Below are positions 1 through 64,000 of a stretch of DNA of 64,000 nucleotides, one piece after another; within the stretch, counting starts at the first letter, position 1, and every line of letters begins with the position of its first letter. Location: contig NZ_CP119127.1 of the NCBI RefSeq assembly GCF_030128825.1, forward strand, positions 416,001 through 480,000, in the 5' to 3' direction. The notes under the pieces are model-generated. The model saw nothing but the letters and a program-made list of their open reading frames with translations. It was not told the origin of the DNA and ran no database searches. The stretch is from Sphingobium sp. WTD-1. GTDB lineage: Bacteria > Pseudomonadota > Alphaproteobacteria > Sphingomonadales > Sphingomonadaceae. The position numbers and the translations under genes were made by a program.

Positions 1-55
1 AGCAGTGAAATTTACATCGGAAATTTCTTATTTCAACCAATATTAAATTGTTCGT

Positions 56-83
56 TTGACATTTCCCAAATATAATATATTTT
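56..83 (+). promoter_or_regulatory. Candidate promoter of the cold-shock gene
   Basis: A perfect TTGACA lies at 56-61 and an AT-rich TATTTT at 78-83 with a 16-base spacer. Transcription from here would give a leader of about 120 bases before the csp start. Long structured leaders are typical of cold-shock genes, but no specific fold was worked out. Other -10 choices exist in the AT-rich run. Confidence 0.4.
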
Positions 84-208
84 CAATAGTGCTTAACGTC
101 GCCTGCGACGAAATTTGCATCCTATTTGGGTGTCGTTTCCTTACTTGCGCTATCAGCTTCACCTGCAATTCCGCGGGTGGATTCTCTGTTTTCGTGAAGG
201 GAACGCCC

Positions 209-415
209 ATGCCTATCGGCACCGTAAAATTCTTTAATTCTGACAAGGGGTACGGCTTCCTCGCCCCCGAGGACGGCGGTCCGGACAGTTTTGTCCATAT
301 TTCTGCCGTAGAGCGTGCGGGAATGATAACGCTCCATAAGGATCAGCGTCTGAGCTACGAAGTCGAAGCAGATCGACGAGGCAAGCAGTCGGCCGTGAAC
401 CTGGAAGCCGCGTAA
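209..415 (+). CDS. Cold-shock protein (CspA family)
   Basis: A 68-residue single cold-shock domain, the usual size for a stand-alone CspA-type RNA chaperone that binds single-stranded RNA and DNA in the cytoplasm. The RNP1-like motif KGYGFLAP and the RNP2-like motif DSFVHIS are both present, and the protein begins with the family-typical MPIGTVKFFN. The ATG at 209 was preferred over the upstream in-frame ATG at 56 because the extra 51 residues do not resemble the family and GTGAAGGGA lies just upstream. It stands alone and is followed by a terminator-like hairpin. It is well recognised as a csp paralogue, but which one cannot be said. Confidence 0.93.
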   Translation: MPIGTVKFFNSDKGYGFLAPEDGGPDSFVHISAVERAGMITLHKDQRLSYEVEADRRGKQSAVNLEAA

Positions 416-444
416 ATTACGAAGTCGAGTTTTTATTTTACACT

Positions 445-486
445 GCCAGCGCGGCATTGCGTCGCGCTGGCTTGCCGTCTTGTCTT
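445..486 (+). terminator. Probable intrinsic terminator of csp
   Basis: A perfect 9-base inverted repeat, GCCAGCGCG (445-453) and CGCGCTGGC (463-471), with a 9-base loop begins 29 bases after the csp stop. It is followed by a T-rich but interrupted stretch (TTGCCGTCTTGTCTTTG). Confidence 0.65.
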
Positions 487-857
487 TGCTTAAACATCGG
501 ATAGCGGTTAAGTACCACATAATTGCCCGAAATATGGGCAATTGCCGCCGGCCAAGTGACAGCGGCCTAATGCTCCGGCTTTTTTTCTTTTGCCTTATGT
601 GCCGGCGAAAGACGTCGTTGAGCGAGACTTTTTCATTACATCACATGCCAAGATGCGTGTTTCAGGAATATCATGAATCTCAGTATCCGTTTGAATATGG
701 CTCATGCCAAATTATCGCCCGCGACTGGCAAAACGCCGCGTTCATTTTACCAAAACGTCCCTTTGGGCACTCTGCCCGTGCGCGAATTGCGCAGGGCTGT
801 CGCTGAAATGATCGATTGACGTCCGTCGCAACGACATCCAACTCGCAGGAGATCGAC
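487..857. other. Non-coding stretch with two hairpins
   Basis: No convincing gene. A perfect inverted repeat AATTGCCC (521-528) / GGGCAATT (536-543) with a 7-base loop lies at 521-543. Further on, GCCGG (547-551) and CCGGC (575-579) flank a loop and are followed by seven T residues, which could be another terminator. The only long open frame (480-806) has no family resemblance and low-complexity composition. Confidence 0.4.
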
Positions 858-1064
858 ATGCCCGCCACGATCGACTTCTACCTGGCCCGCGTCGCACAAT
901 GTGACAAAGAGGCGCAGGAAACCAATCTGGCGAATGTGAAAGAGCGCTGCCTGCGGTCAAAAGCTGCATGGCAGATCATGTCTGATCGCGCTTTGCTGGT
1001 CCAGATCGACCGCAAAAGACAAGCGCTGGACAAGATGCGAAAAAAGGATGAGCATCTTGATTAA
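858..1064 (+). CDS. Small hypothetical protein
   Basis: A 68-residue, highly charged, probably all-helical cytoplasmic protein, not recognised. The ATG at 858 was chosen because a good Shine-Dalgarno sequence (CAGGAGA) lies six bases upstream; an earlier in-frame start (816) has none. Its C-terminus (KKDEHLD) overlaps the next gene by 17 bases, so the two are probably cotranscribed and translationally coupled. The Arg/Lys-rich C-terminal helix could bind nucleic acid or a partner protein, but nothing shows this directly. Confidence 0.6.
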   Translation: MPATIDFYLARVAQCDKEAQETNLANVKERCLRSKAAWQIMSDRALLVQIDRKRQALDKMRKKDEHLD

Positions 1065-1281
1065 GCGGGCTGGAAGACGGTTCGACGGTCCATATCTATC
1101 TTCGGATCAGATCGAGCGCCAAGGGCATATTCTTGAACTTGCCATAGCCCGATTGGGCTCTCAGGGCGCCATCGCATTTCTGAACGGCGAAGAGCCCGGC
1201 CTCGGCGGCCGACCACTAGATATCGCGGTAAAAAGCTCTTCGGGGCTTGAGGCGGTAAAGCGAATTCTCGAAGAACTCTGA
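1048..1281 (+). CDS. Antitoxin-type MbcA/ParS/Xre C-terminal domain protein (DUF2384-like)
   Basis: A 77-residue protein whose second half (FLNGEEPGLGGRPLDIAV, then a helix ending in VKRILEEL) resembles the toxin-binding C-terminal domain of MbcA/ParS/Xre antitoxins, with the characteristic L-N-x-x-x-P-x-L-G-G-x-P-L-D pattern. The N-terminal helix-turn-helix of full-length Xre antitoxins is missing or very short. No RES-domain toxin, the usual partner, is adjacent; the overlapping upstream gene is an unknown 68-residue protein. Stand-alone short versions of this domain occur in sphingomonads, so it may not be a true antitoxin. The assignment rests on the motif alone. Confidence 0.6.
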   Translation: MSILIKRAGRRFDGPYLSSDQIERQGHILELAIARLGSQGAIAFLNGEEPGLGGRPLDIAVKSSSGLEAVKRILEEL

Positions 1282-1993
1282 TAGATATTGTCAGATTTAT
1301 CATTGATGCTTTTGCGCTTAAGCATCCGCGCATCGTTGTCCGATGGCCAAGGGCTGGGTCACGAACAGCGCAAGGTCGCGCTGATGAATATGCGGAACCC
1401 CGACCATAAGCCAACAAGCTTGGGATGCAGTCCAGCACCGTCATCTCCACTGTCAAGGCGATGGGTATGAAGGCAGTTCCATTGGGCCGGCGGCAAAACA
1501 GGCGTGGATGGGCAGGGGAAGGCAGCCCGCCAGGCCATCCATGGTCATGAGCGGGCGCTGCATTTGCTGTCAGCGCCAGGTGAGCGAGCGCATTTCTTGG
1601 TTGCCAACCAATTATGCCGAATTCTCGAACAGAGTGGAGGAGCAGCATATTGGATGATGGGGACGATCTGAAGATCGGTGAATTATGAAAATCTATAAAA
1701 CGTCTTATGATATTAAATAGATATCAAAGTGAATATGGTATAATATGATTATTTTTAAAATAATTAAGAGCGTTCTACATATTTGATCTCAAATATCATG
1801 CATTATATTTTATAAAATATCGTTGCTATGCCGATCCAATAATTCTTAAGGTTTTTCATGTGATTTCAAAATTAAATCATGGACTTTGAGAATATTATTT
1901 GATAAACACAATTATTGCGCGAAATTTGCTGCAAGCATTCGCCGTGACAGAGAGACCAACGTGCTCCCGCTTGCCAGCTGAGGGAGCCCATCC
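1282..1993. other. Intergenic region with decayed coding traces and an AT-rich island
   Basis: No intact gene. Between about 1440 and 1665 one plus-strand frame stays open and reads like protein (it contains HERALHLLSAP and ILEQSGG) but has no proper start, so it may be the remnant of a small gene. From about 1665 to 1925 the base composition falls sharply to mostly A and T, unlike almost everything else here. Confidence 0.5.
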
Positions 1994-2203
1994 GTGGAAG
2001 ATCTAAATTATTTGCTCAAGCGCGAGCAGGAAGAGTTGCTGCGTGCCCAAAGCGCGCATTGCCGGGCTGCATCCCATGCGCATCAGCGTTTGGCCAACCG
2101 TTATGCGCAGCGCATTCGAGAACATGTGCATCCCTATCGATCGGAGCGTCCCGATGGTTCAGCCCCTTTCGCTTTAAACGACCAGCGGGATTGTCGGATA
2201 TGA
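1994..2203 (+). CDS. Small hypothetical protein, first of a coupled trio
   Basis: A 69-residue protein from a GTG start with GAGGGAG upstream. It is rich in Glu, Arg, Ala and His, with a likely amphipathic helix (LLKREQEELLRAQSA) over the first 40 residues. The family is not recognised, though short helical proteins of this style are common in sphingomonad genomes. Its stop overlaps the next start as ATGA (2200-2203), so the three small genes 1994-2621 form one translationally coupled unit. Similar helical patterns in the first and third proteins suggest related or interacting products. Confidence 0.55.
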   Translation: MEDLNYLLKREQEELLRAQSAHCRAASHAHQRLANRYAQRIREHVHPYRSERPDGSAPFALNDQRDCRI

Positions 2204-2436
2204 GCAGGGCCATAAACATCATGGAATCAGCCGATGCAGTGCGGCTGGTGTGTCAAAAAAACGGCTTCAGGATTTCGGTTCTCGAGGCGCTTGACTCCGG
2301 TGGCGTGCGGATCGTTCTGCTTGACCCACGGGATGCCGATGCGCTTCGCGCTTTGATGAAGGGTAAGCTGATCGAAGGATCTGTCACACGCTCCCGATCG
2401 CATGTGGCCCGTCACCATCCGCCGTCAGCACGATGA
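2200..2436 (+). CDS. Small hypothetical protein, second of the trio
   Basis: A 78-residue protein starting in the ATGA overlap with the preceding gene and ending in an ATGA overlap with the next, which fixes both ends. The pattern is alternating strand and helix: a helix (MESADAVRLVCQKN), strands FRISVLEAL and GVRIVLLD, then a helix rich in Ala, Leu and Lys, and a basic His/Arg-rich tail. It is not recognised. A small alpha/beta fold is likely. Confidence 0.55.
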   Translation: MSRAINIMESADAVRLVCQKNGFRISVLEALDSGGVRIVLLDPRDADALRALMKGKLIEGSVTRSRSHVARHHPPSAR

Positions 2437-2621
2437 ATATGGCCATGGGTCGGTTCGACTATCTTAACCGCCGGAGATTGGCCGAGTTAAAGCATGCTGA
2501 GCTTGCGGAGAATCCTGCGATCAGAGCAAGGCACGAGGATTTGGCTCGTGCCTATGCGAAGATCATTTCCGTGTTGCAACGCGAAGAGGCTTCATCGCCT
2601 CTACAGCAGTGGCAATTCTGA
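2433..2621 (+). CDS. Small hypothetical protein, third of the trio
   Basis: A 62-residue, Arg/Glu/Ala-rich, probably helical-hairpin protein (RRRLAELKHAELAEN... HEDLARAYAKIISVL). The start is set by the ATGA overlap with the upstream gene. The pattern of charged helix, loop, then an H-x-x-L-A-x-x-Y-A segment resembles the first protein of the trio (HQRLANRYAQRI), which suggests an old duplication. Function unknown. Confidence 0.55.
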   Translation: MNMAMGRFDYLNRRRLAELKHAELAENPAIRARHEDLARAYAKIISVLQREEASSPLQQWQF

Positions 2622-2773
2622 ACTAACCCGGCCAAGTGCCATCACGACAAATCAAATGTGAGTCTCCGGTTTACTGACCTGAGAACGACGATGCCTGCCA
2701 AGCCCGGTCGCGCGCTGTCGCGAATGGAAGCCTGGCAGGCTTGGTCTCATGCTTACAAGGCTGGTACGGACTG

Positions 2774-3571
2774 TCAGGCCCCGGCCTTGGCGGCGAACCA
2801 GATATTGTGCCAGCGTTCGGCGCTGCCGCTAAAGGCTGGCAGCAAAATCTCATCCAGACAGAATCCGGCCTGCTCCAGCCTTTCGGCAAATGCGTCATCG
2901 CTGTAGGCTGACCATATCGACAGTAGGCCGCCCGGTTTCAGTGCCGCATAGGCCATTTCCAAGCCGTCGGTCGAATAAAGCCTGTCGTTGCTTTTTCTGA
3001 TGAAACCGTCTGGACCATTATCGACGTCGAGCAGAATGGCATCGAAGCGATCCTTCTCATGGGTAATGACATCAAACACGTCGGCCAATTGAATTCTGAC
3101 TCGCGGATCTGTCAGATTGGTACCGAACAAGTGCATCAGAGGTCCGTTAGCCCAGCTTATGATTTTGGGCACGAGCTCGGCAACCGTGATGGTCGCGCTT
3201 TGTGACCAGGCGTCGAGCGCAGCCGCGAGCGTGAAGCCCATGCCGAGGCCGCCAATCAAAATATTGCCATCGCGCTGAGCAAGACGCTCTTGGGTCAGCC
3301 TTGCGAGAGCCTTTTCGGATTCATGATCCCGGCTGCCCATCAACTCATCATCGCCGAACTGGATCGAGAACTCTGTCCCACACTGGAGGAGGTGAAGCTG
3401 GCCACCGCCCGGAATATCGGCAATATCGACCGTAATTATCGGGAGGCTTTTGTCCGATCCTGCCCCGTTTTCCTGTACTCCTTTCCTTTCTGGGGATGCG
3501 CCTCTGCCATTCCAGGCGTCATTGGAGGCAGGGGGCGACGACCGCGCAATGCGCGTTCCGCTATAGTTCAT
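2774..3571 (-). CDS. Spermidine synthase-like SAM-dependent methyltransferase fold protein
   Basis: A 265-residue protein with a Rossmann nucleotide-binding fold of the spermidine synthase/methyltransferase type. A glycine-rich loop (GGLGMGFTLAAAL), an acidic strand end (ITVAELV), and the DAILLDVDNGPDGF segment followed by LKPGGLLSIWSAY correspond to motifs I, II, IV and the GG of the core. The N-terminal 50 residues are Ser/Arg/Gly-rich and probably disordered. The ATG at 3571 was chosen; the frame stays open to 3670, but the extra residues look random. The substrate is unknown: polyamine aminopropyl transfer or methyl transfer are both possible. It converges with the upstream small-gene trio and is monocistronic. 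Confidence 0.75.
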   Translation of the reverse strand: MNYSGTRIARSSPPASNDAWNGRGASPERKGVQENGAGSDKSLPIITVDIADIPGGGQLHLLQCGTEFSIQFGDDELMGSRDHESEKALARLTQERLAQRDGNILIGGLGMGFTLAAALDAWSQSATITVAELVPKIISWANGPLMHLFGTNLTDPRVRIQLADVFDVITHEKDRFDAILLDVDNGPDGFIRKSNDRLYSTDGLEMAYAALKPGGLLSIWSAYSDDAFAERLEQAGFCLDEILLPAFSGSAERWHNIWFAAKAGA

Positions 3572-3887
3572 GGAATTCCTGTCGCGTTCTGGATCAAGCG
3601 CGCCGTAAACCGAAGTGGCGTCGATTACGCGGTGACACCGAACCATGCCTGCCTTTTGGAGGCATGGCAAGGAAGGCTATACCGCACGGTGTAGCCTTGG
3701 AGACTGCGATTTGGCGGGAAATAGCCAATGCGTCTCGACCAACAATATAGGGGCACCACAATTAGTCGCTGAAATATAAAATGAATTTCGGAACTTAATC
3801 CATATCAATCCGCTTACAGCCTATCGGTGACATGTTCGGCGCATCACCGACTGAGAGACATTGTGCTCCCGCTGCAAGGGAGAACAT
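3572..3887. other. Intergenic region between divergent genes
   Basis: This separates the leftward methyltransferase-like gene from the rightward response regulator. The final 30 bases hold the ribosome-binding site AAGGGAGA for 3888. No repeats or recognisable operators were seen; the 3740-3830 part is AT-richer and is the likely promoter zone. Confidence 0.4.
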
Positions 3888-4256
3888 ATGCTATCAGGAT
3901 TCTGCGTGCTGATCGTCGAGGATGATCCGCTTATTGCAATGGCGCTTTGCGAAAATGTAGAAGCCGTAGGCGGTACAGTTGCCGGGCCGTTTTCAGCCGT
4001 CAGTGAAGCCGTCAATTTCCTTACCCAGGCCAAGATTGACGCTGCCATCGTTGACGCAAATCTCCGGGATCGCGATGTGACGCCTCTAGCACTTTTGCTG
4101 ATAGAAAGCGCAATACCGTTCCTAGTGTACAGCGCTGCCGGACTTCCTCCAGAACTGCAAGCGCGGCATCCTCACTTGCCGCTTGTTATGAAGCCTGGCC
4201 AACCGGTCGAAAGGCTCAGGTCACTGCTTGGAGACAGTGCAAATGGCGCATCCTGA
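3888..4256 (+). CDS. Single-domain response regulator (receiver only)
   Basis: A 122-residue receiver domain without an output domain. It shows the acidic pair in VLIVEDDPLIA, the phospho-acceptor Asp in AAIVDANLRD, a hydroxyl residue in FLVYSAAG and the conserved Lys-Pro of VMKPGQP, all in the right order. Such stand-alone receivers act as phosphate shuttles or partner-binding switches, often with HWE-type kinases in alphaproteobacteria (one lies at 57.8 kb here, with no proof of pairing). The ATG at 3888 has AAGGGAGA seven bases upstream; an earlier in-frame start at 3861 lacks one. Confidence 0.85.
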   Translation: MLSGFCVLIVEDDPLIAMALCENVEAVGGTVAGPFSAVSEAVNFLTQAKIDAAIVDANLRDRDVTPLALLLIESAIPFLVYSAAGLPPELQARHPHLPLVMKPGQPVERLRSLLGDSANGAS

Positions 4257-4490
4257 TGCTCACACCTCCCATCATCGGTTGCGGCAGGGACAAAGTGAGA
4301 GTCTGATTGCTGGACAGTAACCTGCTGCACCAGACTCATTTCTTGGGATTATTTTATCACGCAGAAGTTTGTCGAAGGCCGTTTGGGCATCATCCTCTTC
4401 TGAAACCCCGATCACTGGCCATGAAACGCTCCAGCATCGGGCCGATCAACCGCTCAATTGCCATGGGATGGGTCAGTCCTGTGTCGCTAG

Positions 4491-6137
4491 CCCGTCTTAT
4501 TCACCGACGGGGGCCTGAAGGGTTGGCGGGAGTGGCATAAGCCTCTGATCTGAATTAGGAACTGGGTGTCTACGCCGGCCCTGCTGCAGGGCAGAAAATG
4601 CCACAGGCCACACCCGCCATGAAAGACGATATCGCAACTTCATTCCGATTCCCAGCGGTCGGCGGGAAGAAGATCACAGCCGCGTTTGACGGTGGCCGAC
4701 TGACCTCGGACGGCGGCGTTCTGCTGCTTGCGCAGGCCGAGCGCGCGATGGGGCTCTGCCGGCGGCTTGCGGGTTGCATTGCCGATCCGCGTGACCCGAC
4801 GCGGGTGATCCATCGCCTCGATGACATCCTACGTGCCCGGGTGTTCGCGATCGCGTGCGGCTATGAAGATGCCGATGATCTCGACGCCCTGCGCGACGAT
4901 CCGGGCTTCCGCCTGGCGCTGGGCAAGTTGCCGGGATCGGGCGCGGGGCTTGCCAGCCAACCGACGATGAGCCGCTGGGAGAATGCTCCGACCACGCGTG
5001 AGCTGGCCAGGATGATGGCCGAGATGATCGGCGTCTACTGCGCCAGCTATCCGGCTCCACCAGTGGCGGTGACGCTGGACATCGATGACACCTGCGATGT
5101 CGTGCACGGCTATCAGCAGTTGTCCTTCTGGAACGGGCATCACGGTGAGCGCTGCTTCCTGCCGATCCATGTGTACGACACCGCGACCGGTCGTCCGGTC
5201 GCGATGCTGCTGCGCACCGGTAAGACGCCGTCAGGCGCCGAAGCTGCCGGCCACATCCGGCGCCTGGTGCGTCATATCCGCCGGTACTGGCCAGAAACGC
5301 ACATCACCTTCCGCGGCGACGGGCATTATGGCCGCCCCGAAGTCATGGCCTTCTGCGAGGCCCACCGCGTCGATTACGTGTTCGGCTTGCCGACCAATGC
5401 CGCGCTACGTGCTGATCCGGTCATCGTTGCCATCGCAGACGCCTGCGCGGTCAAGCGGGCCACGGCCCAGTATCCGGTCCTGCGCAACTATGCCGAGACG
5501 CACTACGGCGCAAAGAGCTGGAACTGCCAGCGCCGCGTCGTCGCCCGGATCGAGGCCAGCACGCTGGGCATGGATATCCGCTACGTCGTCACCTCGCTGA
5601 CCGAAGGCTCGGCCGAGCATATCTACGACACGCTTTACTGCGCGCGCGGCCAAGCCGAAAACCTGATCAAGCGCCACAAGGCTCAACTCGCCAGCGATCG
5701 CACCTCGTGCCGCTCAGCCAATGCCAATCAAATGCGCCTCATCCTACACACCGCCGCCTACTGGCTGTTGTGGCGCGTCCAGCAGGCGATCCCCAAGACC
5801 ACCGCGCTGGCCACGGCCGAGTTCGCAACGCTACGCTTGCGGCTGCTCAAGGTGGCTGCCCGCGTCATCGAAACCTCCTCGCGTATCCGTCTCGCCTTCG
5901 CGTCAGCCTGCCCGGAGGCCGACGTGTTCAAAGCAATCGCCACCAGTCTCCGGCCAGCACCGACATAGCCAGTGCGGCAGTGCCGCCGAAAGCCCGAGCC
6001 CTCGTCCATCAACCTCGAAAAGCCCTTTGCTCCTGCTGCGGTGAAAAACGCCGGCGCTGGCGCTCGCCCAGATCACGCGGCAACCGACCCACCAAACCCG
6101 AAATACCCCAGTGCAGCGGGCTCATGAATAAGCCGGG
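4491..6137 (+). mobile_element. IS1380-family insertion sequence, complete, 1647 bp
   Basis: The ends are inverted repeats: CCCGTCTTATTCA on the left (4491-4503) and TGAATAAGCCGGG on the right (6125-6137), 12 of 13 matching. Both sides carry the tetranucleotide CTAG (4487-4490 and 6138-6141), a target duplication of the size known for the family. The single transposase gene and the total length of about 1.65 kb fit IS1380 itself. About 170 bases of non-coding DNA separate the transposase stop from the right end. The element sits inside the DUF2274 gene. Confidence 0.93.
4598..5968 (+). CDS. IS1380-family transposase
   Basis: A 456-residue DDE transposase. The N-terminal segment (AFDGGRLTSDGGVLLLAQAE, then a DDILRARVFAIACGYEDADD region) is the hallmark of IS1380-type proteins. 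The catalytic acids are visible as the Asp of LDIDDTCD, the Asp of FRGDGHYG and the Glu of RGQAENLIKRHK. The frame is intact, so the element could be active. The start at 4598 was taken as the first ATG after the left end; an ATG at 4619 is an alternative. The gene runs opposite to the trb operon it interrupts. Confidence 0.93.
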   Translation: MPQATPAMKDDIATSFRFPAVGGKKITAAFDGGRLTSDGGVLLLAQAERAMGLCRRLAGCIADPRDPTRVIHRLDDILRARVFAIACGYEDADDLDALRDDPGFRLALGKLPGSGAGLASQPTMSRWENAPTTRELARMMAEMIGVYCASYPAPPVAVTLDIDDTCDVVHGYQQLSFWNGHHGERCFLPIHVYDTATGRPVAMLLRTGKTPSGAEAAGHIRRLVRHIRRYWPETHITFRGDGHYGRPEVMAFCEAHRVDYVFGLPTNAALRADPVIVAIADACAVKRATAQYPVLRNYAETHYGAKSWNCQRRVVARIEASTLGMDIRYVVTSLTEGSAEHIYDTLYCARGQAENLIKRHKAQLASDRTSCRSANANQMRLILHTAAYWLLWRVQQAIPKTTALATAEFATLRLRLLKVAARVIETSSRIRLAFASACPEADVFKAIATSLRPAPT

Positions 6138-6249
6138 CTAGCGTGGATGCGCGCATAAGCCGTCAGATCCCGATGTACCGCAGCGGAAAGTTCGACCGAG
6201 ATTTTGACTGGCTTATCATCCTCGATCGGTCCTAGCTTGAGTTTGACCA

Positions 6250-7521
6250 TCACTTCTGCCCTTCCCATGGTTCCAATATGATGTCTCGCTTCACCATCAC
6301 GCGCAGAGGATGGCCAGGTCTGATGGTGAGTGTCGGAGGAATCGTCAGTTGCTGCCCGATGATCTGTCGGCCTGCCTGACTGATGCTGTCCTGCGTGCCA
6401 TATCGCAGCGCTCGCACGAGACTTCCGTCATCGTCGGCCATAACCTCGGTCCCCATGTTCAACAGGGTCGAGATGAATGCTGCGCCGAGCAAGCCGGCCC
6501 AATGATTGTCCACACCATCCTGCAGGCCCGACCTGCCGGACTGATCGGCGCCCTGAAGCCGGTCGAGCAGAATCGAACGGCTGTCGGGAAAAATAAGGCG
6601 GTCCCAGGCGATCAATATCCTCTGCTGTCCCGCTGCGGTCGCACTGTCATATTCGCCGATCAGCCGAGACCCTTGCGGGATGAGCAGGATCTGGCCCGAC
6701 GGGCTATCATAAACATTTTCCGTCACCTGCGCGGTGATAAGGCCGGGAAGATCGGATCGGATTCCTGTGATCAGCGCAGCAGGGATGACATTGCCCGCCT
6801 GCACGACATAGGGCGATGCCGAATTCGCAACGCGCTGTGTGCTTGCCTCGGCGATAGCGACAGGCGCCAGAAACGTGCGCCTATTCGTATCGGCGGTTCG
6901 GGACTGGAGGGGCTGGCTTTCAGCTTCAGCCCTCGGGTCCCGGGGCGCTCTGGCCTCCGCTGGCAGCACCCCGTCCGGTTCATTCGCCCTTGCAACCGTT
7001 GGCGCTGAGGCAAGGAACAATCTGCTCGATAGCGCGGCCTCACGCATGCTCCTCTGGCGCTCCCGCTCTTGCTGGCGCGCCGTCAGGCGCTCATCGCTGG
7101 GTGGCGAGCGGCCGGGGTTTGTCAGACTTGGCTGTTGTTGCGCTTCAAGCAGCGGCTGTCCCGGGACGTCGGTTAATGGCACCCCCAATTTGGGAATTTT
7201 GGAATAGTCGTCGGGTGCTGAGGCTATGGTTTCGGCTTTGATGCGGCCGTGCGAGACCGGTATGTTTTCGACGCCCTCGATCGTCTTTGGCCGCAGGGCA
7301 TAGATCAATGTTCCGGCAATGCAGATGCAACTGACGGCCGCCAGAAGCCCGATCGCTTTCCGGGACAGACGCATGGCCGGCGGCGAGGCCGCCCGCAACG
7401 CAACCGCCTCAGAATTTTTGTCTTTTGATACATTGGCGGGCGGGATGTCGTCATGTTTATCGATCTCGACTTGGTCCTCGACCTTGTCGCCCGGCTTGCT
7501 GCTATTTTCTGCGCTGCTCAT
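6250..7521 (-). CDS. trbI: Conjugal transfer protein TrbI (VirB10-like)
   Basis: A 423-residue energy-sensing scaffold of the type IV secretion core complex, spanning inner membrane to outer membrane. It has a cytoplasmic charged N-terminus, one transmembrane helix at about residues 54-76, a long Pro/Gln/Arg-rich periplasmic linker and the C-terminal VirB10/TrbI beta domain (VVQAGNVIPAALITGIRSDLPG, then YDSPSGQILLIPQGSRLIGEYDS). The ATG at 7521 overlaps the trbG stop as TAATG. Its stop overlaps the start of the disrupted DUF2274 gene. Last intact gene of the operon. Confidence 0.95.
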   Translation of the reverse strand: MSSAENSSKPGDKVEDQVEIDKHDDIPPANVSKDKNSEAVALRAASPPAMRLSRKAIGLLAAVSCICIAGTLIYALRPKTIEGVENIPVSHGRIKAETIASAPDDYSKIPKLGVPLTDVPGQPLLEAQQQPSLTNPGRSPPSDERLTARQQERERQRSMREAALSSRLFLASAPTVARANEPDGVLPAEARAPRDPRAEAESQPLQSRTADTNRRTFLAPVAIAEASTQRVANSASPYVVQAGNVIPAALITGIRSDLPGLITAQVTENVYDSPSGQILLIPQGSRLIGEYDSATAAGQQRILIAWDRLIFPDSRSILLDRLQGADQSGRSGLQDGVDNHWAGLLGAAFISTLLNMGTEVMADDDGSLVRALRYGTQDSISQAGRQIIGQQLTIPPTLTIRPGHPLRVMVKRDIILEPWEGQK

Positions 7522-8528
7522 TATCGGCTTGCCCGATGAACTGGCTTCGGGTCGATCCGTTCGATGCGCACCAGCTTGCTGGTTTTCTTGTCCCCAAGCC
7601 TCAGTTCCGCTGCGCTGAAAAGGCGATCGACGATCATGAAGTGCCCCTGCACGCGGTAATTAACGAGCTCGGCCGATCCTGACGCACCCGTGACAAAAAG
7701 CGGTGGCATTTCTCCGGTCGCGATGTCCGAGGGAAACTCGATCAAGACCTGACGGCCATCGTCAAACGCACGCAGCGGGCGCCAGGCAGGCAGATCCCCT
7801 TTTATCTGGTAATGGAAGTTCAGGGATGCCAGATCCAACCCCGTCGCGACCGGCGCATTGCGGCTTTCCTGCGCCGCTGCAGCTTTCAATGCGAACAGCG
7901 CATCCTGTGGATAAGTCCAGGACACCGATGCCATGTAGGTCGATGGCGTCCCGTTCAGTTCGAGATGGTAGGTGCGTCTGTTCGTGTTGATGATGAGGTT
8001 GGTGGCGATATCGCCTCTCGTCGGCTTCACCAGCACATGAACGCGCAGCGAGGAGCCACTCCCGCTCACCGTATCGCCGATGATCCAGCGTACAGTGTCG
8101 CCGACGGCGATCGGACCGGCGCCTACAAGTTCCTCGCCTTCCTGTAGCATGATGTCGGTAACTTGCCCGGGCGCAGCATAGACCTGATAGAGCGCGCCAG
8201 CTGCGAATGCATAGCGCTGCATAGCATTCACATAATCGCCCTGGCTGGGCTGGATACGAGCCGCTGTGTTGGCTGATTTCACATCCCGCTGAGGCGCAGC
8301 CGGAAGCGTCCGGACGACATGCGGCACAGGCTTGAGCTGCCCCGGCAGTGGCATGGGCACCGGAAGTGGCACGACTTTGATTGTGGCGTTGCTGGAGGAG
8401 CGCTTTGCCGCTGCCATTTCTCCGCTGTCCTGCGCATATGCGGGCGCCATCGACAGAGACGCGACCATGAACGCGACCAGCAAGGGGACGGCACCGCCGG
8501 CAACCAGGGAGGGGCGAGGCTTTGTCAC
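7521..8528 (-). CDS. trbG: P-type conjugative transfer protein TrbG (VirB9-like)
   Basis: A 335-residue periplasmic/outer-membrane core-complex subunit. The N-terminus is a signal peptide (residues 1 to about 32, ending PAYAQ). The C-terminal VirB9/TrbG/CagX domain is seen in FHYQIKGDLPAWRPLRAFDDG and in the ending with MIVDRLFSAAELRLG. The GTG at 8528 forms a GTGA overlap with the trbF stop; upstream in-frame codons belong to trbF in another frame. It pairs with TrbI and probably TrbH-like lipoproteins, although no trbH is present in this operon. Confidence 0.94.
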   Translation of the reverse strand: MTKPRPSLVAGGAVPLLVAFMVASLSMAPAYAQDSGEMAAAKRSSSNATIKVVPLPVPMPLPGQLKPVPHVVRTLPAAPQRDVKSANTAARIQPSQGDYVNAMQRYAFAAGALYQVYAAPGQVTDIMLQEGEELVGAGPIAVGDTVRWIIGDTVSGSGSSLRVHVLVKPTRGDIATNLIINTNRRTYHLELNGTPSTYMASVSWTYPQDALFALKAAAAQESRNAPVATGLDLASLNFHYQIKGDLPAWRPLRAFDDGRQVLIEFPSDIATGEMPPLFVTGASGSAELVNYRVQGHFMIVDRLFSAAELRLGDKKTSKLVRIERIDPKPVHRASR

Positions 8529-9208
8529 TGTCCGAACTCCTTTGACCAGTTGAGGGCATCGACGAAGATTCCGAGCGGGTTTCTGGTGAGGACGTCCTCG
8601 GATTGAGGAGGCTGGAGCGCCACGGTCAGGATTGCCGACCATCGGCTGGTGTCGCTCAATATGCCCTGCTCATAGCGTCGTTCGACCCAGGCGATCCTGA
8701 AGCTGTCATCCGAGGCGCGGATGACGCTCGATATCTCGACTGCCACCTGAATTCGCCCGACCTTGGTGAAAGGATCATCGCGCCGCACATATTCGCTCAG
8801 TGCTGCCGCCCCCCTGTCGGTCGTGAAGTCATAGGCGCGCAGCCAGTTCTGACGCAGGATGATGGGATCCGTCGGCAGGCTCCTGACCTGCTCGACAAAG
8901 CGGGCGAGATGAAAGGCGATCTGGGGATCCGTCGGGCGATAGTCGCGCGTTGCGGGTGCCACCGCCTGCGCCTGCCCAAGCTTGTCGACCTCGACGATCC
9001 AGGGCGTCACGGTTCCGCGCGCCATTTGCCACAGCAGCCCGATGCTCATCGTCGTGGAGAGAGCCAGGCTGGCGAAGAATGCCAGGCGCCAGTTGCGCGC
9101 CTGCACGCGTGACGAACCAATCCGGTCATCCCAGACTTGAGCGGCCCGTTGATATGGGGTCACTGCTTCGGGCGACTTTCCATAATGGACCGATGTTCGC
9201 TGGAACAT
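8525..9208 (-). CDS. trbF: Conjugal transfer protein TrbF (VirB8-like)
   Basis: A 227-residue inner-membrane assembly factor of the mating pore. A cytoplasmic N-terminus is followed by one transmembrane helix (residues about 39-60, LAFFASLALSTTMSIGLLWQ) and a periplasmic VirB8/TrbF domain (TPWIVEVDKLGQAQAV... NWLRAYDFTTDRG... WSAILTVALQPP). The ATG at 9208 was chosen with GAAAGGAAC upstream; an open frame to 9253 adds an unlikely leader. It lies four bases after the trbL stop and overlaps trbG. Confidence 0.94.
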   Translation of the reverse strand: MFQRTSVHYGKSPEAVTPYQRAAQVWDDRIGSSRVQARNWRLAFFASLALSTTMSIGLLWQMARGTVTPWIVEVDKLGQAQAVAPATRDYRPTDPQIAFHLARFVEQVRSLPTDPIILRQNWLRAYDFTTDRGAAALSEYVRRDDPFTKVGRIQVAVEISSVIRASDDSFRIAWVERRYEQGILSDTSRWSAILTVALQPPQSEDVLTRNPLGIFVDALNWSKEFGQ

Positions 9209-9212
9209 GATG

Positions 9213-10502
9213 TCAGTTCCTTTCGCTGATATCCGGGCCGGCGCCGCCACCATGGCTGTCGCCGCTTTTGAGCGTCTGGCTGGCGACGGTGGCGCCGTGG
9301 CTGATCATCTGGCGTCGCTTCATAGCCATCGCCCAATGCGGCACATGGCCAGCGCCATCCTGGGCGATCGCGCCTGAAGACTGTCCTGTGGCGCCTGAAC
9401 GCCCTTGTGCAAAACCATCCTTGAGACCAGCGGCGCTGTTGCGCAGCGGCGAGGCAAGCGATGCCGCAGCGCTCTTTGCGACCTCTGCCAGACCACCGCC
9501 CACCGCGGACGCACCGGATTTCCCACTGGCGCCAGCTGAATAGGCCCGTGTTGCAGCGCCAGCGATCCGGGCGCCGCTCGCTGCCGCGCTGCCTGCCGCG
9601 CTTCCGATGGCGCCGGCTGCCAGCCTTCCACCCGCGCCGCCAGCTGCCAGGGTCGCCGCCGCTGCGACCGCCGTACCCGCTGCGCTCCCGGCGCCAAGCT
9701 GCGGACCGCCCGAGACGATCCCATTGGCTATGCCGGGACCGAAAATGCCGAGCCCCAAGAGCGTCAGTGCAGCAAGGGCTATCGACATCACCTGAGCCAG
9801 GTTCGGTTCGGCGGGGATGCCAGCGGTCGTAAAGCGTGCGAACAAGCTCGTTCCGATCCCGGTTATCACCGCAAGGACAAGCAGTTTGATCCCGGACGAG
9901 ATCACATGCGCGAGCACGCGCTCGGCCATGAACGCAGTTCGACCAAAGAAGGCGAAGGGGAGCAGGACAAAGCCCGCGAGCGTCACCAGCTTGAACTCCA
10001 CGATCGTCACGAAAATCTGGATCGCGAGGATGAAGAAGGCGAGCACGACGATCAGCCAGGCAAGGAGCAGGATCATGATCTGGACGAAGTTGGTGAAGAG
10101 ACCGACCGGACCCAACAGGTCAGCCGTCGCATCGAGCAGCGGCGCGCCGGCATCGAGGCCAGTGGCGGCGACCGTACCGGGTCTCAGAAAATCGCCGATA
10201 GCCAGTCCGCTTCCCGAAGCCTTGAGCCCTAATCCCGCAAAACTCTGGAACAGGATCGTCGCAAGCGTTGAGAAATTGCCGATGATGAAGGCGAACAGAC
10301 CGATATAGAGCGTCTTTCGGACAAGACGCTGGAGGATATCCTCGTCGGCGCCCCAAGCCCAGAACAGGGCTGCAAGCGTCACATCGATGGCGATGAGACT
10401 CGAGGAGAGGAAGCCGACCTCACCACCCAGCAAGCCGAAACCGCTATCGATATAGGTGGTGAAGACGAGGAGGAACTCGTCGATGACGTCTGTGTCAGTC
10501 AT
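9213..10502 (-). CDS. trbL: P-type conjugative transfer protein TrbL (VirB6-like)
   Basis: A 429-residue polytopic inner-membrane channel component. Several hydrophobic helices fill residues 15-300 (for example FIIGNFSTLATILF and IMILLLAWLIVVLAFFILAI). They are followed by a long Ala/Gly/Ser-rich low-complexity region and a polar tail with GHVPHWAMAMKRR, the usual TrbL architecture. The ATG at 10502 overlaps the end of the trbK-like gene as ATGA. The Ala/Gly stretch produces many spurious open frames on both strands. Confidence 0.94.
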   Translation of the reverse strand: MTDTDVIDEFLLVFTTYIDSGFGLLGGEVGFLSSSLIAIDVTLAALFWAWGADEDILQRLVRKTLYIGLFAFIIGNFSTLATILFQSFAGLGLKASGSGLAIGDFLRPGTVAATGLDAGAPLLDATADLLGPVGLFTNFVQIMILLLAWLIVVLAFFILAIQIFVTIVEFKLVTLAGFVLLPFAFFGRTAFMAERVLAHVISSGIKLLVLAVITGIGTSLFARFTTAGIPAEPNLAQVMSIALAALTLLGLGIFGPGIANGIVSGGPQLGAGSAAGTAVAAAATLAAGGAGGRLAAGAIGSAAGSAAASGARIAGAATRAYSAGASGKSGASAVGGGLAEVAKSAAASLASPLRNSAAGLKDGFAQGRSGATGQSSGAIAQDGAGHVPHWAMAMKRRQMISHGATVASQTLKSGDSHGGGAGPDISERN

Positions 10503-10741
10503 GGCTGACGATCCGACGCAAAGAAGCGGCGTCGCCTCTCTTCCCAGATCGCCAGGCATGCCGCGTCCGGCTGCGCGACCGTGCGGCACTGGGGCGGGAT
10601 AGGCGCGGCAGGAGGATTGGCCTCCTGTGGACGGACCGTGGCTGATGGTTCGGCCGCTCGTTCGCGCGCCATGATCATTGTCAGCACAACGATCATTCCC
10701 GCAGCAGCGCAGCATAATATGGCAATGCCCGGCCGCCGCAT
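10499..10741 (-). CDS. Putative entry-exclusion protein TrbK-alt
   Basis: An 80-residue protein between trbJ and trbL, the usual site of the entry-exclusion gene trbK. It has one N-terminal hydrophobic segment (IAILCCAAAGMIVVLTMIM), then a Pro/Ala linker and a short conserved-looking C-terminus with two cysteines (QCRTVAQPDAACLAIWEERRR). This matches the TrbK-alt type of alphaproteobacterial Trb operons rather than the RP4 TrbK lipoprotein. The start is one base after trbJ; the stop overlaps trbL. Exclusion function is inferred from position. Confidence 0.8.
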   Translation of the reverse strand: MRRPGIAILCCAAAGMIVVLTMIMARERAAEPSATVRPQEANPPAAPIPPQCRTVAQPDAACLAIWEERRRRFFASDRQP

Positions 10742-10742
10742 G

Positions 10743-11429
10743 TCAATTGCCTCGGAACCGACGGAAACGCTCGCGCGACTCCGCTTCGACCGCCGCCTGC
10801 TGCGCGGCCGCCAGCGCCTGAGCCCGGCCTTGTGCCGCAGATATTGCCGTCAGATCGGCAAGCTGCTGAGCCTGGAGCGCCAACATCTGGTTTCCCGCTT
10901 GCGCGACCTGCAAGGCACCGGTTGCTGATTGGCTCGCCCCCATCAAGCGCTCCATGCTCGACTGCGCGCCATCAAGATTGCCGACCACGCCGGCCTGTAC
11001 GCGCATGGCATCCTGCAACGCGTCGACGCTATCGTGCCAGCGGGCGTCGGCATTCGCGACCATCTGGGCAGCATCGCCGCGCAGCACGGCGCCCGAGTAG
11101 CGGGTTGCAAAGACATTCTGGACGTCCTGCACATCATAGGCGATGCGCTGCGCACTCGCGAGCAGGCGACGGGTCTGGCCTATTTGTGCCTGGAGTGTCG
11201 ACAATGTCGAAAGCGGAAGGCTCGTCAGATTCTTTGCCTCATTGAGAAGCGATGTGGCCTGGTTCTGGATCTGCTGAATCTGATTGTTGATCTGCTGGAG
11301 TGCCCGGGACGCCTGCAGGACGTTGGAGGCATAGTTGGTCGGATCATAGACCACTAGAGCTTGCGCAGCCGGCGGGATCATGATTGCCATCGGCGCCATC
11401 AAAGCGATCAGGACAAAGCGCTTCTTCAT
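10743..11429 (-). CDS. trbJ: P-type conjugative transfer protein TrbJ (VirB5-like)
   Basis: A 228-residue secreted protein with a signal peptide (residues 1-24, ending AAQA) and a Gln/Ala/Leu-rich, largely coiled-coil body (QQINNQIQQIQNQATSLLNEA... YDVQDVQNVFATRYSG). TrbJ is thought to be a minor pilus or adhesion component. The ATG at 11429 overlaps the trbE stop as ATGA. The C-terminus (ESRERFRRFRGN) lies one base from the trbK-like start. Confidence 0.94.
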   Translation of the reverse strand: MKKRFVLIALMAPMAIMIPPAAQALVVYDPTNYASNVLQASRALQQINNQIQQIQNQATSLLNEAKNLTSLPLSTLSTLQAQIGQTRRLLASAQRIAYDVQDVQNVFATRYSGAVLRGDAAQMVANADARWHDSVDALQDAMRVQAGVVGNLDGAQSSMERLMGASQSATGALQVAQAGNQMLALQAQQLADLTAISAAQGRAQALAAAQQAAVEAESRERFRRFRGN

Positions 11430-13912
11430 TGGGAAAGCTCCTCGACATGGGGAAGGATCTGCGGCTCAGGATCCACCGGTGGCGCGATATCGATGTGCGC
11501 GAGAAGGTCTGCCGCCCAGTCCAGGCCCCTTTGTGTCAGCCATCTGGAGGCAAACTGCTCCCGTCCGACCAGATCGAGGATGTCGCTGATCGAGCGATGA
11601 TCCTGCTTGGAAGAGACGGCGGTGAAGGCGAGCGCGACCTCACCCAGACCGAGCTCGAACAGGCGATTGCCGCGCCGGGACTGGCAATAATAGTCGCGCT
11701 TGGGCGTCGCCCTGCTCAATATCTCGATCTGGCGATCATTGAGGCCGAAGCGAGAATATATCTGCGTGATCTGCGGCTCTAGGGCGCGCTCATTGGGCAG
11801 GAAGATACGGGTTGGGCAGCTCTCGATAATGGCCGGCGCAATCGCGGAGCCATCAATGTCCGAAAGACTCTGGGTGGCAAACACCACGCTCGCATTCTTC
11901 TTGCGCAAGGTCTTGAGCCATTCGCGCAGTTGCTCGGCAAATTGCGGATGATCGAGCACCAGCCAGCCTTCATCGATCAGGATGAGGGTCGGACGACCAT
12001 CGAGATGTGCTTCGATTTTGTGGAAAAGATAGGCCAGCACGGGCGCTGCGGCAGAGGAGCCGACCAGACCTTCGATCTCGAAAGCCTGGACCGATGCCGA
12101 TCCCAGATTTTCGCTTTCTCCATCGAGATAATTGCCCCAGGAGCCTCCCTCGCAATAGGGGATCAGAGCTTGTTTGAGGCGCTGTGTCTGCAGGAGCGCT
12201 GCCAGACCCGACAGCGTGCGCTCGGCGATCGGGGCCGATGCCAGCGAATTGAGCGCCGTCCAGAGATGATCCTTGTCGGCCGGATCGAGCGCAATGCCTT
12301 CCGTTCCAAGAAGAGCAGCAATCCATTGCGCAGCCCAGCTTCGTTCAGCCGGCTGGTCGATCCGAGCCAGTGGCTGAAGTGCAATCCTTGGGCTGGCGTC
12401 CTGACCTGCATCGATCTGGCCCCCTAGATCGCACCAGTCTCCGCCCATTGCTAAGATGGCGGCGCGGATCGACCCGCCAAAATCGAAGGCGAATATCTGG
12501 CTACCGGCATAGCGACGGAACTGCATGGCCATCATGGCGAGCAGTACCGATTTGCCTGCGCCGGTAGGGCCGATGACGAGGGTGTGCCCGACATCGCCAA
12601 CATGAAGTGAGAGGCGGAAGGGTGTGGATCCCTCGGTCTTGCCGTAGAGAAGCGCCGGACCATCGAGATGTTCGTCGCGCGCGGCGCCTGCCCACACCGC
12701 GGACAGCGGAATGAGGTGCGCAAGGTTGAGCGTGGTTATGGGAGGCTTGCGGACATTGGCGTAAACCTGGCCAGGCAGGCCACCCAGCCATGCCTCGACG
12801 GCGTTGACGCGCTCGATCGAACAAGTGAAGTCACGCCCCTGGATCACCTTTTCCACCAGCCGCAGCTTGTGCGATGCCTCGGTCGGATCACGGTCCCATA
12901 CCGTTACGCTCGCCGTTACATAGGCTATGCCAGCATGATCGGCGCCCAGCGCCTGGAGCGCCATGTCTGCGTCAGCGGCCTTGTTCGCAGCGTCGCTGTC
13001 GAGCAGGACAGACTGCTCGTTCGTCATCACCTCCTTGAGGATTGCGGCAAGAGACTTGCGCTTGGCAAACCATTGCCGCCGGATTCGGGTCAGCAATCTG
13101 GTCGCATCATTCTTGTCGAGCATGATCGCTCTGGTCGACCAGCGATAGGCAAAGGCCTGCGCGTTAAGCTCGTCCAGGAGACCGGGGAAGGTCGACGTCG
13201 GAAAACCGGTGATGGTGAGGGTGCGCAGATAATGGTCGCCAAGGCGCGGCTCGAAACCGCCGGACAGGCCCTCATCGGCAAGAAGCGCATCGATATAGGC
13301 CGGTGTTTCGGGAACGCGAACCCGCTGGTGCCGGGTCGAAATGCAGCTGTGGAGGAAAGTCAGCGTCTCGCCATCGTCGAGCCATCGCGCTTCAGGCATG
13401 AAGCCGTCGAGCAGATGGATCAGCCGATCTGTCCGGTCGGCAAAATTTCGCAGGTGGGTCAGTGGGTCGAGTGCGCCTTTCACTTGCCCTTCGTAAAGCC
13501 AGGATTCCGCCCTCGAGATTTCCTCGGCCGGCGGCAGCCAGAGCAGGGTCAGATAATAGAAGCTCTCGAAATGGACGCCGGCCTCGCGAAACTGCGCGCG
13601 GCGCTCCATGTCCACCAGAGCCGATGCCCGGTCGCAGAACAGGCCTTGGGGATAGGCTTGCGCGGGCAGACGCTGCGCTTCCACGAACACAGCCCAGCCT
13701 GATCCCAGACGTCGCAGCGCATTGTTGATGCGCGCCGCGACGGCAACAAGTTCTGCGGGCGTCGAGCTGTCGAGATCCGGGCCCCGGAACCTGGCCGTAC
13801 GCTGGAACGACCCATCCTTGTTGAGGACGATGCCCGGTGCCGCCAGCACCGCCCAGGGCAGGAAGTCTGCCAGGCAGGCCGACGTCGATCGATATTCCCG
13901 CAATGACATCAT
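11426..13912 (-). CDS. trbE: Conjugal transfer ATPase TrbE (VirB4-like)
   Basis: An 828-residue AAA ATPase that energises pilus assembly. It has an N-terminal CagE/TrbE/VirB4 domain, Walker A GPTGAGKS in the middle third and Walker B-type TLILIDEGW with the following VFATQSLSDI. Length is typical. ATG codons at 13912 and 13909 are both possible; the first gives an ATGA overlap with trbD. Upstream in-frame sequence lies within trbD and was excluded. Confidence 0.96.
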   Translation of the reverse strand: MMSLREYRSTSACLADFLPWAVLAAPGIVLNKDGSFQRTARFRGPDLDSSTPAELVAVAARINNALRRLGSGWAVFVEAQRLPAQAYPQGLFCDRASALVDMERRAQFREAGVHFESFYYLTLLWLPPAEEISRAESWLYEGQVKGALDPLTHLRNFADRTDRLIHLLDGFMPEARWLDDGETLTFLHSCISTRHQRVRVPETPAYIDALLADEGLSGGFEPRLGDHYLRTLTITGFPTSTFPGLLDELNAQAFAYRWSTRAIMLDKNDATRLLTRIRRQWFAKRKSLAAILKEVMTNEQSVLLDSDAANKAADADMALQALGADHAGIAYVTASVTVWDRDPTEASHKLRLVEKVIQGRDFTCSIERVNAVEAWLGGLPGQVYANVRKPPITTLNLAHLIPLSAVWAGAARDEHLDGPALLYGKTEGSTPFRLSLHVGDVGHTLVIGPTGAGKSVLLAMMAMQFRRYAGSQIFAFDFGGSIRAAILAMGGDWCDLGGQIDAGQDASPRIALQPLARIDQPAERSWAAQWIAALLGTEGIALDPADKDHLWTALNSLASAPIAERTLSGLAALLQTQRLKQALIPYCEGGSWGNYLDGESENLGSASVQAFEIEGLVGSSAAAPVLAYLFHKIEAHLDGRPTLILIDEGWLVLDHPQFAEQLREWLKTLRKKNASVVFATQSLSDIDGSAIAPAIIESCPTRIFLPNERALEPQITQIYSRFGLNDRQIEILSRATPKRDYYCQSRRGNRLFELGLGEVALAFTAVSSKQDHRSISDILDLVGREQFASRWLTQRGLDWAADLLAHIDIAPPVDPEPQILPHVEELSQ

Positions 13913-14178
13913 GGCTGCATCCATCCGGGATATTTGAGATGGCGGCGGGCCACATCCACGAACTGTGCGTCGTTGCGCGTGGCCCAGACGGCGAGGAAAT
14001 GGGCGATGGCCCACAGGGCGAGGCCCAATATCCAGAGCCGAAGACCAAGTCCGACCGCACCTGCCAGCGTACCATTGACGATCGCCAGCGAGCGCGGCGC
14101 CCCGCCCAGCAATATCGGTTCGCCCAGCGCCCGATAGACAGGCGCATGGAAGCCGGGCGTGGTGTCATGGTCCTGCAT
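13909..14178 (-). CDS. trbD: Conjugal transfer protein TrbD (VirB3-like)
   Basis: An 89-residue inner-membrane protein. It has an N-terminal polar segment (FHAPVYRALGEPILLGGAPR), typical of TrbD/VirB3, then two closely spaced hydrophobic helices (residues about 36-70) and a short cytoplasmic tail. VirB3-type proteins work together with the VirB4 ATPase encoded next. The start at 14178 shares one base with the trbC stop (TGATG), which decides it against the longer open frame to 14538. Confidence 0.93.
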   Translation of the reverse strand: MQDHDTTPGFHAPVYRALGEPILLGGAPRSLAIVNGTLAGAVGLGLRLWILGLALWAIAHFLAVWATRNDAQFVDVARRHLKYPGWMQP

Positions 14179-14513
14179 CAGATGAGCGCCCCGCCGCCGA
14201 AGCTGAAGAAGGACAGGAAGAAGCTCGATGCTGCAAAGGCGATCGAGAGGCCGAAGACGATCTGGATCAACCGCCTGAAGCCACCCGATGTGTCGCCAAA
14301 GGCAAGGCTGAGCCCCGTGACGATGATGACGATGACCGCGATGATCTTGGCAACCGGCCCTTCGATCGACTCGAGGATCGACTGGAGCGGTGCCTCCCAT
14401 GGCATGGACGAGCCGCTGGCATTTGCTGGCGCCGCTATCAGCATCAAGGCGATGCAGGCTGCGGTGGGCATGGCACGCATCCGCGAGGCGCAGCGATTGA
14501 GGAAATGGGTCAT
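14178..14513 (-). CDS. trbC: Major pilin TrbC (VirB2-like)
   Basis: A 111-residue prepilin. A signal peptide (residues 1 to about 32, ending PANAS) is followed by two hydrophobic helices (AKIIAVIVIIVTGLSLAFG and LIQIVFGLSIAFAASSFFLSF) separated by a short polar loop, the VirB2/TrbC layout. The mature protein would polymerise into the conjugative pilus. The start overlaps the trbB stop as ATGA. Confidence 0.94.
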   Translation of the reverse strand: MTHFLNRCASRMRAMPTAACIALMLIAAPANASGSSMPWEAPLQSILESIEGPVAKIIAVIVIIVTGLSLAFGDTSGGFRRLIQIVFGLSIAFAASSFFLSFFSFGGGALI

Positions 14514-15496
14514 GAATCTTCTCCTGAGCTGGAGGCATGGGAAATCAGGCGATAATTGCCGGTCGCGGAATCAAGGCCTGTCACCCAAGCCAGTTCGGTG
14601 AGGCGTCGGCCCTGGGCATTGCGATCAAGGACCGCGATGAGATTGACGGTTTCTGCGATGAGTGCGCTGGGCACCGTCGCGACCGCTTCCTGGATCAGCT
14701 GTTCGAGCCGGCGGAGCGCGCCGAGGGCGGAACCGGCATGAAGCGTCGCGATGCCGCCGGGATGGCCGGTTCCCCAGGCCTTGAGCAGATCGAGCGCCTC
14801 TGCCCCGCGTACTTCGCCAATCGGGATGCGGTCAGGGCGCAGACGCAAGGCCGAGCGCACCAGATCCTGCAGCGATGCTATGCCATCCCTCGTCCGCATG
14901 GCGACCAGATTGGGCGAGGCACATTGCAGCTCACGCATATCCTCGATGAGGACGACCCGATGCGGCGACTTGGCGATTTCGGCGAGAAGGGCATTGGCCA
15001 GCGTCGTCTTGCCCGACCCCGTGCCGCCCGCGATGATGATATTGGCACGGTCGGCAACAGCACGCCGCAGCACTGTCGCCTGTTCATGCGTGATCACCTG
15101 CGCTGCGACATAGTCGTCGATCGTGAAGATCGCGGTCGCTGGCTTGCGAATGGCGAAGGTCGGCGCCCTGACAATCGGTGGGAGCAGCCCCTCGAACCGC
15201 TCTCCCGTTATCGGCAACTCTGCCGACACGCGCGGCGATCCTGAATGTGCGTCCACGCCGACATGATGGGCGATGAGGCGAATGATGCGTTCTGCATCCT
15301 CTTGTGCCAGCCTGATGGCGCTGTCGTACATGCCCTCGCCCAGCCGATCTACCCAGAGGTGACCGTCCGGATTGAGCATGACCTCGACGACGGCCGGATC
15401 CTGGAGCCACCGCCCGATATGAGGCCCCAAGGCTGTCTGCAGCATGCGCGCGCTGCGCTGGGGCTTTCTGACAGCTATCGTCGCGGTCTCAGACAT
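14510..15496 (-). CDS. trbB: P-type conjugative transfer ATPase TrbB (VirB11-like)
   Basis: A 328-residue hexameric secretion ATPase. It has an N-terminal domain with RWLQDPAVVEVMLNPDG, Walker A GGTGSGKTT, an Asp box (VVLIEDMRELQC) and Walker B/His box (RPDRIPIGEVRGAEALDLL, GGIATLHAGSA). It opens the operon. The ATG at 15496 was preferred over 15508 because GGGAAAAA sits just before it. Upstream there is neither traG nor a relaxase gene but 230 non-coding bases and then the DUF6961/SRAP genes. Confidence 0.95.
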   Translation of the reverse strand: MSETATIAVRKPQRSARMLQTALGPHIGRWLQDPAVVEVMLNPDGHLWVDRLGEGMYDSAIRLAQEDAERIIRLIAHHVGVDAHSGSPRVSAELPITGERFEGLLPPIVRAPTFAIRKPATAIFTIDDYVAAQVITHEQATVLRRAVADRANIIIAGGTGSGKTTLANALLAEIAKSPHRVVLIEDMRELQCASPNLVAMRTRDGIASLQDLVRSALRLRPDRIPIGEVRGAEALDLLKAWGTGHPGGIATLHAGSALGALRRLEQLIQEAVATVPSALIAETVNLIAVLDRNAQGRRLTELAWVTGLDSATGNYRLISHASSSGEDS

Positions 15497-15727
15497 GCTT
15501 TTTCCCATCTGATGGCGATGCCGGATCGCCGATGGGATGATTAAGAGACGCAGAAAATGGCGGGTTTCAACAGATGTCTGCGATCATGAAGCTGTGGCGA
15601 AGAAAGACAGGCGCTGGCGTAGGACGCTGATCGCACACGGCCAATATCGTCGACGATTCTTCGTGCCGGATCCATTGGCGGCAGTTGATACCGGTCCGGC
15701 GGCTGGCCCCAAATGCGGCCAATCATG

Positions 15728-15916
15728 TCACTGGATGGTGCCGCCAGCGGCAAGAGCGTCAAGGCAATCGGCGATCGCAAGCCAGCGCAGCACGCCAGCC
15801 TCATCCCCCGCAATGGCAAGGGCTTTCACGCGCCCTGCGATGAACTCCGCTGCTCCGGTGCCATATTGGCGGTCCACGGCGAGAGCCGCGGCCCACCGTT
15901 CCATCTCTCGGGTCAT
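15728..15916 (-). CDS. Small DUF6961-like protein
   Basis: A 62-residue protein (begins MTREMERWAAALAVDRQYG) with an Ala-rich helical pattern and a GDEAGVLRWLAIADCLDAL segment, as in the small DUF6961 proteins of sphingomonads, whose function is unknown. The start codon overlaps the stop of the SRAP gene as ATGA, making it the third gene of a leftward operon likely driven from the SOS boxes near 17.4 kb. The DUF number is recalled, not searched. Confidence 0.65.
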   Translation of the reverse strand: MTREMERWAAALAVDRQYGTGAAEFIAGRVKALAIAGDEAGVLRWLAIADCLDALAAGGTIQ

Positions 15917-16557
15917 AGGAGTGACGGTGCCTCGGCCACCGCCTTCTTCTTCACCCAGAGCTCGCTGGTGCGCGTCATCTCGATCAACGCATCGGGAAAG
16001 CAGCGGTCCTGAAAGGACACGGCGTCATCAAATGAGCCGTGAAGCCACCGCTCATAGTCTTCCGGCATGAGAAGCACCGGCATGCGATTATGCACAGGCC
16101 GGATGGCTTCGTTGCAATCGGTCATTACGCCCGAATAGACAGGCCCCCATTCATCGCTCACGCGCCAGAGCCCCGCCCATGCAAAGATTGGCTGTCCCTT
16201 CACATTGAACCAGGTCCGCGTCTTGGCGCCCTTTTGACCCTCCGCTTCGGCAAAGGCCGTCAGCGGGATGAGGCAGCGCCATTGCGGCTTGGCCGCCAGG
16301 CCTTTCCACATCGGCTTGGAGAGATCGGCGATATTGTTGACAGGCTTGGGCTTTGCCGTCGGGGCCATGCCCTTGAGGCGCAACGGGAAGCCCCAGGTCA
16401 TCGACTGCATGATGCGCTGCCCGGCTTCCTCCCGGATCACGAGGCCCGGCGTGCCGGGATAGACCTCGTCACCGGCATTGGACATGACCGGGTTGGCGAC
16501 GCCGAAATGGGCGGCCACCTCGGCAGCGCTCAGACGCTCGGTGTAGAGATTGCAGAT
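15913..16557 (-). CDS. SOS response-associated peptidase (SRAP, YedK/HMCES family), apparent ATC start
   Basis: A 214-residue SRAP protein; the family shields abasic sites in single-stranded DNA by cross-linking through Cys2. Expected features are present: N-terminal Cys-Asn-Leu-Tyr-Thr, the RCLIPLTAFAEAEGQKG segment with the active-site Glu, TWFNVKGQPIFAWAGLW, and the His of VHNRMPVLL. The conserved N-terminus is preceded by AGGAGGT and five bases, but the codon there is ATC, not ATG. The only conventional start in frame, GTG at 16518, would delete the catalytic Cys. The paralogue next door has ATG at the same place. Second gene of the operon. Confidence 0.85.
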   Translation of the reverse strand: MCNLYTERLSAAEVAAHFGVANPVMSNAGDEVYPGTPGLVIREEAGQRIMQSMTWGFPLRLKGMAPTAKPKPVNNIADLSKPMWKGLAAKPQWRCLIPLTAFAEAEGQKGAKTRTWFNVKGQPIFAWAGLWRVSDEWGPVYSGVMTDCNEAIRPVHNRMPVLLMPEDYERWLHGSFDDAVSFQDRCFPDALIEMTRTSELWVKKKAVAEAPSLL

Positions 16558-16680
16558 GGCTGACCTCCTGTTCGAACGAAGCGGCTGGAGCAGTTGGCGA
16601 TTCCAGCTTCATCCTATCATGGCGCGAAAGACGGGAAAGCCGCCTGTCTGGCAGGACAGCCGGCAAACTTCTCGACGCGG

Positions 16681-17340
16681 CTACAGCAAGAGCGCCTGCG
16701 CCTGCGTCCCGGGCGGCGGCGCCTTGCTGCGCCAGCTATCCTCGGTTTGCTGCACCTCCATCCGCTCGGCCGCGAAGGGTGGACGAAACTGAAACCGGAT
16801 CACATCCTGGATGCCGCCATGCAGCCAGGCGTCATAGTCATGGGGGTCGAGCAGCACCGGCATCCGGTCATTGGTCGGTGGGATCGCCGCATTGGCCTCC
16901 ATCGTCATGCCCGCATAGACCGGCCCCTCGCTCAGCAGGTTTCGGCAGAATCCGGCCCAGGCGATGATCGGCTGGCGCTTCACCGAAAACCAGGTCCTGG
17001 TCTTGGCACCGGGCACGCCATCGGGATTGGCAAAATGGGTGAGCACGATGAGGCAGCGATAGCGCGGATCGACCACCATCTCCTCCCACATTGGGTTGGT
17101 GAGATCGACGACAAGGCCGATCCGCCCCGCTTCTTCGCCGCGCGCGCGCATATCCTTGGTCAGGCGCGGAAAACCCCATGTCATCGTCCGCAAGAGGCGC
17201 CGGCCGCCCTTCTCGAAGACGACCAGCCCCGGCAGCCCTTCAACCGTCTCCTCGGGCACCGCGACCGACGGCAAGGGATCGACCCCGAAATGTGCCGCGA
17301 TCTCGGCGATGCTCGCCCGCGCGCAATGCAGCCGTGACAT
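16681..17340 (-). CDS. SRAP paralogue lacking the catalytic residues
   Basis: A 219-residue SRAP-fold protein clearly related to its neighbour (TMTWGFPRLTKDM, RCLIVLTHFANPDG, KTRTWFSVKRQPIIAWAGF, NDRMPVLLDPHDYDAWLHGG). The Cys2 position is Ser (MSRLHC), the active-site Glu is replaced in HFANPD, and the His of the HNRMP motif is Asn. It should therefore not form the abasic-site cross-link, but may still bind DNA or a partner. A strong ribosome site (AAGGAGGT) precedes the ATG at 17340. It is the first gene leftward from the double SOS box, divergent from imuA. Confidence 0.88.
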   Translation of the reverse strand: MSRLHCARASIAEIAAHFGVDPLPSVAVPEETVEGLPGLVVFEKGGRRLLRTMTWGFPRLTKDMRARGEEAGRIGLVVDLTNPMWEEMVVDPRYRCLIVLTHFANPDGVPGAKTRTWFSVKRQPIIAWAGFCRNLLSEGPVYAGMTMEANAAIPPTNDRMPVLLDPHDYDAWLHGGIQDVIRFQFRPPFAAERMEVQQTEDSWRSKAPPPGTQAQALLL

Positions 17341-17384
17341 GATGGGACCTCCTTGCCGGGACTCGAAGCCATCTCCTTAACATG

Positions 17385-17399
17385 GAACATATGAAGAAC
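17385..17399. promoter_or_regulatory. SOS box 1 (LexA site), GAAC-N7-GAAC
   Basis: GAACATATGAAGAAC is an exact match to the alphaproteobacterial LexA direct repeat GTTC-N7-GTTC on the other strand. It lies 45 bases upstream of the leftward SRAP paralogue and 71 bases upstream of imuA. Confidence 0.88.
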
Positions 17400-17432
17400 G
17401 AAATGCCATTGACTCTGGCGCAGGATTGGAGC

Positions 17433-17447
17433 GAACAAATGAGGAAC
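17433..17447. promoter_or_regulatory. SOS box 2 (LexA site), GAAC-N7-GAAC
   Basis: GAACAAATGAGGAAC is a second exact GAAC-N7-GAAC, 23 bases before the imuA start and centred 48 bases from the first box. With two boxes, one can serve each divergent promoter. Confidence 0.88.
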
Positions 17448-17469
17448 ATATTTTCGAGTCCCTGCCTCC

Positions 17470-18198
17470 ATGTCCAAAACCGCCATCCTCGACGAGCTGC
17501 GTGCGCGTATCGCGCAGGTGGAAGCCGTGGGCGGTCGGCATCCGGTGCTGCCCTTCGGCATCGACGCCATCGACCATCATCTGCCGGGTGGCGGTATCGC
17601 GACCGGCGCTCTCCATGAGGTGGCGGGAAGTCCCGATCTCGCCGATGATGCGGCCGCCACCATCTTCCTGGCCGGCATTCTCGCGCGGTCGCGGGGCCAG
17701 ATCATCTGGTGCCTCCACTGGCGCGACCTGTTTTCGCCGGCCCTGCATCTCGCCGGGCTCCACCCCGATCGGGTCATCTTTGTGGAAGCGGGCAATGACA
17801 CCAATGTCCTCATCGCGATGGAGGAATGCCTGCGTCACCCCGGCCTTGGTGGTGTCGTCGGGGAACTCAGGAAAATGTCGCTGACCGCTTCGCGCCGGCT
17901 GCAGCTGGCAGCCGAACAATCGGGCGTGCTGGCCATGGTTTTTCGCCGCGCCATGCCCCCGGAAAGCCAGGCCGAGGGCAGCGCCGCGCTGACCCGCTGG
18001 CGGGTGCGGGCCGTGCCCAGCCCGGCGCTGGGCTTTCCCGGTCTCGCGCGTCCGCGCTGGTCGCTGGCGCTTGAGCGCGCGCGCGGCACCGAACCCCAAA
18101 TCTGGACCGTAGAGGGAAGCGATGAGACGGGTTGTCTCGCTGTTCCTGCCGCGCTGGTCGACGGATCGTATCCGTCGCAAAGCCGGCAGGCCGCCTGA
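17470..18198 (+). CDS. imuA: Translesion mutagenesis protein ImuA
   Basis: A 242-residue RecA-like accessory protein of the ImuABC mutasome. It carries the typical start of the RecA-like core (FGIDAIDHHLPGGGIATGALHEVAG) and later RVIFVEAGNDTNVLIAMEECL, with RWRVRAVPSP near the end. ImuA proteins bind RecA and ImuB and support SOS mutagenesis. It starts 23 bases after an SOS box. The end overlaps imuB by 77 bases, which is common for this pair. Confidence 0.93.
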   Translation: MSKTAILDELRARIAQVEAVGGRHPVLPFGIDAIDHHLPGGGIATGALHEVAGSPDLADDAAATIFLAGILARSRGQIIWCLHWRDLFSPALHLAGLHPDRVIFVEAGNDTNVLIAMEECLRHPGLGGVVGELRKMSLTASRRLQLAAEQSGVLAMVFRRAMPPESQAEGSAALTRWRVRAVPSPALGFPGLARPRWSLALERARGTEPQIWTVEGSDETGCLAVPAALVDGSYPSQSRQAA

Positions 18199-19663
18199 AG
18201 GCGGCGCACCGCCCCTCGTCACCGCCCATGCCGACCATGGCCGCCGCCTGATCGCGGCCGTGGACGAGGAGGCGCGCCGGCTTGGCATAGCCGTCGGCAT
18301 GACGGTAACGCGCGCCCGGTCGCTGGCGCCGGACCTGGACGTCGTGGATGCCGATCCCGAGGGCGATCTTGAGGGCCTGCGCCGGCTCGCTCTGTGGGCA
18401 GGAAAGCGCTATTCTCCGATCGTCGCGCCCGATCCATCTGATGGCCTGTGGATCGATATTACCGGCTGCGCCCATCTTTTCGAGGGTGAAGTGCCACTCC
18501 TCAAGGACATGATGCGCCGGGTCAGTGGCTCGGGCCTCGCCTGCCAGGTCGCGGTCGCCGACACGCCCGGTTGCGCCCATGCGGTGGCACGGTTTGTGCC
18601 ATCAGGACGGCCGAACATCATCGAGCCCGGGGCCACGCGCGCCGCGCTCTCGATCATGCCGGTGTCGGCGCTGCGCATCGAGCCGGGCGTCGTGAGCGAA
18701 CTGCGCCGCATGGGGTTCGAGCGCATCGAGCAGCTGATCGCCGCGCCGCGTGCGCCCCTCGCCAAGCGGTTCGGCCGGCAGCTCTACAAACGGCTCGACC
18801 AGGCCCTGGGCCAGGTGCCCGAACCCATCGATCCGATCTACCGCGCCAGCTTGCCGCGCGTGCGGCGCAGCCTGCTCGAACCGATCGGTACCGCCGATGC
18901 CATTGGCCAGGTCATCGCGGACCTGTGCACCGATCTTGCCCGCCTCCTGCTGCGCGCGGGGACAGGCGCGCGCCGGCTCGATCTTCATTTCGAGCGGGTC
19001 GATGGCGCCAGGCAGGCCGTGCGGGTCGGGACTGCTTCCCCCTCGCGCGATGTGCGTCATTTGGCAAAGCTGCTCTCCCAGAAGATCGAGACGATTGATC
19101 CGGGCATGGGGATCGAGGCCATGGCACTGGTCGCGTCGCTCACCCAGCCCATGGCGGCCGCCCAGGTCGGGAGCGTCCTTGCCGGTGAAGAGCGCGGCCC
19201 GGATCTCGCCGCGATCGTCGATGCGCTCGCCAATCGCTTTGGCGCGCGCAGCCTCTATCGCTCGGCGCCGCGCGCAAGCAGCATGCCCGAACGCGAAGTC
19301 GGGCATGTCGCGCCGCTGTCATCGGCCGGCGGCGCTGGCTGGGCCGATGATCTTCCCCGGCCTGCCCGCATGCTGGTCCCGCCAGAGCCTGTCGACGTGA
19401 TGGCGATGCTGCCCGATCATCCGCCTGCCATGTTCGTCTGGCGGGGGCGGCGCCATCGGATCGCCCAGGCCGATGGGCCAGAGCGCCTGCATGGCGAATG
19501 GTGGCGTGAGGGCGGCCATGAGGCAGACACACCCTATGCCGTGCGGGATTATTTCCAGGTCGAGACGGTGAGCGGCGCGCGATACTGGCTGTTCCGCATG
19601 GGGGATGGTGAGCAGGCGTCGACCGGCCCGATGCGCTGGTTCATCCATGGTGCCTTTGCATGA
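18122..19663 (+). CDS. imuB: Inactive Y-family polymerase-like protein ImuB
   Basis: A 513-residue Y-family polymerase relative that acts as the hub of the mutasome, linking ImuA, the beta clamp and DnaE2. The N-terminus reads [16 protein letters not shown] where active Y-family enzymes have the first catalytic Asp, so it is non-catalytic as expected for ImuB. Palm/fingers-like segments ([16 protein letters not shown]), helix-hairpin ([13 protein letters not shown]) and little-finger regions follow, ending with the conserved [18 protein letters not shown] segment. Its stop overlaps the dnaE2 start as ATGA. No clear clamp-binding pentapeptide was picked out by eye. Confidence 0.94.
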
Positions 19664-22600
19664 TGTCCGAGAATGATCACGACCATGATCTCGAGGACGA
19701 TCTTGAGGGCGCCCGCTATGTCGAGCTGCAGGTCACCAGCCATTTCTCCTTCCTGCGCGGCGCCTCCAGCCCTGAAGAGCTGTTCTCGGCCGCCGCGCTG
19801 CTGGGCCTGCCAGCCCTTGGCATCACCGATCGCAACAGTCTGGCTGGTGCCGTGCGAGCCTGGGACGCGCAGAAGGTCATAGGCTGCCGGGCGATCATCG
19901 GCTGCCGGCTGGACCTTGTCTGCGGCGCCTCTCTGCTCGTCTATCCCACGGACCGCGAGGCCTATTCGCGGCTCTGCCGGCTTTTGAGCATCGGCAAGGC
20001 CCGTGGCGGCAAGGGCAGCTGCCATCTCGACTGGTCGGACGTGGCGGACTGGGGGGAAGGAATGATCGGCATATTGGTGCCCGACCGCGCCGATGCGGCG
20101 TGCGAGGAGGCGCTCGACCGGCTTGCTGCCATCTTCGGCTCCCGCGCCTATCTCGCCCTTTCGATCCGGCGCCGGCCCCGCGATGCGATCCGGCTGCGCG
20201 ATCTTGCCCGCCTCGCCGCGCGCGCCGGGGTGCAGACCGTCGCCACCGGCGACATTCTCTACCATGCGCCCGAGCGACGGCTGCTGCAGGATGTGGTGAG
20301 CTGCATTCGCGAAAAATGCACGGTCGACACGCTGGGCCAGCGCCGCGAGCGTTTTGCCGACCGGCATCTCAAGTCCGTCGCGGAAATGGAGCGGCTCTTC
20401 ACCCGCTATCTTGGCGACCTGACGCCGCTCCGCCGCAGCGTCGAGATCGCGCGGGCCTGCCGCTTCGACCTTGGTCAGCTCACTTATACCTATCCCGACG
20501 AGATCGGGGAAAGCGGCCTTACCCCGCAGCAGGAACTCGAGCGCCTGACCTGGACAAAGGCGCCGAGCCGCTATCCTCATGGGGTTCCCGACAATGTCCG
20601 CGAACAGCTCGCCCATGAGCTTCGGCTGATCGGCGATCTTGCCTATGCGCCCTATTTCCTCACCGTCCATTCGATCGTCCAGTTTGCCCGATCGAGGGAT
20701 ATTCTCTGCCAGGGGCGCGGCAGCGCCGCCAATTCGGCGGTCTGCTTCGTGCTCGGCATCACCTCGATCGACCCGGTCAAATCCGAACTGCTCTTCGAGC
20801 GCTTCGTGTCGGCCGAGCGGCGCGAGCCTCCTGATATCGACGTCGATTTCGAGCATGAGCGGCGTGAGGAAGTGATCCAGTGGATCTATGAAACCTATGG
20901 CCGCGAACGTTCGGCGCTGACCGCCGTCATCTCCCGCTTTCGCGCGCGCGGCGCCGTGCGCGAGGTGGGCAAGGCGCTGGGCTTAGCGAAGACATGCTGT
21001 CGGGCCTTTCAAGCCAGGTGTGGGGCTGGGCGCGCGATGGTGTCGAGGCGAAGCATGCACAGGAGCTCAATCTCGACACGAGCGACAAGCGCCTGGCGCT
21101 GACGCTCGAGCTCGCCCGCACCCTCATCAATACGCCGCGGCACATGTCCCAGCATCCCGGCGGCTTCGTGCTGACCCTGGGACGGCTCGACGAACTGGTG
21201 CCGATCGAGCCCGCTGCCATGGCCGATCGCCAGATCATCGAATGGGACAAGGATGATATCGATGCGCTCGGCTTCATGAAGGTCGATGTGCTGGGCCTTG
21301 GCATGCTGGGCTGCATGCGCCGCGCCTTCGCTCTGCTGGAGGATGACAAGGGCATCGCAATGGACCTGGCCTCCATTCCCCATGATGATCCGGAAACCTT
21401 TGCGATGATCCGCAAGGCCGATACGCTGGGCGTCTTCCAGATCGAGAGCCGGGCGCAGATGGCGATGCTGCCCCGGATCAAGCCGACCAAATTCTATGAC
21501 CTGGTGGTCGAGGTGGCGATCGTACGCCCGGGCCCGATCCAGGGCGACATGGTCCATCCATACCTGCGCCGCCGCGAGGGCAAGGAAGCGATCAGCTATC
21601 CGACGCAGGAACTGCGCCGAGTGCTCGAAAAGACCCTGGGCGTCCCCCTCTTCCAGGAACAGGCGATGCGCGTCGCGATCGAATGCGCGGGTTTCACGCC
21701 GTCGGAGGCCGATCTGCTGCGCCGGGCGATGGCGACCTTCAAGCTGACCGGCGGGGTGTCCCATTTCCGCGACAAGCTCATCAACGGCATGATCGCGCGC
21801 GGCTATCAGCGCGATTTTGCCGAACAGACCTTCAAGCAGATTGAGGGCTTTGGCTCCTACGGCTTTCCCGAAAGCCATGCCGCCTCCTTCGCCCTCATCG
21901 CCTATGCTTCTTCCTGGATGAAATGCCATCATCCCGACGTCTTTTGCGCAGCGCTTCTCAACGCCCAGCCCATGGGCTTTTATGCTCCCGCCCAGATCGT
22001 GCGGGACGCGCGCCAGCATGGGGTCGAGGTCCGCCCGATCGACGTCAATCACAGCCGCTGGGACTGCACGCTCGAGCCGACCCAGGGCCGCTATCATGCG
22101 TTGAGGATCGGCCTGCGCTATGCGCGCGAGCTCAAAAATGCCGATGGTGCCGCTATTGTCCTGGCACGGGGGACGGAACCCTATGCCAGCGTCGAGGAAA
22201 TTCAGCGCCGCGCCGGCGTCAGCGGCCGCGCGCTCGACCGGATCGGCCATGCCGGTGGCTTTGGTTCGCTGGCGCTCTCGCGCCGCGCCGGCCTCTGGGA
22301 GGTGAAGGGTCTTGGCGAAGAGCCCCTGCCGCTCTTTGCCGCAGCGGACGCGCGGGCAGGCAAGCTCCGCCCCGAAGCGATTGAGCCGAACGTCATTCTC
22401 CCGCAGATGGGCGAAGGCGAGGAAGTGGTCGAGGATTATCGCGCGATCGGGCTCTCGCTGCGCGCCCATCCGCTCGCCTTCCTGCGCGACGAATTGGCGC
22501 GCCGGAAGATGGTGACCTGCGCCGCGCTCAAGGATATTCGCGACGGGCGATGGGTCAATCTCGCCGGTCTCGTTCTCCTGCGGCAGAAGCCGGGTTCCGC

Positions 22601-23012
22601 CAAGGGCACCATGTTCATCACGCTCGAGGATGAGACCGATGTCGCCAATCTCGTCGTCTGGCCCAATCTTTTCGAGAAGCATCGGCGCGTGGTGCTCGGC
22701 GCCTCGATGATGGGCGTGCGCGGCCAGGTCCAGAAGGAAGGCGAGGTCATCCATCTCATCGCCCAGCGGCTCGACGACCTCTCCCCTCTCCTCGCTAGCG
22801 TCGGGCAGCGGGCGGATGTGGCGAGCATCTATCAGGTCAGCCGCGCCGATATCGTGAAGAGCGCCATGGCCCCCGATCCGCGCGATGCGGCGAACAGGCC
22901 GCTCGGGCGCGGACCCCGCGATCTTTACGATCCTGATCTGCGCCTGGGCTCGGGCATCATTCCGGGCCAGCCGACAGAGGGCATCAAGGTCAAGACACGG
23001 GATTTTCGCTGA
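19660..23012 (+). pseudogene. dnaE2: Error-prone DNA polymerase DnaE2 with a single-base frameshift
   Basis: The gene encodes an alpha-type polymerase of about 1117 residues, the usual DnaE2 length, but in two frames. Part one (19660 to about 20985) has the PHP start ([16 protein letters not shown]), [14 protein letters not shown] and the catalytic [15 protein letters not shown]. Part two (from about 20985 to 23012) continues with [42 protein letters not shown] and the OB-fold region. At GGGCTTAGCGAAGAC (20980-20994) one base is missing relative to the expected Gly-Leu-Ser-Glu-Asp, so part one runs on out of frame and stops at 21102. This is either a true loss of function or a sequencing error; the rest is well conserved. 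Confidence 0.9.
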
Positions 23013-23036
23013 AAGGCGGCAAGCCGGCGGTGCGGC

Positions 23037-23237
23037 TCAGGCCGGCTCGATCTGCTCGACATCGAGCATGTCGAAATCGGATCTCGTTCCCACGACCCGG
23101 ACCTTCTGGCCAAGAAGATGCCGGCAGGATCTGGGGCAATCGAGCCGCCATTCCCCACCATCGGCGACACGCAGCACGGTATAGGGATCGCCGCCAAGCA
23201 GGATGCCGAACAGTTCGTGCCGCGTGCCGCGTGGCAT
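23037..23237 (-). CDS. DUF5818-like small protein
   Basis: A 66-residue protein of beta character: MPRGTRHELFGILLGG, VLRVADGGEWRLD, HLLGQKVRVVGTR, FDMLDVEQIEP. The layout resembles an OB-fold and matches my memory of DUF5818 proteins in sphingomonads. The ATG at 23237 lies one base after the stop of the S1/P1 nuclease gene, so the two are cotranscribed leftward and converge on dnaE2. An OB fold beside a nuclease suggests nucleic-acid binding, but this is inference. Confidence 0.65.
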   Translation of the reverse strand: MPRGTRHELFGILLGGDPYTVLRVADGGEWRLDCPRSCRHLLGQKVRVVGTRSDFDMLDVEQIEPA

Positions 23238-23238
23238 G

Positions 23239-24069
23239 TCATTTGTGCCTTGGAGGCTTGCGGGGAGTTTGAGCCTGGGACGGGTTCTGGTCCTGCGGAT
23301 TCTCGAACACCCAGTTGAGATAGGCGGCGATGCGGATACCACCGCGCTTGAGCCGATCATCAAGCTCGACCCGGTGCTGATAGGCATAGTCCCAGGACAG
23401 GCTGGTATCGGTGGGATAGATGGTCTTGCGCAGCGCGATGCTCTCGCGGATCCACGTACCGGGATCGCGATCATTCCAGGCAATGATCTGTTGCGGCGTG
23501 ATCGCGCGCGACAGCCAGTCGGCGAGTTCCGAATAGGAGAGCGATCGCTGTTCGATCATCGCGCTGTCCCAGACCGAATGGAGATTGGTCGAGCGACCGA
23601 ACCGGCTCACCTTCATGTCATTGCCACCCCGGTCATTGCCGCCGCCGGCATGAAGCGGCTGGTGGAGGTCACCGATGATATGGACGACAAAGCGCAGGGC
23701 CAGGCGCTTGTCGTCGAGCGAGGCGGCGGGATTGCGCAGCGTTGCCGTGAAGCGGCCAAGCGCGCTCATCGCGTCGCCTTCGGGCGGCGCGTCGGCGCTC
23801 GTATAGGCGTCGCCCTCGCGCACGGTGACATAATGCCATGGGCTGGCCTGCTTCTGCCAGAAATCGGCAGGGGCGGATTTCATGTCGTCGGGCCAGGTCG
23901 CCGCCTGTGCCAGATCCTCCTCGCCCAGGAGAAGCTGGACATTGGCGCGGGCCACGCCGCTCAGGTTGCGATCGGCGATCGCGCCGGTCACCCGATGGCC
24001 GATGGGCCCCCATGCAAAGGCCGGCGAGGTGATCGAGAGAAGGATTAGAGGTAGAATGAGTTTGCGCAT
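23239..24069 (-). CDS. Secreted S1/P1-type nuclease
   Basis: A 276-residue zinc-dependent nuclease for single-stranded nucleic acids. The signal peptide (residues 1-18, ending SPAFA) leaves an N-terminal Trp (WGPIGHRVTGAIA), the residue that ligates zinc in S1/P1 nucleases. Other ligand motifs are present: AATWPDDMK, SPWHYV, HIIGDLHQPLHAG and HSVWDSAMI. Length is standard. The ATG at 24069 was chosen because it begins the signal peptide; the open frame to 24165 adds no plausible sequence. The product would act in the periplasm or outside. Confidence 0.92.
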   Translation of the reverse strand: MRKLILPLILLSITSPAFAWGPIGHRVTGAIADRNLSGVARANVQLLLGEEDLAQAATWPDDMKSAPADFWQKQASPWHYVTVREGDAYTSADAPPEGDAMSALGRFTATLRNPAASLDDKRLALRFVVHIIGDLHQPLHAGGGNDRGGNDMKVSRFGRSTNLHSVWDSAMIEQRSLSYSELADWLSRAITPQQIIAWNDRDPGTWIRESIALRKTIYPTDTSLSWDYAYQHRVELDDRLKRGGIRIAAYLNWVFENPQDQNPSQAQTPRKPPRHK

Positions 24070-24414
24070 GGACGCACCATTAGCGCGTCTCCACGCATGA
24101 TCCAGCAATTCGATTCTGGATCCATTTGGAAGGCTACGGCTCGCGAGCTTAGGCAAGTCGGACACAGGGTTCTGAACCTATCCCACTGGTCGGCCTGTCA
24201 ACTATCGCCCTGAATTCCTGGCGTGCCATCGCGCACATCTGCTTCCAGAAAGGTGGCACCACCATGTCGATCATCGCTTATGCGGGCGGTAGTTTCCAGC
24301 CTGATTGATGAGAGCCCGATCGGCAATCGCATCTGGAAAATGCTGTCGATGGGCCCGAAACCTCGATCCGCGCATTTCTACATCGTTTACGCACCCGACT
24401 ATGGGGAGTGATGG
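24070..24414. other. Divergent intergenic region
   Basis: This lies between the leftward nuclease gene and the rightward oxidoreductase operon. A short plus-strand open frame (24223-24411) has no recognisable content. GGGGAGTG just before 24415 is the ribosome site of the first operon gene. No operator-like repeats were seen. Confidence 0.4.
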
Positions 24415-24921
24415 ATGAGCATCCTTGTAAATGGCGCCTTGGCCGAGTGTCCTGAAGACCCTCGTGTTTCCCTCCTCGACTTTCTGCGGGAGCATCAGGG
24501 CCTCACCGGATCGAAGAAAGGCTGCAATCAAGGAGCATGTGGCGCCTGCACCGTGCTGGCAAATGGGGAGCGGATCCTCTCCTGTCTCGCGCTCGCCGTT
24601 CAATATGAGGGGCAGGAGATCATCACGATCGAAGGCTTGGGAACGGCCGACAATCTGCACCCGCTTCAGCAGGCCTTTGTCGAGCATGACGGTTTCCAAT
24701 GCGGCTATTGCACGCCGGGACAGATATGCTCTGCAGTCGGGATGGCCGCCGAACTGCAACGCGGCGTTCCCAGTCACGTAACGCACGCGCTCGACACCGA
24801 CAGCATAGGGATGACGCGCGACGAGGTTCGTGAGCGGATGAGCGGCAACCTGTGCCGCTGCGGCGCGCATAATGGCATCGTCGATGCGATCCTCGAGACG
24901 TTTGCGGAGGTCACCGAATGA
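24415..24921 (+). CDS. Aldehyde/xanthine oxidoreductase 2Fe-2S subunit (PaoA-like)
   Basis: A 168-residue iron-sulfur subunit of a molybdenum hydroxylase. The plant-ferredoxin-type cluster is bound by GCNQGACGACTVL and a later Cys (RILSC), the second cluster by FQCGYCTPGQ and NLCRCGAHNGI. It carries electrons from the molybdenum site to FAD. Unlike E. coli PaoA it has no obvious Tat leader, so the enzyme may be cytoplasmic. The stop overlaps the next gene by four bases. Confidence 0.93.
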   Translation: MSILVNGALAECPEDPRVSLLDFLREHQGLTGSKKGCNQGACGACTVLANGERILSCLALAVQYEGQEIITIEGLGTADNLHPLQQAFVEHDGFQCGYCTPGQICSAVGMAAELQRGVPSHVTHALDTDSIGMTRDEVRERMSGNLCRCGAHNGIVDAILETFAEVTE

Positions 24922-25901
24922 TCCCCTTTACCTATCATCGCGCCGCCAACGCCGACGAGGCGCTGCGACAGGCCGGTAACGGCGTCCGCTATCTTGGCGG
25001 AGGAACAAACCTCGTCGATCTCATGCGGGAAAATATCGAGCGTCCATCGACCTTGATCGATGTGACAGGTCTCGACACGGGCATAGTCGAGCAATCCGAT
25101 GGCGGCATGCTGATCGGGGCTGCGGCGCGCAACACTGCGGTGGCCGAACATCGCGCCATCCGCGAACGATATCCCCTTCTTTCCCGCGCGATCGTCGCCG
25201 GAGCCAGCGCGCAGATCCGCAATATGGCTACCGTCGCCGGCAACATCCTGCAGCGCACCCGGTGCCTCTATTTCTACGACCAGGATGGCACGCAATGTAA
25301 CAAGCGCATCCCGGGAAGCGGCTGCGATGCGATTGGCGGCTTCACCAGAAATCATGCGATTCTTGGCGCGTCCGATCATTGTATCGCCACCCATCCATCG
25401 GACATGTGCGTGGCCTTGGCTGCGCTAGACGCCGCTGTGCATGTGCGAGGACCCGACGGCGAAAGAAGGATTGCGTTCGCTGACATTCATCGCTTGCCCG
25501 GCGAGCGACCCGATATCGACACCAATCTGCAGCAGGGCGAACTCATCACCGCAATCGAACTGCCAGCCGTGCCATCCACTGCGCGCTCAACCTACCGAAA
25601 GGTCCGTGATCGGGCGAGCTATGCGTTCGCGCTGGTGTCCGTCGCGGCCGTCCTCGATGTGGAACAGGGGCATGTGCGGGACGTCCGGCTGGCGCTCGGC
25701 GGCGTTGCCCATAAGCCTTGGCGTGCAGCCAGAGCGGAAGCGCTTTTGCGTGGATCACCTGCAACGGTGGATGCCTTCATCAAGGCAGCCTCGGAAGAAC
25801 TGTCCCATGCCCGGCCGCTCCGGGACAATGGCTTCAAGGTCGCGCTCGCGCAGCGGACGATGGTCGCTGTACTCACGCAGTTGATGGAGGACATGGCATG
25901 A
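24918..25901 (+). CDS. FAD-binding subunit of the molybdenum oxidoreductase (PaoB-like)
   Basis: A 327-residue FAD subunit with the flavin motifs RYLGGGTNLVDLM and ATVAGNILQRTRCLYFYD. The insert with several Cys residues (RTRCLYFYDQDGTQC, GSGCDAIGG, HCIATHPSDMC) corresponds to the additional 4Fe-4S cluster of the PaoB/4-hydroxybenzoyl-CoA reductase type. The C-terminal domain (TYRKVRDRASYAFALVSVAA) is typical. It overlaps both neighbours as ATGA, so the three subunits are coupled. Confidence 0.92.
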   Translation: MIPFTYHRAANADEALRQAGNGVRYLGGGTNLVDLMRENIERPSTLIDVTGLDTGIVEQSDGGMLIGAAARNTAVAEHRAIRERYPLLSRAIVAGASAQIRNMATVAGNILQRTRCLYFYDQDGTQCNKRIPGSGCDAIGGFTRNHAILGASDHCIATHPSDMCVALAALDAAVHVRGPDGERRIAFADIHRLPGERPDIDTNLQQGELITAIELPAVPSTARSTYRKVRDRASYAFALVSVAAVLDVEQGHVRDVRLALGGVAHKPWRAARAEALLRGSPATVDAFIKAASEELSHARPLRDNGFKVALAQRTMVAVLTQLMEDMA

Positions 25902-28231
25902 GCCTGATCGATAGCGGCAAGGCGTTGGCGCAAGGCCTGATGCAGGGCGCGATGGCGAAGGTAGTGGCGCTCGCGCCAGATAGCTGGATGCCGGGAGGCG
26001 AACCCGATCCGCTCATCCGTCACCAGCATGGTCATGTCGGCAAGCCCGTCTCGCGCATCGACGGGCCACTCAAGGTGACGGGGGCTGCTCCTTTTGCGGC
26101 GGAGTTTCCTCTGGAAAACATGGTCTACGCCGCCATCGTCTACAGCAGGATCGCGAAAGGTCGCATCACCTCGCTCAATGTCGAAACGGCTGAGAGCGCA
26201 CCCGGCGTCCTGCTCGTGATGACCCATCGTAACGCGCCAAGACTCAAGCCTGCCCCCCTGTTCATGAGTGATCCCAAGGCCGCTGCGGGCGACAGCATTC
26301 CCGTCCTGCAGGATGAGAAGATCTACTGGAATGGTCAGCCGATTGCCATTGTGCTTGCTGACACACAGGAGCAGGCAGACCATGCCGCCACGCTGGTCGA
26401 TGTGATATATGCGGCCGAGCCGGCGGAAACCGACTTTCACGCGGCGATCGCCAAGGGGACGACCCAATCGCAGTTCATGGGACAGCCGCTGCATGACCAG
26501 GTGGGCGATGCGCAGGCAGCATTCGAAAAGGCCGCCGTCAAGATCGACGCGGCCTATTCGACACCGCGCCACAATCATAATCCCATCGAGCTTCATGCCG
26601 TCACGCTATCGTGGCAGGGTGACACGTTACGCATCCATGATGCACAACAGGCGGTCGCGCATTCGGCCTGGACGCTGGGGCAGGTGTTCGATTTGCCAGC
26701 CGACAAGGTCGTCATCACATCGCCTTATGTCGGGGGCGGTTTCGGCAGTAAAACGCTGTGGCAGCATCAGATCATCGCGGCTGCAGCAGCGAAACTCGCC
26801 GAGCGACCTGTCCGATTGATGCTGACCCGAGAAGGTGTCTACCGCACCGTTGGCGGTCGTTCGCCGACCGAGCAGCAGGTCGCTCTGGGCGCGACCGCCG
26901 AGGGCAAGCTCACCGCACTCATCCATCGCGGTGTGACGGCCAAGACATCGCACAATGTCATGCCCGAACCATTCATCCTCCCGACGCGCAGCGCCTACGC
27001 CGCGGAGAATATCCTGCTGGACGTCCAGCATGTCGAGATCGACATGACCAGTAACACATTCATGCGCGCGCCAGGCGAGGCGGTGGGCACCTTCGCGCTT
27101 GAATGCGCGATGGACGAACTGGCCGAGAAGCTCGGTCTCGACCCCATCGAGCTCCGCTTGCGCAACGAGCCGGAGAAGGACCCGATATCCGGTCTGCCCT
27201 TTTCAGCGCGGCATATTGACCAGGCATGGCGCGACGGGGCCGAGCGCTTCGGGTGGAGCGCACGCAACCCTCTGCCAGGCATGCACCAGGAAGACGAATG
27301 GCTGATCGGCATGGGATGCGCTACCGCCACCTATCCCTATTACCGCATGCCCGGCGGCGCAGCCCGCATCACCGTGTCTCGCGCCGGCCATGCGACGATC
27401 GACATTGCCGCGCACGAAATGGGCATGGGTACGGCCACGGCGCAGACGCAGGTGATAGCCGAGCGGCTGGGCCTGCAGATGTCACAAATCCAATTCAACT
27501 ATGGCGACTCAACCTTGCCTGGGCTGGTCCTTGCAGGCGGATCGCAGCAGACGGCATCGATTGGCGCGTCGGTGATTGCAGCCTACAACAAGCTGGTCGC
27601 GCAACTGCTGGCACTGGCAGGGAATGACTCGCCTCTGGCGGGGCTGAAACAGGCAGAGGTGGGAAGTCGGGATGGCGGCCTAGCCAGCCTGGAAGATCCA
27701 TCTCGGTACGAGAGCTACGCGTCGATTCTCTCGCGCGCCCAGCGCGACGCCGTCGTCATCGAAGCCGAGCCGCCCATGCCGCTCGAGACCATGCACTGGT
27801 CGATGCACAGCCATGGCGCCATGTTCTGCGAAGTGCGGGTCAACATGATAACGGGTGAACCGTGCATATCTCGCTTCCTGGGGTCGTTCGACTGCGGCCG
27901 CATCCTCAATCCCAAGACGGCGGCGAGCCAGTTTAGGGGGGGCATCATCATGGGTCTGGGCCTCGCGCTGATGGAGGAAGCACAGTTCGACGAGCGGAGC
28001 GGACGGATCATGAACCCCAGCCTCGCTGAATATCATATGCCGGTGCATATGGACGTTCCGGAAATCGATGTCATCTGGACCGACATACCCGACCCTCACA
28101 CACCCATGGGCGCGCGGGGCGTCGGCGAAATTGGCATCACCGGGACGGGGGCTGCGGTCGCCAACGCGATCTACAATGCGACTGGGAAACGCGTGCGTGA
28201 TTTGCCGATCACGCTCGACAAATTAATTTAG
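25898..28231 (+). CDS. Molybdopterin-binding catalytic subunit (PaoC-like)
   Basis: A 777-residue large subunit of the xanthine oxidase family. After the domain-start segment (GKPVSRIDGPLKVTGAAPFAAEF) it has the molybdenum-binding region with GGGFGSKTLWQHQ, ARMRAPGE-like FMRAPGEAVG, GGSQQTASIG, and the catalytic Glu in GARGVGEIGITGTG near the C-terminus. It oxidises aldehydes or N-heterocycles; the substrate cannot be read from the sequence. The ATG at 25898 lies in the ATGA overlap. No maturation gene (paoD/xdhC-like) follows within the window. Confidence 0.93.
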   Translation: MSLIDSGKALAQGLMQGAMAKVVALAPDSWMPGGEPDPLIRHQHGHVGKPVSRIDGPLKVTGAAPFAAEFPLENMVYAAIVYSRIAKGRITSLNVETAESAPGVLLVMTHRNAPRLKPAPLFMSDPKAAAGDSIPVLQDEKIYWNGQPIAIVLADTQEQADHAATLVDVIYAAEPAETDFHAAIAKGTTQSQFMGQPLHDQVGDAQAAFEKAAVKIDAAYSTPRHNHNPIELHAVTLSWQGDTLRIHDAQQAVAHSAWTLGQVFDLPADKVVITSPYVGGGFGSKTLWQHQIIAAAAAKLAERPVRLMLTREGVYRTVGGRSPTEQQVALGATAEGKLTALIHRGVTAKTSHNVMPEPFILPTRSAYAAENILLDVQHVEIDMTSNTFMRAPGEAVGTFALECAMDELAEKLGLDPIELRLRNEPEKDPISGLPFSARHIDQAWRDGAERFGWSARNPLPGMHQEDEWLIGMGCATATYPYYRMPGGAARITVSRAGHATIDIAAHEMGMGTATAQTQVIAERLGLQMSQIQFNYGDSTLPGLVLAGGSQQTASIGASVIAAYNKLVAQLLALAGNDSPLAGLKQAEVGSRDGGLASLEDPSRYESYASILSRAQRDAVVIEAEPPMPLETMHWSMHSHGAMFCEVRVNMITGEPCISRFLGSFDCGRILNPKTAASQFRGGIIMGLGLALMEEAQFDERSGRIMNPSLAEYHMPVHMDVPEIDVIWTDIPDPHTPMGARGVGEIGITGTGAAVANAIYNATGKRVRDLPITLDKLI

Positions 28232-28644
28232 GATATCGCTTGATGGCAACGCCGGCTGTGATGACGGCAAATGGGACATTTTGCCCGGTCCGCTTTGGAG
28301 CGCCAAAACGGGAGACCGGACATTCGGATCACATCTACGTGATGAGCGCAGCCGCCCTTCATATTTGCCGTTTAAGCTGACGCACGAGCATTCCGGAAGC
28401 AGCGATTCGATCGTCTCCGTATTAATGCGATGCGCTGGAGGGAGGCCGCATAAAAATTGGCCTGCGCCAAGGCAGGGGCTTCTGCGACCGGGCGGAGCCC
28501 GGCATCCCGCCAGTCGATCATTACAGGATGGCCGCGACGCCACAGGCGACGCGAGGCTGAGCGATCCGCCGCATGCGGATCGTGGCCCTAGAGTGGAGGT
28601 CGTGCACCTGCGCGAGGCGCCCAAATCACTCCAATACCCAATAC
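28232..28644. other. Intergenic region before the defence island
   Basis: No supported gene; long open frames on both strands (28223-28660 minus, 28281-28685 plus) are low-complexity and mutually overlapping. The composition becomes AT-rich toward the end, where two operator-like palindromes begin. The junction between housekeeping and defence genes lies here. Confidence 0.4.
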
Positions 28645-28663
28645 AAAGTAGCAATGCCACTTT
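28645..28663. promoter_or_regulatory. Operator-like imperfect palindrome 1
   Basis: AAAGTAGCAATGCCACTTT is a 19-base near-palindrome with the same AGCAATGC centre as the perfect palindrome 34 bases downstream. Regular spacing of about three helical turns suggests binding of the same dimer to both. Confidence 0.65.
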
Positions 28664-28678
28664 CCCCTTGTGTTACTC

Positions 28679-28697
28679 AAAATAGCAATGCTATTTT
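28679..28697. promoter_or_regulatory. Operator-like perfect palindrome 2, overlapping the promoter
   Basis: AAAATAGCAATGCTATTTT has perfect 9-base arms around one central base and ends five bases before the regulator start codon. Its last six bases could be the -10 (TATTTT) with TTGTGT at 28668-28673 as -35. That would make the transcript leaderless, in line with no ribosome site before 28703. The dyad would then sit in the spacer, as at MerR-controlled promoters. Confidence 0.65.
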
Positions 28698-28702
28698 AGA
28701 CT

Positions 28703-29395
28703 ATGGCCCGCGACCTAACCGAGCAGAAATACACGCAAGGGGACGTCCTTGCGGTCACGCGGCTACGTAAGGATCTGCTGCAGACGTGGATCAACCGGAA
28801 GGTTGTGGCGCTCGGCGAACAGCATCCTGGCAGCGGGCGTCGGCGGCTCTATTCCAAGATCGATATCGTCAAGCTCGCGCTGATGCGGCGGATTGCAGAT
28901 TTCGGGCTCGACCTGTCGATCGGGCGCGATCTTGCAAGCGAGGCCGAGCGGCGCCTGCTCAGCGATCGCGGCGTCGAGTGGGGGGTGCACCTCTCGATCA
29001 AAAAGCGCGAAGCGACGCATGAGGAGATCAAGGTCGAGATCATCTCGGCTGGATATTCAACGCTCTCGCTCCACTATGGCGCCACGGTCGGCGACTCTCG
29101 CGACATGCGCGTGTCCAATTTTACCGAACCGTTCGAGCCGATGTTCAGCCGCCGAACGAAGGAGTTACTCGTCGAGGAACGGCCGATCGATCCCGACAAG
29201 CGCGACGCGTTGGCGCGTGCCGGCGTTCACGCCGAGCCGGCGCTGATCTTCCCGTTCGGCGAGATCGTCAATGGCGCGCTGGTCCAAATCGATGCGCTTG
29301 ATCAGGGGCCGCTGCCCGGCGTGATGGATGCGATGATCGAAATTGAGCTCGGCAAACGCGCTAAAGCGATCGAGTTGAAGAGCGAACATGGCTGA
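28703..29395 (+). CDS. MerR-like HTH regulator of the nuclease cassette
   Basis: A 230-residue protein whose first 90 residues read as a MerR-type winged helix (GDVLAVTRLRKDLLQTWINRKVVAL, GRRRLYSKIDIVKLALMRRI). The rest has no recognised domain but looks like a mixed strand/helix ligand or dimerisation domain. It is the first gene of an operon with a membrane protein (8-base overlap) and an Mrr-like nuclease. The two palindromes directly upstream suggest autoregulation. No Shine-Dalgarno is visible, which fits a leaderless message. Confidence 0.7.
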   Translation: MARDLTEQKYTQGDVLAVTRLRKDLLQTWINRKVVALGEQHPGSGRRRLYSKIDIVKLALMRRIADFGLDLSIGRDLASEAERRLLSDRGVEWGVHLSIKKREATHEEIKVEIISAGYSTLSLHYGATVGDSRDMRVSNFTEPFEPMFSRRTKELLVEERPIDPDKRDALARAGVHAEPALIFPFGEIVNGALVQIDALDQGPLPGVMDAMIEIELGKRAKAIELKSEHG

Positions 29396-29780
29396 CGCCC
29401 GCGCCCGCGAGCAGCTGCGCCAGGAGCGCGAAGCGTTCAATCGGGCATGCCGGCATAGCGAAGCGTGGTTCCGGCTGCGGCTCGCGCTCGGCTATCTGGG
29501 CCTCGGCATAATGCTCGCGATCACGGGCACTGCGGCATGGGTGCTGTTCCACCCAACGACCTATGGGCCGCTGCCGCTCGGCACGGCGGGAGGCGCGATC
29601 CTGATCCAAACGCTCGGGCTCGGCTTTGCGATCGTGCGGATAGTGCTGCTCCAGCCGCAGGTCGCGGGTCTCACACCGGCGACGACAGTCGCCAATCGCG
29701 CGCGCACGCCAGCAAGTGGCAAGTCCCCCAAGGTAAGGATCGCCACGACGCCCAACAGCGCCGTTGCGAACGAGGGTTGA
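29388..29780 (+). CDS. Small membrane protein of the nuclease cassette
   Basis: A 130-residue protein with a charged N-terminal helix (residues 1-30), two hydrophobic helices (about 35-53, LGYLGLGIMLAITGTAAWVL, and about 62-82, GTAGGAILIQTLGLGFAIV) and a basic, Thr/Ala-rich cytoplasmic tail. Not recognised. It overlaps the regulator and sits four bases before the nuclease gene, so it belongs to the same operon. Two-helix membrane partners are common in defence cassettes, but its role is unknown. Confidence 0.65.
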   Translation: MADARAREQLRQEREAFNRACRHSEAWFRLRLALGYLGLGIMLAITGTAAWVLFHPTTYGPLPLGTAGGAILIQTLGLGFAIVRIVLLQPQVAGLTPATTVANRARTPASGKSPKVRIATTPNSAVANEG

Positions 29781-29784
29781 TCCG

Positions 29785-30792
29785 ATGGGCCATATCATCA
29801 TGCCGGCCTTCGCCTTTCGCAGTGCGCTCAGCGAGGATAGTGGTGTACGATCGGGGTTCGCGCTGAGCGAGGCGGACATGCTCGCGCATCTGCCCGCCAA
29901 CCATCATCTGCGCGAACGCCTGATCAGCGATGAGGTGCTGCGCCTCGGATCGGACGACTATGCCGAGGCGGTCGGCGACCTCCTGTTCGCGCTTGGGGCG
30001 ACACCGAAACCCGGTATGCCGACGCTCGGTATGCGCCTGATGGCGCTGCTTGGAGGTGATTGGCGGTCGCAGTTCGCACTTGACGAGTTGCTGACCATCG
30101 AGGCGGTCGCGAACCATTATCTGCGCTTGCGGAACCAGAATGACGATGAGCAGGCGGCGATCTTCGCCGAGCTGAAGGCCATGGTCGACGGCAAGGCGGG
30201 CGTGTTCGATGCACTGATCGAGGCGATGACCCACGATTTGGCCTTTAATCCCCATTTCACGCGCGACGTTGCCAACGCCGATATGGTCGCGCTCAGCGCG
30301 CTGTTTGCCAGCGAGCAACTGCCGGCCGACGGCGCGCAGTATTTCGACCAGCGGTTCATCAACTATCTGGGCAGCCAGCCCGACAAATTGGGCGATATCC
30401 ATTGGCGGCAGTTCGAGGGTCTGACAGCCGAGTGGTTCCAGCGCAGCGGCTATGACGTCGAGCTGGGGCCAGGCCGCAATGATGGCAGCGTCGACCTGCG
30501 GCTGTGGCATCGCGGCGCGCAGCCGGGTGCACCGCCCGCGGTCATCGTCCAGTGCAAGCGGCAGAAGCAGAAGGTCGAGCGCGTAGTGGTGAAGGCGCTC
30601 TATGCCGACATGCTCGAAGAGCGCGCCGGTGCCGGGCTGGTCGTCACGACGAGCGACATCAGCCCAGGCGCCGCCAAGGATGTCCGCGCACGTGCCTATC
30701 CGATCACCACGGCGAACCGAAAACAGGTACAGGACTGGATCCAGGCGATGCGCAAACCTCATGCCGGGATCGTCAGCGACTTGATCGGCTAA
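29785..30792 (+). CDS. Mrr-like restriction endonuclease domain protein
   Basis: A 335-residue protein with a helical N-terminal region of about 200 residues of unknown family and a C-terminal PD-(D/E)XK nuclease domain of the Mrr type. FEGLTAEWFQRSGYDVELG precedes the catalytic Asp237 in NDGSVDLRLW and the QCKRQK strand (Lys258), then AGLVVTTSDISPGA. Mrr-type enzymes cut modified or foreign DNA. The ATG at 29785 is four bases after the membrane-protein gene. An IS5-family element now follows 27 bases after the stop. Confidence 0.82.
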   Translation: MGHIIMPAFAFRSALSEDSGVRSGFALSEADMLAHLPANHHLRERLISDEVLRLGSDDYAEAVGDLLFALGATPKPGMPTLGMRLMALLGGDWRSQFALDELLTIEAVANHYLRLRNQNDDEQAAIFAELKAMVDGKAGVFDALIEAMTHDLAFNPHFTRDVANADMVALSALFASEQLPADGAQYFDQRFINYLGSQPDKLGDIHWRQFEGLTAEWFQRSGYDVELGPGRNDGSVDLRLWHRGAQPGAPPAVIVQCKRQKQKVERVVVKALYADMLEERAGAGLVVTTSDISPGAAKDVRARAYPITTANRKQVQDWIQAMRKPHAGIVSDLIG

Positions 30793-30819
30793 GTGCCAAT
30801 GCGAACCAAGGACAGGCTA

Positions 30820-31668
30820 GGCGGCGTTGACAAAAGGGATTCCCAATCGGTGCGTGTTCTGATTCAAGGCTGCTCTTTGGGGAGCGGTCATGGATCGAGG
30901 GGATTTGTCGGACGCGGAGTGGGAGTTGATCGGGCCGCTACTCCCGTCCGAGCGTGGGAGGCATGCCCGACCGGCCGGCGATAACCGGCGCTTTCTCAAT
31001 GGCATGCTGCATGTGCTGCGGGTCGGTTGCCCGTGGCGCGACATGCACGAGCGCTATGGCAAGTGGAACTCGGTCTATGTCCGGTTCCGGCGCTGGGCGG
31101 AGCAAGGCGTCTGGGACGCCATGCTGCAAACGTTGGTCGATCTGGGCCTCACCGACGACTGGCAGCACATGATCGACAGCACCACGGTTCGCGGCCACGT
31201 CTCGGCAGCGGGCGGAAAAGGGGGGCTTGTGCGCAGGCTTTTGGTCGATCACGCGGCGGCTTTACGAGCAAGATCCACGCCCGCTGTGACAATCAGGGCC
31301 TCCCTGTCGGCTTCATCCTTACCGGCGGCGAGGCATCGGACTATACGGCGGCCGACGATCTGATGAACCTGCCGCTGCCCAAGCCCAGGGCGCTGCTCGC
31401 CGACAAAGGCTATGATGGCGACAGGTTCCGGGAGAACCTGCTCATGCGAGGCATCCTGCCCGTCATCCCGCCGCGCTCCAACCGCAAGGTGCCGGCCCAT
31501 CCCGACTACCGGCGCTACAAGGATCGCAATCGTGTCGAGCGCATGTTCGCCAAACTCAAGCAGCAGCGCCGCATCGCCACCCGCTACGACAAGACCGTCC
31601 TGTCGTTCGAGAGCTTCATCAACCTCGCTGCCGCGCGACTATGGCTGAAAGCTTTTGTCAACACCGCC
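30820..31668 (+). mobile_element. IS5-family insertion sequence (IS427-like group), complete, 849 bp
   Basis: The inverted ends are GGCGGCGTTGACAAAAG (30820-30836) and CTTTTGTCAACACCGCC (31652-31668), differing at one base. Each end is flanked by TA (30818-30819, 31669-31670), the short duplication seen in this group. It carries a two-frame transposase. It has landed between the Mrr-like nuclease gene and the HEPN-like gene. The flanking sequence rejoins smoothly when the element is removed, leaving AAGGACAGG close before the ATG at 31673. Confidence 0.92.
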
Positions 31669-31671
31669 TAG
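30890..31671 (+). CDS. IS5-family transposase made by -1 frameshifting
   Basis: The first frame (30890-31363) begins MDRGDLSDAEWELIGPLLP and carries the first catalytic Asp (HMIDSTTVRGH). The second frame, open to 31671, carries the second Asp (LLADKGYDGD) and the Glu (NRVERMFAKLKQQRRIATRYDK). The frames join by a -1 shift in the run AAAAGGGGGG (31216-31225), as in other members of the group, giving a protein of about 260 residues. The stop TAG (31669-31671) lies outside the right inverted repeat and uses the TA duplication. Confidence 0.9.
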
Positions 31672-31672
31672 G

Positions 31673-32140
31673 ATGCGTCACGACGAGATATCCGAGGAAC
31701 TGCGCGATCTCGCGTTCGACTACTTCTACTGGTTTTCGCGCTTTGAGTTCGCGCTGAAGGAAGCGCCTTATCTCGAGGACGACACGGTCGGTGCGCGCGC
31801 CATGCCCGGCTGGGAGAAGTTCTTCGCCGATTGGAAGGACCGATATACGCTGACGCCCGCAGGTCAAAAGCTGATCGACGCGAAACCGCAGCGGCAGGTG
31901 GTCGGCCAGAGCGGTCTCGACTTCGCCGAAGTTCGCTTCGACGACAAACCCAGCGATCTCGTCAAAGTGATCCGGCTCGCTAAAACCGTGCGGAACAATC
32001 TGTTCCATGGGGGCAAGCATGGCAGCTCCTATTGGGACGATCCCGACCGGATGCGCGCTCTGATCCCGATCGCCAAAGCCGCGCTCGACGATATTGCGCA
32101 GCAGACCGGCCTCGGCGCGGACTACAGCCGCTACTACTGA
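31673..32140 (+). CDS. HEPN-like small protein, downstream of the IS insertion
   Basis: A 155-residue, mostly helical protein. Two features suggest the HEPN fold: an N-terminal helix with FSRFEFALKE, and VRNNLFHGGKHG giving the R-x4-H motif (Arg107, His112) of HEPN RNases, positioned late in the chain. HEPN proteins often act as RNA-cleaving effectors in defence and toxin systems. Before the IS arrived it would have been the fourth gene of the MerR/membrane/Mrr operon, with its ribosome site AAGGACAGG about 8 bases upstream. Now the ATG lies one base after the transposase stop. No nucleotidyltransferase antitoxin is adjacent. Confidence 0.7.
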   Translation: MRHDEISEELRDLAFDYFYWFSRFEFALKEAPYLEDDTVGARAMPGWEKFFADWKDRYTLTPAGQKLIDAKPQRQVVGQSGLDFAEVRFDDKPSDLVKVIRLAKTVRNNLFHGGKHGSSYWDDPDRMRALIPIAKAALDDIAQQTGLGADYSRYY

Positions 32141-32201
32141 CGCGGCACGCAGAACGCCGCGCCGACACAACATCAACGACGGCACTCGAAAAGCCCCGCC
32201 G

Positions 32202-33860
32202 TCAGGCGGGCCGCACCTCGGCGAGCGTGACCTGATAGCCGAGCGGTTTGAGAATGGTTGTGATCAGCCGCGTCTGGCTGGCATGCATCGAGTCTGACGG
32301 CGCTTTGATCTCGGCAAACCGAACCTCCCTGTCTCGCCAGAGCGTCAGATCAGGCCAGCCGGCGCGCAGATCATAGGGCGCGTCGGCGAAGAGCCGCGCG
32401 ATCGCGGCCAGCCGCTCGGTGCCGAGGGCGTCGAACAGGCCGCTGACATGATCCCAGCGGACTCGCGGATAGAAGGCGGGCGTCTCGCCGGCGGTGGCGG
32501 CAATCATCGCCCAGTTGCGGCTGAGCTGCGCCGTCGTCGCGCGCCCGCAGGCATCGATCAGCGCACCGCGCGAGAAGCGATCCTCATCGAAGGCAACGTT
32601 CTGCGCATAGAGCGCTTCGATATAGGTGTCGGCGTTGCGCGGTTGGAGCCGCGCGAAGGACGCAGCCTTGATCAGGGTGAGCATCAGCCCGCCTTCGGCG
32701 GCCGCACCCGACCAGCCTTGTGCCACATAGTGGGCGAGCGCGGCTTCCTCGACGCTCGCCCAAGCGTCCTTGGGATGATACCGCCATAGCTTCGGCTCGC
32801 CGCAATGGAGCGCGATCACTTCATGCACGATCCCAACGCGCTCGGCCTGCCGCTCGAACTTGCTGAGCTTGCGAACCGGAGTAGATCCTGGCGACAGTGC
32901 CTTGCGCAACTTGTCCGCCCGCCGCGTGACGCCAACTTGTGGGTCGAGCGCAAGCGCCTCGTCGTAGGCGACGAGCGCTGCCGCCCCGTCACCGGTTTCC
33001 TCGAGCAATTCGCCGCGAATGCGCAAGGCGCGGGCGCGGACGTAGACATCGTTATCCTGAGCGGCACGTTCGAGCCCAGCGATGATCCGCGCCACGAAAT
33101 CGGCATCGCGCACTTGGCCTGCATCTCCGAGCAGCGATCGGATGGCCGTAAGGTCGCCGGCGGCAACACGGTGCGTCTGCCAGCCGTCCCGATCAATCAT
33201 GGTACCGTCGAAGCGATAACCGATTCGCTCGGCATAGCGTCGGATCAGAAACAGCTGCCGCGCGGCCGTGTCGAACTCATAGCCATCGGCCCAGCCGGTC
33301 TCCGGCTCCCACCGGGCGATTTCGGCCGCGGTCGTTAGGTCGAACAGCATGTAGAGGCAGCTATCCGGGCTGCCGGGTGCGTTCGCAGTTTGGCAGATGG
33401 CGAACGTGCCGTCGTTCGATAGGCCGTTGCTGATCAGGTTGGCGGCGATGTTGAGCGCCATGATCGCGGTACCGTCGCGGCGGAAGGCGACGAACCGCCC
33501 CTTGAGCCCTTCGCCAAACATCCAGTCGTTGAGGATGAGGGTGCCGTCGTTGGCGACCTTTCCGCCCTGCGGACGCTCAAGCCGGCCTTCGCAGATGAGG
33601 CGGTCCTGTTCGAGCAGAGCCCAGCGTCCATGGCCCTCCGCGCGATTGCCACCGATAGTTCCTTCCGGATTGCAATCCGACCAGATCAGCCGAAACTGGC
33701 CGTTCGGTGACTTGGCGAACTGCCCGACGAAGTCGAGCGCATCGATCGTGATCAGCCGTTCGGAGAATTCGCGAACTTGAAGTTGCGCTGACGGCTCCAC
33801 GGCCGATAAGGCAACTTCAGCCTTGTTCGTGCCGAACAGCCGATCGAGAAGGCCCTTCAT
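32202..33860 (-). CDS. Large protein with TPR-like region and C-terminal VRR-NUC nuclease domain
   Basis: A 552-residue protein. Residues 1 to about 240 are strand-rich repeats with W/D motifs (RLIWSDCNPEGTIGGN, FVAFRRDGTAIMALN, MLFDLTTAAEIARWEPE), resembling a beta-propeller-type sensor. Residues about 265-330 look like a TPR (RGELLEETGDGAAALVAYDEAL). The last 65 residues match a VRR-NUC nuclease: AGWPDLTLWRDREVRFAEIKAP with the D..E-x-K acids, then SQTRLITTILKPLGYQVTLAEV. The architecture is unfamiliar to me. It is a single gene running toward the HEPN-like gene, inside the defence island. Confidence 0.75.
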   Translation of the reverse strand: MKGLLDRLFGTNKAEVALSAVEPSAQLQVREFSERLITIDALDFVGQFAKSPNGQFRLIWSDCNPEGTIGGNRAEGHGRWALLEQDRLICEGRLERPQGGKVANDGTLILNDWMFGEGLKGRFVAFRRDGTAIMALNIAANLISNGLSNDGTFAICQTANAPGSPDSCLYMLFDLTTAAEIARWEPETGWADGYEFDTAARQLFLIRRYAERIGYRFDGTMIDRDGWQTHRVAAGDLTAIRSLLGDAGQVRDADFVARIIAGLERAAQDNDVYVRARALRIRGELLEETGDGAAALVAYDEALALDPQVGVTRRADKLRKALSPGSTPVRKLSKFERQAERVGIVHEVIALHCGEPKLWRYHPKDAWASVEEAALAHYVAQGWSGAAAEGGLMLTLIKAASFARLQPRNADTYIEALYAQNVAFDEDRFSRGALIDACGRATTAQLSRNWAMIAATAGETPAFYPRVRWDHVSGLFDALGTERLAAIARLFADAPYDLRAGWPDLTLWRDREVRFAEIKAPSDSMHASQTRLITTILKPLGYQVTLAEVRPA

Positions 33861-34011
33861 GAATCAACTCCACCGCTTCAATTCCGATACTCTAGCACAG
33901 CGCCATACGGCAGCATCGCACTGATCTTATCGGCGGGCGCCCCCTTACCGCTATGCAGCCACAATGCTGGTGATCGAAGCGCCAGTTTCTCAGCACCGAA
34001 CGAACACTCCA

Positions 34012-34482
34012 TCAACGTTTCGTTCGGCGCTGCACGATGGTCTGCGCGAGGATACGGCGATTGATCTTGCGCTTCCAATCTAGTTGCGCCTGCGAGAGGA
34101 CGCGCTTCCGGGCAGTCTGCAACAAGAAGCGATACTCTTTTTCGCTATAAAGATAGCCCATGCGATAGGCATGCTCGATCAGATCATGATTGGCATTGGC
34201 CGTATCATCTTGGGCAATGCGCTTCAGGCCGTCGAACAGATTCCCAGTGCTGATCTGTATGAAGCGGTTGATGCAGATATTACCAACATAAGTGCTTATG
34301 CCATTATGGCGATTGCGTATGTAGCAATGCTCCTTAATGTCCTGACCACAAGGGCAATTATCCCATTCGTCGCTAATTTCTACCGCGACGAGATCCCACT
34401 CCTGACGCGCTTCTTCAAAGCTTGATGCGACTGAAAGAGGAAGAATATGCGCCTTGAGTTGCTCGAGATTTTGAGATGCCAT
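34012..34482 (-). CDS. Cysteine-rich putative zinc-binding protein, possible fourth CBASS gene
   Basis: A 156-residue protein with a conserved-looking cysteine cluster CPCGQDIKEHCYIRN followed by STYVGNICINRF, which can bind one zinc. The C-terminal third is helical and very basic (TARKRVLSQAQ, KRKINRR, QRRTKR), suggesting nucleic-acid contact. The ATG at 34482 has GAGGAGG upstream; a TTG start at 34506 is possible. It lies 43 bases after the patatin effector stop on the same strand, so it is probably cotranscribed with the CBASS genes. It is not a known CBASS component that I recognise; similar CPCG-type proteins occur elsewhere without assigned function. Confidence 0.6.
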   Translation of the reverse strand: MASQNLEQLKAHILPLSVASSFEEARQEWDLVAVEISDEWDNCPCGQDIKEHCYIRNRHNGISTYVGNICINRFIQISTGNLFDGLKRIAQDDTANANHDLIEHAYRMGYLYSEKEYRFLLQTARKRVLSQAQLDWKRKINRRILAQTIVQRRTKR

Positions 34483-34525
34483 CGTTGCGTTGTCCTCCTC
34501 AAACAAGCGGATTATCGATCATCCA

Positions 34526-35581
34526 TCACAGCCACGCGCGCGGGCCATGATAGGCGCGGTAAGGATCAGCAAGCCGGCCGAGAAACAGTTGGGCGACCTG
34601 AGCGTCATAACGGTCTGCGAGCGTTCGCGCCAAGGGCGGCAATTCGGCGATCGACCGGCTCACATCATCCAGTTGGATGGGCTTATCGAGTGTCGGCGCA
34701 TCGATCCTGACCAAATTCTCGCGTCCGATAAGCAGGCCGGCCTGACCCAAAGCATTCTGACTGGCCAGATGCATCGCCGAAGAGATGATCGCACGCCAGT
34801 GAAGCATGCCTCCGAAACGGATCTGCGCGTTGGAAATCCTCATCTCCTGCTCGCCACAGCCAAGCGAGAGAATATCGACGAACGCCGCGTCTACGTCGTT
34901 GCAGGTGAGCGCATCTACCAGACCCAGCATGATAGGATTATTCGCCCACACGCCGCCATCCGCGAATTGCCGGTTCCCGTTCCGATAGACAGAAAAGAAG
35001 GTCGGAGCGGCAGATGTGGCCAGGGCGACCGTCTTGATTTCTTCTTTCCAGTCGAGCCGGAAATCCGGGTGGTGAGGGGTCTTGAAAATCGTGACTTCGT
35101 TGAAACCGTCAAATGCGGGGATGCACAGCCTTACGTTCGCCTGCCCGAACAGTCGCCCATCGAAAATTTTGTGGAGCTGCGCTTCAAGCGGAGCGCGATC
35201 ATAGCGGTAGAGGTGGAGAGATCGAACGAAATCCCAAGCTTTACCCAGACCGAGCAGTTTATGTCGTTGCGGAAAAATCGCCGCTCCATGGCGCATGTAG
35301 ATCTCGAGCACTTCGGACGCGCGCATGCCGTTCGCAAGAGCCAGGGCAATGATGCCGCCGGTAGAGGTCCCAGCAATCAAGTCAAAATGTGCGCCGATGC
35401 TTTGACCGCCGAGATGACGCTGCTCGAACTCAGCAAGGATCGCAGCTGGCAATATGCCTCGTATCCCGCCACCATCGATCGATAGAATGCGAAAGCGTTG
35501 CGCCGCCGGCCACGGGAGACGCTCCCGCCTGCGCTGGAGTGTCCCTTCAGACCGCCGCGATGGATTTGCTGCTGCCGTCAA
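34526..35581 (-). CDS. CBASS patatin-like phospholipase effector (CapV-like)
   Basis: A 351-residue patatin-fold lipase. It has the oxyanion-hole motif DGGGIRG (36-42), nucleophile GTSTG (Ser73) and the catalytic Asp of FADGGVWANNP. CapV effectors are switched on by cyclic nucleotides made by the CD-NTase and destroy the inner membrane of infected cells. The position directly after the E2-like gene, with a 35-base overlap, supports this role. The first 28 residues are a basic leader absent from many homologues. Confidence 0.9.
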   Translation of the reverse strand: MTAAANPSRRSEGTLQRRRERLPWPAAQRFRILSIDGGGIRGILPAAILAEFEQRHLGGQSIGAHFDLIAGTSTGGIIALALANGMRASEVLEIYMRHGAAIFPQRHKLLGLGKAWDFVRSLHLYRYDRAPLEAQLHKIFDGRLFGQANVRLCIPAFDGFNEVTIFKTPHHPDFRLDWKEEIKTVALATSAAPTFFSVYRNGNRQFADGGVWANNPIMLGLVDALTCNDVDAAFVDILSLGCGEQEMRISNAQIRFGGMLHWRAIISSAMHLASQNALGQAGLLIGRENLVRIDAPTLDKPIQLDDVSRSIAELPPLARTLADRYDAQVAQLFLGRLADPYRAYHGPRAWL

Positions 35582-36047
35582 GCAGACGTTCCTCCCGGGT
35601 TGCGTGTCGTCCGCCGCCTTTCCATTTCTTGGTGAGGAGCCAGCCCTCGTAGAAGTAGAGGTAGCGAGCTGTCCAGGGCACGGTTGTGTCGGCGAGCAAA
35701 TCCTCTGGCGTCCATTCCTTGTTGTAGGGGTCGAAGAGACAGAGATTTGGGAGATGAGGGTCGTCTTTGTTCACGTAGACATGCGGTATCGGCCCCTCCT
35801 CATAACTTGGGTGTCTCTCGAGAACAGGGTCCAAGATCTGCACGCGGGGCTGCACGGAGATAACGCGGAACGCTTCAGGTGCGCGCGGCACGCGGTAGAT
35901 TATACGTACCGTATACCAGGTCTTTTGAGGCTGAAGGGAACCAACCCAGACTGCGCCGCGATCGGACCGTTCCTGAACCCGAAAGTCCGGCCAACGCATC
36001 GCCATGGTCGCGATCTGGGTGTCGATATCGATCAATCCGGGATGCAT
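35547..36047 (-). CDS. CBASS E2-like conjugating protein (type II short)
   Basis: A 166-residue protein with an E2-type core: strands VWVGSLQP, TVRIIYRVP, RVISVQPRVQI, then HVYVNKDDPHLPNLCLFDP in which Cys103 is the likely catalytic cysteine, and a W/Y-rich C-terminal helix (WTARYLYFYEGWLLTKKW). In short type II CBASS the E2 acts without a fused E1/E2 Cap2 and without Cap3, as here. It conditions the CD-NTase by conjugation. It overlaps the CD-NTase gene by 16 bases and the effector gene by 35. Confidence 0.85.
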   Translation of the reverse strand: MHPGLIDIDTQIATMAMRWPDFRVQERSDRGAVWVGSLQPQKTWYTVRIIYRVPRAPEAFRVISVQPRVQILDPVLERHPSYEEGPIPHVYVNKDDPHLPNLCLFDPYNKEWTPEDLLADTTVPWTARYLYFYEGWLLTKKWKGGGRHATREERLLDGSSKSIAAV

Positions 36048-37285
36048 CCGCCCCCCATCTGCGTACTGGCACGAGCAGGCGTGCTGATCGCCGAAACCAC
36101 CGTGGGCGCGGCCGCGGTAACGATCCGCCCGGTTGATCCGAACCGGAGAGCACCCTTTTCGGCTTCGGCCTGGCTCCGCGTGAGCAACTCATCGAGCGCG
36201 AAGCTTGCGGCGGTCTCTCCGAACAGGTCGTCTAGGATCAGCTTCATTTCCGTGAGGGAGATGTCCGCCTCCTGCAAGCGACGAAGCTGGCGTGAGAGAT
36301 GGGCCAGATCCTGAACGTAAAGACTCTGCTCGTCGATCTTAGCCGGCCAACGGTCGGTAAAGACATCCGGGACATAAGATGGGTTGGTCACCGTGAGCAG
36401 GCGGCCCGATCGGCCCTCATCGCGCAACCGAGTCGAGATGTAAGACGCGATTGAGATCACCTCGTCCGCAAGCCCGCCCCCGGTCGGAGCCACTTCGAGC
36501 GCCAGCGCCGCGAGGACGACGGACGGAGGTTTACGCCCCTGCCGATGCCGATACCGCACGTCGCGGTTCCGCTTGATGAGTTGGAGCGCGACGACCCGCG
36601 CGGACTTCTCCGAGAGCGGAACTTGCTCGGGCAAGGGCTCCGTATCGGCTTTAGCAAAAGCCCCATCCATCGTGAGGCCACGCGCGTCGAACATGGCCGC
36701 GAAGACGGGATCAAATGCCGTCTCGCGATTGAACAAATCTGCAAAGCCCCAGGGATTAACCGGCTTATGATAGGATTCGGCATTCTCCTCACGCCAGTGG
36801 AACAAGTGGCCGGCGCGTTCAGGGTGACCAGTCAACCGGGCGATCGGCATGAGATCAACGCGAACGCCATCGTCATAGGTGACCGTCACGCAGCGGCTGT
36901 TGCGCGTCACCATCCCACGGTAGCGCGTTCCCTCTTCACCATTAATGGCCTTGAAGAGCTGGTCGAGAATTGTCGCGGGATCGCTGGATGGCGAGATATC
37001 CAGCTCGATCGTCACATCAACATCGTGCTGATCCTTTTTCACCCGCGAAGCGATCGCAGTGCCTGTCGCAAAGCTACCGCCAGGGTAGCAGGTGACCACC
37101 TTGCCCTCGAGCGGGCTGCCCGACCGGTCGACCCAATTGCAAAGCGCATGATAGTGCTTTTCTGCCTCCCCATGCTTGGTGGGGGAGAGCTGTACGCGCC
37201 GCGCGACATCCATCAGCAGCGCGTCCGCCGGTGCAGGCAACGGAAGCCGGTGCAACCATCGACCGGGGCGTTGTTCGTAGGTCAT
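36032..37285 (-). CDS. CBASS cGAS/DncV-like nucleotidyltransferase (CD-NTase)
   Basis: A 417-residue second-messenger synthase. The nucleotidyltransferase core shows YPGGSFATGTAI (residues 68-78), the paired Asp88 and Asp90 in HDVDVTIELD and the third acid Asp144 in GVRVDLMP. The C-terminal helical domain includes PPSVVLAALALEVAP. The C-terminus, a tail ending in a small residue region, would be the site of E2-mediated conjugation. The clade and cyclic product cannot be read by eye. It is the first gene of the leftward CBASS operon, divergent from the HTH/peptidase pair. Confidence 0.92.
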   Translation of the reverse strand: MTYEQRPGRWLHRLPLPAPADALLMDVARRVQLSPTKHGEAEKHYHALCNWVDRSGSPLEGKVVTCYPGGSFATGTAIASRVKKDQHDVDVTIELDISPSSDPATILDQLFKAINGEEGTRYRGMVTRNSRCVTVTYDDGVRVDLMPIARLTGHPERAGHLFHWREENAESYHKPVNPWGFADLFNRETAFDPVFAAMFDARGLTMDGAFAKADTEPLPEQVPLSEKSARVVALQLIKRNRDVRYRHRQGRKPPSVVLAALALEVAPTGGGLADEVISIASYISTRLRDEGRSGRLLTVTNPSYVPDVFTDRWPAKIDEQSLYVQDLAHLSRQLRRLQEADISLTEMKLILDDLFGETAASFALDELLTRSQAEAEKGALRFGSTGRIVTAAAPTVVSAISTPARASTQMGGGCIPD

Positions 37286-37376
37286 CTCGATTTCTCCATT
37301 GCCCCGGCAGCGGGACTGGCGAACATGACTGTAAGGATATATCAGACGGACGTTTGATGCAACTGGTCAGACGAAA

Positions 37377-37434
37377 ATGTTCGATTGACCTTTACGGAAC
37401 GGATTTATAAGCGGCCGTCGACATGTTAGATTGA
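37377..37434 (+). promoter_or_regulatory. Direct-repeat operator and candidate promoter between CBASS and its regulator pair
   Basis: ATGTTCGATTGA (37377-37388) and ATGTTAGATTGA (37423-37434) differ at one base and are 46 bases apart. Between them lie TTGACC (37385-37390) and TATAAG (37406-37411), a possible rightward promoter with a short 15-base spacer. The repeats flank the promoter as repressor half-sites might. The leftward CBASS promoter must lie in the same 167-base region. Confidence 0.5.
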
Positions 37435-37452
37435 GACTGAGGAGACCAAGCT

Positions 37453-37776
37453 TTGTCGATCGCGATGAGATTGCAGAAGCTGCGGACGGCCAAGCGCGAG
37501 TCGCTTCAGGACGTGGCCGATGCAATCGGCGCTTCGAAAGGCCATGTGTGGGAGCTGGAAAAGGGCACCGCCAAAAACCCTTCGGTAGATTTGCTGCGCA
37601 AGCTGGCCGAACATTTCGGTGTGACGATCGCCACTTTGATCGGCGAGAACCCGAGCGATGAGCACGATGAACAGTTGCTCGTTATGTTTCGCGACCTGCA
37701 ATCACTGTCGGATGCCGACCGTGCTGTCCTCGACGACATCATCAAAGGTATGAAAAGGCGGCATAGCGAGAGCTGA
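37453..37776 (+). CDS. XRE-type HTH repressor (CapH-like)
   Basis: A 107-residue protein with an XRE helix-turn-helix at residues about 5-60 (RLQKLRTAKRESLQDVADAIGASKGHVWELEKG, then LRKLAEHFGVTIATLIGE) and a short helical C-terminus. The TTG start at 37453 has GAGGAGA seven bases upstream; an ATG twelve bases later is the alternative. It lies two bases before an ImmA/IrrE peptidase gene and diverges from CBASS, the arrangement of the CapH-CapP regulator pair known to control CBASS. Cleavage by the peptidase would relieve repression. Confidence 0.8.
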   Translation: MSIAMRLQKLRTAKRESLQDVADAIGASKGHVWELEKGTAKNPSVDLLRKLAEHFGVTIATLIGENPSDEHDEQLLVMFRDLQSLSDADRAVLDDIIKGMKRRHSES

Positions 37777-37778
37777 GT

Positions 37779-38678
37779 ATGCAGATTGATCGGATGGACC
37801 TCGACGCATGCAGGACGCCAGCAACGATCGTTGCTGAAATTCTCCGTCAAGTACCCGACCTGCCGGTCCCCGTCCCAATCGAGGAATTGGCCGCCGCCGT
37901 GGACATTACCGACATTCGTCGATTGGAAACTCCGAACTTCGAGGGAGGTCTCATAACGCAACCTGAGCGTCGTGATGGTATGATCCTCGTCAATTCGACC
38001 GGCTCGGCCCAGCGGCAGAGATATACGATCGGGCACGAGCTCGGACATTACCTCATGGTGTCGCATCAACCCGCCACTGCGGGCGGCGCGTTTATGTGCT
38101 CGAGTTCTGACATGACGGTTCGAAAAGCTGATCGGGATAACAGAGCTGCTCGCATGGAGGCCGAAGCAAACCGGTTCAGTGCCAATATGCTCATGCCGCT
38201 GGCGCGCTTTCGTCCCGATATGGAAGCGTTGGGCTCGCCAGACCTCGACAGCATCTTCGCCCTTGCGATCCGCTACGACATGAGCCGGGAAGCGACCTCC
38301 ATTCACTACACCAGTCATCACGACGAGGCATGCGCGATTGTACTGTCTAAAGATGGCATTGTTCGTCGAATCTACCGGCCGTCGCGCTTCCCGTTCATAG
38401 ACGCGCCGATCAACAGACCCTTGCCGACACCATCCTGTGCGGCACGGTTCAACCCCTCGAAATCGGGTTGGGGTGAACTCGATGGCGGCGTCTGGCTTGG
38501 AAGACAGCTCGGTGCTGCGATAGGCCTTAGAGAGCAGGTTCATCGCGCGAGCGGAGGTTGGACTTACTCGCTTCTGGTACTCGAGGAGGCGAGCCACGAT
38601 AGCTCCGAAGATGCGGAGGAGAGCGACCTGGAAGACGTGTTTGATCGCTTTTCCAGGCGGGGCGGTAGCGACCGCTGA
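37779..38678 (+). CDS. ImmA/IrrE-family metallopeptidase (CapP-like)
   Basis: A 299-residue protein with the zinc motif HELGH (His86, Glu87, His90) in YTIGHELGHYLM and a downstream EAEANRFSANMLMP segment that supplies the third ligand in this family. The C-terminal half (about 190-299) is a further domain possibly sensing a signal. CapP enzymes are activated by single-stranded DNA and cut CapH; this gene follows the HTH gene by two bases. An ATG five codons in (37794) is another possible start. Confidence 0.82.
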   Translation: MQIDRMDLDACRTPATIVAEILRQVPDLPVPVPIEELAAAVDITDIRRLETPNFEGGLITQPERRDGMILVNSTGSAQRQRYTIGHELGHYLMVSHQPATAGGAFMCSSSDMTVRKADRDNRAARMEAEANRFSANMLMPLARFRPDMEALGSPDLDSIFALAIRYDMSREATSIHYTSHHDEACAIVLSKDGIVRRIYRPSRFPFIDAPINRPLPTPSCAARFNPSKSGWGELDGGVWLGRQLGAAIGLREQVHRASGGWTYSLLVLEEASHDSSEDAEESDLEDVFDRFSRRGGSDR

Positions 38679-38968
38679 ACGAACGGCAATTTATCTATTT
38701 TGCTTGCCCAGAGCGGACAGTTGGGAACGTCCAACTTTCCTGACTGTAGGTGATCCGAGCGCCTGCAACAAAGTACGTCCGCTTTCGGGAAGCGAGAAAT
38801 CGGCTCTGAGCGTCCGCTAAGGGTCGTGAAACGAATAGAGACAGCTAATCCCGAGCTTAAAAAAACAACCGTAATGAACTAAAATGCGGCTAATTCGGTA
38901 TCTTGCCAGAGCTTGTTGTCAACATTAGCACTACCCCTCTGCTTCGGGGAATCAGCAGGGGGGGCTAT

Positions 38969-39724
38969 ATGAATTTTTTAAGTCGCGCAGCCGCGGCTTT
39001 GCTGGTCGCAGCGTGTATAGTTGCGCCTGCATCAGGCCAGGAACGTACCGCGATCAAAGGCGGTTTCAGTCTCGCACCACAAAGCGGCAAGACCATCCTG
39101 GTGTTTCGTCCAACGGTGCGCGTGGGCGCCCAATCCACAGGCGGCATGTTCGAGCCCAACGCTGACTGGACGGACCAGGCACGTAAAAATATCGATGACG
39201 CTTTGGCAAAACGTCAGCAGACCTTGGGCAACAAGGTGATTGCTGCACCGGTTTCCTATGGTGGGGATGCCCAACTGGTCGAGGAATATTCGGCCTTGTT
39301 TGCGGCGGTTTCACAATCGGTGATCCAGTATCAGTTTTTCGTGGGCAATCGCCTTCCCACGAAAAAGCGCGACAATAAGGCTGACATATTCGAATGGTCG
39401 CTCGGCAGTGGCGTAGGCGCGCTGCCCGGCGCCAAGGACGCCGACTATGCCTTGTTCATCTATAACAAAGATGCCTATGGCTCTACCGGCCGGAAGATGT
39501 TGCAATTTGCAGCAGCGCTAGGGGGCGTAGGCGTTAAATCGGGTGAACATGCCGGCTATGCAGGCCTTGTTGATCTCAAGACCGGCAATCTTTTATGGCT
39601 TAATGCCGACGGTGCGATGGGCGGGGATGTCCGGGAAGTAGACGGCGCCGAAAAGCGGGTTGGTCAGTTGTTGGAGGAGTTTCCAGGAAGCGCACAGCCT
39701 AAGCTGGCGACTGCGCAACAATGA
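38969..39724 (+). CDS. Exported protein of unknown function, first of a five-gene coupled operon
   Basis: A 251-residue protein with a signal peptide (residues 1 to about 24, MNFLSRAAAALLVAACIVAP then ASGQ). The mature part reads as an alpha/beta domain: GKTILVFRPTVRVGAQSTGG, KNIDDALAKRQQTLGNKVI, ADYALFIYNKDAYGS, YAGLVDLKTGNLLWLNADG. The last segment resembles periplasmic proteins that report on a stored or printed quantity, but no family is certain. The ATG at 38969 begins the signal peptide. Its stop overlaps the M48 protease start as ATGA. Confidence 0.65.
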   Translation: MNFLSRAAAALLVAACIVAPASGQERTAIKGGFSLAPQSGKTILVFRPTVRVGAQSTGGMFEPNADWTDQARKNIDDALAKRQQTLGNKVIAAPVSYGGDAQLVEEYSALFAAVSQSVIQYQFFVGNRLPTKKRDNKADIFEWSLGSGVGALPGAKDADYALFIYNKDAYGSTGRKMLQFAAALGGVGVKSGEHAGYAGLVDLKTGNLLWLNADGAMGGDVREVDGAEKRVGQLLEEFPGSAQPKLATAQQ

Positions 39725-40926
39725 TGCAAAGGGCGTCCGGGTTGGTTGCGATGGCTGTGGCGTTCATGGCGCCTGCGGCGATCGGGCAGAGCAAGATTGC
39801 GCCACCCCCTCCCCCTTATACTGGCGCCTATCAGCCGCAGGGGGTAGATGAGATCGGGCTCTGGCGCGAAGGAGATGAGGACGAACGCATCCTCGCAAAT
39901 TCTCCGATCGTGCTTCGGGACGAAGCGCTCAACGCCTATGTCAAGGGCGTCCTATGCGCGACCGTTGGGGACGATCGATGCCGATCCGTCCGTCTCTATA
40001 TATTGCGGGTTCCGCTGTTCAACGCGTCGATGGCGCCGAATGGCACGATGCGGGTGTATAGCGGCCTACTGCTTCGCGTCCGCAACGAGGCCGAGCTCGC
40101 CACTGTGTTAGGCCATGAGTTTGGTCACTTCGAACAACGGCACACATTGGCCGATTGGAAAGCAAGAAGATCCAGCAGCGATTTGCTGAGCTGGGCGGCC
40201 GTCCTGGCGCTGCTGGGCAACACATATCAGTCATATTCCAATTTCGATAGTTTGCAGCTGTCGGTTTATGGCCGCCTTTCTCATTTCAACCGCGATCAGG
40301 AGCGTGAGGCTGATGCTTTGGGGCTGGGTTATCTCAATCACAGCGCCTTGCGTCCTCAGTCTGCATCTGTGGTCTGGCAAAATCTGATGGCAGAACAGGA
40401 AGCCTCGGCGCTGGTACGGGGCGTCAGGAAGCCTGACTTCAATAAAGTTGCCTTCTTTGCATCCCATCCTCCTAGTGGCGAACGCGCCGCTACCCTGGCA
40501 GCGTTTGCCGATCCGGCGGGCGCTGAACGGGACGATGGAATTGCACGCTACGCAGCAGCTTTGGCGCCCTGGCTACCCACCTTTCTGGACGATCAGATCA
40601 AGCTGAATGATTTTGGCGCAAGCGACTATATCATATCGTCGCTTGCGCAAAATGGTTGGACCGCACCGCTCCTGGTGGCTCGCGGCGATCTTTACCGGGC
40701 GCGCGGCAACCCGCGTGATCTGGCGCAAGCTGCAGAATTTTACGGCAAAGCGGTCGAGATGGATGCCGGATTGCCCGAAGCGCAGCGCGGACTAGGCTTA
40801 TCTCTCTTCAAGACTGGCCGTCGCACGGAAGGGCAGACCGCCTTACGCCGCTATCTCGAACTCAAACCAAATGCATCGGATGCCGCCATGATCAACATGC
40901 TGGCACCCGCCGCCGGGGGGCAATGA
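39721..40926 (+). CDS. Exported M48-family metalloprotease with C-terminal TPR-like repeat
   Basis: A 401-residue protein. It has a signal sequence at the N-terminus (to about residue 22, AIGQ), zinc motif HEFGH (His132, Glu133, His136) and a third ligand Glu in QEREADALGL, as in BepA/LoiP-type periplasmic proteases. ASHPPSGERAATL near the middle is also typical. The last 70 residues form a TPR-like pair (RGDLYRARGNPRDLAQAAEFYGKAV, LGLSLFKTGRRTEGQTALRRYLEL). It probably handles outer-membrane protein quality control. Translationally coupled to both neighbours. Confidence 0.85.
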   Translation: MMQRASGLVAMAVAFMAPAAIGQSKIAPPPPPYTGAYQPQGVDEIGLWREGDEDERILANSPIVLRDEALNAYVKGVLCATVGDDRCRSVRLYILRVPLFNASMAPNGTMRVYSGLLLRVRNEAELATVLGHEFGHFEQRHTLADWKARRSSSDLLSWAAVLALLGNTYQSYSNFDSLQLSVYGRLSHFNRDQEREADALGLGYLNHSALRPQSASVVWQNLMAEQEASALVRGVRKPDFNKVAFFASHPPSGERAATLAAFADPAGAERDDGIARYAAALAPWLPTFLDDQIKLNDFGASDYIISSLAQNGWTAPLLVARGDLYRARGNPRDLAQAAEFYGKAVEMDAGLPEAQRGLGLSLFKTGRRTEGQTALRRYLELKPNASDAAMINMLAPAAGGQ

Positions 40927-41522
40927 TGAAAAAAACTATGTGGACACGTGCGGCTATCGTTGGCGTCGCCGGCATGCTGTCAGTGTCTATGGCCTGCGCC
41001 AACGGCTATCGCGAGAAGAATATGCAGGTCGAAGTCGCGAAATCGGCCATGAAGGTCACGCCCGTTCGTGATTGGAACAGTCTGTCGATCCGTCCGGGCA
41101 AAAAGGCCGAGACCTGGACGCTGGACGGAGAACAGCTCAACGACGTCACCTTTTACGGTGGTATAGCGCCGGGCGAACCGTTGATCCGCGAAACGAGCAA
41201 GAAGCATAAGCCCTTGCCCAAATTCAGCAGCGAAACGTTGCTGGTTGAGATCCCTGAACTGCTTGAAGGCACCTACCGGACGGAAAAGGGGATCGGATCA
41301 TTTTCCGTTACAAACTCGAAACCGGACCGGTTTTTGGGACAGGATGGCATCCGCTTTACATATGAATATGTCGATGCGGACAATCTTCCAAGGAAGGGAG
41401 AGGCACGGGCTGCCTTGATCAAGGGGCAACTTTACATGGCAACCTTCGATGCACCTCGGCTGCATTATTTCGAAGCAACGCTGGATGATTTCCATGCCCT
41501 CACAGACAGCGCAGCGTTGTGA
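40923..41522 (+). CDS. Exported hypothetical protein, third of the coupled operon
   Basis: A 199-residue protein with a signal-type N-terminus (residues 1 to about 26, with a Cys near its end at MACANGYREK, so it could be a lipoprotein). The mature domain is strand-rich (SIRPGKKAETWTLDG, NDVTFYGGI, FRFTYEYVD-like IRFTYEYVDAD, GQLYMATFDAP). The family is not recognised. It starts in the ATGA overlap with the M48 gene and ends in a GTGA overlap with the next gene, so it is fixed in the operon. Confidence 0.65.
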   Translation: MMKKTMWTRAAIVGVAGMLSVSMACANGYREKNMQVEVAKSAMKVTPVRDWNSLSIRPGKKAETWTLDGEQLNDVTFYGGIAPGEPLIRETSKKHKPLPKFSSETLLVEIPELLEGTYRTEKGIGSFSVTNSKPDRFLGQDGIRFTYEYVDADNLPRKGEARAALIKGQLYMATFDAPRLHYFEATLDDFHALTDSAAL

Positions 41523-41740
41523 CCGAAGGTATGGAACCCGATGCGACTGGAAGGACTGAAGAGCGGTCACGAACCACCGCCGGCAATCGAATCCCGAGCG
41601 ACAATGGGGCACAATGCGATCAAGTGACGAGCGTCGAAGCGTTCAATACTCTCCTGGCCTCCGTCGCCACTTATAACGGCGTCGAGCATGCAAGAATGGC
41701 GGCTCACCGGCAGGCGATATGGGATCTGCTGCTCCAATGA
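41519..41740 (+). CDS. Small hypothetical protein before PrfH
   Basis: A 73-residue protein starting at GTG in a GTGA overlap, or at ATG 41531. The first half is polar; the second (VEAFNTLLASVATYNGVEHARMAAHRQAIWDLLLQ) is helical. Not recognised. In most genomes the prfH partner at this place is the RNA ligase RtcB; this is far too short and has no RtcB motif. Confidence 0.45.
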   Translation: MTEGMEPDATGRTEERSRTTAGNRIPSDNGAQCDQVTSVEAFNTLLASVATYNGVEHARMAAHRQAIWDLLLQ

Positions 41741-42585
41741 TCCGCTTCCCACTCCGCGCTCGCGCACGGTCGTCGCAATGTCTGACGTTCGTCGGAGACG
41801 GGGGGCATTTCTTTTCGGCGCCGCCAGCATTTCTTGAACGCTTGCAGAGCGATACGCTTACCGACGTTGACATGCGATTTTTGGCTCAGGAAGGCCATGC
41901 CACCTCTGATCGGGGCGATCTGGGATGGATGACACATGCCTATGGGATAGCGCAGCGCTTGAGCGAAATCATCCTGCATCTGACTTCCGGCAGTGGGCCG
42001 GAGGAGTGCCGCTGGGTCGTTGCCCAGTTGGCCATGGCTTTCGCGCGGGAAGCGAAAGAGGCTGGCGTTGCCTGCGAACTGGTCGAAAGCCATGAAGGCC
42101 TGCCGTCTTCGCTCCTGCTTCAAATATCGGGTGAGGGCGCGGCGACCTTTGTATCCGGGCGTGTGGGCACGATCTTGTGGAAGGGCGAAAGCCGATTCCG
42201 GCCTCATCACAAGCGTCGCAACTGGTTCGTCGGCGTAAGCATCGCACCAGAAGCCGATGCGATTACCGATTTGCGAGAAGAGGATATCGACTATCAAGCA
42301 ATGCGGGCCAGTGGCCCGGGCGGTCAGCATGTGAACAAGACCGACAGCGCTGTGCGTGCAACACATCGCCCCTCGGGCCTCGTCGCCACCGCCCAGGAAC
42401 AACGATCCCAGCACGCCAACCGGAAACTGGCGAAGCTGAAGCTGGCGATGTTGATCGAGGATCAGCGGGCCCATGTGCAAGCCAAAGGGCGACAGGCAGA
42501 ATGGGCTGTTCACAAACAATTGGAGCGCGGTAATCCCGTGCGGATCTATTCTGGTCCGCACTTCATCTTCAAACGCACATCATAG
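41737..42585 (+). CDS. prfH: PrfH-type peptide release factor homologue with N-terminal extension
   Basis: A 282-residue protein. The C-terminal part (about residues 75-282) is a PrfH: LHLTSGSGPEECRWVVAQL, then the catalytic loop SGPGGQHVNKTDSAVRATH with GGQ at 195-197 and the basic tail QRSQHANRKLAKLKLAML. PrfH frees ribosomes with damaged decoding centres, usually with RtcB. PrfH is normally about 200 residues; here about 75 extra residues precede it, starting in the ATGA overlap with the upstream gene. An internal start is conceivable, but the overlap favours the long form. It closes the operon with an exported protease, which is unexpected. Confidence 0.85.
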   Translation: MIRFPLRARARSSQCLTFVGDGGHFFSAPPAFLERLQSDTLTDVDMRFLAQEGHATSDRGDLGWMTHAYGIAQRLSEIILHLTSGSGPEECRWVVAQLAMAFAREAKEAGVACELVESHEGLPSSLLLQISGEGAATFVSGRVGTILWKGESRFRPHHKRRNWFVGVSIAPEADAITDLREEDIDYQAMRASGPGGQHVNKTDSAVRATHRPSGLVATAQEQRSQHANRKLAKLKLAMLIEDQRAHVQAKGRQAEWAVHKQLERGNPVRIYSGPHFIFKRTS

Positions 42586-42741
42586 GCGATCGGAGAGGCT
42601 GGTGTCGCAGGAGCGACATCAGTCTTCTTCCGATTCTAAAATCAGATTTCGAGGGAAAACGTTGACCCCATACAGGGTACGAAGGGTTGGCCGATTTTGA
42701 AGCGTTATCCCTGCGGCCATCATGGCCCTAGGAGACGTGTC

Positions 42742-43374
42742 ATGGGATTATCAGAATTTGATCCCGCCGCCCGGGAGCGGGTATCTTGGAACGCCGGACG
42801 CAAGGTTGGCGCAAAGCGGGCGCTGAAACCCCGCCAGATTTGGGCAATCCGCTTCTTTCTCGACCAGCATGGACGCATTCGCGATCGAGCCCTCTTCGAT
42901 CTAGCCATCGACAGCAAATTGCGCGGCTGCGATCTGGTGAAAATCAGGATCAGCGATATCGTTTGCGATCGGAAAATTCGAACGCGTGCGACAGTCGTTC
43001 AGCAAAAGACCGGAAGGCCAGTCCAGTTTGAGCTGATGGACGATGCTCGCGCAAGCCTGCTGAAATGGCTCGAGTTGCGCTGTGGGTCCTTGGAGGACTT
43101 TGCATTCCCCAGCCGCACCGATCACGCAACCCACATCAGCACAAGGCAATATGCGCGTCTGGTCGATGAATGGGTCACTGGAATTGGCTTGCCCAGCGAG
43201 GATTATGGGACCCACTCTCTGCGTCGGACCAAGGCATCGATCATCTATAAGGCGACCGGGAATCTCCGTGCGGTCCAGATTTTACTTGGGCACACGAAAA
43301 TCGAAAGCACGGTCCGATACCTCGGAGTTGATGTGGAGGACGCTTTAACTCTCGCAGAGGGCACAGAAATCTAA
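42742..43374 (+). CDS. Tyrosine-type site-specific recombinase (integrase)
   Basis: A 210-residue compact tyrosine recombinase. The catalytic set is visible: Arg61 (DSKLRGCDLV), Lys near 89 (VQQKTGRPV), His158 and Arg161 (THSLRRTKA), His184 and the nucleophile Tyr193 (LLGHTKIESTVRYLGV). There is no separate SAM-like N-terminal domain beyond about 45 residues, as in several sphingomonad integrases. The ATG at 42742 has AGGAG upstream. It lies at the right border of the defence and PrfH block. No attachment-site repeat was identified by eye. Confidence 0.88.
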   Translation: MGLSEFDPAARERVSWNAGRKVGAKRALKPRQIWAIRFFLDQHGRIRDRALFDLAIDSKLRGCDLVKIRISDIVCDRKIRTRATVVQQKTGRPVQFELMDDARASLLKWLELRCGSLEDFAFPSRTDHATHISTRQYARLVDEWVTGIGLPSEDYGTHSLRRTKASIIYKATGNLRAVQILLGHTKIESTVRYLGVDVEDALTLAEGTEI

Positions 43375-43677
43375 GCTCGCCTGGCTCCTTGCCACTGCGA
43401 GGAGCCAGGACCGGGGCTGTGGTGGTCACGCACCAATCATGAAAATCGCAAAAGCGGAAGGTCTGCTGCCGGGGATGAAAATTTGGCTACTAAATGGCCG
43501 ATTTGGGTCGAAACTGGCAGCATATCTAGATCGAACAAATGGTCGTTGTGAAAACGCACCTAGACAATGGTAGCGCTATCTAAAATTTGTTGCATTACAG
43601 CACTCTTCCACGCACAATCAGTCGATCAACGAGCAAAGCGCGCCTTTATAAAGCTTTGCCGATAGGAGGGATATGTG
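43375..43677. other. Intergenic region upstream of the xylan operon
   Basis: No gene between the integrase and GH43 genes. It holds the LacI-type operator at 43569-43580 and, just before 43678, the ribosome site AGGAGG (43664-43669). Confidence 0.5.
43569..43580. promoter_or_regulatory. LacI-type operator upstream of the GH43 operon
   Basis: GGTAGCGCTATC contains the perfect palindrome TAGCGCTA (43571-43578), about 100 bases before the GH43 start. Eleven of twelve bases match the site before the TonB receptor gene at 52834-52845. AGCGCT-centred palindromes are typical of LacI/GalR operators. Confidence 0.75.
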
Positions 43678-45297
43678 ATGCCGCTTCAAAGCGGAATGCT
43701 GACAAGCCTGTTGTGTGCTGCCTCTCTGATCTGCGGGTCTGGCGCCGCGGCGAAGACGATTTCGTCCGCATCGACTTACGCCAACCCCATTCTCTACGCC
43801 GATTATTCCGACCCCGACGTCATCCGCGTCGGACAAGATTATTATATGGTGGCGTCGAGCTTTCATTTCTCGCCCGGCATCCCGATCCTCCATTCCCGCG
43901 ACCTGGTCCACTGGTCGATCCTTCGCCATGTCTTGCCGCGCCTGCCGTTCGCGCCCGAATATGACATGCCCGGCCCCCACAGCCTGACCGACGCGATTTC
44001 CAAGCCGATCGGCGGCACCCGCTATGCCGGCGGCGTCTGGGCGCCTTCGATCCGCCATCATGCCGGCCTGTTCTACGTCTATTGGGCGACGCCGGACGAG
44101 GGCATCTTCATGGCCACCGCCAGCAAGGCGGAAGGCCCCTGGAGCGCGCCGGTCAAGGTGATCGACCAGCCGATGCTGGAAGACCCCTGCCCCTTCTGGG
44201 ACGATGATGGCCAGGCCTGGCTGGTCCATTCCCGCCATGGCGCCGGGCCATTGATCCTCCATCGTATGAGCGCGGACGGCAAGAGCGTGCTCGATGGGGG
44301 AACGGTGATCGTCGAGGACAAGCAGAAGCTGCCGATCCTCGAAGGCCCCAAATTCTACAAACGCAACGGCTATTATTATATCTTCGCGCCCTATGGCGGC
44401 GTGGAGAAGGGCGCGCAGGTCGCCCTGCGCGCGCGCGATATTCGTGGCCCCTATGAAGCGAAAACCGTGCTGGCGCAGGGCAGCAGCGCGCTGCAGGGGC
44501 CGCATCAGGGCGGCTGGGTCGAAACGCCGTCGGGCCAGGGCTGGTTCATCCACTTCAACAGCAGCGGCGCCTTTGGCCGCATCACCTATCTGGAACCGCT
44601 CAAATGGGTCGATGACTGGCCGGTGATCGGCGACCTGCGCCCTGGCAGTGATGTCGGCCAGCCGGTCGAGCACCATGCCATGCCGGACACGGGATCGCCC
44701 GCACGCACGGATCGGCTCCAGGACACGGACGCATTCGGCAGCGCGCAACTGGGGCCACAATGGGAATGGAACCATAACCCGGACGACCGTGCCTGGAGCC
44801 TCACGGCACGCCCCGGTTTCCTCCGTCTCCACGCCCTGCCCGCCGACCATCTGGTAACCGCCCGCAACACGCTGACCCAGATATTGCAGGGGCCGAGCAG
44901 CCGGATCACGACCCGGATCGAGATCGGCCGGATGACCGATGGCCAGCGGGCGGGGCTTACTCTGTTCGGCGTGAAGCCTAGCTGGATCGGCATCGTCCGG
45001 CAGAGTGGAAGGATGCACCTGACCCTGGCGTCGGCCGGGGAGGAAACCACCGGCCCTGCCCTCACCGGCTCCTCCGTCGAATTGCGGGCGGAGGTCGGCG
45101 CAGACCAGACGGTCCGCTACAGTTACAGTCTCGACGGCCGCGCCTTCCTGCCGTTCGGCGATGCCATTGGCCTTGCCCGTTTCTCCTGGTGGAAAGGCTC
45201 ACGACCGGGCCTGTTCACCTTCAACCGCAGCGGCGCGGATGGATCGATCGACGTGGACTGGGTCCGGGTCGATCATCCCGCGCCGGTCGCGCCTTAA
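43678..45297 (+). CDS. Glycoside hydrolase family 43 (beta-xylosidase/arabinofuranosidase)
   Basis: A 539-residue exported enzyme that releases xylose or arabinose from xylan fragments. Signal peptide to about residue 24 (GSGAAA). Five-blade propeller with the catalytic base Asp in ADYSDPDVIRV, the modulating Asp in DPCPFWDDDG, and the acid Glu in ILEGPKFYKRNGYYY. A C-terminal beta-sandwich domain follows (about residues 330-539), as in the GH43 xylosidase subfamily. ATG 43678 was chosen over GTG 43675 on spacing to AGGAGG. First gene of a three-gene operon. Confidence 0.93.
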   Translation: MPLQSGMLTSLLCAASLICGSGAAAKTISSASTYANPILYADYSDPDVIRVGQDYYMVASSFHFSPGIPILHSRDLVHWSILRHVLPRLPFAPEYDMPGPHSLTDAISKPIGGTRYAGGVWAPSIRHHAGLFYVYWATPDEGIFMATASKAEGPWSAPVKVIDQPMLEDPCPFWDDDGQAWLVHSRHGAGPLILHRMSADGKSVLDGGTVIVEDKQKLPILEGPKFYKRNGYYYIFAPYGGVEKGAQVALRARDIRGPYEAKTVLAQGSSALQGPHQGGWVETPSGQGWFIHFNSSGAFGRITYLEPLKWVDDWPVIGDLRPGSDVGQPVEHHAMPDTGSPARTDRLQDTDAFGSAQLGPQWEWNHNPDDRAWSLTARPGFLRLHALPADHLVTARNTLTQILQGPSSRITTRIEIGRMTDGQRAGLTLFGVKPSWIGIVRQSGRMHLTLASAGEETTGPALTGSSVELRAEVGADQTVRYSYSLDGRAFLPFGDAIGLARFSWWKGSRPGLFTFNRSGADGSIDVDWVRVDHPAPVAP

Positions 45298-45319
45298 AGC
45301 CAGCTCTCAGGGGATATAA

Positions 45320-46888
45320 ATGGATCGACGTTCCTTCCTGCTCACCGCCGCGAGCGGCCTTGCCAGCGCTGGCGCAAGTCGAATGGCCTATGCCGAACCG
45401 GCTGCCGATGCGCCGCGCTTCAACACCGCCAACCGGCTTTGGCAGGCGGCCTATGACAAGGCGCTGGCGGTATTGGCCGCCAATGTTCAGGTCATGCCCT
45501 ATGTCAGCAAGCCGGTGCTGATCGAAGGCGCCGTCTATCAGGGCATCTGGCAGGAATGCGGGCCGCACGAGGCGTTGGTCTATCGCAAATTCCGGCCGGA
45601 CGTGGCCCGTAACAGCCATATGACCTTTTTCGAATTGCAGCGGGCGGACGGCCAGTTGCCCGCCAACAACAAGATCGTCGAAACCGGCTTTGGCCAGATC
45701 CAGATGGTGGTGCCGATCGCTGCCACCGCCTGGGAACTGGCGCGAGCGACCGGCGACAGCGCGCTGCTGGAGGCCAGCTACCGCGCCTGTACGGCCTGGG
45801 ATGGCTGGCTGATGCGCTATCGCAATACGCGCGGCACCGGACTGGTCGAAGGATTTTGCACCTATGATACCGGCCATGACAACAGCCCGCGCTGGGCCGG
45901 CATGCCCAACCAGTGTCCGAACAAGGACGCCCGCACCCATCACCCCATCGCTACCCTGCCCCGCCTGTGCCCGGACCTGTCCGCAACCGTTTATGGCGGG
46001 CGCAGGGCCTTGGTCGAAATGGCATCGGCTCTTGGCAAGACCAGCGAGGCCGACCGCTGGGCCGCGCAGGCCGATCATATTCGCGGCCTGATCCTCTCCA
46101 AACTCTATGTGCCGGAAGATGCGGCCTTCTACGATCTCGACGCGAAGGGCGATTTCGTGCGCGTTCGTTCCGATATTCTTTCGCGCGTCTGCGGCGAACA
46201 TGTGCCCGATCAGGCGCTGTTCGACACGCTCTGGACCCGGCAACTGCATAATCCGGCCGCCTTCTGGGCGCCCTATCCGCTGACGTCGGTGGCGATGGAT
46301 GACCCTGCCTTTGTCGGATCGATACCGGCCAATAGCTGGGGCGGCGCCACCCAGGCGCTGACGGCGCTGCGCGCAGGCCGCTGGTTCGACCATTATGGCC
46401 GCACCGCCGAGTTCAGCCAGATGATGACACCCTGGTGCGCAGCGCTGATCCGCGACATGACCTTCCGCCAGCAGATGGACCCGCGCACCGGTGCCTTCAC
46501 CCATGCCGAGGCCGCCGGCTATTCCCCCGCCGCGCTGGTGATGGTCGATTATAGCTGGCGGCTCGTCGGCGTCTGCGAGGAAGCTGATGACCTGCACTGG
46601 AATGTCCGCCCTGGCCATGAGGCTGCGCAGGCCACCCATCTGTCGATGCCGACCGATGCGGGACGCAGCGCCACCATGGTCTATCTCGCCGGGGGCGCCG
46701 ACCTCAGCCTTGCGGGCGCACCAATCGGCCGGATCGAGGGTGGGGCCGCGCGCCTCGTCACCGACAAGCAGGGCAAGCCACGCCATCTGATCGGTATCGA
46801 GCCGCAGGCCCAGACGGTCCGCCTGCGCCTGACGGGACAGCCCGTCCGCCAACTGACCCTGCACGCCAATGAACGGGTGACGCTGTGA
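45320..46888 (+). CDS. Glucosidase-like (alpha/alpha)6 barrel hydrolase of the MGH1-like type
   Basis: A 522-residue exported protein with a Tat-type leader (MDRRSFLLTAASGLASAGAS). The body resembles six-hairpin glycosidases of the GH63/GH37/MGH1-like group (IQMVVPIAATAWELARATGDSALLEASYRAC, GFCTYDTGHDNSPRW, IPANSWGGATQALTALRAG, YSPAALVMVDYSWRLVGV). The C-terminal 100 residues are a strand domain. The exact linkage it cuts is unknown; in context it acts on xylan side chains. The gene lies 22 bases after GH43 and overlaps the GH10 gene. Confidence 0.78.
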   Translation: MDRRSFLLTAASGLASAGASRMAYAEPAADAPRFNTANRLWQAAYDKALAVLAANVQVMPYVSKPVLIEGAVYQGIWQECGPHEALVYRKFRPDVARNSHMTFFELQRADGQLPANNKIVETGFGQIQMVVPIAATAWELARATGDSALLEASYRACTAWDGWLMRYRNTRGTGLVEGFCTYDTGHDNSPRWAGMPNQCPNKDARTHHPIATLPRLCPDLSATVYGGRRALVEMASALGKTSEADRWAAQADHIRGLILSKLYVPEDAAFYDLDAKGDFVRVRSDILSRVCGEHVPDQALFDTLWTRQLHNPAAFWAPYPLTSVAMDDPAFVGSIPANSWGGATQALTALRAGRWFDHYGRTAEFSQMMTPWCAALIRDMTFRQQMDPRTGAFTHAEAAGYSPAALVMVDYSWRLVGVCEEADDLHWNVRPGHEAAQATHLSMPTDAGRSATMVYLAGGADLSLAGAPIGRIEGGAARLVTDKQGKPRHLIGIEPQAQTVRLRLTGQPVRQLTLHANERVTL

Positions 46889-48006
46889 ACCGGGTGATCG
46901 ACCGCCGCAGCCTGATCGCGGGCGCCGCGACCCTGGCCCTGCCGGTTCCTGCCTGGGCAAGATCAGTAAACTCCCTCGCCACGCTGGGCTCCGCCAAGGG
47001 CATCCGCTTCGGCAGCACGGTCGGCAAGGATAATTTCGCCGATCCCCGCTATCGCGCGCTCAATGCCGCACAATGCGCACTGGTCGTGCCGGAAAATGAA
47101 ATGAAATGGTCGATCACGCGTCCCGATCCGCAGCACTTCGACTTTCGCGCGGCCGACCGGATCGTGGATTGGGCAGGAGCCAACGGCCTTGGCGTGCGCG
47201 GTCACACCTTGTTGTGGCACAGCGAGCGATGGATGCCGCAATGGGTGGCGGAGCATGATTATGGGCCCAATCCCAGGGCGGAGGCGGAACGGCTGCTGAC
47301 CGATCATGTCGCCACGGTCGCCGGCCGCTATGCCGACCGGATCGACAGTTTCGATGTCGTCAACGAAGCGATCGATTCCGAAACCGGGGCGCTGCGCGAC
47401 ACCGCTTTGTCCCGGCATATCGGGGCGTTCGAGACAATCGACATCGCCTTTCGCACCGCGCGCGCGGCAGCGCCAAAGGCCCAGTTGGTCTATAATGACT
47501 ATATGGGCTGGCGCGCCGACGAGGGCGTGCATCGGGATGCGGTGCTGCGCCTGCTGGAACAGATGCGCAAGCGTGGCACGCCCATCGATGCCCTTGGCAT
47601 ACAGAGTCACCTCGGCAGCAAGTTCAGCGATACGCCGACAGGGCTGGGATCGTTGGATGAACCCGCCTTCCGCCGCTTCCTGGATCAGGTCACCGGCATG
47701 GGCCTTGACCTGCTGGTCACGGAAATGGACGTGCATGACAATCCGCTACCCGGCGCCATCGGTCCGCGCGACGCGCAGGTCGCCGCCCATGCCAAGGCCT
47801 ATCTCGACCTGATGCTATCCTATCCCCAAACGAAGACGGTGATGTGCTGGGGCCTGTCCGACCGCTATAGCTGGCTCAGCGGCATGCGGCTGCGGCCTGA
47901 CGGCATGGCCAAGCGGCCCTGCCCCTTCGATGCCGATTTTCGCCCCAAACCCTTTCGCGATGCGATCGCGGCGGCCTTCGCCGCCGCACCAGACCGCAGG
48001 GGCTAA
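46885..48006 (+). CDS. Glycoside hydrolase family 10 endo-1,4-beta-xylanase
   Basis: A 373-residue exported xylanase. Tat-type or Sec leader (VIDRRSLIAGAATLALPVP, then AWAR). GH10 signatures: VVPENEMKWS, RGHTLLWHSE, the acid/base Glu161 in FDVVNEAID and the nucleophile Glu280 in LLVTEMDVHD, then CWGLSDRYSWL. It cleaves the xylan backbone, feeding the GH43 enzyme. The GTG start overlaps the upstream stop as GTGA. It converges with the GH28-like gene, with a four-base overlap of the two stops. Confidence 0.95.
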   Translation: MNRVIDRRSLIAGAATLALPVPAWARSVNSLATLGSAKGIRFGSTVGKDNFADPRYRALNAAQCALVVPENEMKWSITRPDPQHFDFRAADRIVDWAGANGLGVRGHTLLWHSERWMPQWVAEHDYGPNPRAEAERLLTDHVATVAGRYADRIDSFDVVNEAIDSETGALRDTALSRHIGAFETIDIAFRTARAAAPKAQLVYNDYMGWRADEGVHRDAVLRLLEQMRKRGTPIDALGIQSHLGSKFSDTPTGLGSLDEPAFRRFLDQVTGMGLDLLVTEMDVHDNPLPGAIGPRDAQVAAHAKAYLDLMLSYPQTKTVMCWGLSDRYSWLSGMRLRPDGMAKRPCPFDADFRPKPFRDAIAAAFAAAPDRRG

Positions 48007-49595
48007 AAGTCACCGGACAGCGGGCCGTCGCTCCGGCGGTCCGCGATCCAGCGCGCCCCACTGCTGCGAAAGCCGGTGACCCGGTCAAGCGACCAGGTCG
48101 TGCCGCGTGGCGCGCGCAGGCCGACAAAGTCGGCGTCCTGCACATCCTCCAGCCGGAAGGCTGCACGCGGATCGGGCGCGGCCACCGCCACCTCGACATT
48201 GCTGAAGCGGATATTGCGCGCGTGGCGGACGAAGAAACCGGTGGCGGGCAGATCGCCAAACATCGTCGCCTCGGGATAAGCCAGTTCGGCCTCGGGCGGA
48301 CGCACCTTGGCCATCGCCGTCGGCGCACCACCGACATGCTGGAAATGACAGTCGGCAATGGAGACATCCTCGATCGGATGATCGACCAGCCCCGCAATCA
48401 CCGATGGCAGCATATTGGCGCCCGAACTCACCACATTCTGGATCAGGATGCGCTTCATCGTGCCGATCGGTACGCCCGCAGGCCCGCGCATCCGCTTGCC
48501 CAGCCGCAGGAACAGCGGCGCGTCGATAATGCCCCGCATGGTGATATTGCTGACCGTCACATCCTCGACCACTGCGCCATCGACCGTCTCGAACGCCAGC
48601 CCCCGGCTATCCTCGAAGATGCAGTTGCTGATGGTGATGTTGCGGAAGCCACCATTGGATTCGGTGCCGAACTTGATGCGTCCGTGGATCTTGGGCGCAA
48701 AGGACGGCGGCATCTTGCGCCAGCTACCATCCAGCACCGACCCGACTTCATAATTGCCGGTGACGAAACAGTCGGAAATAGTGAGATTTTCGGTGATGCG
48801 AGGATGGCCCAGCGCATAGCTGCTCTTGGGGCAGATGCCGTCGTCCCAGGGCGAATTGACGGTGCAATTGCTGATCCGCACATTGCGGCAGCAGTCAATG
48901 TCGAAGCCGTCGCGGTTGGTGTCCACCAGCACATTGTCGATGGTAAGATTATCGACCCCGGTGGCGAGCAGTGCGAACCAGCCGCCCTCCAATATCCTGA
49001 TGTCGCGCAACAGGACGTTGCGGCAATTTTTGAGCGCGATCGCCTTGTTGCCGGTGCCGGGACCGGTCGGATCCTTGAGCCAATTATCCTTGCCGTCGCC
49101 CCGGCCCAGCCCCTTGCCCCAGATCAGCCCCGGACCAAGGATGGCGATGTCGTTCAGCCCCTCGCCCCAGATCAGGCTGTTGCGCCAATGGCTATGCCCG
49201 AAATCTTGATAAGCACCCCACTCCCCGATCGGTTCGGCATGGTCATAGCCATGCGCGCCGGTTGGCGCGGCGGCCAGCAGGACAGCGCCATCCGCCAGGA
49301 ACAGCGTGACCCGGCTCTTCATCCGGATCGTGTAGCTGGCATAGGAACCGGCCGGGAAATAGACGGTGCCGCCGCCCAGCCCGGCGACATGATCGATCGC
49401 CTTGTTGATCGCGCCGCTATCGATCGCCGTGCCGTCGCCCTTGGCGCCGAACCGGCGGACATCGACGATCCCGCCAACGGCCCCGGCAGCCGATCCCAGG
49501 CTCGCACCGGAGGCCGCAAAAGCCGGTTGCGCGATCCCGGCCATGCCTGCCCATGCACCGCCTTGCAGGAAGCTTCGCCGGTCAAAACCCATCAT
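48003..49595 (-). CDS. GH28 polygalacturonase-like protein
   Basis: A 530-residue exported right-handed beta-helix enzyme with a Tat-type leader (MMGFDRRSFLQGGAWAG). It opens with VDVRRFGAKGDGTAIDSGAINKAID and GGGTVYFPAGSY, and the catalytic stretch includes DTNRDGFDIDCC, SPWDDGICPKSS and GHPRI, as in GH28. It probably removes uronic or other decorations from plant cell-wall polymers. ATG at 49595 or 49592. It runs leftward 62 bases after the TonB receptor gene, probably in the same operon. Confidence 0.88.
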   Translation of the reverse strand: MMGFDRRSFLQGGAWAGMAGIAQPAFAASGASLGSAAGAVGGIVDVRRFGAKGDGTAIDSGAINKAIDHVAGLGGGTVYFPAGSYASYTIRMKSRVTLFLADGAVLLAAAPTGAHGYDHAEPIGEWGAYQDFGHSHWRNSLIWGEGLNDIAILGPGLIWGKGLGRGDGKDNWLKDPTGPGTGNKAIALKNCRNVLLRDIRILEGGWFALLATGVDNLTIDNVLVDTNRDGFDIDCCRNVRISNCTVNSPWDDGICPKSSYALGHPRITENLTISDCFVTGNYEVGSVLDGSWRKMPPSFAPKIHGRIKFGTESNGGFRNITISNCIFEDSRGLAFETVDGAVVEDVTVSNITMRGIIDAPLFLRLGKRMRGPAGVPIGTMKRILIQNVVSSGANMLPSVIAGLVDHPIEDVSIADCHFQHVGGAPTAMAKVRPPEAELAYPEATMFGDLPATGFFVRHARNIRFSNVEVAVAAPDPRAAFRLEDVQDADFVGLRAPRGTTWSLDRVTGFRSSGARWIADRRSDGPLSGDF

Positions 49596-49657
49596 CCATC
49601 CCCTTGTCATGATGAAGGCGGGAACAGCCTAGCTGCCCCCGCCCTCCTGTCTCGTCC

Positions 49658-52600
49658 TCAGAATTTCAGCGATGCGCCGATGAAGAACTCGGTCCCCAGC
49701 ACGTCATAGGTCGCCGAGAAGGTGTTGGCATTCGGCCCCTGGGTGGTGACCGGTGGCTTGTTGTTGAACATGTTGTTCGCACCGCCGAAAATCTCCATCC
49801 CCTCGCGCAGCTTGTAGTTGAACGACAGGTCGAAATAATTCTGATCGTTCAGCACCGGATAGGCGAAGCTGTCGAGGCTGGGCGCGTTCGCCGCCCCCTG
49901 ACGATGCGGCACGACATAGCGGTCGGTCGTGACCTTGCCGATATAGCGATGACGCAGGCTGAGGCTCAGATCCTCGACATTCCAGGTGATGCGCGACGTC
50001 GCCCGCCAGCGCGGCAGCGGCTGGCCGCAGGTCGGGCCATAGGCTCCGGCACATTCATTCTTGATGTCGGGCAACGCCGCGACCGGCGTGGACGTGAATT
50101 CGTCCAGATAGGTCAGGTTGCTGCTGATATCGAACGAGCTGGTGCTGCCCAGCCCTGGGAAGCCGAAACCGACGTCGAAGGAATAGCGCATCGCAAAGTC
50201 GATGCCCGAGGTCTTGAGCTTGCCGGTATTGGCGTTGCGGATCTGCGCCACATAGGGATCGTTGATCTCACCCGTATTGGGATTGCGCACGATCGCCCGG
50301 CAGAACTCGCTATTGGCGTCCTGAATGACGGTATAGCAGAGATTGAGCGTGTTCTGCAGGCCACCGCCCAGCGACGAGATCGCGCCGTCCAGCGAGATGT
50401 TGAAATAATCGACGCTGAAATAGAGCTTGGGCGCGAAGCTGGGCGTGAACACGGCGCCGACGGTGAACGTGTCGGACTTTTCCGCACCCAGATTGACGTT
50501 GCCGCCAAAGTCCGCCGGCATGATGTTGTTGGGCTGGACCGCATCGGTGAAGACCGCGCCGGCTGGAACGCCCGTCGCGATGCAGACCGCGCGGACGGCA
50601 TCGGTCCGCTGCGCCGCCGAAGCGCGCGAGGAGCAAGGATCGGTCGCGACACCGACGACACGGGTCACACCGCCGTAAAGCTCGTTCACATTGGGTGCGC
50701 GAATCGCCCGCTGATACTGTCCACGGAAGGCAAGATCGCGGTTCACCCGCCAGTCGAGCCCGCCCAGATAGGTCCACTGGCCGCCAATGCCGGACAGGCT
50801 ATAGTCGGAATAGCGGAAGCCGCCATTGGCAACCAGGCTCTCCATGAACGGTGTGTCGTGGATCAACGGCACGCGCAATTCGCCGAAAATCTCGTTGACC
50901 GAAACGTCGCCCTTGGTCGGCAGGCCGGGATTGAAACCGGCGACGTCGCCCGAGGCCAGGAAGGAGTCCGGCGTGAAGGTTGCGCTGGTCTTGCGCCACT
51001 CATAGCCGCTGGAGAAACCCACCGGACCGGCAGGCAGCTGGAACAGGGTGCCGGTGACGCTCGCCTGTGCGACCTGCTGGGTGGCGATGGTCGAGTTGGT
51101 GGCGTTGATGCGGATCGCGCTGGCGCAGGCTTCGGAGATATTCTGGCCAAAGATGTTGCAGACCGGTGCCGCGCCATTGACCGACAACAAGGCCGCCTGC
51201 AGCCGGCTACGCGAAATCGCGTTCTGCAGCAGCAACGTGTCTTCACTGCGGGCATAGGTGTAATAGGCGTCGAACTTGAGATCGGTCAGGACATTGTCCG
51301 ACACGCTGCCCAGATTGCCTTTGAAGCCCCAGGCGCCACGGAAGACATTACGCCGTTCGCTGGCCAATCGCGGCCCCACTTCCCGATAGCGGCGTCCCGC
51401 GGTCAGAACCGCCAGCCCGTCCCCTGCGGTCGTCGTCCGCGTCGCGGTACCGCTGGTGACGGTGGTCGTCCCGGTTTCGGCCAGATCAAGCTGGCGGAGC
51501 ACTTCCTGCAACTGCGGCGTCAGATAGGGATTATTGACATCGAACAAGGTGGGCGACCCGACATTGGTCGGCGCCAGTCGGGCATTCACCACATTGCTGC
51601 TATAGTGAAGCTCCATATAGCCGGTGATGTCATCGGTGAAATCATAATGGCCAAAGCTGTTGATCATCCAGCGCTTCTGCGGCTGGATCAGATAATTGTC
51701 GGGGCCCAGATTAAAATCATCCTGCGGCGTGATCTGTGGCCGGGCAACCGTGCCTTCATCGTTGAAGGTGAAGCCGCGCGACGTCATCGCCGACAGGCCG
51801 GCATTGGCATAGGCGGCATTGAGCGCCGCGTTGGAGCCGCCCGCCGCCGGAATACCGGAAAAGCGTCCATTGGGAATGTCACCGCTGCCACCGGCAACGA
51901 AGCCAAGCTCACCGCCACCCGCGACGCAGCCCAGGCCAGAGGCCGGCGTGAAGGGCGTGCCGGCCCGGTCATGGCCGCCGCTGCCCGGCACGATGCATCC
52001 GTCGTTGAGCGAGTCATAGGCAAAGCTGCCGCGCTGCCCGCGCGTGATCGAGTTGCGCTTGAGATAATTGCCCGACACGACCAGATTGCCACGACCGTCG
52101 GCAAAATTACCGCCCATCGTCAGGTCGACGGTATAGACGGGCGTCCCGGTGGGACGATCCATATTGAGCTGGGCGCGCGCTTCCACGCCTTCGAAATCGT
52201 CGCGCATGATGAAGTTGACGACGCCGGTGATGGCATCGGACCCGTAGACGGCCGACGAACCACCCGTCACGATTTCCGTGCGCGCAATCAGGCTCGACGG
52301 AATCGTGTTGAGATCGGTAACCTGCTCCGGACCATAAATGGCATAGCGCCGCCCATTGACCAGCACCAGGTTGCGGGTCGAACCAAAGCCGCGCAGGTTG
52401 ACGTCGGCAAAGCCGCCGGGAACAGTATTCGAGGTCGCGCTACCCAATTGTGAACCGACCACCTGCGGCAGCTGCGCCAGCGTCTTTTCGACGTTCACAT
52501 TGCCCGAGAGCTTGATGTCCTCGGAGCCGACCACGCTGACCGGGGTCGAGGCGTCGAAGCCATTGCGCGCGATGCGCGATCCGGTGACGACGATGTCTGC

Positions 52601-52756
52601 GGTTGCGCTATCCGAGCCGCCCTGCGCCTGCTCGGCAGCAGTGACAGCTGGCGTTTCGGTGGAAGTTTGGGCCTGTGCCAGCGCTGGCACGACCGGACAA
52701 AAAATAAGCGCGGCTCCCGTCAGGAAATGCACGCGCAACGATTGCATCTGCTTCAT
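49658..52756 (-). CDS. TonB-dependent outer-membrane receptor (oligosaccharide uptake)
   Basis: A 1032-residue receptor with a signal peptide (residues 1 to about 28, ALAQ), TonB-box-like start (IVVTGSRIARNGF) and plug domain (NVEKTLAQLPQVVGSQ, VNLRGFGSTRNLVLVNGRR, EIVTGGSSAVYGSDAITGVVNFIMRDDFEG). The long beta-barrel ends with a C-terminal aromatic (FFIGASLKF). In this locus it likely imports xylo-oligosaccharides. GGAGGATCGA precedes the ATG. The LacI-type operator lies 80 bases upstream. It is typical of the large IleS/CirA-like receptors of sphingomonads and Caulobacter. Confidence 0.94.
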   Translation of the reverse strand: MKQMQSLRVHFLTGAALIFCPVVPALAQAQTSTETPAVTAAEQAQGGSDSATADIVVTGSRIARNGFDASTPVSVVGSEDIKLSGNVNVEKTLAQLPQVVGSQLGSATSNTVPGGFADVNLRGFGSTRNLVLVNGRRYAIYGPEQVTDLNTIPSSLIARTEIVTGGSSAVYGSDAITGVVNFIMRDDFEGVEARAQLNMDRPTGTPVYTVDLTMGGNFADGRGNLVVSGNYLKRNSITRGQRGSFAYDSLNDGCIVPGSGGHDRAGTPFTPASGLGCVAGGGELGFVAGGSGDIPNGRFSGIPAAGGSNAALNAAYANAGLSAMTSRGFTFNDEGTVARPQITPQDDFNLGPDNYLIQPQKRWMINSFGHYDFTDDITGYMELHYSSNVVNARLAPTNVGSPTLFDVNNPYLTPQLQEVLRQLDLAETGTTTVTSGTATRTTTAGDGLAVLTAGRRYREVGPRLASERRNVFRGAWGFKGNLGSVSDNVLTDLKFDAYYTYARSEDTLLLQNAISRSRLQAALLSVNGAAPVCNIFGQNISEACASAIRINATNSTIATQQVAQASVTGTLFQLPAGPVGFSSGYEWRKTSATFTPDSFLASGDVAGFNPGLPTKGDVSVNEIFGELRVPLIHDTPFMESLVANGGFRYSDYSLSGIGGQWTYLGGLDWRVNRDLAFRGQYQRAIRAPNVNELYGGVTRVVGVATDPCSSRASAAQRTDAVRAVCIATGVPAGAVFTDAVQPNNIMPADFGGNVNLGAEKSDTFTVGAVFTPSFAPKLYFSVDYFNISLDGAISSLGGGLQNTLNLCYTVIQDANSEFCRAIVRNPNTGEINDPYVAQIRNANTGKLKTSGIDFAMRYSFDVGFGFPGLGSTSSFDISSNLTYLDEFTSTPVAALPDIKNECAGAYGPTCGQPLPRWRATSRITWNVEDLSLSLRHRYIGKVTTDRYVVPHRQGAANAPSLDSFAYPVLNDQNYFDLSFNYKLREGMEIFGGANNMFNNKPPVTTQGPNANTFSATYDVLGTEFFIGASLKF

Positions 52757-52833
52757 TCGATCCTCCCCTTCTTTCTTGCAATGACCAGTTGGAGCCTTGA
52801 CCTGCTCCGCCGTAAATTGCTCGACACGCCTTA

Positions 52834-52845
52834 GTTAGCGCTATC
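52834..52845. promoter_or_regulatory. LacI-type operator between the TonB receptor and lacI-family genes
   Basis: GTTAGCGCTATC with the perfect palindrome TAGCGCTA (52836-52843) lies between divergent starts at 52756 and 52950. It is the partner of the site at 43569-43580. A half-like GGTAGCGCGTGAC follows near 52910. Confidence 0.78.
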
Positions 52846-52949
52846 ATTGATGGCCGTGAATTATGCTTCTCCAACCCGCGCGTCAAGTCAAATAGATAGG
52901 CATGATGGTAGCGCGTGACAGAAGCGATCTGGCAGCATAGCGTCCGACC

Positions 52950-54014
52950 ATGAATAGCAATGCTTCGTTCAACAATGGCCATGAGCCGACCATTTCTGAC
53001 GTGGCGGATCGCGCCGGCGTTTCGATCCGCACGGTTTCGCGCGTCCTCAACAATTCGCCGCGCGTCAGCGACGACACCCGCGAGCGCATCGAGCAGGCTA
53101 TTTCCGCCTTGAATTTCAGGCCAAGCCTGCGCGCAAGGGCGTTGGCCAAGGGTCGATCCTTCCTGATCGGCATCGTCCATAATGATCGCAACGCTCTGGT
53201 TCTCGACACCGTGCAACGGGGCGTTGGACGAGAAGCGACACGGCGCGGCTATGAGGTCATCTGCCATTCGACGCCACTGGAAGAAGAAGGCGCGATCGAG
53301 GATGTGCTTGCCTTTGCCCGCAGGTCTCGCATCGATGGCCTGATCGTGCTGCCCCCCGTGTCCGGGATCATCGGCTTGCCTCAGGCCCTGCAAGCCGAAC
53401 AGGTTGCCGCCGTGGCGCTCTCGGCCGTGCCGATCGATGGCTATGGCAGCGTCATATTGTCCCGCGAAGCCGATGCGGCCGGTGCGGTCGCGGATTATCT
53501 GGTTGCACTCGGCCACCAGCGAATCGCGATGGTCACCGGCCCCCAGTCGATGATATCCGCCATCGAACGACGTCGTGGTTTTATCGAAGCGCTCGACCGG
53601 AACAGAGTTGCCTTGCTTCATGAAATCGAGGGGAATTACAGCCTCGCCTCCGGCGTCGCAGCCGCCGAGCAGCTTCTATCCCTTTCGCCGCTGCCCACAG
53701 CCATTTTTGCCGCCAACGACATCATGGCAGCGGGCGTGCTGAAGGTCGCTTCGGAACTTCGCATCGCCGTACCAAGCCCGCTTTCCGTCGTCGGGTTTGA
53801 CGGCAGTCTGGTTGCCGAATTGCTAACCCCCGCGCTGACCACCGTAGCGCGACCATTTGGCGAAATGGCCGAGATCGCAACCCACCAACTGATCGATCTT
53901 GTCGAAGGTCTACCTTTGCCGCAGGTAGCACCGCCCCCACTCCGATTAGTGATCGCTCAGTCAACTACTGCCGCTCTAATAGGAGACCGTCAGCAGTTCG
54001 GAATGACAAATTAG
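52950..54014 (+). CDS. LacI-family transcriptional regulator of the xylan locus
   Basis: A 354-residue regulator. The LacI HTH and hinge are at residues about 13-65 (TISDVADRAGVSIRTVSRVLNNSPRVSDDTRERI). The periplasmic-binding-type sensor domain follows (GIVHNDRNALVLDTVQRGV, HQRIAMVTGP, TAIFAANDIMAAGVLKVA, SVVGFDGSLVAELLTPALTTVARP). It is divergent from the TonB receptor gene with an AGCGCT operator between them, so it most likely represses both its own and the receptor promoter until an oligosaccharide binds. Confidence 0.93.
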   Translation: MNSNASFNNGHEPTISDVADRAGVSIRTVSRVLNNSPRVSDDTRERIEQAISALNFRPSLRARALAKGRSFLIGIVHNDRNALVLDTVQRGVGREATRRGYEVICHSTPLEEEGAIEDVLAFARRSRIDGLIVLPPVSGIIGLPQALQAEQVAAVALSAVPIDGYGSVILSREADAAGAVADYLVALGHQRIAMVTGPQSMISAIERRRGFIEALDRNRVALLHEIEGNYSLASGVAAAEQLLSLSPLPTAIFAANDIMAAGVLKVASELRIAVPSPLSVVGFDGSLVAELLTPALTTVARPFGEMAEIATHQLIDLVEGLPLPQVAPPPLRLVIAQSTTAALIGDRQQFGMTN

Positions 54015-54168
54015 AAGCAGAGCGTCCACAAAGGGTCGACAACGGAGGAAGGGCCCCATGCGGATCAGGCCGGAAGTACAAGCGCTGCTGCGTCGACTCA
54101 GCGATTACCGTCAAGGCCAGGTTCCGTCGAGGCTTACGTTGTTACGTCGAATGCCGGGGTTTGGGGCG

Positions 54169-54528
54169 CTACCCCGCCAAAGTCATTCCGCCGCCGCCCC
54201 GGCCCTTAGAAACCTCGGGCGGACTGAACTCGACCCGCACATTTAGACCATCACGGCCACGAAACTCGTAGACGCGGCTCTCTAGGATCTCTTGATCGTC
54301 GAACGATAAAGGCGCGCTTAATGATCGCCACTCATCCTTGACGACGCCAAGCAGCCAGTTCTTGGCCTCGAGCGTGAGCTGTCCGTTTCGCCAGAGGGTC
54401 ACCCCCGGGTCGGGGCTGTGACAGGATGCAGTAATCTCTCCGCCCTTGATACGGATGACGGCGGACTGACCGTCCTCACATACGAGCTTTCCACCGGGTG
54501 GCTTCGGGAAATTCTTTTCGACGGTCAC
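54169..54528 (-). CDS. Hypothetical protein, second of a coupled pair
   Basis: A 119-residue protein starting at GTG in a GTGA overlap with the preceding membrane-protein gene. Strands dominate (GQSAVIRIKGGEITASCHSPD, VTLWRNGQLTLEAKNWLLG, RVYEFRGRDGLNVRVEFSPP). A glycine-rich tail ends the protein. Not recognised; probably a small beta-barrel or sandwich. The tight coupling suggests that the two products act together. Confidence 0.6.
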   Translation of the reverse strand: MTVEKNFPKPPGGKLVCEDGQSAVIRIKGGEITASCHSPDPGVTLWRNGQLTLEAKNWLLGVVKDEWRSLSAPLSFDDQEILESRVYEFRGRDGLNVRVEFSPPEVSKGRGGGGMTLAG

Positions 54529-55082
54529 GGCGCCCTCCTGATTTCGATCGTCGTCTCGTGCTCAATCACATGATAGTCCGGAAACGGAACCTGCCCGACG
54601 ACGAGTCCCCCAAGCGCGCCGGCAGCAATCAGGCTGCTGCGTGCCTCAAGTTCTTGCTTGCGCACCAACCGCGCTAATTCTTCAGGCGAGAAGTCCGGGA
54701 AGGATACCACTTTCTTTTCATGGGCCAACACGGTCCGCATGGCCATCTCGAACGTCTGTCCGTCGGCAATCCAGATACCGAAATGGTCCTCCAAGATCGG
54801 CGGGTCGTCTTGCTTCACGAATAGCCAAATGCCGAGCCCGATCAGAACTACGCCCAACAAGGGGGCGGCGATGGCTAGCGCAGTCGCTATTGCTTCTGGC
54901 GGCCGAGGAAATGCCACATCCGTAAACAGCGTCGCCAAGGCCAGCACGAGCGGTGGACCCGCTGCGAGAGTCGTGCCGCTGCGAACTAACAGTGATGCGA
55001 AACGAAGCTTGGGATTCCCGCGGAGAAGCTTCCAAAACGCTTCGAACAATCGATAGCCGGTCGGCAAAGGCGGGTCAGTCAT
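54525..55082 (-). CDS. Membrane protein of unknown function, first of a coupled pair
   Basis: A 185-residue protein with two transmembrane helices (about residues 33-55, SGTTLAAGPPLVLALATLF, and 66-88, IATALAIAAPLLGVVLIGLGIW). A soluble C-terminal domain includes FSPEELARLVRKQELEARSS and a final GQVPFPDYHVIEHETTIEIRR. The ATG at 55082 (MTDPPLPTG) was chosen; the open frame to 55148 adds an unlikely leader. Two-gene unit of unknown job, placed between the xylan locus and htpG. Confidence 0.6.
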   Translation of the reverse strand: MTDPPLPTGYRLFEAFWKLLRGNPKLRFASLLVRSGTTLAAGPPLVLALATLFTDVAFPRPPEAIATALAIAAPLLGVVLIGLGIWLFVKQDDPPILEDHFGIWIADGQTFEMAMRTVLAHEKKVVSFPDFSPEELARLVRKQELEARSSLIAAGALGGLVVGQVPFPDYHVIEHETTIEIRRAP

Positions 55083-55444
55083 CGGATTGCACCAATTCAG
55101 TAGAGCTTGCCCGACCATAAGCCAGTGTACCCCGTGTCGTAAGCGCAAACACTAAGTCGATTGGAATTAAACAAGCGGCAGGTTTCGGTCAGTCTCGGCA
55201 TCTAGAATGGGAAAGCTGCCGGTCCGCACCTGGGAGCGTGAAATTGGATGCTGAGCGACTGATATGGGTCGTCACAGGAAGGCATCTTCAAGGGCCGGGC
55301 CTGGCATTTGACGCGACCATGACTGACAGCGCCGACCGTTCCTTTCACGGGCCAAACGATCGGCACCCTTATTCCCGCTGGCGGCCTAGCTTTTCAGGGC
55401 CTGGCCTTGGACAAGTGCGAACTTCGCTGTCGGGGCATGATGGG
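55083..55444. other. Intergenic region
   Basis: Between the leftward membrane-protein gene and the end of htpG. Open frames on the plus strand here are mirror frames of htpG. Nothing recognisable was seen. Confidence 0.4.
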
Positions 55445-57331
55445 TCAGTTCAGCGATTTCGCCATCAACCGCTCCAGCCGTTCCGCAAAAGCGCGAGGAT
55501 CGGCGGGTGGCTGACCTTCGGCTATGCGGGCTTTGTCGAGGAGCAGGAAAGCGAGGTCGCTCCGCTCTTCGTCGCTGGCCCCGGTCTGGCCGAGCTTCGC
55601 GATCAGCCTATGGCCGGCATTGACTTCCAGCACCGGCTTCGGCCGCTCGGGCGCCTGCCCGGCTGCGGCCAGCATCCGTTCGAGCTGCAGGTCCATCGCG
55701 CTTTCCGACGCGACGATGCAGACCGCGCTGGTCGTCAACCGGTCGGAAACGCGGACATCGGACACATGTTCGGCCAGGGCGTCCTTAGCAAAGCTGATGA
55801 AGCTGCCCACCTCCTCGCTCGGCGCGTCCGTCGCAGCGCTGCCTTCAGCCAGCGGGATCAGGCTGAGGTCGGTCGCGCCCTGGGTCACCGACTTGAAAGG
55901 CTTGCCGTCATAATCCGCGCCAACGGTCGTCCAGAAGCTGTCGACCTGGTCGGGGAGTAACAGAACCTCGATCCCGCGCGCCTTGAAGCCTTCGAGCTGG
56001 GGAGATTGGGCGATGCGATCGAGATCGGTCCCGGTCGCATAATAGATCGCGGTCTGGTTTTCCTTGAGGGAGGCCGCATATTCCTTGAGCGAGCGCCACT
56101 CGCCGTTCGAGGTGCTGGTCTTGAACCGGGCCAGGTCCAGCAACTGCGCTCGCCGCTCGAAATCCTCATAAAGGCCCTCCTTGAGCACAGCCCCGAAATT
56201 CTCCCAGATCGCACCATAGCGGTCGGCATCGCTGCTTGCGATCTTGTCCAGTTCCGACAGGATGCGGTTGCTCACCCCCTTTTGAATCGCGGACAACACC
56301 GGGCTGTCCTGGATCATTTCGCGCGACATGTTGAGCGGCAGGTCGGCGGAGTCCACAAGGCCCCGCACGAAGCGCAGGTAGCGAGGCAGGATTTCCGCCT
56401 CATCCGTGATGAAGACGCGGCGGACATAGAGCTTGATCCGACCCTTGCGGTCGGGATCGAACAGGTCGAATGGCTTGGTTTCGGGAATGAAAGTCAGCAC
56501 AGAATATTCGTGCCGCCCCTCCGCGCGATAGTGGAGCGTAAGCGCGGGGTTATCGAACTGGCCCGCGACGCTGCGGTAGAAGTCGGCATAATCCTCTTCG
56601 CTGATATCCGACTTCGCCTTGGTCCAAAGTGCCGCCCCGTCAGCGACCTGTCGCTCTTCCTCCTCGCTTCCCAGCTCCTTGATGAAGATGGGCACGGGGA
56701 CATGGCCCGACTGCGCCTTTACGATCCGCTCGACCGTGTAACGCTCGGCAAAGGTCTTGGCATCATCCAGCAGATGCAGTGTCACCCGCGTACCGCGCGC
56801 TGGCGCCTCCGCCTTGTCGACTGGCGCAATCGTGTATGTTCCGAGGCCGTCCGACGACCAACTGGCGGCCTCATCCGTTCCTGCACGCCGCGACACGACA
56901 TCAACATTCCCCGCCACCATGAAAGCGGAATAGAAGCCGACGCCGAACTGGCCGATCAACTGCTGGCCTTCACCATTCTTGTCAGCGGTCAGCTTGTCCA
57001 TAAAGGCCTTGGTCCCCGAGCGCGCGATCGTGCCCAAAGTCTCCCCCATGTCAGCGGCGCTCATGCCGATACCGTTGTCCTCGACTACGATTGTCCCGGC
57101 TTCCTTATCGAGCGCCAGCGTGATGCGCGGCTGCGGATCATCGCCGAACAGGGCGGGATCGGAAATTGCCTCATAGCGCAGCTTCTCGCACGCGTCGGCG
57201 GCGTTGGAGATCAACTCGCGCAGGAATACGTCCTTGTCGGAATAGACCGAGTGCACCATCATGTGCAGCAACTTGGAAACATCCGCCTCGAAGGCATGCG
57301 TTTCAGGGGCGCTCATGGTGTCGGTCGTCAT
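55445..57331 (-). CDS. htpG: Chaperone protein HtpG (Hsp90)
   Basis: A 628-residue Hsp90. The N-terminal ATPase has LRELISNAADACEKLRYEA, VVEDNGIGMSAADMGETLGTIARSGTKAF and IGQFGVGFYSAFMVA. The middle domain has KLYVRRVFITDEAEILPRYLRFVRGLVDSADLPLNMSREMIQDS, and a C-terminal dimerisation region follows. It helps fold and protect client proteins under stress. ATG 57331 was chosen among nearby options (57349 adds six residues). A heat-shock-type promoter lies 40-70 bases upstream. Confidence 0.97.
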   Translation of the reverse strand: MTTDTMSAPETHAFEADVSKLLHMMVHSVYSDKDVFLRELISNAADACEKLRYEAISDPALFGDDPQPRITLALDKEAGTIVVEDNGIGMSAADMGETLGTIARSGTKAFMDKLTADKNGEGQQLIGQFGVGFYSAFMVAGNVDVVSRRAGTDEAASWSSDGLGTYTIAPVDKAEAPARGTRVTLHLLDDAKTFAERYTVERIVKAQSGHVPVPIFIKELGSEEEERQVADGAALWTKAKSDISEEDYADFYRSVAGQFDNPALTLHYRAEGRHEYSVLTFIPETKPFDLFDPDRKGRIKLYVRRVFITDEAEILPRYLRFVRGLVDSADLPLNMSREMIQDSPVLSAIQKGVSNRILSELDKIASSDADRYGAIWENFGAVLKEGLYEDFERRAQLLDLARFKTSTSNGEWRSLKEYAASLKENQTAIYYATGTDLDRIAQSPQLEGFKARGIEVLLLPDQVDSFWTTVGADYDGKPFKSVTQGATDLSLIPLAEGSAATDAPSEEVGSFISFAKDALAEHVSDVRVSDRLTTSAVCIVASESAMDLQLERMLAAAGQAPERPKPVLEVNAGHRLIAKLGQTGASDEERSDLAFLLLDKARIAEGQPPADPRAFAERLERLMAKSLN

Positions 57332-57370
57332 GGGTCTTCGCTCTCTCACATCTCAGATGGTGCGACGGTC

Positions 57371-57399
57371 AGATGGATCGAATGCAATTTCCATTCAAG
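57371..57399 (-). promoter_or_regulatory. Candidate RpoH (sigma-32) promoter of htpG
   Basis: Read leftward: CTCTTGAA (CTTGAA on 57399-57394) and, 17 bases later, CCATCT (57376-57371). This resembles the heat-shock consensus CTTGAA with CCCCAT-type -10, about 40 bases before the htpG ATG. Confidence 0.55.
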
Positions 57400-57771
57400 A
57401 GGTGAGCTTGAAAGCACGGCCCTTCCGGGCCCGGCCTGTTAGAAGGGGAGGCCTGCGAGCATTTTCTTGCCACCTTTGGTTCACAGCAACTCTGCGCAGT
57501 GATTTTTCAATCTCACTTCCACAGCAGGCATCGCCATTTTCCAGGCCATGCCTATTTTGCAATCGAGGCGACAGCCAGAAATATCTCGATCTCGTTTGTT
57601 CCAGTCTCGTCCGGGGGTTTATGCACCACCCCTTCACGCCATTACCGACGCCGTGAAGAATGTAGCGAGGCAGCACTTTCAACTCGTACAAGTGACGAAG
57701 TGGATTGAGTGGAATCGGGAACGAGAAATCAGGTCATGAATGTCTCACAAGGGCCGCCCACCGTTCGTTAG
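57400..57771. other. Intergenic region between htpG and the histidine kinase gene
   Basis: Both flanking genes run left, so this is upstream of htpG and downstream of the kinase. No gene, repeat or clear hairpin terminator was found. Confidence 0.4.
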
Positions 57772-58755
57772 TCAGTGAGCGAGCTGCTCGCGCGCGAGGC
57801 AGATCGTCACGACCCGTTCCCCGGAGCGCCACGCCTGTTCGATCGTACCGCCGAGCCCACGCAGGGCCGCGCGCATCAGTTCTGTTCCGAACCCGTGATC
57901 GCCATTGTCCTCGCTTCCACCTCGTTCGCGCCATGCGATGGTGATCGCCGCGTCCGCTGCGGCGATATCGACCATGAGTCGGCCGTCAGGATTGGAGAGC
58001 GCGCCATATTTTACGGCGTTCGTGGCGAGCTCGTGCAGAAGCAGCGCGAGTGACGTCGAAGCGCGCGCGCCCACCGGTGCGTCGCATTGCGCAATGTTGA
58101 CCTGACCGTCGTCGCGATAGGGCTCCAGCACCGCGCCGATAACCTCGCTCAGCATCGCACCGCGCTGCTCTTCGCCCGGAAGCGCGAGGACGAGTTGCTG
58201 CGCGGCGCCAAGCGCCGTGATCCGGCTGCTCAGGTCGTCGGCGAAGTCATCGACATCGTCGGCCCGTCGCCGGCCGACGCTGACGAGGCCCTGCACGATC
58301 GACAGCAGGTTCTTAATGCGGTGATGCATCTCGCGGACCAGCAGCCGCTGGTCCCCGGCATGCCGCAGCCGCTCGCCTATATCGCGCGCGATCTTCGACG
58401 CACCGATGATCTCGCCCGCGGCGTTGCGCACCGGCGAGATGGTGACTTCGATATGGACGGGTTCGCCATTGCTGCGCCGGCGCACCGTCTCGAACCGATC
58501 GATGCGTTCGCCGGCACGAAGCTTACCTATGATATCGGCTTCCTCGTGGAGACGGTCCTCAGGGATGATGAGCGTGATGGGCTGGCCGATCGCCTCGGCT
58601 GCGGTAAAACCGAACAGCTTCTCCGCCCCGGCGTTCCAGCTGGTGATAACGCCGTCGAGAGTCTTGCTGAGGATGGCATCGCCGGAATTATCGACCACCG
58701 ATGACAACCACACACCGGCGTCGAACTCGGCATCGTACATTGTCGAACGGCTCAT
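57772..58755 (-). CDS. PAS-domain sensor histidine kinase, HWE/HisKA_2 type
   Basis: A 327-residue cytoplasmic kinase. PAS domain at about residues 17-130 (AILSKTLDGVITSWNAGAEKLFGFTAAEAIGQ, then the PAC segment VRNAAGEIIGASKIARDI). The phospho-acceptor region REMHHRIKNLLSIVQGLV follows, then an N-box HELATNAVKYGAL and a short ATP-lid glycine region GFGTELM. HWE-type kinases often feed general stress or light responses in alphaproteobacteria. No response regulator is adjacent; the orphan receiver at 3.9 kb is 54 kb away. Confidence 0.92.
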   Translation of the reverse strand: MSRSTMYDAEFDAGVWLSSVVDNSGDAILSKTLDGVITSWNAGAEKLFGFTAAEAIGQPITLIIPEDRLHEEADIIGKLRAGERIDRFETVRRRSNGEPVHIEVTISPVRNAAGEIIGASKIARDIGERLRHAGDQRLLVREMHHRIKNLLSIVQGLVSVGRRRADDVDDFADDLSSRITALGAAQQLVLALPGEEQRGAMLSEVIGAVLEPYRDDGQVNIAQCDAPVGARASTSLALLLHELATNAVKYGALSNPDGRLMVDIAAADAAITIAWRERGGSEDNGDHGFGTELMRAALRGLGGTIEQAWRSGERVVTICLAREQLAH

Positions 58756-58977
58756 TTTCCCTCGTTACCGGAATGCCCGGCAGCCATGTGAAAGACAGGT
58801 GGTGACGGTCGGTGAGCAGAGTCGCCGCAGCAGACGTCGCACGGAGATTAGAAAGATCGAAGAATGACAGCAACGCCTTGGCGGGCTGCCAGTGTCATGA
58901 ACGGTCAACCGCGCTCCTTACGGAGCCGACGCTAGAGCTTGTCGGCGATTCTAATTGTGCGCTGAACCGCATAGCGG

Positions 58978-59002
58978 GAAACGACTTGGCTATAAGGTCG
59001 TT
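58978..59002 (+). promoter_or_regulatory. Weak EcfG-type promoter candidate
   Basis: GAAAC (58978-58982), then 16 bases, then CGTT (58999-59002), one mismatch from the alphaproteobacterial general-stress consensus GGAAC-N16-CGTT. It lies 26 bases before the proposed start of the chimeric gene. A chance match is possible. Confidence 0.3.
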
Positions 59003-59027
59003 GGTTCGGGATGGACCTCCCATCGTA

Positions 59028-59501
59028 GTGCCGGAACCCTATATCCTTGTCTTGAGCGGAGCCGGGCTGCTTGTCGCGCTTGTCGCATGGCTCCCGCTGG
59101 CGCTTCGCCAGTTGCCACTCTCCCTGCCGATCGTCTGCATCCTGATCGGAGCCGGGCTCTTTTCGCTGCCCGTCATCCCGGATCAACGATTGCATGTCGT
59201 CACGGGATCGGCGGCAGATGTGCAGCATATCATGGCCAGTCACGGCCTTTCTCAGGCCGATTGCATCATTTCCGGGCTGTCCTTTTCGACCCTCGAGCCA
59301 GAAGCCGCAACGCAGATCATTGATCGCAGCGCTCAACTCCTGTGCCCAGATGGACTCTTCATGGCTTATCAGATGCGGACTGCCGTGCGCCCGCTGCTCG
59401 AAGACCGATTTGGGTCGGTGCGGGCCGGATATGAATGGCGCAATATACCACCCTGCCACCTGTGCTGGGCATCGGAGCCCAATCAGCCCATGGCGCAGTG
59501 A
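59028..59501 (+). pseudogene. Chimeric open frame: antiporter N-terminus joined to methyltransferase C-terminus
   Basis: A 157-residue in-frame join of two unrelated families. Residues 1 to about 53 (VPEPYILVLSGAGLLVALVAWLPLAL... LPLSLPIVCILIGAGLF) look like the start of a CPA1/NhaP-type cation:proton antiporter. From about residue 56 (VVTGSAADVQHIMASHGLSQADCIISGLSFSTL... GLFMAYQMRTAVRPLL... YEWRNIPPCHL) it matches the second half of a phospholipid N-methyltransferase or related SAM enzyme, without its SAM-binding motif. The junction is near 59195. A deletion is the simplest origin. Start codon uncertain (GTG 59028 shown). Confidence 0.65.
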
Positions 59502-59535
59502 GCGGCCGGCGCGGTGCTCGGCTGCCCGGCTCGCC

Positions 59536-59733
59536 TCAGGGCCGCTGATTATAGGATGGACCGGTATGCTCGGTGGCGACATTATTGCCGACCGCCTGAT
59601 CCTGCTCCAGCTCGTCGCCATGCCACAGGTTTCTGCCGACAAATATGACGATGAAAGTGGCGATGATGATGCCGACGACGAAGGCGCCGGCTTTACCCAG
59701 CCGGCGCGCGGACGGCTTTTCGTCAAGGGCCAT
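59536..59733 (-). CDS. Small single-pass membrane protein
   Basis: A 65-residue protein with one transmembrane helix (AGAFVVGIIIATFIVIFVG, about residues 16-34) and a polar acidic tail. The ATG at 59733 overlaps the preceding stop as TGATG, so it is cotranscribed with the PPOX gene. No family recognised. Confidence 0.7.
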   Translation of the reverse strand: MALDEKPSARRLGKAGAFVVGIIIATFIVIFVGRNLWHGDELEQDQAVGNNVATEHTGPSYNQRP

Positions 59734-60176
59734 CAACGGGTGCCCTCAAGCAGGATTTCGCCTTCCTCCTCACCATCCCAATAATGGGCGCGCTTGCCGA
59801 TGACCTGGATGAGGACAAGTCCGGGGGTCTGGGTACCCTGCGGCCACCAGCGTTCCAGCCCCTTCGTCCAATGCGCGTCGAATTGAGCCTGGTCTCTGAT
59901 CAAGACGCCCCGCCCCTCGACCGCAACGAAGAAAGGCCGATGGCCGAGCAAGCCAGACTTGCCCTGATAGCTCAGATTGACAGCGGGATTGGTCTCGATT
60001 TCCGAAACCATCAGTGCAGTTTCGTCAGTGAAGAACCACGCAGTGCCATCATAATCGACTTCGCGGTTGTTGCTCATCGGACGCGATCCGATCGCGCCGT
60101 CTGCGGCGTGGGTAGCAAGCATCGCGAAATCGATTTCCTTCATCTTTCGCGACAGATCTTCAAGCGACAATGACAT
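59733..60176 (-). CDS. Pyridoxamine 5'-phosphate oxidase-family (general stress protein 26-like) protein
   Basis: A 147-residue split-barrel FMN-binding-type protein. It starts LEDLSRKMKEIDFAMLATHA and shows SRPMSNNREVDYDGTAWFFTDE, NLSYQGKSG, FVAVEGRGVLI and WPQGTQTPGLVLIQV, the pattern of the general stress protein 26 subgroup. It probably binds a flavin, but the substrate is unknown. The ATG at 60176 was chosen over an upstream frame to 60224. First gene of a leftward pair with the small membrane protein. Confidence 0.87.
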   Translation of the reverse strand: MSLSLEDLSRKMKEIDFAMLATHAADGAIGSRPMSNNREVDYDGTAWFFTDETALMVSEIETNPAVNLSYQGKSGLLGHRPFFVAVEGRGVLIRDQAQFDAHWTKGLERWWPQGTQTPGLVLIQVIGKRAHYWDGEEEGEILLEGTR

Positions 60177-60238
60177 GGCTCTCTCCTTTGCACCCTCAAC
60201 GCATGACAGGGCACATCGGACCAAGGCGTCTGAAGATG

Positions 60239-61036
60239 TTATCGGTCCGCCAGCTTATAGGCCTGGGCAGGAAGCTCTCCGGCGTCCTGCTGACTGCTTG
60301 TCGAGGGCCGGCGACCGCCACGGACCATTTCCTCGATCCACGTCAGCAGCAACTGGTTGTATGCGCGCCGACACCCTTCGTCCCGCAAAGAGTGATCAGC
60401 GCCTTTGAGGATGCGGTAGCTCAAGGAATTACTGTTGTGGAACGCGGACATGTAGGAACTGATTGTCGCGTGCGGCACATAGTCGTCTTGCTCTGACTCG
60501 ACGATCAGCACATCGCCGGCAAATTGCTCGCAAGCCGCCAGAGCCTTGTCCTCGCGGCCCGTGCGGAAGCGCGCCCGATAGGCATTGATAAGTTCGCGGT
60601 CGAGCATTGCCTTGGGGACATCCCAATGCTCGTCAGGATAAAGAGCAGGCACGCGCAAGGCGAGCCAGTTGACCGAGCGGACGGCAGTAAGAAGCGCTGC
60701 GAGATAGCCGCCATAGCTTGTGCCGACGACCGCAATGGCAGATGGATCGACCTGGTCCTGACCGACAAGATAATCATAGGCAGCCACGACATCGGCAAGA
60801 CCATGGGATCGCGTCACCCGATAGCGCTCTTCGGCGTGCCGGGCATGGCCGCGCAGATCGAAGGTGAAGCAGATACAGCCCAGCTGCGCGATCTCTTCGG
60901 CCCGAACCATGTCCTGATCGCGCGAACCGCCCCACCCGTGGATGAAGAGAATGCCAGGAACGAGCTTGTCCGGTGACAGGATGGTCGCGTCCAGACTTTC
61001 CCCCTCGACTTCAAAACATATCTGGCTGCCCGTCAT
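60239..61036 (-). CDS. Alpha/beta hydrolase
   Basis: A 265-residue serine hydrolase fold: HGWGG oxyanion loop, CFTFDLRGHARH, nucleophile elbow GTSYGG, an Asp-containing strand end (VLIVESEQDDYVP) and the catalytic His in KGADHSLRDEG. It resembles dienelactone-hydrolase/prolyl-oligopeptidase-like esterases. The start overlaps the DUF3182 gene stop as ATGA, which couples the two. Substrate unknown. Confidence 0.88.
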   Translation of the reverse strand: MTGSQICFEVEGESLDATILSPDKLVPGILFIHGWGGSRDQDMVRAEEIAQLGCICFTFDLRGHARHAEERYRVTRSHGLADVVAAYDYLVGQDQVDPSAIAVVGTSYGGYLAALLTAVRSVNWLALRVPALYPDEHWDVPKAMLDRELINAYRARFRTGREDKALAACEQFAGDVLIVESEQDDYVPHATISSYMSAFHNSNSLSYRILKGADHSLRDEGCRRAYNQLLLTWIEEMVRGGRRPSTSSQQDAGELPAQAYKLADR

Positions 61037-62151
61037 TCCAGCTCCATTGCATATTTTGTGATCGGTCCCGCGACTGCATCGATACCGCTATAATAGAGGA
61101 TGCTTCCCTCCGGCGCGGCGTCAAGATGACCATAAATTTCCATCGTGGCGCATGTCACCGCTGACAACTCGCGATCGCGTGCAAAGGCTTCCAAGGCCGC
61201 TATCTCGGCGCCGCTTGCACCGCCCGCCCGCCAACTTTGCTCAAGAACACCGATGCGCGTTTCCCCGGAAGAATTCATGCCTGCGGCGACGTCATAATTG
61301 CGACGAGAGGCCATCAGATCCGGGTAGAATTTCGAGACGGTCGCATCATATGCGATCGCCTTTTCGATCCCTTGCTGCAGATCGTCGGCCAGGCTCAGGC
61401 CCGCCAGCTTCTCAAAGCCGCCCCGCACCACATGCAGGGTCGAGCCTCCATAGACGGTGGCGCCTTCGTTGTTGGTGGCAAGGCGCTGGGTGCCCCAGTA
61501 AGAGATGATCTCTCCAAAAAGACATGTCACGCCCACGCTGTAAGTGATGACATTGTCGAGATTCTCTTCGATCACGACGCCGTCACGCGCGATAGCCTCC
61601 GCATCGAGCTGCGCGATCGCTTCTTCCAGCTCCCGTGGCGAAGTGACGACAAATTGTCCGAGTCCCGCCGTCGCCTCGACCTCCTTCAGACGGATCGAAC
61701 CATTGCGAAGCATGTCGAGGCTCGCTTCGCGCACAGCATCAACGCTGAACGCGGACCAGCCAGTAAGAACATAAGCCGCAAGAGCGGCGCCCAGTTCGGG
61801 CCGCCATCCCTCAGGGACTTCGTTGCTGCCTGGAAAAACCGGATGCGTGATGACCTTGCTTCCGACGAAGCCATGCGGAACCACGCCGCCGTAAATCTGG
61901 CTTTCGTTGCGGATGCCCAGTTGGCGCGCCATTTCCAGGTCAATCGTGCCGGTCGGGATGAAGAGCGTGTCCCGCGCATCATTATCCGGCTCGGAGACTG
62001 GCGCAGGGTCGTTATCGACGAATGTCGCCTGACCAAGCCGGGCTATCCTTCGCGCAAGCTCGGCTCTTGCGACCCTGTCATGTTCGTTGTTCATGGCCCC
62101 GGACCGGGTGGGATAGATCTTCACAAGGCGGGTCTGTTGCGAACTGGCCAT
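61033..62151 (-). CDS. DUF3182 family protein
   Basis: A 372-residue protein of the DUF3182 type, thought to have an ATP-grasp-like fold. Characteristic stretches are FIPTGTIDLEMARQLGI, YGGVVPHGFVGSKVITHPV, DGVVIEENLDNVITYSVG, GSTLHVVRGGFEKL and SKFYPDLMASRRNYDVAAG. Function is unknown; it is often near alpha/beta hydrolase and stress genes in proteobacteria, as here. The ATG at 62151 has GAGAGG upstream; an internal ATG (MNNEHDR) is another option. Confidence 0.85.
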   Translation of the reverse strand: MASSQQTRLVKIYPTRSGAMNNEHDRVARAELARRIARLGQATFVDNDPAPVSEPDNDARDTLFIPTGTIDLEMARQLGIRNESQIYGGVVPHGFVGSKVITHPVFPGSNEVPEGWRPELGAALAAYVLTGWSAFSVDAVREASLDMLRNGSIRLKEVEATAGLGQFVVTSPRELEEAIAQLDAEAIARDGVVIEENLDNVITYSVGVTCLFGEIISYWGTQRLATNNEGATVYGGSTLHVVRGGFEKLAGLSLADDLQQGIEKAIAYDATVSKFYPDLMASRRNYDVAAGMNSSGETRIGVLEQSWRAGGASGAEIAALEAFARDRELSAVTCATMEIYGHLDAAPEGSILYYSGIDAVAGPITKYAMELE

Positions 62152-62423
62152 TGAACCTCTCAGATCCTGGAGCAGCTGCCGTCAGGCAGATATTTCATCA
62201 ACCCTGCGTCGCAGGTTTATATCCACGTGCCTTACGCACCGAATGCGCGCCGTGGGCCTAGTGTCGCTCCACCGCCGGCAAAGGCCCTTTGCCTCGCGAC
62301 AGACGGCGTCGACCGGTGGCGAGAACGGAGGATGGTGGGCGCACATTCTATCGAGACAGGCATCACCTTCTCATTGCCTTCCAACATCGAGCGCCCCTTC
62401 GATCTCCCGATCCTGGGGCGACG

Positions 62424-63404
62424 TCATCTGGACGGTCCCTTTTCCAGGCGCGACAGGGCCGGCTTCAGCTCCTGTTCGAAGAAATCGATGAATCCTGCCT
62501 GGTCGTCGCCCGGACAGGTCAACACAATATGGTCGAAGCCAGCATCAACATATTGCGAGATCAACTGGACGTGGGCCTCGACGTCCGGGCCAGCCGAAAC
62601 CTTCGAGGCCAGGTCCTCAGGCCGGACATATTGGCTTGCGGCTTCGAAGCCCTGGACTGAAGGAACCTCGCTGTTGACCGACCAGTCGAAGGCAGAAAAG
62701 CGAAACCTGTCATGAGCGATGTCCAGCCCATGCTCGGCGCTCGGGGCATAGGCGATGACTGCCTCGGCATATCGGGGGCCTGGGTTGCCGGCCTTCGCTT
62801 CATAACTCTTCACGAGATCGCCATCTGGTGCGGTCGTCATGATGCCATCGCCCTTTTCCGCGGCGAGTGTGACGGAGGATGGACCACTCACGCCCAGGAC
62901 GACCGGGATAGGCTCGGTCGGAAGATCATAAAGCTGGGCGTGGTCGACAACAAAATGCGTCCCATTCCAGCTGTGAACGCCGCCCTTCCAGAGAAGGCGA
63001 AAAATGTCGATCGCCTCACCCAGCATTTCGTGCCGCTCGGGCACCGACGGCCACCGGGCGCCTGTAACATGTTCATTCAGGCGTTCACCCGCGCCGACCG
63101 CCAGGGTGAAACGATTGTCACTCATGACCGCGATAGTGGCCGCCGCCTGCGCGACGATGACAGGATGATAGCGCAGGATCGGGCAGGTAAGGCCAGTCGC
63201 GATGCCAATGCGATCCGTAGCATGGGCGATGGCGCCAAGGACGCTCCAGGCAAAGGGAGCATGGCCCTGTGACTCGAGCCAGGGATGGAAATGGTCCGAA
63301 ATGGAGACGAAATCGAACCCCGCTTTCTCTGCGCGGATGGCATTTTCCACGAGCACTTTTGGCCCGTGCTCCTCCGTCATCAGCTTATATCCGAACTTAG
63401 GCAT
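62424..63404 (-). CDS. LLM-class (luciferase-like) F420/FMN oxidoreductase, TIGR03557 type
   Basis: A 326-residue TIM-barrel flavin oxidoreductase: KFGYKLMTEEHGPKVLVENA, FDFVSISDHFHPWLESQGHAPFAW, GIATGLTCPILRYHPVIVAQAAAT and LAVGAGERLNEHVTGARWP are the marks of the TIGR03557 subgroup of luciferase-like monooxygenases. Such proteins use F420 or FMN; in proteobacteria the cofactor is unsure. Single gene, leftward. Confidence 0.9.
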   Translation of the reverse strand: MPKFGYKLMTEEHGPKVLVENAIRAEKAGFDFVSISDHFHPWLESQGHAPFAWSVLGAIAHATDRIGIATGLTCPILRYHPVIVAQAAATIAVMSDNRFTLAVGAGERLNEHVTGARWPSVPERHEMLGEAIDIFRLLWKGGVHSWNGTHFVVDHAQLYDLPTEPIPVVLGVSGPSSVTLAAEKGDGIMTTAPDGDLVKSYEAKAGNPGPRYAEAVIAYAPSAEHGLDIAHDRFRFSAFDWSVNSEVPSVQGFEAASQYVRPEDLASKVSAGPDVEAHVQLISQYVDAGFDHIVLTCPGDDQAGFIDFFEQELKPALSRLEKGPSR

Positions 63405-63510
63405 GGGCTGTTCCTCATGGCGCTCGAGATGTTGCCGCCGACCTTGTGCGAGCCCCGGTACCGGTCGGCGCCGTTGCTCGACGTCGGCTGCTCGTCAACC
63501 CGAACCCTGC

Positions 63511-64000
63511 TCAGGCAGGGATCAGGTTGACGGCGGTTGGCTTGGCGGCGGGCAGGCCTTCGGCTTTCGCCTGGGCGGTCAATGCTTCTTTGCGTGCAAG
63601 CATCAGATCCCGAAGCGCCACCAGGTCGACATCGGTCTCGCGACACTGCGCAAACATGCCTTCGCCGCGCATTTCTTCCTCATGGACGTGGTGCTTGATC
63701 TCTTCGGACAGCACCTTGACCTTGGCGTCGAAGAATCTGTCCTGCGTCGAGCCAGCCTCGATGTCATTGATCAGCACCTTGGCACCATCATGCTCGACAT
63801 AGGCCTCTTCAAGCGTGTCTGCCTCGATCTTGCCTTCAAACGCGGGATAGAAAATCTCTTCCTCGATCAGTGTATGGATCTTGAGCTCGGTGCAAATCTG
63901 GTGAGCGATATCGCCCTTCTTCTTTGCTGAAGCCGCTTTCTCATATTGTTCGAAAAGCTCTTCGACCGTGCGATGATCGGCCTTCAGAAGGGCAATGGCA
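63511..64000 (-). CDS. Hemerythrin HHE-domain protein, 5' end beyond the window
   Basis: A partial protein of about 163 visible residues. The visible N-terminal part (LLKADHRTVEELFEQYE, then ELKIHTLIEEEIFYPAF, EEAYVEHDGAKVLI and KHHVHEEEMRGEGMF) contains the His/Glu ligands H, HxxxE and HHxxEE-type of a diiron hemerythrin domain. These proteins bind oxygen or nitric oxide or act in iron and stress handling. The C-terminus is Ala/Pro-rich. The start lies past position 64000. Confidence 0.9.
   Translation of the reverse strand, partial: AIALLKADHRTVEELFEQYEKAASAKKKGDIAHQICTELKIHTLIEEEIFYPAFEGKIEADTLEEAYVEHDGAKVLINDIEAGSTQDRFFDAKVKVLSEEIKHHVHEEEMRGEGMFAQCRETDVDLVALRDLMLARKEALTAQAKAEGLPAAKPTAVNLIPA

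Follow-up and report, generated by a model that had tools for sequence, protein, structure and literature searches.

A candidate self-regulated defence cassette headed by a CvkR-like MerR protein in Sphingobium sp. WTD-1

Four genes running in one direction in Sphingobium sp. WTD-1 are headed by a MerR-like regulator gene, A, and a pair of operator-like palindromes precedes this gene in each of the seven distinct loci where we found it (the window and L003-L008; the pairs were first spotted by eye). The window is the whole 64,000-nucleotide stretch of DNA analyzed (contig C1, 416001-480000) from a genome of 5.67 Mb in six contigs. With somewhat better than even confidence, we read the locus as a mobile defence cassette under its own control: acting at the two palindromic operators, A would repress the promoter from which it is itself expressed and thereby hold back the genes downstream. 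Genes A and B are likely a rare control module, located in defence islands, with exchangeable nuclease payloads, and among repressor-guarded defence cassettes this module probably represents a new variant.

Gene content and the insertion at the C-D junction

We compared the window with the locus of Sphingomonas solaris (L003), which has the same gene order A-B-C-D. By blastn, homology with L003 (87-88%) covers 28642-30821 and 31668-33919, while homology with L004 (84%) covers 28642-29684. Both begin 3 bases ahead of the distal palindrome, and the L004 homology stops within the variable tail of B, where the front end looks as if it had been joined to other DNA. In agreement with the earlier note on this DNA, the MerR-like, two-helix membrane, Mrr, and HEPN-motif genes lie in a row on one strand, with an 8-base overlap between A and B (29388-29395) and a 4-base gap between B and C (29781-29784). 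Gene E, which was absent from that note's gene list, also falls inside the block shared with L003. The dN/dS values against L003 (A, 0.116; B, 0.318; C, 0.117; D, 0.097; E, 0.18) indicate purifying selection on A-E, which are therefore real genes.

Table 1. Features of the locus, in window coordinates
Feature	Coordinates	Strand	Remarks
Block common to S. solaris L003	28642..33919	.	Insertion element excepted; presumed cassette limits; blastn, 87-88% DNA identity
Distal operator-like palindrome AAAGTAGCAATGCCACTTT	28645..28663	.	Counterparts in 7/7 A loci
Possible -35 hexamer TTGTGT	28668..28673	+	18 bases before TATTTT; weak, 3/6 consensus bases
Proximal operator-like palindrome AAAATAGCAATGCTATTTT	28679..28697	.	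9-base perfect arms; right arm = possible -10 TATTTT (28692-28697)
Gene A, MerR-like regulator	28703..29395	+	230 aa; CvkR-like predicted fold
Gene B, two hydrophobic stretches	29388..29780	+	130 aa
Gene C, Mrr_cat nuclease	29785..30792	+	335 aa; start read as ATG 29785
IS5-like insertion element	30821..31667	+	847 bp; inverted ends, flanking repeats; absent at L003 junction
Gene D, HEPN-motif protein	31673..32140	+	155 aa; RNNLFH at residues 107-112
Gene E, VRR_NUC domain and TPR-like stretch	32202..33860	-	552 aa; convergent to A-D
CBASS locus	34526-37285	-	CD-NTase-type oligonucleotide cyclase, E2 protein, patatin-like phospholipase

Between C and D lies an insertion element whose "IS5" label is the earlier note's naming. 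Removing it had been predicted to leave about 29 bases between the two genes, and the uninterrupted L003 junction has exactly this spacing, with C ending at 7299, D starting at 7329, and 29 bases from the C stop to the ATG of D. The length given for the element follows from its inverted ends (30821/31667), which match at 16 of 20 bases, and from a presumed CTAG duplication read from the printed flanks (30817-30820 and 31668-31671). Its transposase is encoded in two overlapping frames (30890-31363 and 31027-31671). The frame of D is whole with or without the element, which separates D from the AAGGACAGG stretch found ahead of D in L003 and probably weakens D expression in the WTD-1 genome.

The C product matched Mrr_cat (3.2e-21, 76 bits; cut-off, 21) and, over residues 207-301 only, which form the catalytic part, PADLOC PDC-S02 (2.1e-9). 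By eye, its translation contains DGSVDL and VQCKR, which we take to be the acidic residue and the Q-x-K predicted active site of Mrr-type nucleases. Its catalytic domain is thus like those of Mrr-type (type IV) restriction nucleases and PDC-S02 candidates, but the match to PDC-S02 is partial and C sits in a presumed operon led by A.

In gene D, RNNLFH (R-N-x3-H), an Rx4-6H motif with a polar residue after the R, is present in all 53 aligned relatives and, in the model, is located toward the end of a long helix. E25 is invariant and K29 is found in at least 90% of the 53, so that EFALK provides an Ex3[KR] element. The portion of the HEPN superfamily description available to us names these two motifs and places Rx4-6H at a helix end (PMC3710099); by that account, D has both sequence motifs of this ribonuclease superfamily. 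D matched no Pfam HEPN family and forms a family of its own with 2132 relatives in total, of which the best 120 were listed. None of the Pfam, PADLOC, and NCBIfam searches gave a match naming HEPN, and comparison of the predicted fold with solved structures singled out no HEPN chain. The earlier note had counted a failed HEPN structure comparison against its reading; this comparison speaks neither for nor against a HEPN fold.

Gene B has hydrophobic stretches at residues of about 27-55 and 64-96, and its product is presumably located in the membrane. The N terminus, RAREQLRQEREAF, is nearly invariant and the tail is fast-changing; against L003, B has a dN/dS of 0.32, versus values of 0.10-0.18 for the other four genes. 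B matched nothing in Pfam, PADLOC, or NCBIfam, and its relatives numbered 19 among the matches listed. In L006 (8689-8949), the B frame is broken after 86 residues.

A CvkR-like regulator and its paired palindromes

Gene A encodes an N-terminal MerR winged helix-turn-helix, and the best match of its predicted fold was CvkR, with 137 of the 148 CvkR residues aligned. The match extends beyond the helix-turn-helix to the dimerization part and the C-terminal helix. The CvkR binding motif AnnACATnATGTnnT was not found ahead of A; because the sites there read AAARTRGCANTGCYAYTTT instead, we file A as CvkR-like by fold and not as CvkR. Cas12k and Tn7-type families had no match among the nine proteins at 28703-37285. 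To our knowledge, the CvkR-type fold has so far come only from CRISPR-associated transposons, and in the open-licence literature, which mostly leaves out subscription papers, we found no report of a CvkR-type regulator with such genes.

Scored against AAARTRGCANTGCYAYTTT, the two sites matched at 19/19 and 19/19 positions in the window, 19 and 18 in L003, 18 and 18 in L004, 18 and 17 in L005, 18 and 18 in L006, 18 and 15 in L007, and 16 and 16 in L008. To avoid circularity, each locus was tested with an operator matrix trained on the others, its close kin (among the window, L003, and L004) being left out as well. In all seven loci, none of 1000 dinucleotide shuffles then scored as high as the second-best site observed. 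By perfect arms, the palindromes stand out in some loci only: the shuffles per 1000 that reached the observed arm numbered 1 for the window, 19 for L005, 33 for L008, 79 for L006, 244 for L007, 347 for L003, and 587 for L004. When both copies were sought at ≤3 mismatches, the A promoter was the sole place found in six of the seven genomes or records scanned; the proximal copy of L007 has four mismatches and so lies outside this pair scan. Single sites at ≤3 mismatches, compared with a reversed control, numbered 6 versus 3 in the window genome and 2 versus 5, 6 versus 6, 6 versus 6, 5 versus 13, 6 versus 6, and 2 versus 0 in the other six. They are thus at control level genome-wide and give no evidence of a regulon.

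The centers of the two palindromes are 34 bases apart in the window and L003, 33 in L004 and L008, 27 in L007, and 19 in L005 and L006. In the seven loci, 5-7 bases separate the end of the proximal copy from the A start codon. The right arm of this copy reads TAYTT(T/C/A), starts 11-13 bases ahead of that codon, and in six of the seven loci has a TTG hexamer 17-18 bases further upstream. The -35 matches are poor, and a consensus scan often picks another hexamer pair. No Shine-Dalgarno-like sequence was found ahead of A in any of the seven. This arrangement suggests a leaderless promoter with a -10 box that would be covered by A, and from the sequence we infer that A binds the palindromes and acts in repression rather than activation.

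In the part of the CvkR report available to us, CvkR (Alr3614) is described as a MerR-type protein that represses type V-K CRISPR-associated transposons, is translated from a leaderless mRNA, and apparently does not regulate its own promoter (PMC9938897). Gene A is similar in its presumed palindromic target and in the link of a likely repressor to a mobile, defence-related element, and its promoter may likewise be leaderless. It differs in having the sites at its own promoter; for CvkR, the data in that part point away from autoregulation (PMC9938897). A is also longer (230 aa), and its neighbors are Mrr and HEPN-motif genes.

Distribution of A-B and of the nuclease genes

Relatives of A are rare, with 58 among 5.8 billion clustered proteins. 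A was found in 2 of 397 family genomes, one being WTD-1 itself, and among 385 class genomes only in WTD-1; the D profile likewise found only WTD-1's own gene in these 385. Five A loci (L003-L007) came from 84,980 species genomes and one (L008) from IMG/VR; an A match in genome G156 has the contig coordinates of L003 and was counted with it. A second viral scan with distant A relatives returned the L008 contig again, and annotated phage and plasmid collections held no match to A. Relatives of C occur in 17 of the 397 family genomes, full-length only in WTD-1 and G156 and covering mainly the catalytic part in the other 15.

Two of the loci carry a lone A relative. In L008 (7998-8594), a viral contig, it has the same paired palindromes and, by eye, terminase, portal, and capsid-like neighbors. 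In L007 (8001-8642), from Methylobacterium frigidaeris, it is followed by a small gene that by eye resembles a phage excisionase.

The A-B pair is present in five of the seven A loci (window, L003-L006), and C together with D in two (window, L003); C and D are absent from the whole genomes of L004-L007. Neither A nor B was detected at E 1e-4 in the 31 other D loci or the 19 other C-relative loci fetched, some of which had flanks of only 1.5 kb. The earlier note had taken the four genes to form one system whose regulator or membrane protein reads a membrane or DNA signal; what is visible in the sequence is an operator pair dedicated to A. Its account of the set holds, in that a regulator, a membrane protein, an Mrr, and a HEPN-motif gene point in the same direction and keep the same order in S. 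solaris, but their unity is only partly supported, C and D accompanying A in two of seven loci only. That note had also counted independent homologues against a joint system; relatives of C and D do occur without A or B, which goes part of the way toward such a refutation. An obligate four-gene system in which two nucleases act jointly is highly improbable, given the absence of C and D from the four other A genomes and these independent relatives.

We also weighed the alternative that A-B is autonomous, with C, D, and E as unrelated defence neighbors that lie behind it in an island by chance and have no functional coupling to it. In its favor, L004, L005, and L006 have A-B but neither C nor D, D relatives occur alone in plasmids and viral contigs and C relatives alone on plasmids, and the E relative in the L004 genome is located elsewhere. 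We consider this unlikely, though it is the strongest of the alternatives to our preferred reading. In a further alternative, the effector is B, whose two-helix membrane product would harm the cell on release of A, as in an abortive-infection pair, with the nucleases as extra cargo. Small two-helix membrane effectors occur in other defence systems, A-B is the most conserved pairing, the N-terminal third of B is nearly invariant with a varied tail, and no same-strand partner or effector follows A-B in L004 and L005. Against this, B was unmatched in every library used and L006 retains A despite its broken B frame, and we regard an effector role of B as clearly improbable.

Defence genes near A-B comprise Lamassu-like, SIR2, and type IIG genes in L004 and AbiE and PDC-S06 in L005; the defence context of L003 is a partial LmuB match only, and the L006 neighbor tested matched none of the defence models. 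The A-B-C-D set corresponds to no PADLOC 2.0.0 model (A, B, and D unmatched at 0.01, C partial), and no paper describing such a gene set was found in the same literature. In L006 (9073-10005), a different nuclease gene follows B, with a weak Mrr_cat match below the cut-off (E 0.0064). As a second A-B payload it is kept as a hint only, the Mrr_cat match being sub-cut-off, PADLOC giving no match, and the B frame being broken. We also rejected the DUF433 and 130-aa genes behind D in L034, a Blastomonas plasmid, as counterparts of A and B, since they are alike in size and unlike in sequence. In that plasmid (L034, 3021-4468), the gene upstream of D encodes 326 aa and overlaps D; it looks restriction-nuclease-like by eye and has no Pfam match. 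Lone D relatives also lie within phage tail gene runs, in the manner of extra phage genes, in L052 (5923-6435) and in L040, where annotated baseplate genes adjoin.

Proposed working of the cassette and its surroundings

In the self-regulated cassette that we prefer, A would sit on the paired operators at its own promoter and keep itself and the genes behind it off, with A-B-C-D presumably on a single transcript. Infection would loosen A on the operators, either directly, via B, or because a relative carried by the phage competes for the sites. Release of A would lead to production of B and of C and D, of which B may act in the membrane, C would cut foreign or damaged DNA, and D would cut RNA; the action of C and D would then halt the phage or the cell.

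How defence islands are silenced until need is largely an open question, the known examples of such control being RptR and the WYL regulators. If the sequence of A is a fair guide to its function, the CvkR-type fold also controls nuclease cassettes, and with the exact operators in hand, binding, repression, and the inducing signal are directly testable. A specific phage-host cross-talk is likewise open to testing, since the viral A copy is preceded by the same operators.

As described in the part of its report available to us, RptR is a small protein that represses a defence island of the restriction-modification kind (PMC12255303). By these descriptions, and not by protein comparison, A resembles RptR as a likely repressor that is conserved together with its presumed binding site and linked to defence of the restriction type. 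The minimal RptR site, TAGCTA, likewise forms a short palindrome, of which the promoter holds repeats (PMC12255303); unlike A, RptR goes with type I restriction-modification in Gammaproteobacteria. BrxR and CapW are presented, in the portions available of the respective papers, as WYL-domain proteins that regulate BREX, CBASS, and other defence systems (PMC9122588, PMC9122589, PMC9122601). Like them, A is a likely repressor gene heading a defence locus, but its library and fold matches are of the MerR type rather than WYL.

A broader reading, which we hold to be doubtful, is that CvkR-type MerR proteins are a switch family common to defence cassettes and temperate phages. Because the same tandem palindrome occurs in host cassettes and in the viral contig, a phage-borne A could grip host operators, and it would then either silence the nucleases on entry or, by competing or titrating, trip them, which would tie the immunity of the host to a repressor of the phage itself. 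A-B would be a plug-in controller, and the nucleases attached to it would be Mrr and HEPN in two loci and a different, weakly Mrr-like one in L006.

The CBASS locus adjoins the block, and the neighborhood is therefore a defence island; its phospholipase matched NF041079 with 248 bits (cut-off, 200). Between E and CBASS, a 164-aa gene (34012-34506) gave neither a Pfam nor a PADLOC nor an NCBIfam match. The VRR_NUC domain of E was matched at 2e-8. As a strict partner of A-B, E was rejected, its relative in the L004 genome lying elsewhere and its plasmid relatives covering <80%. That relative in the L004 genome (54%; L071, L072:3998-5749) lies away from A-B and has, by eye, defence-looking neighbors.
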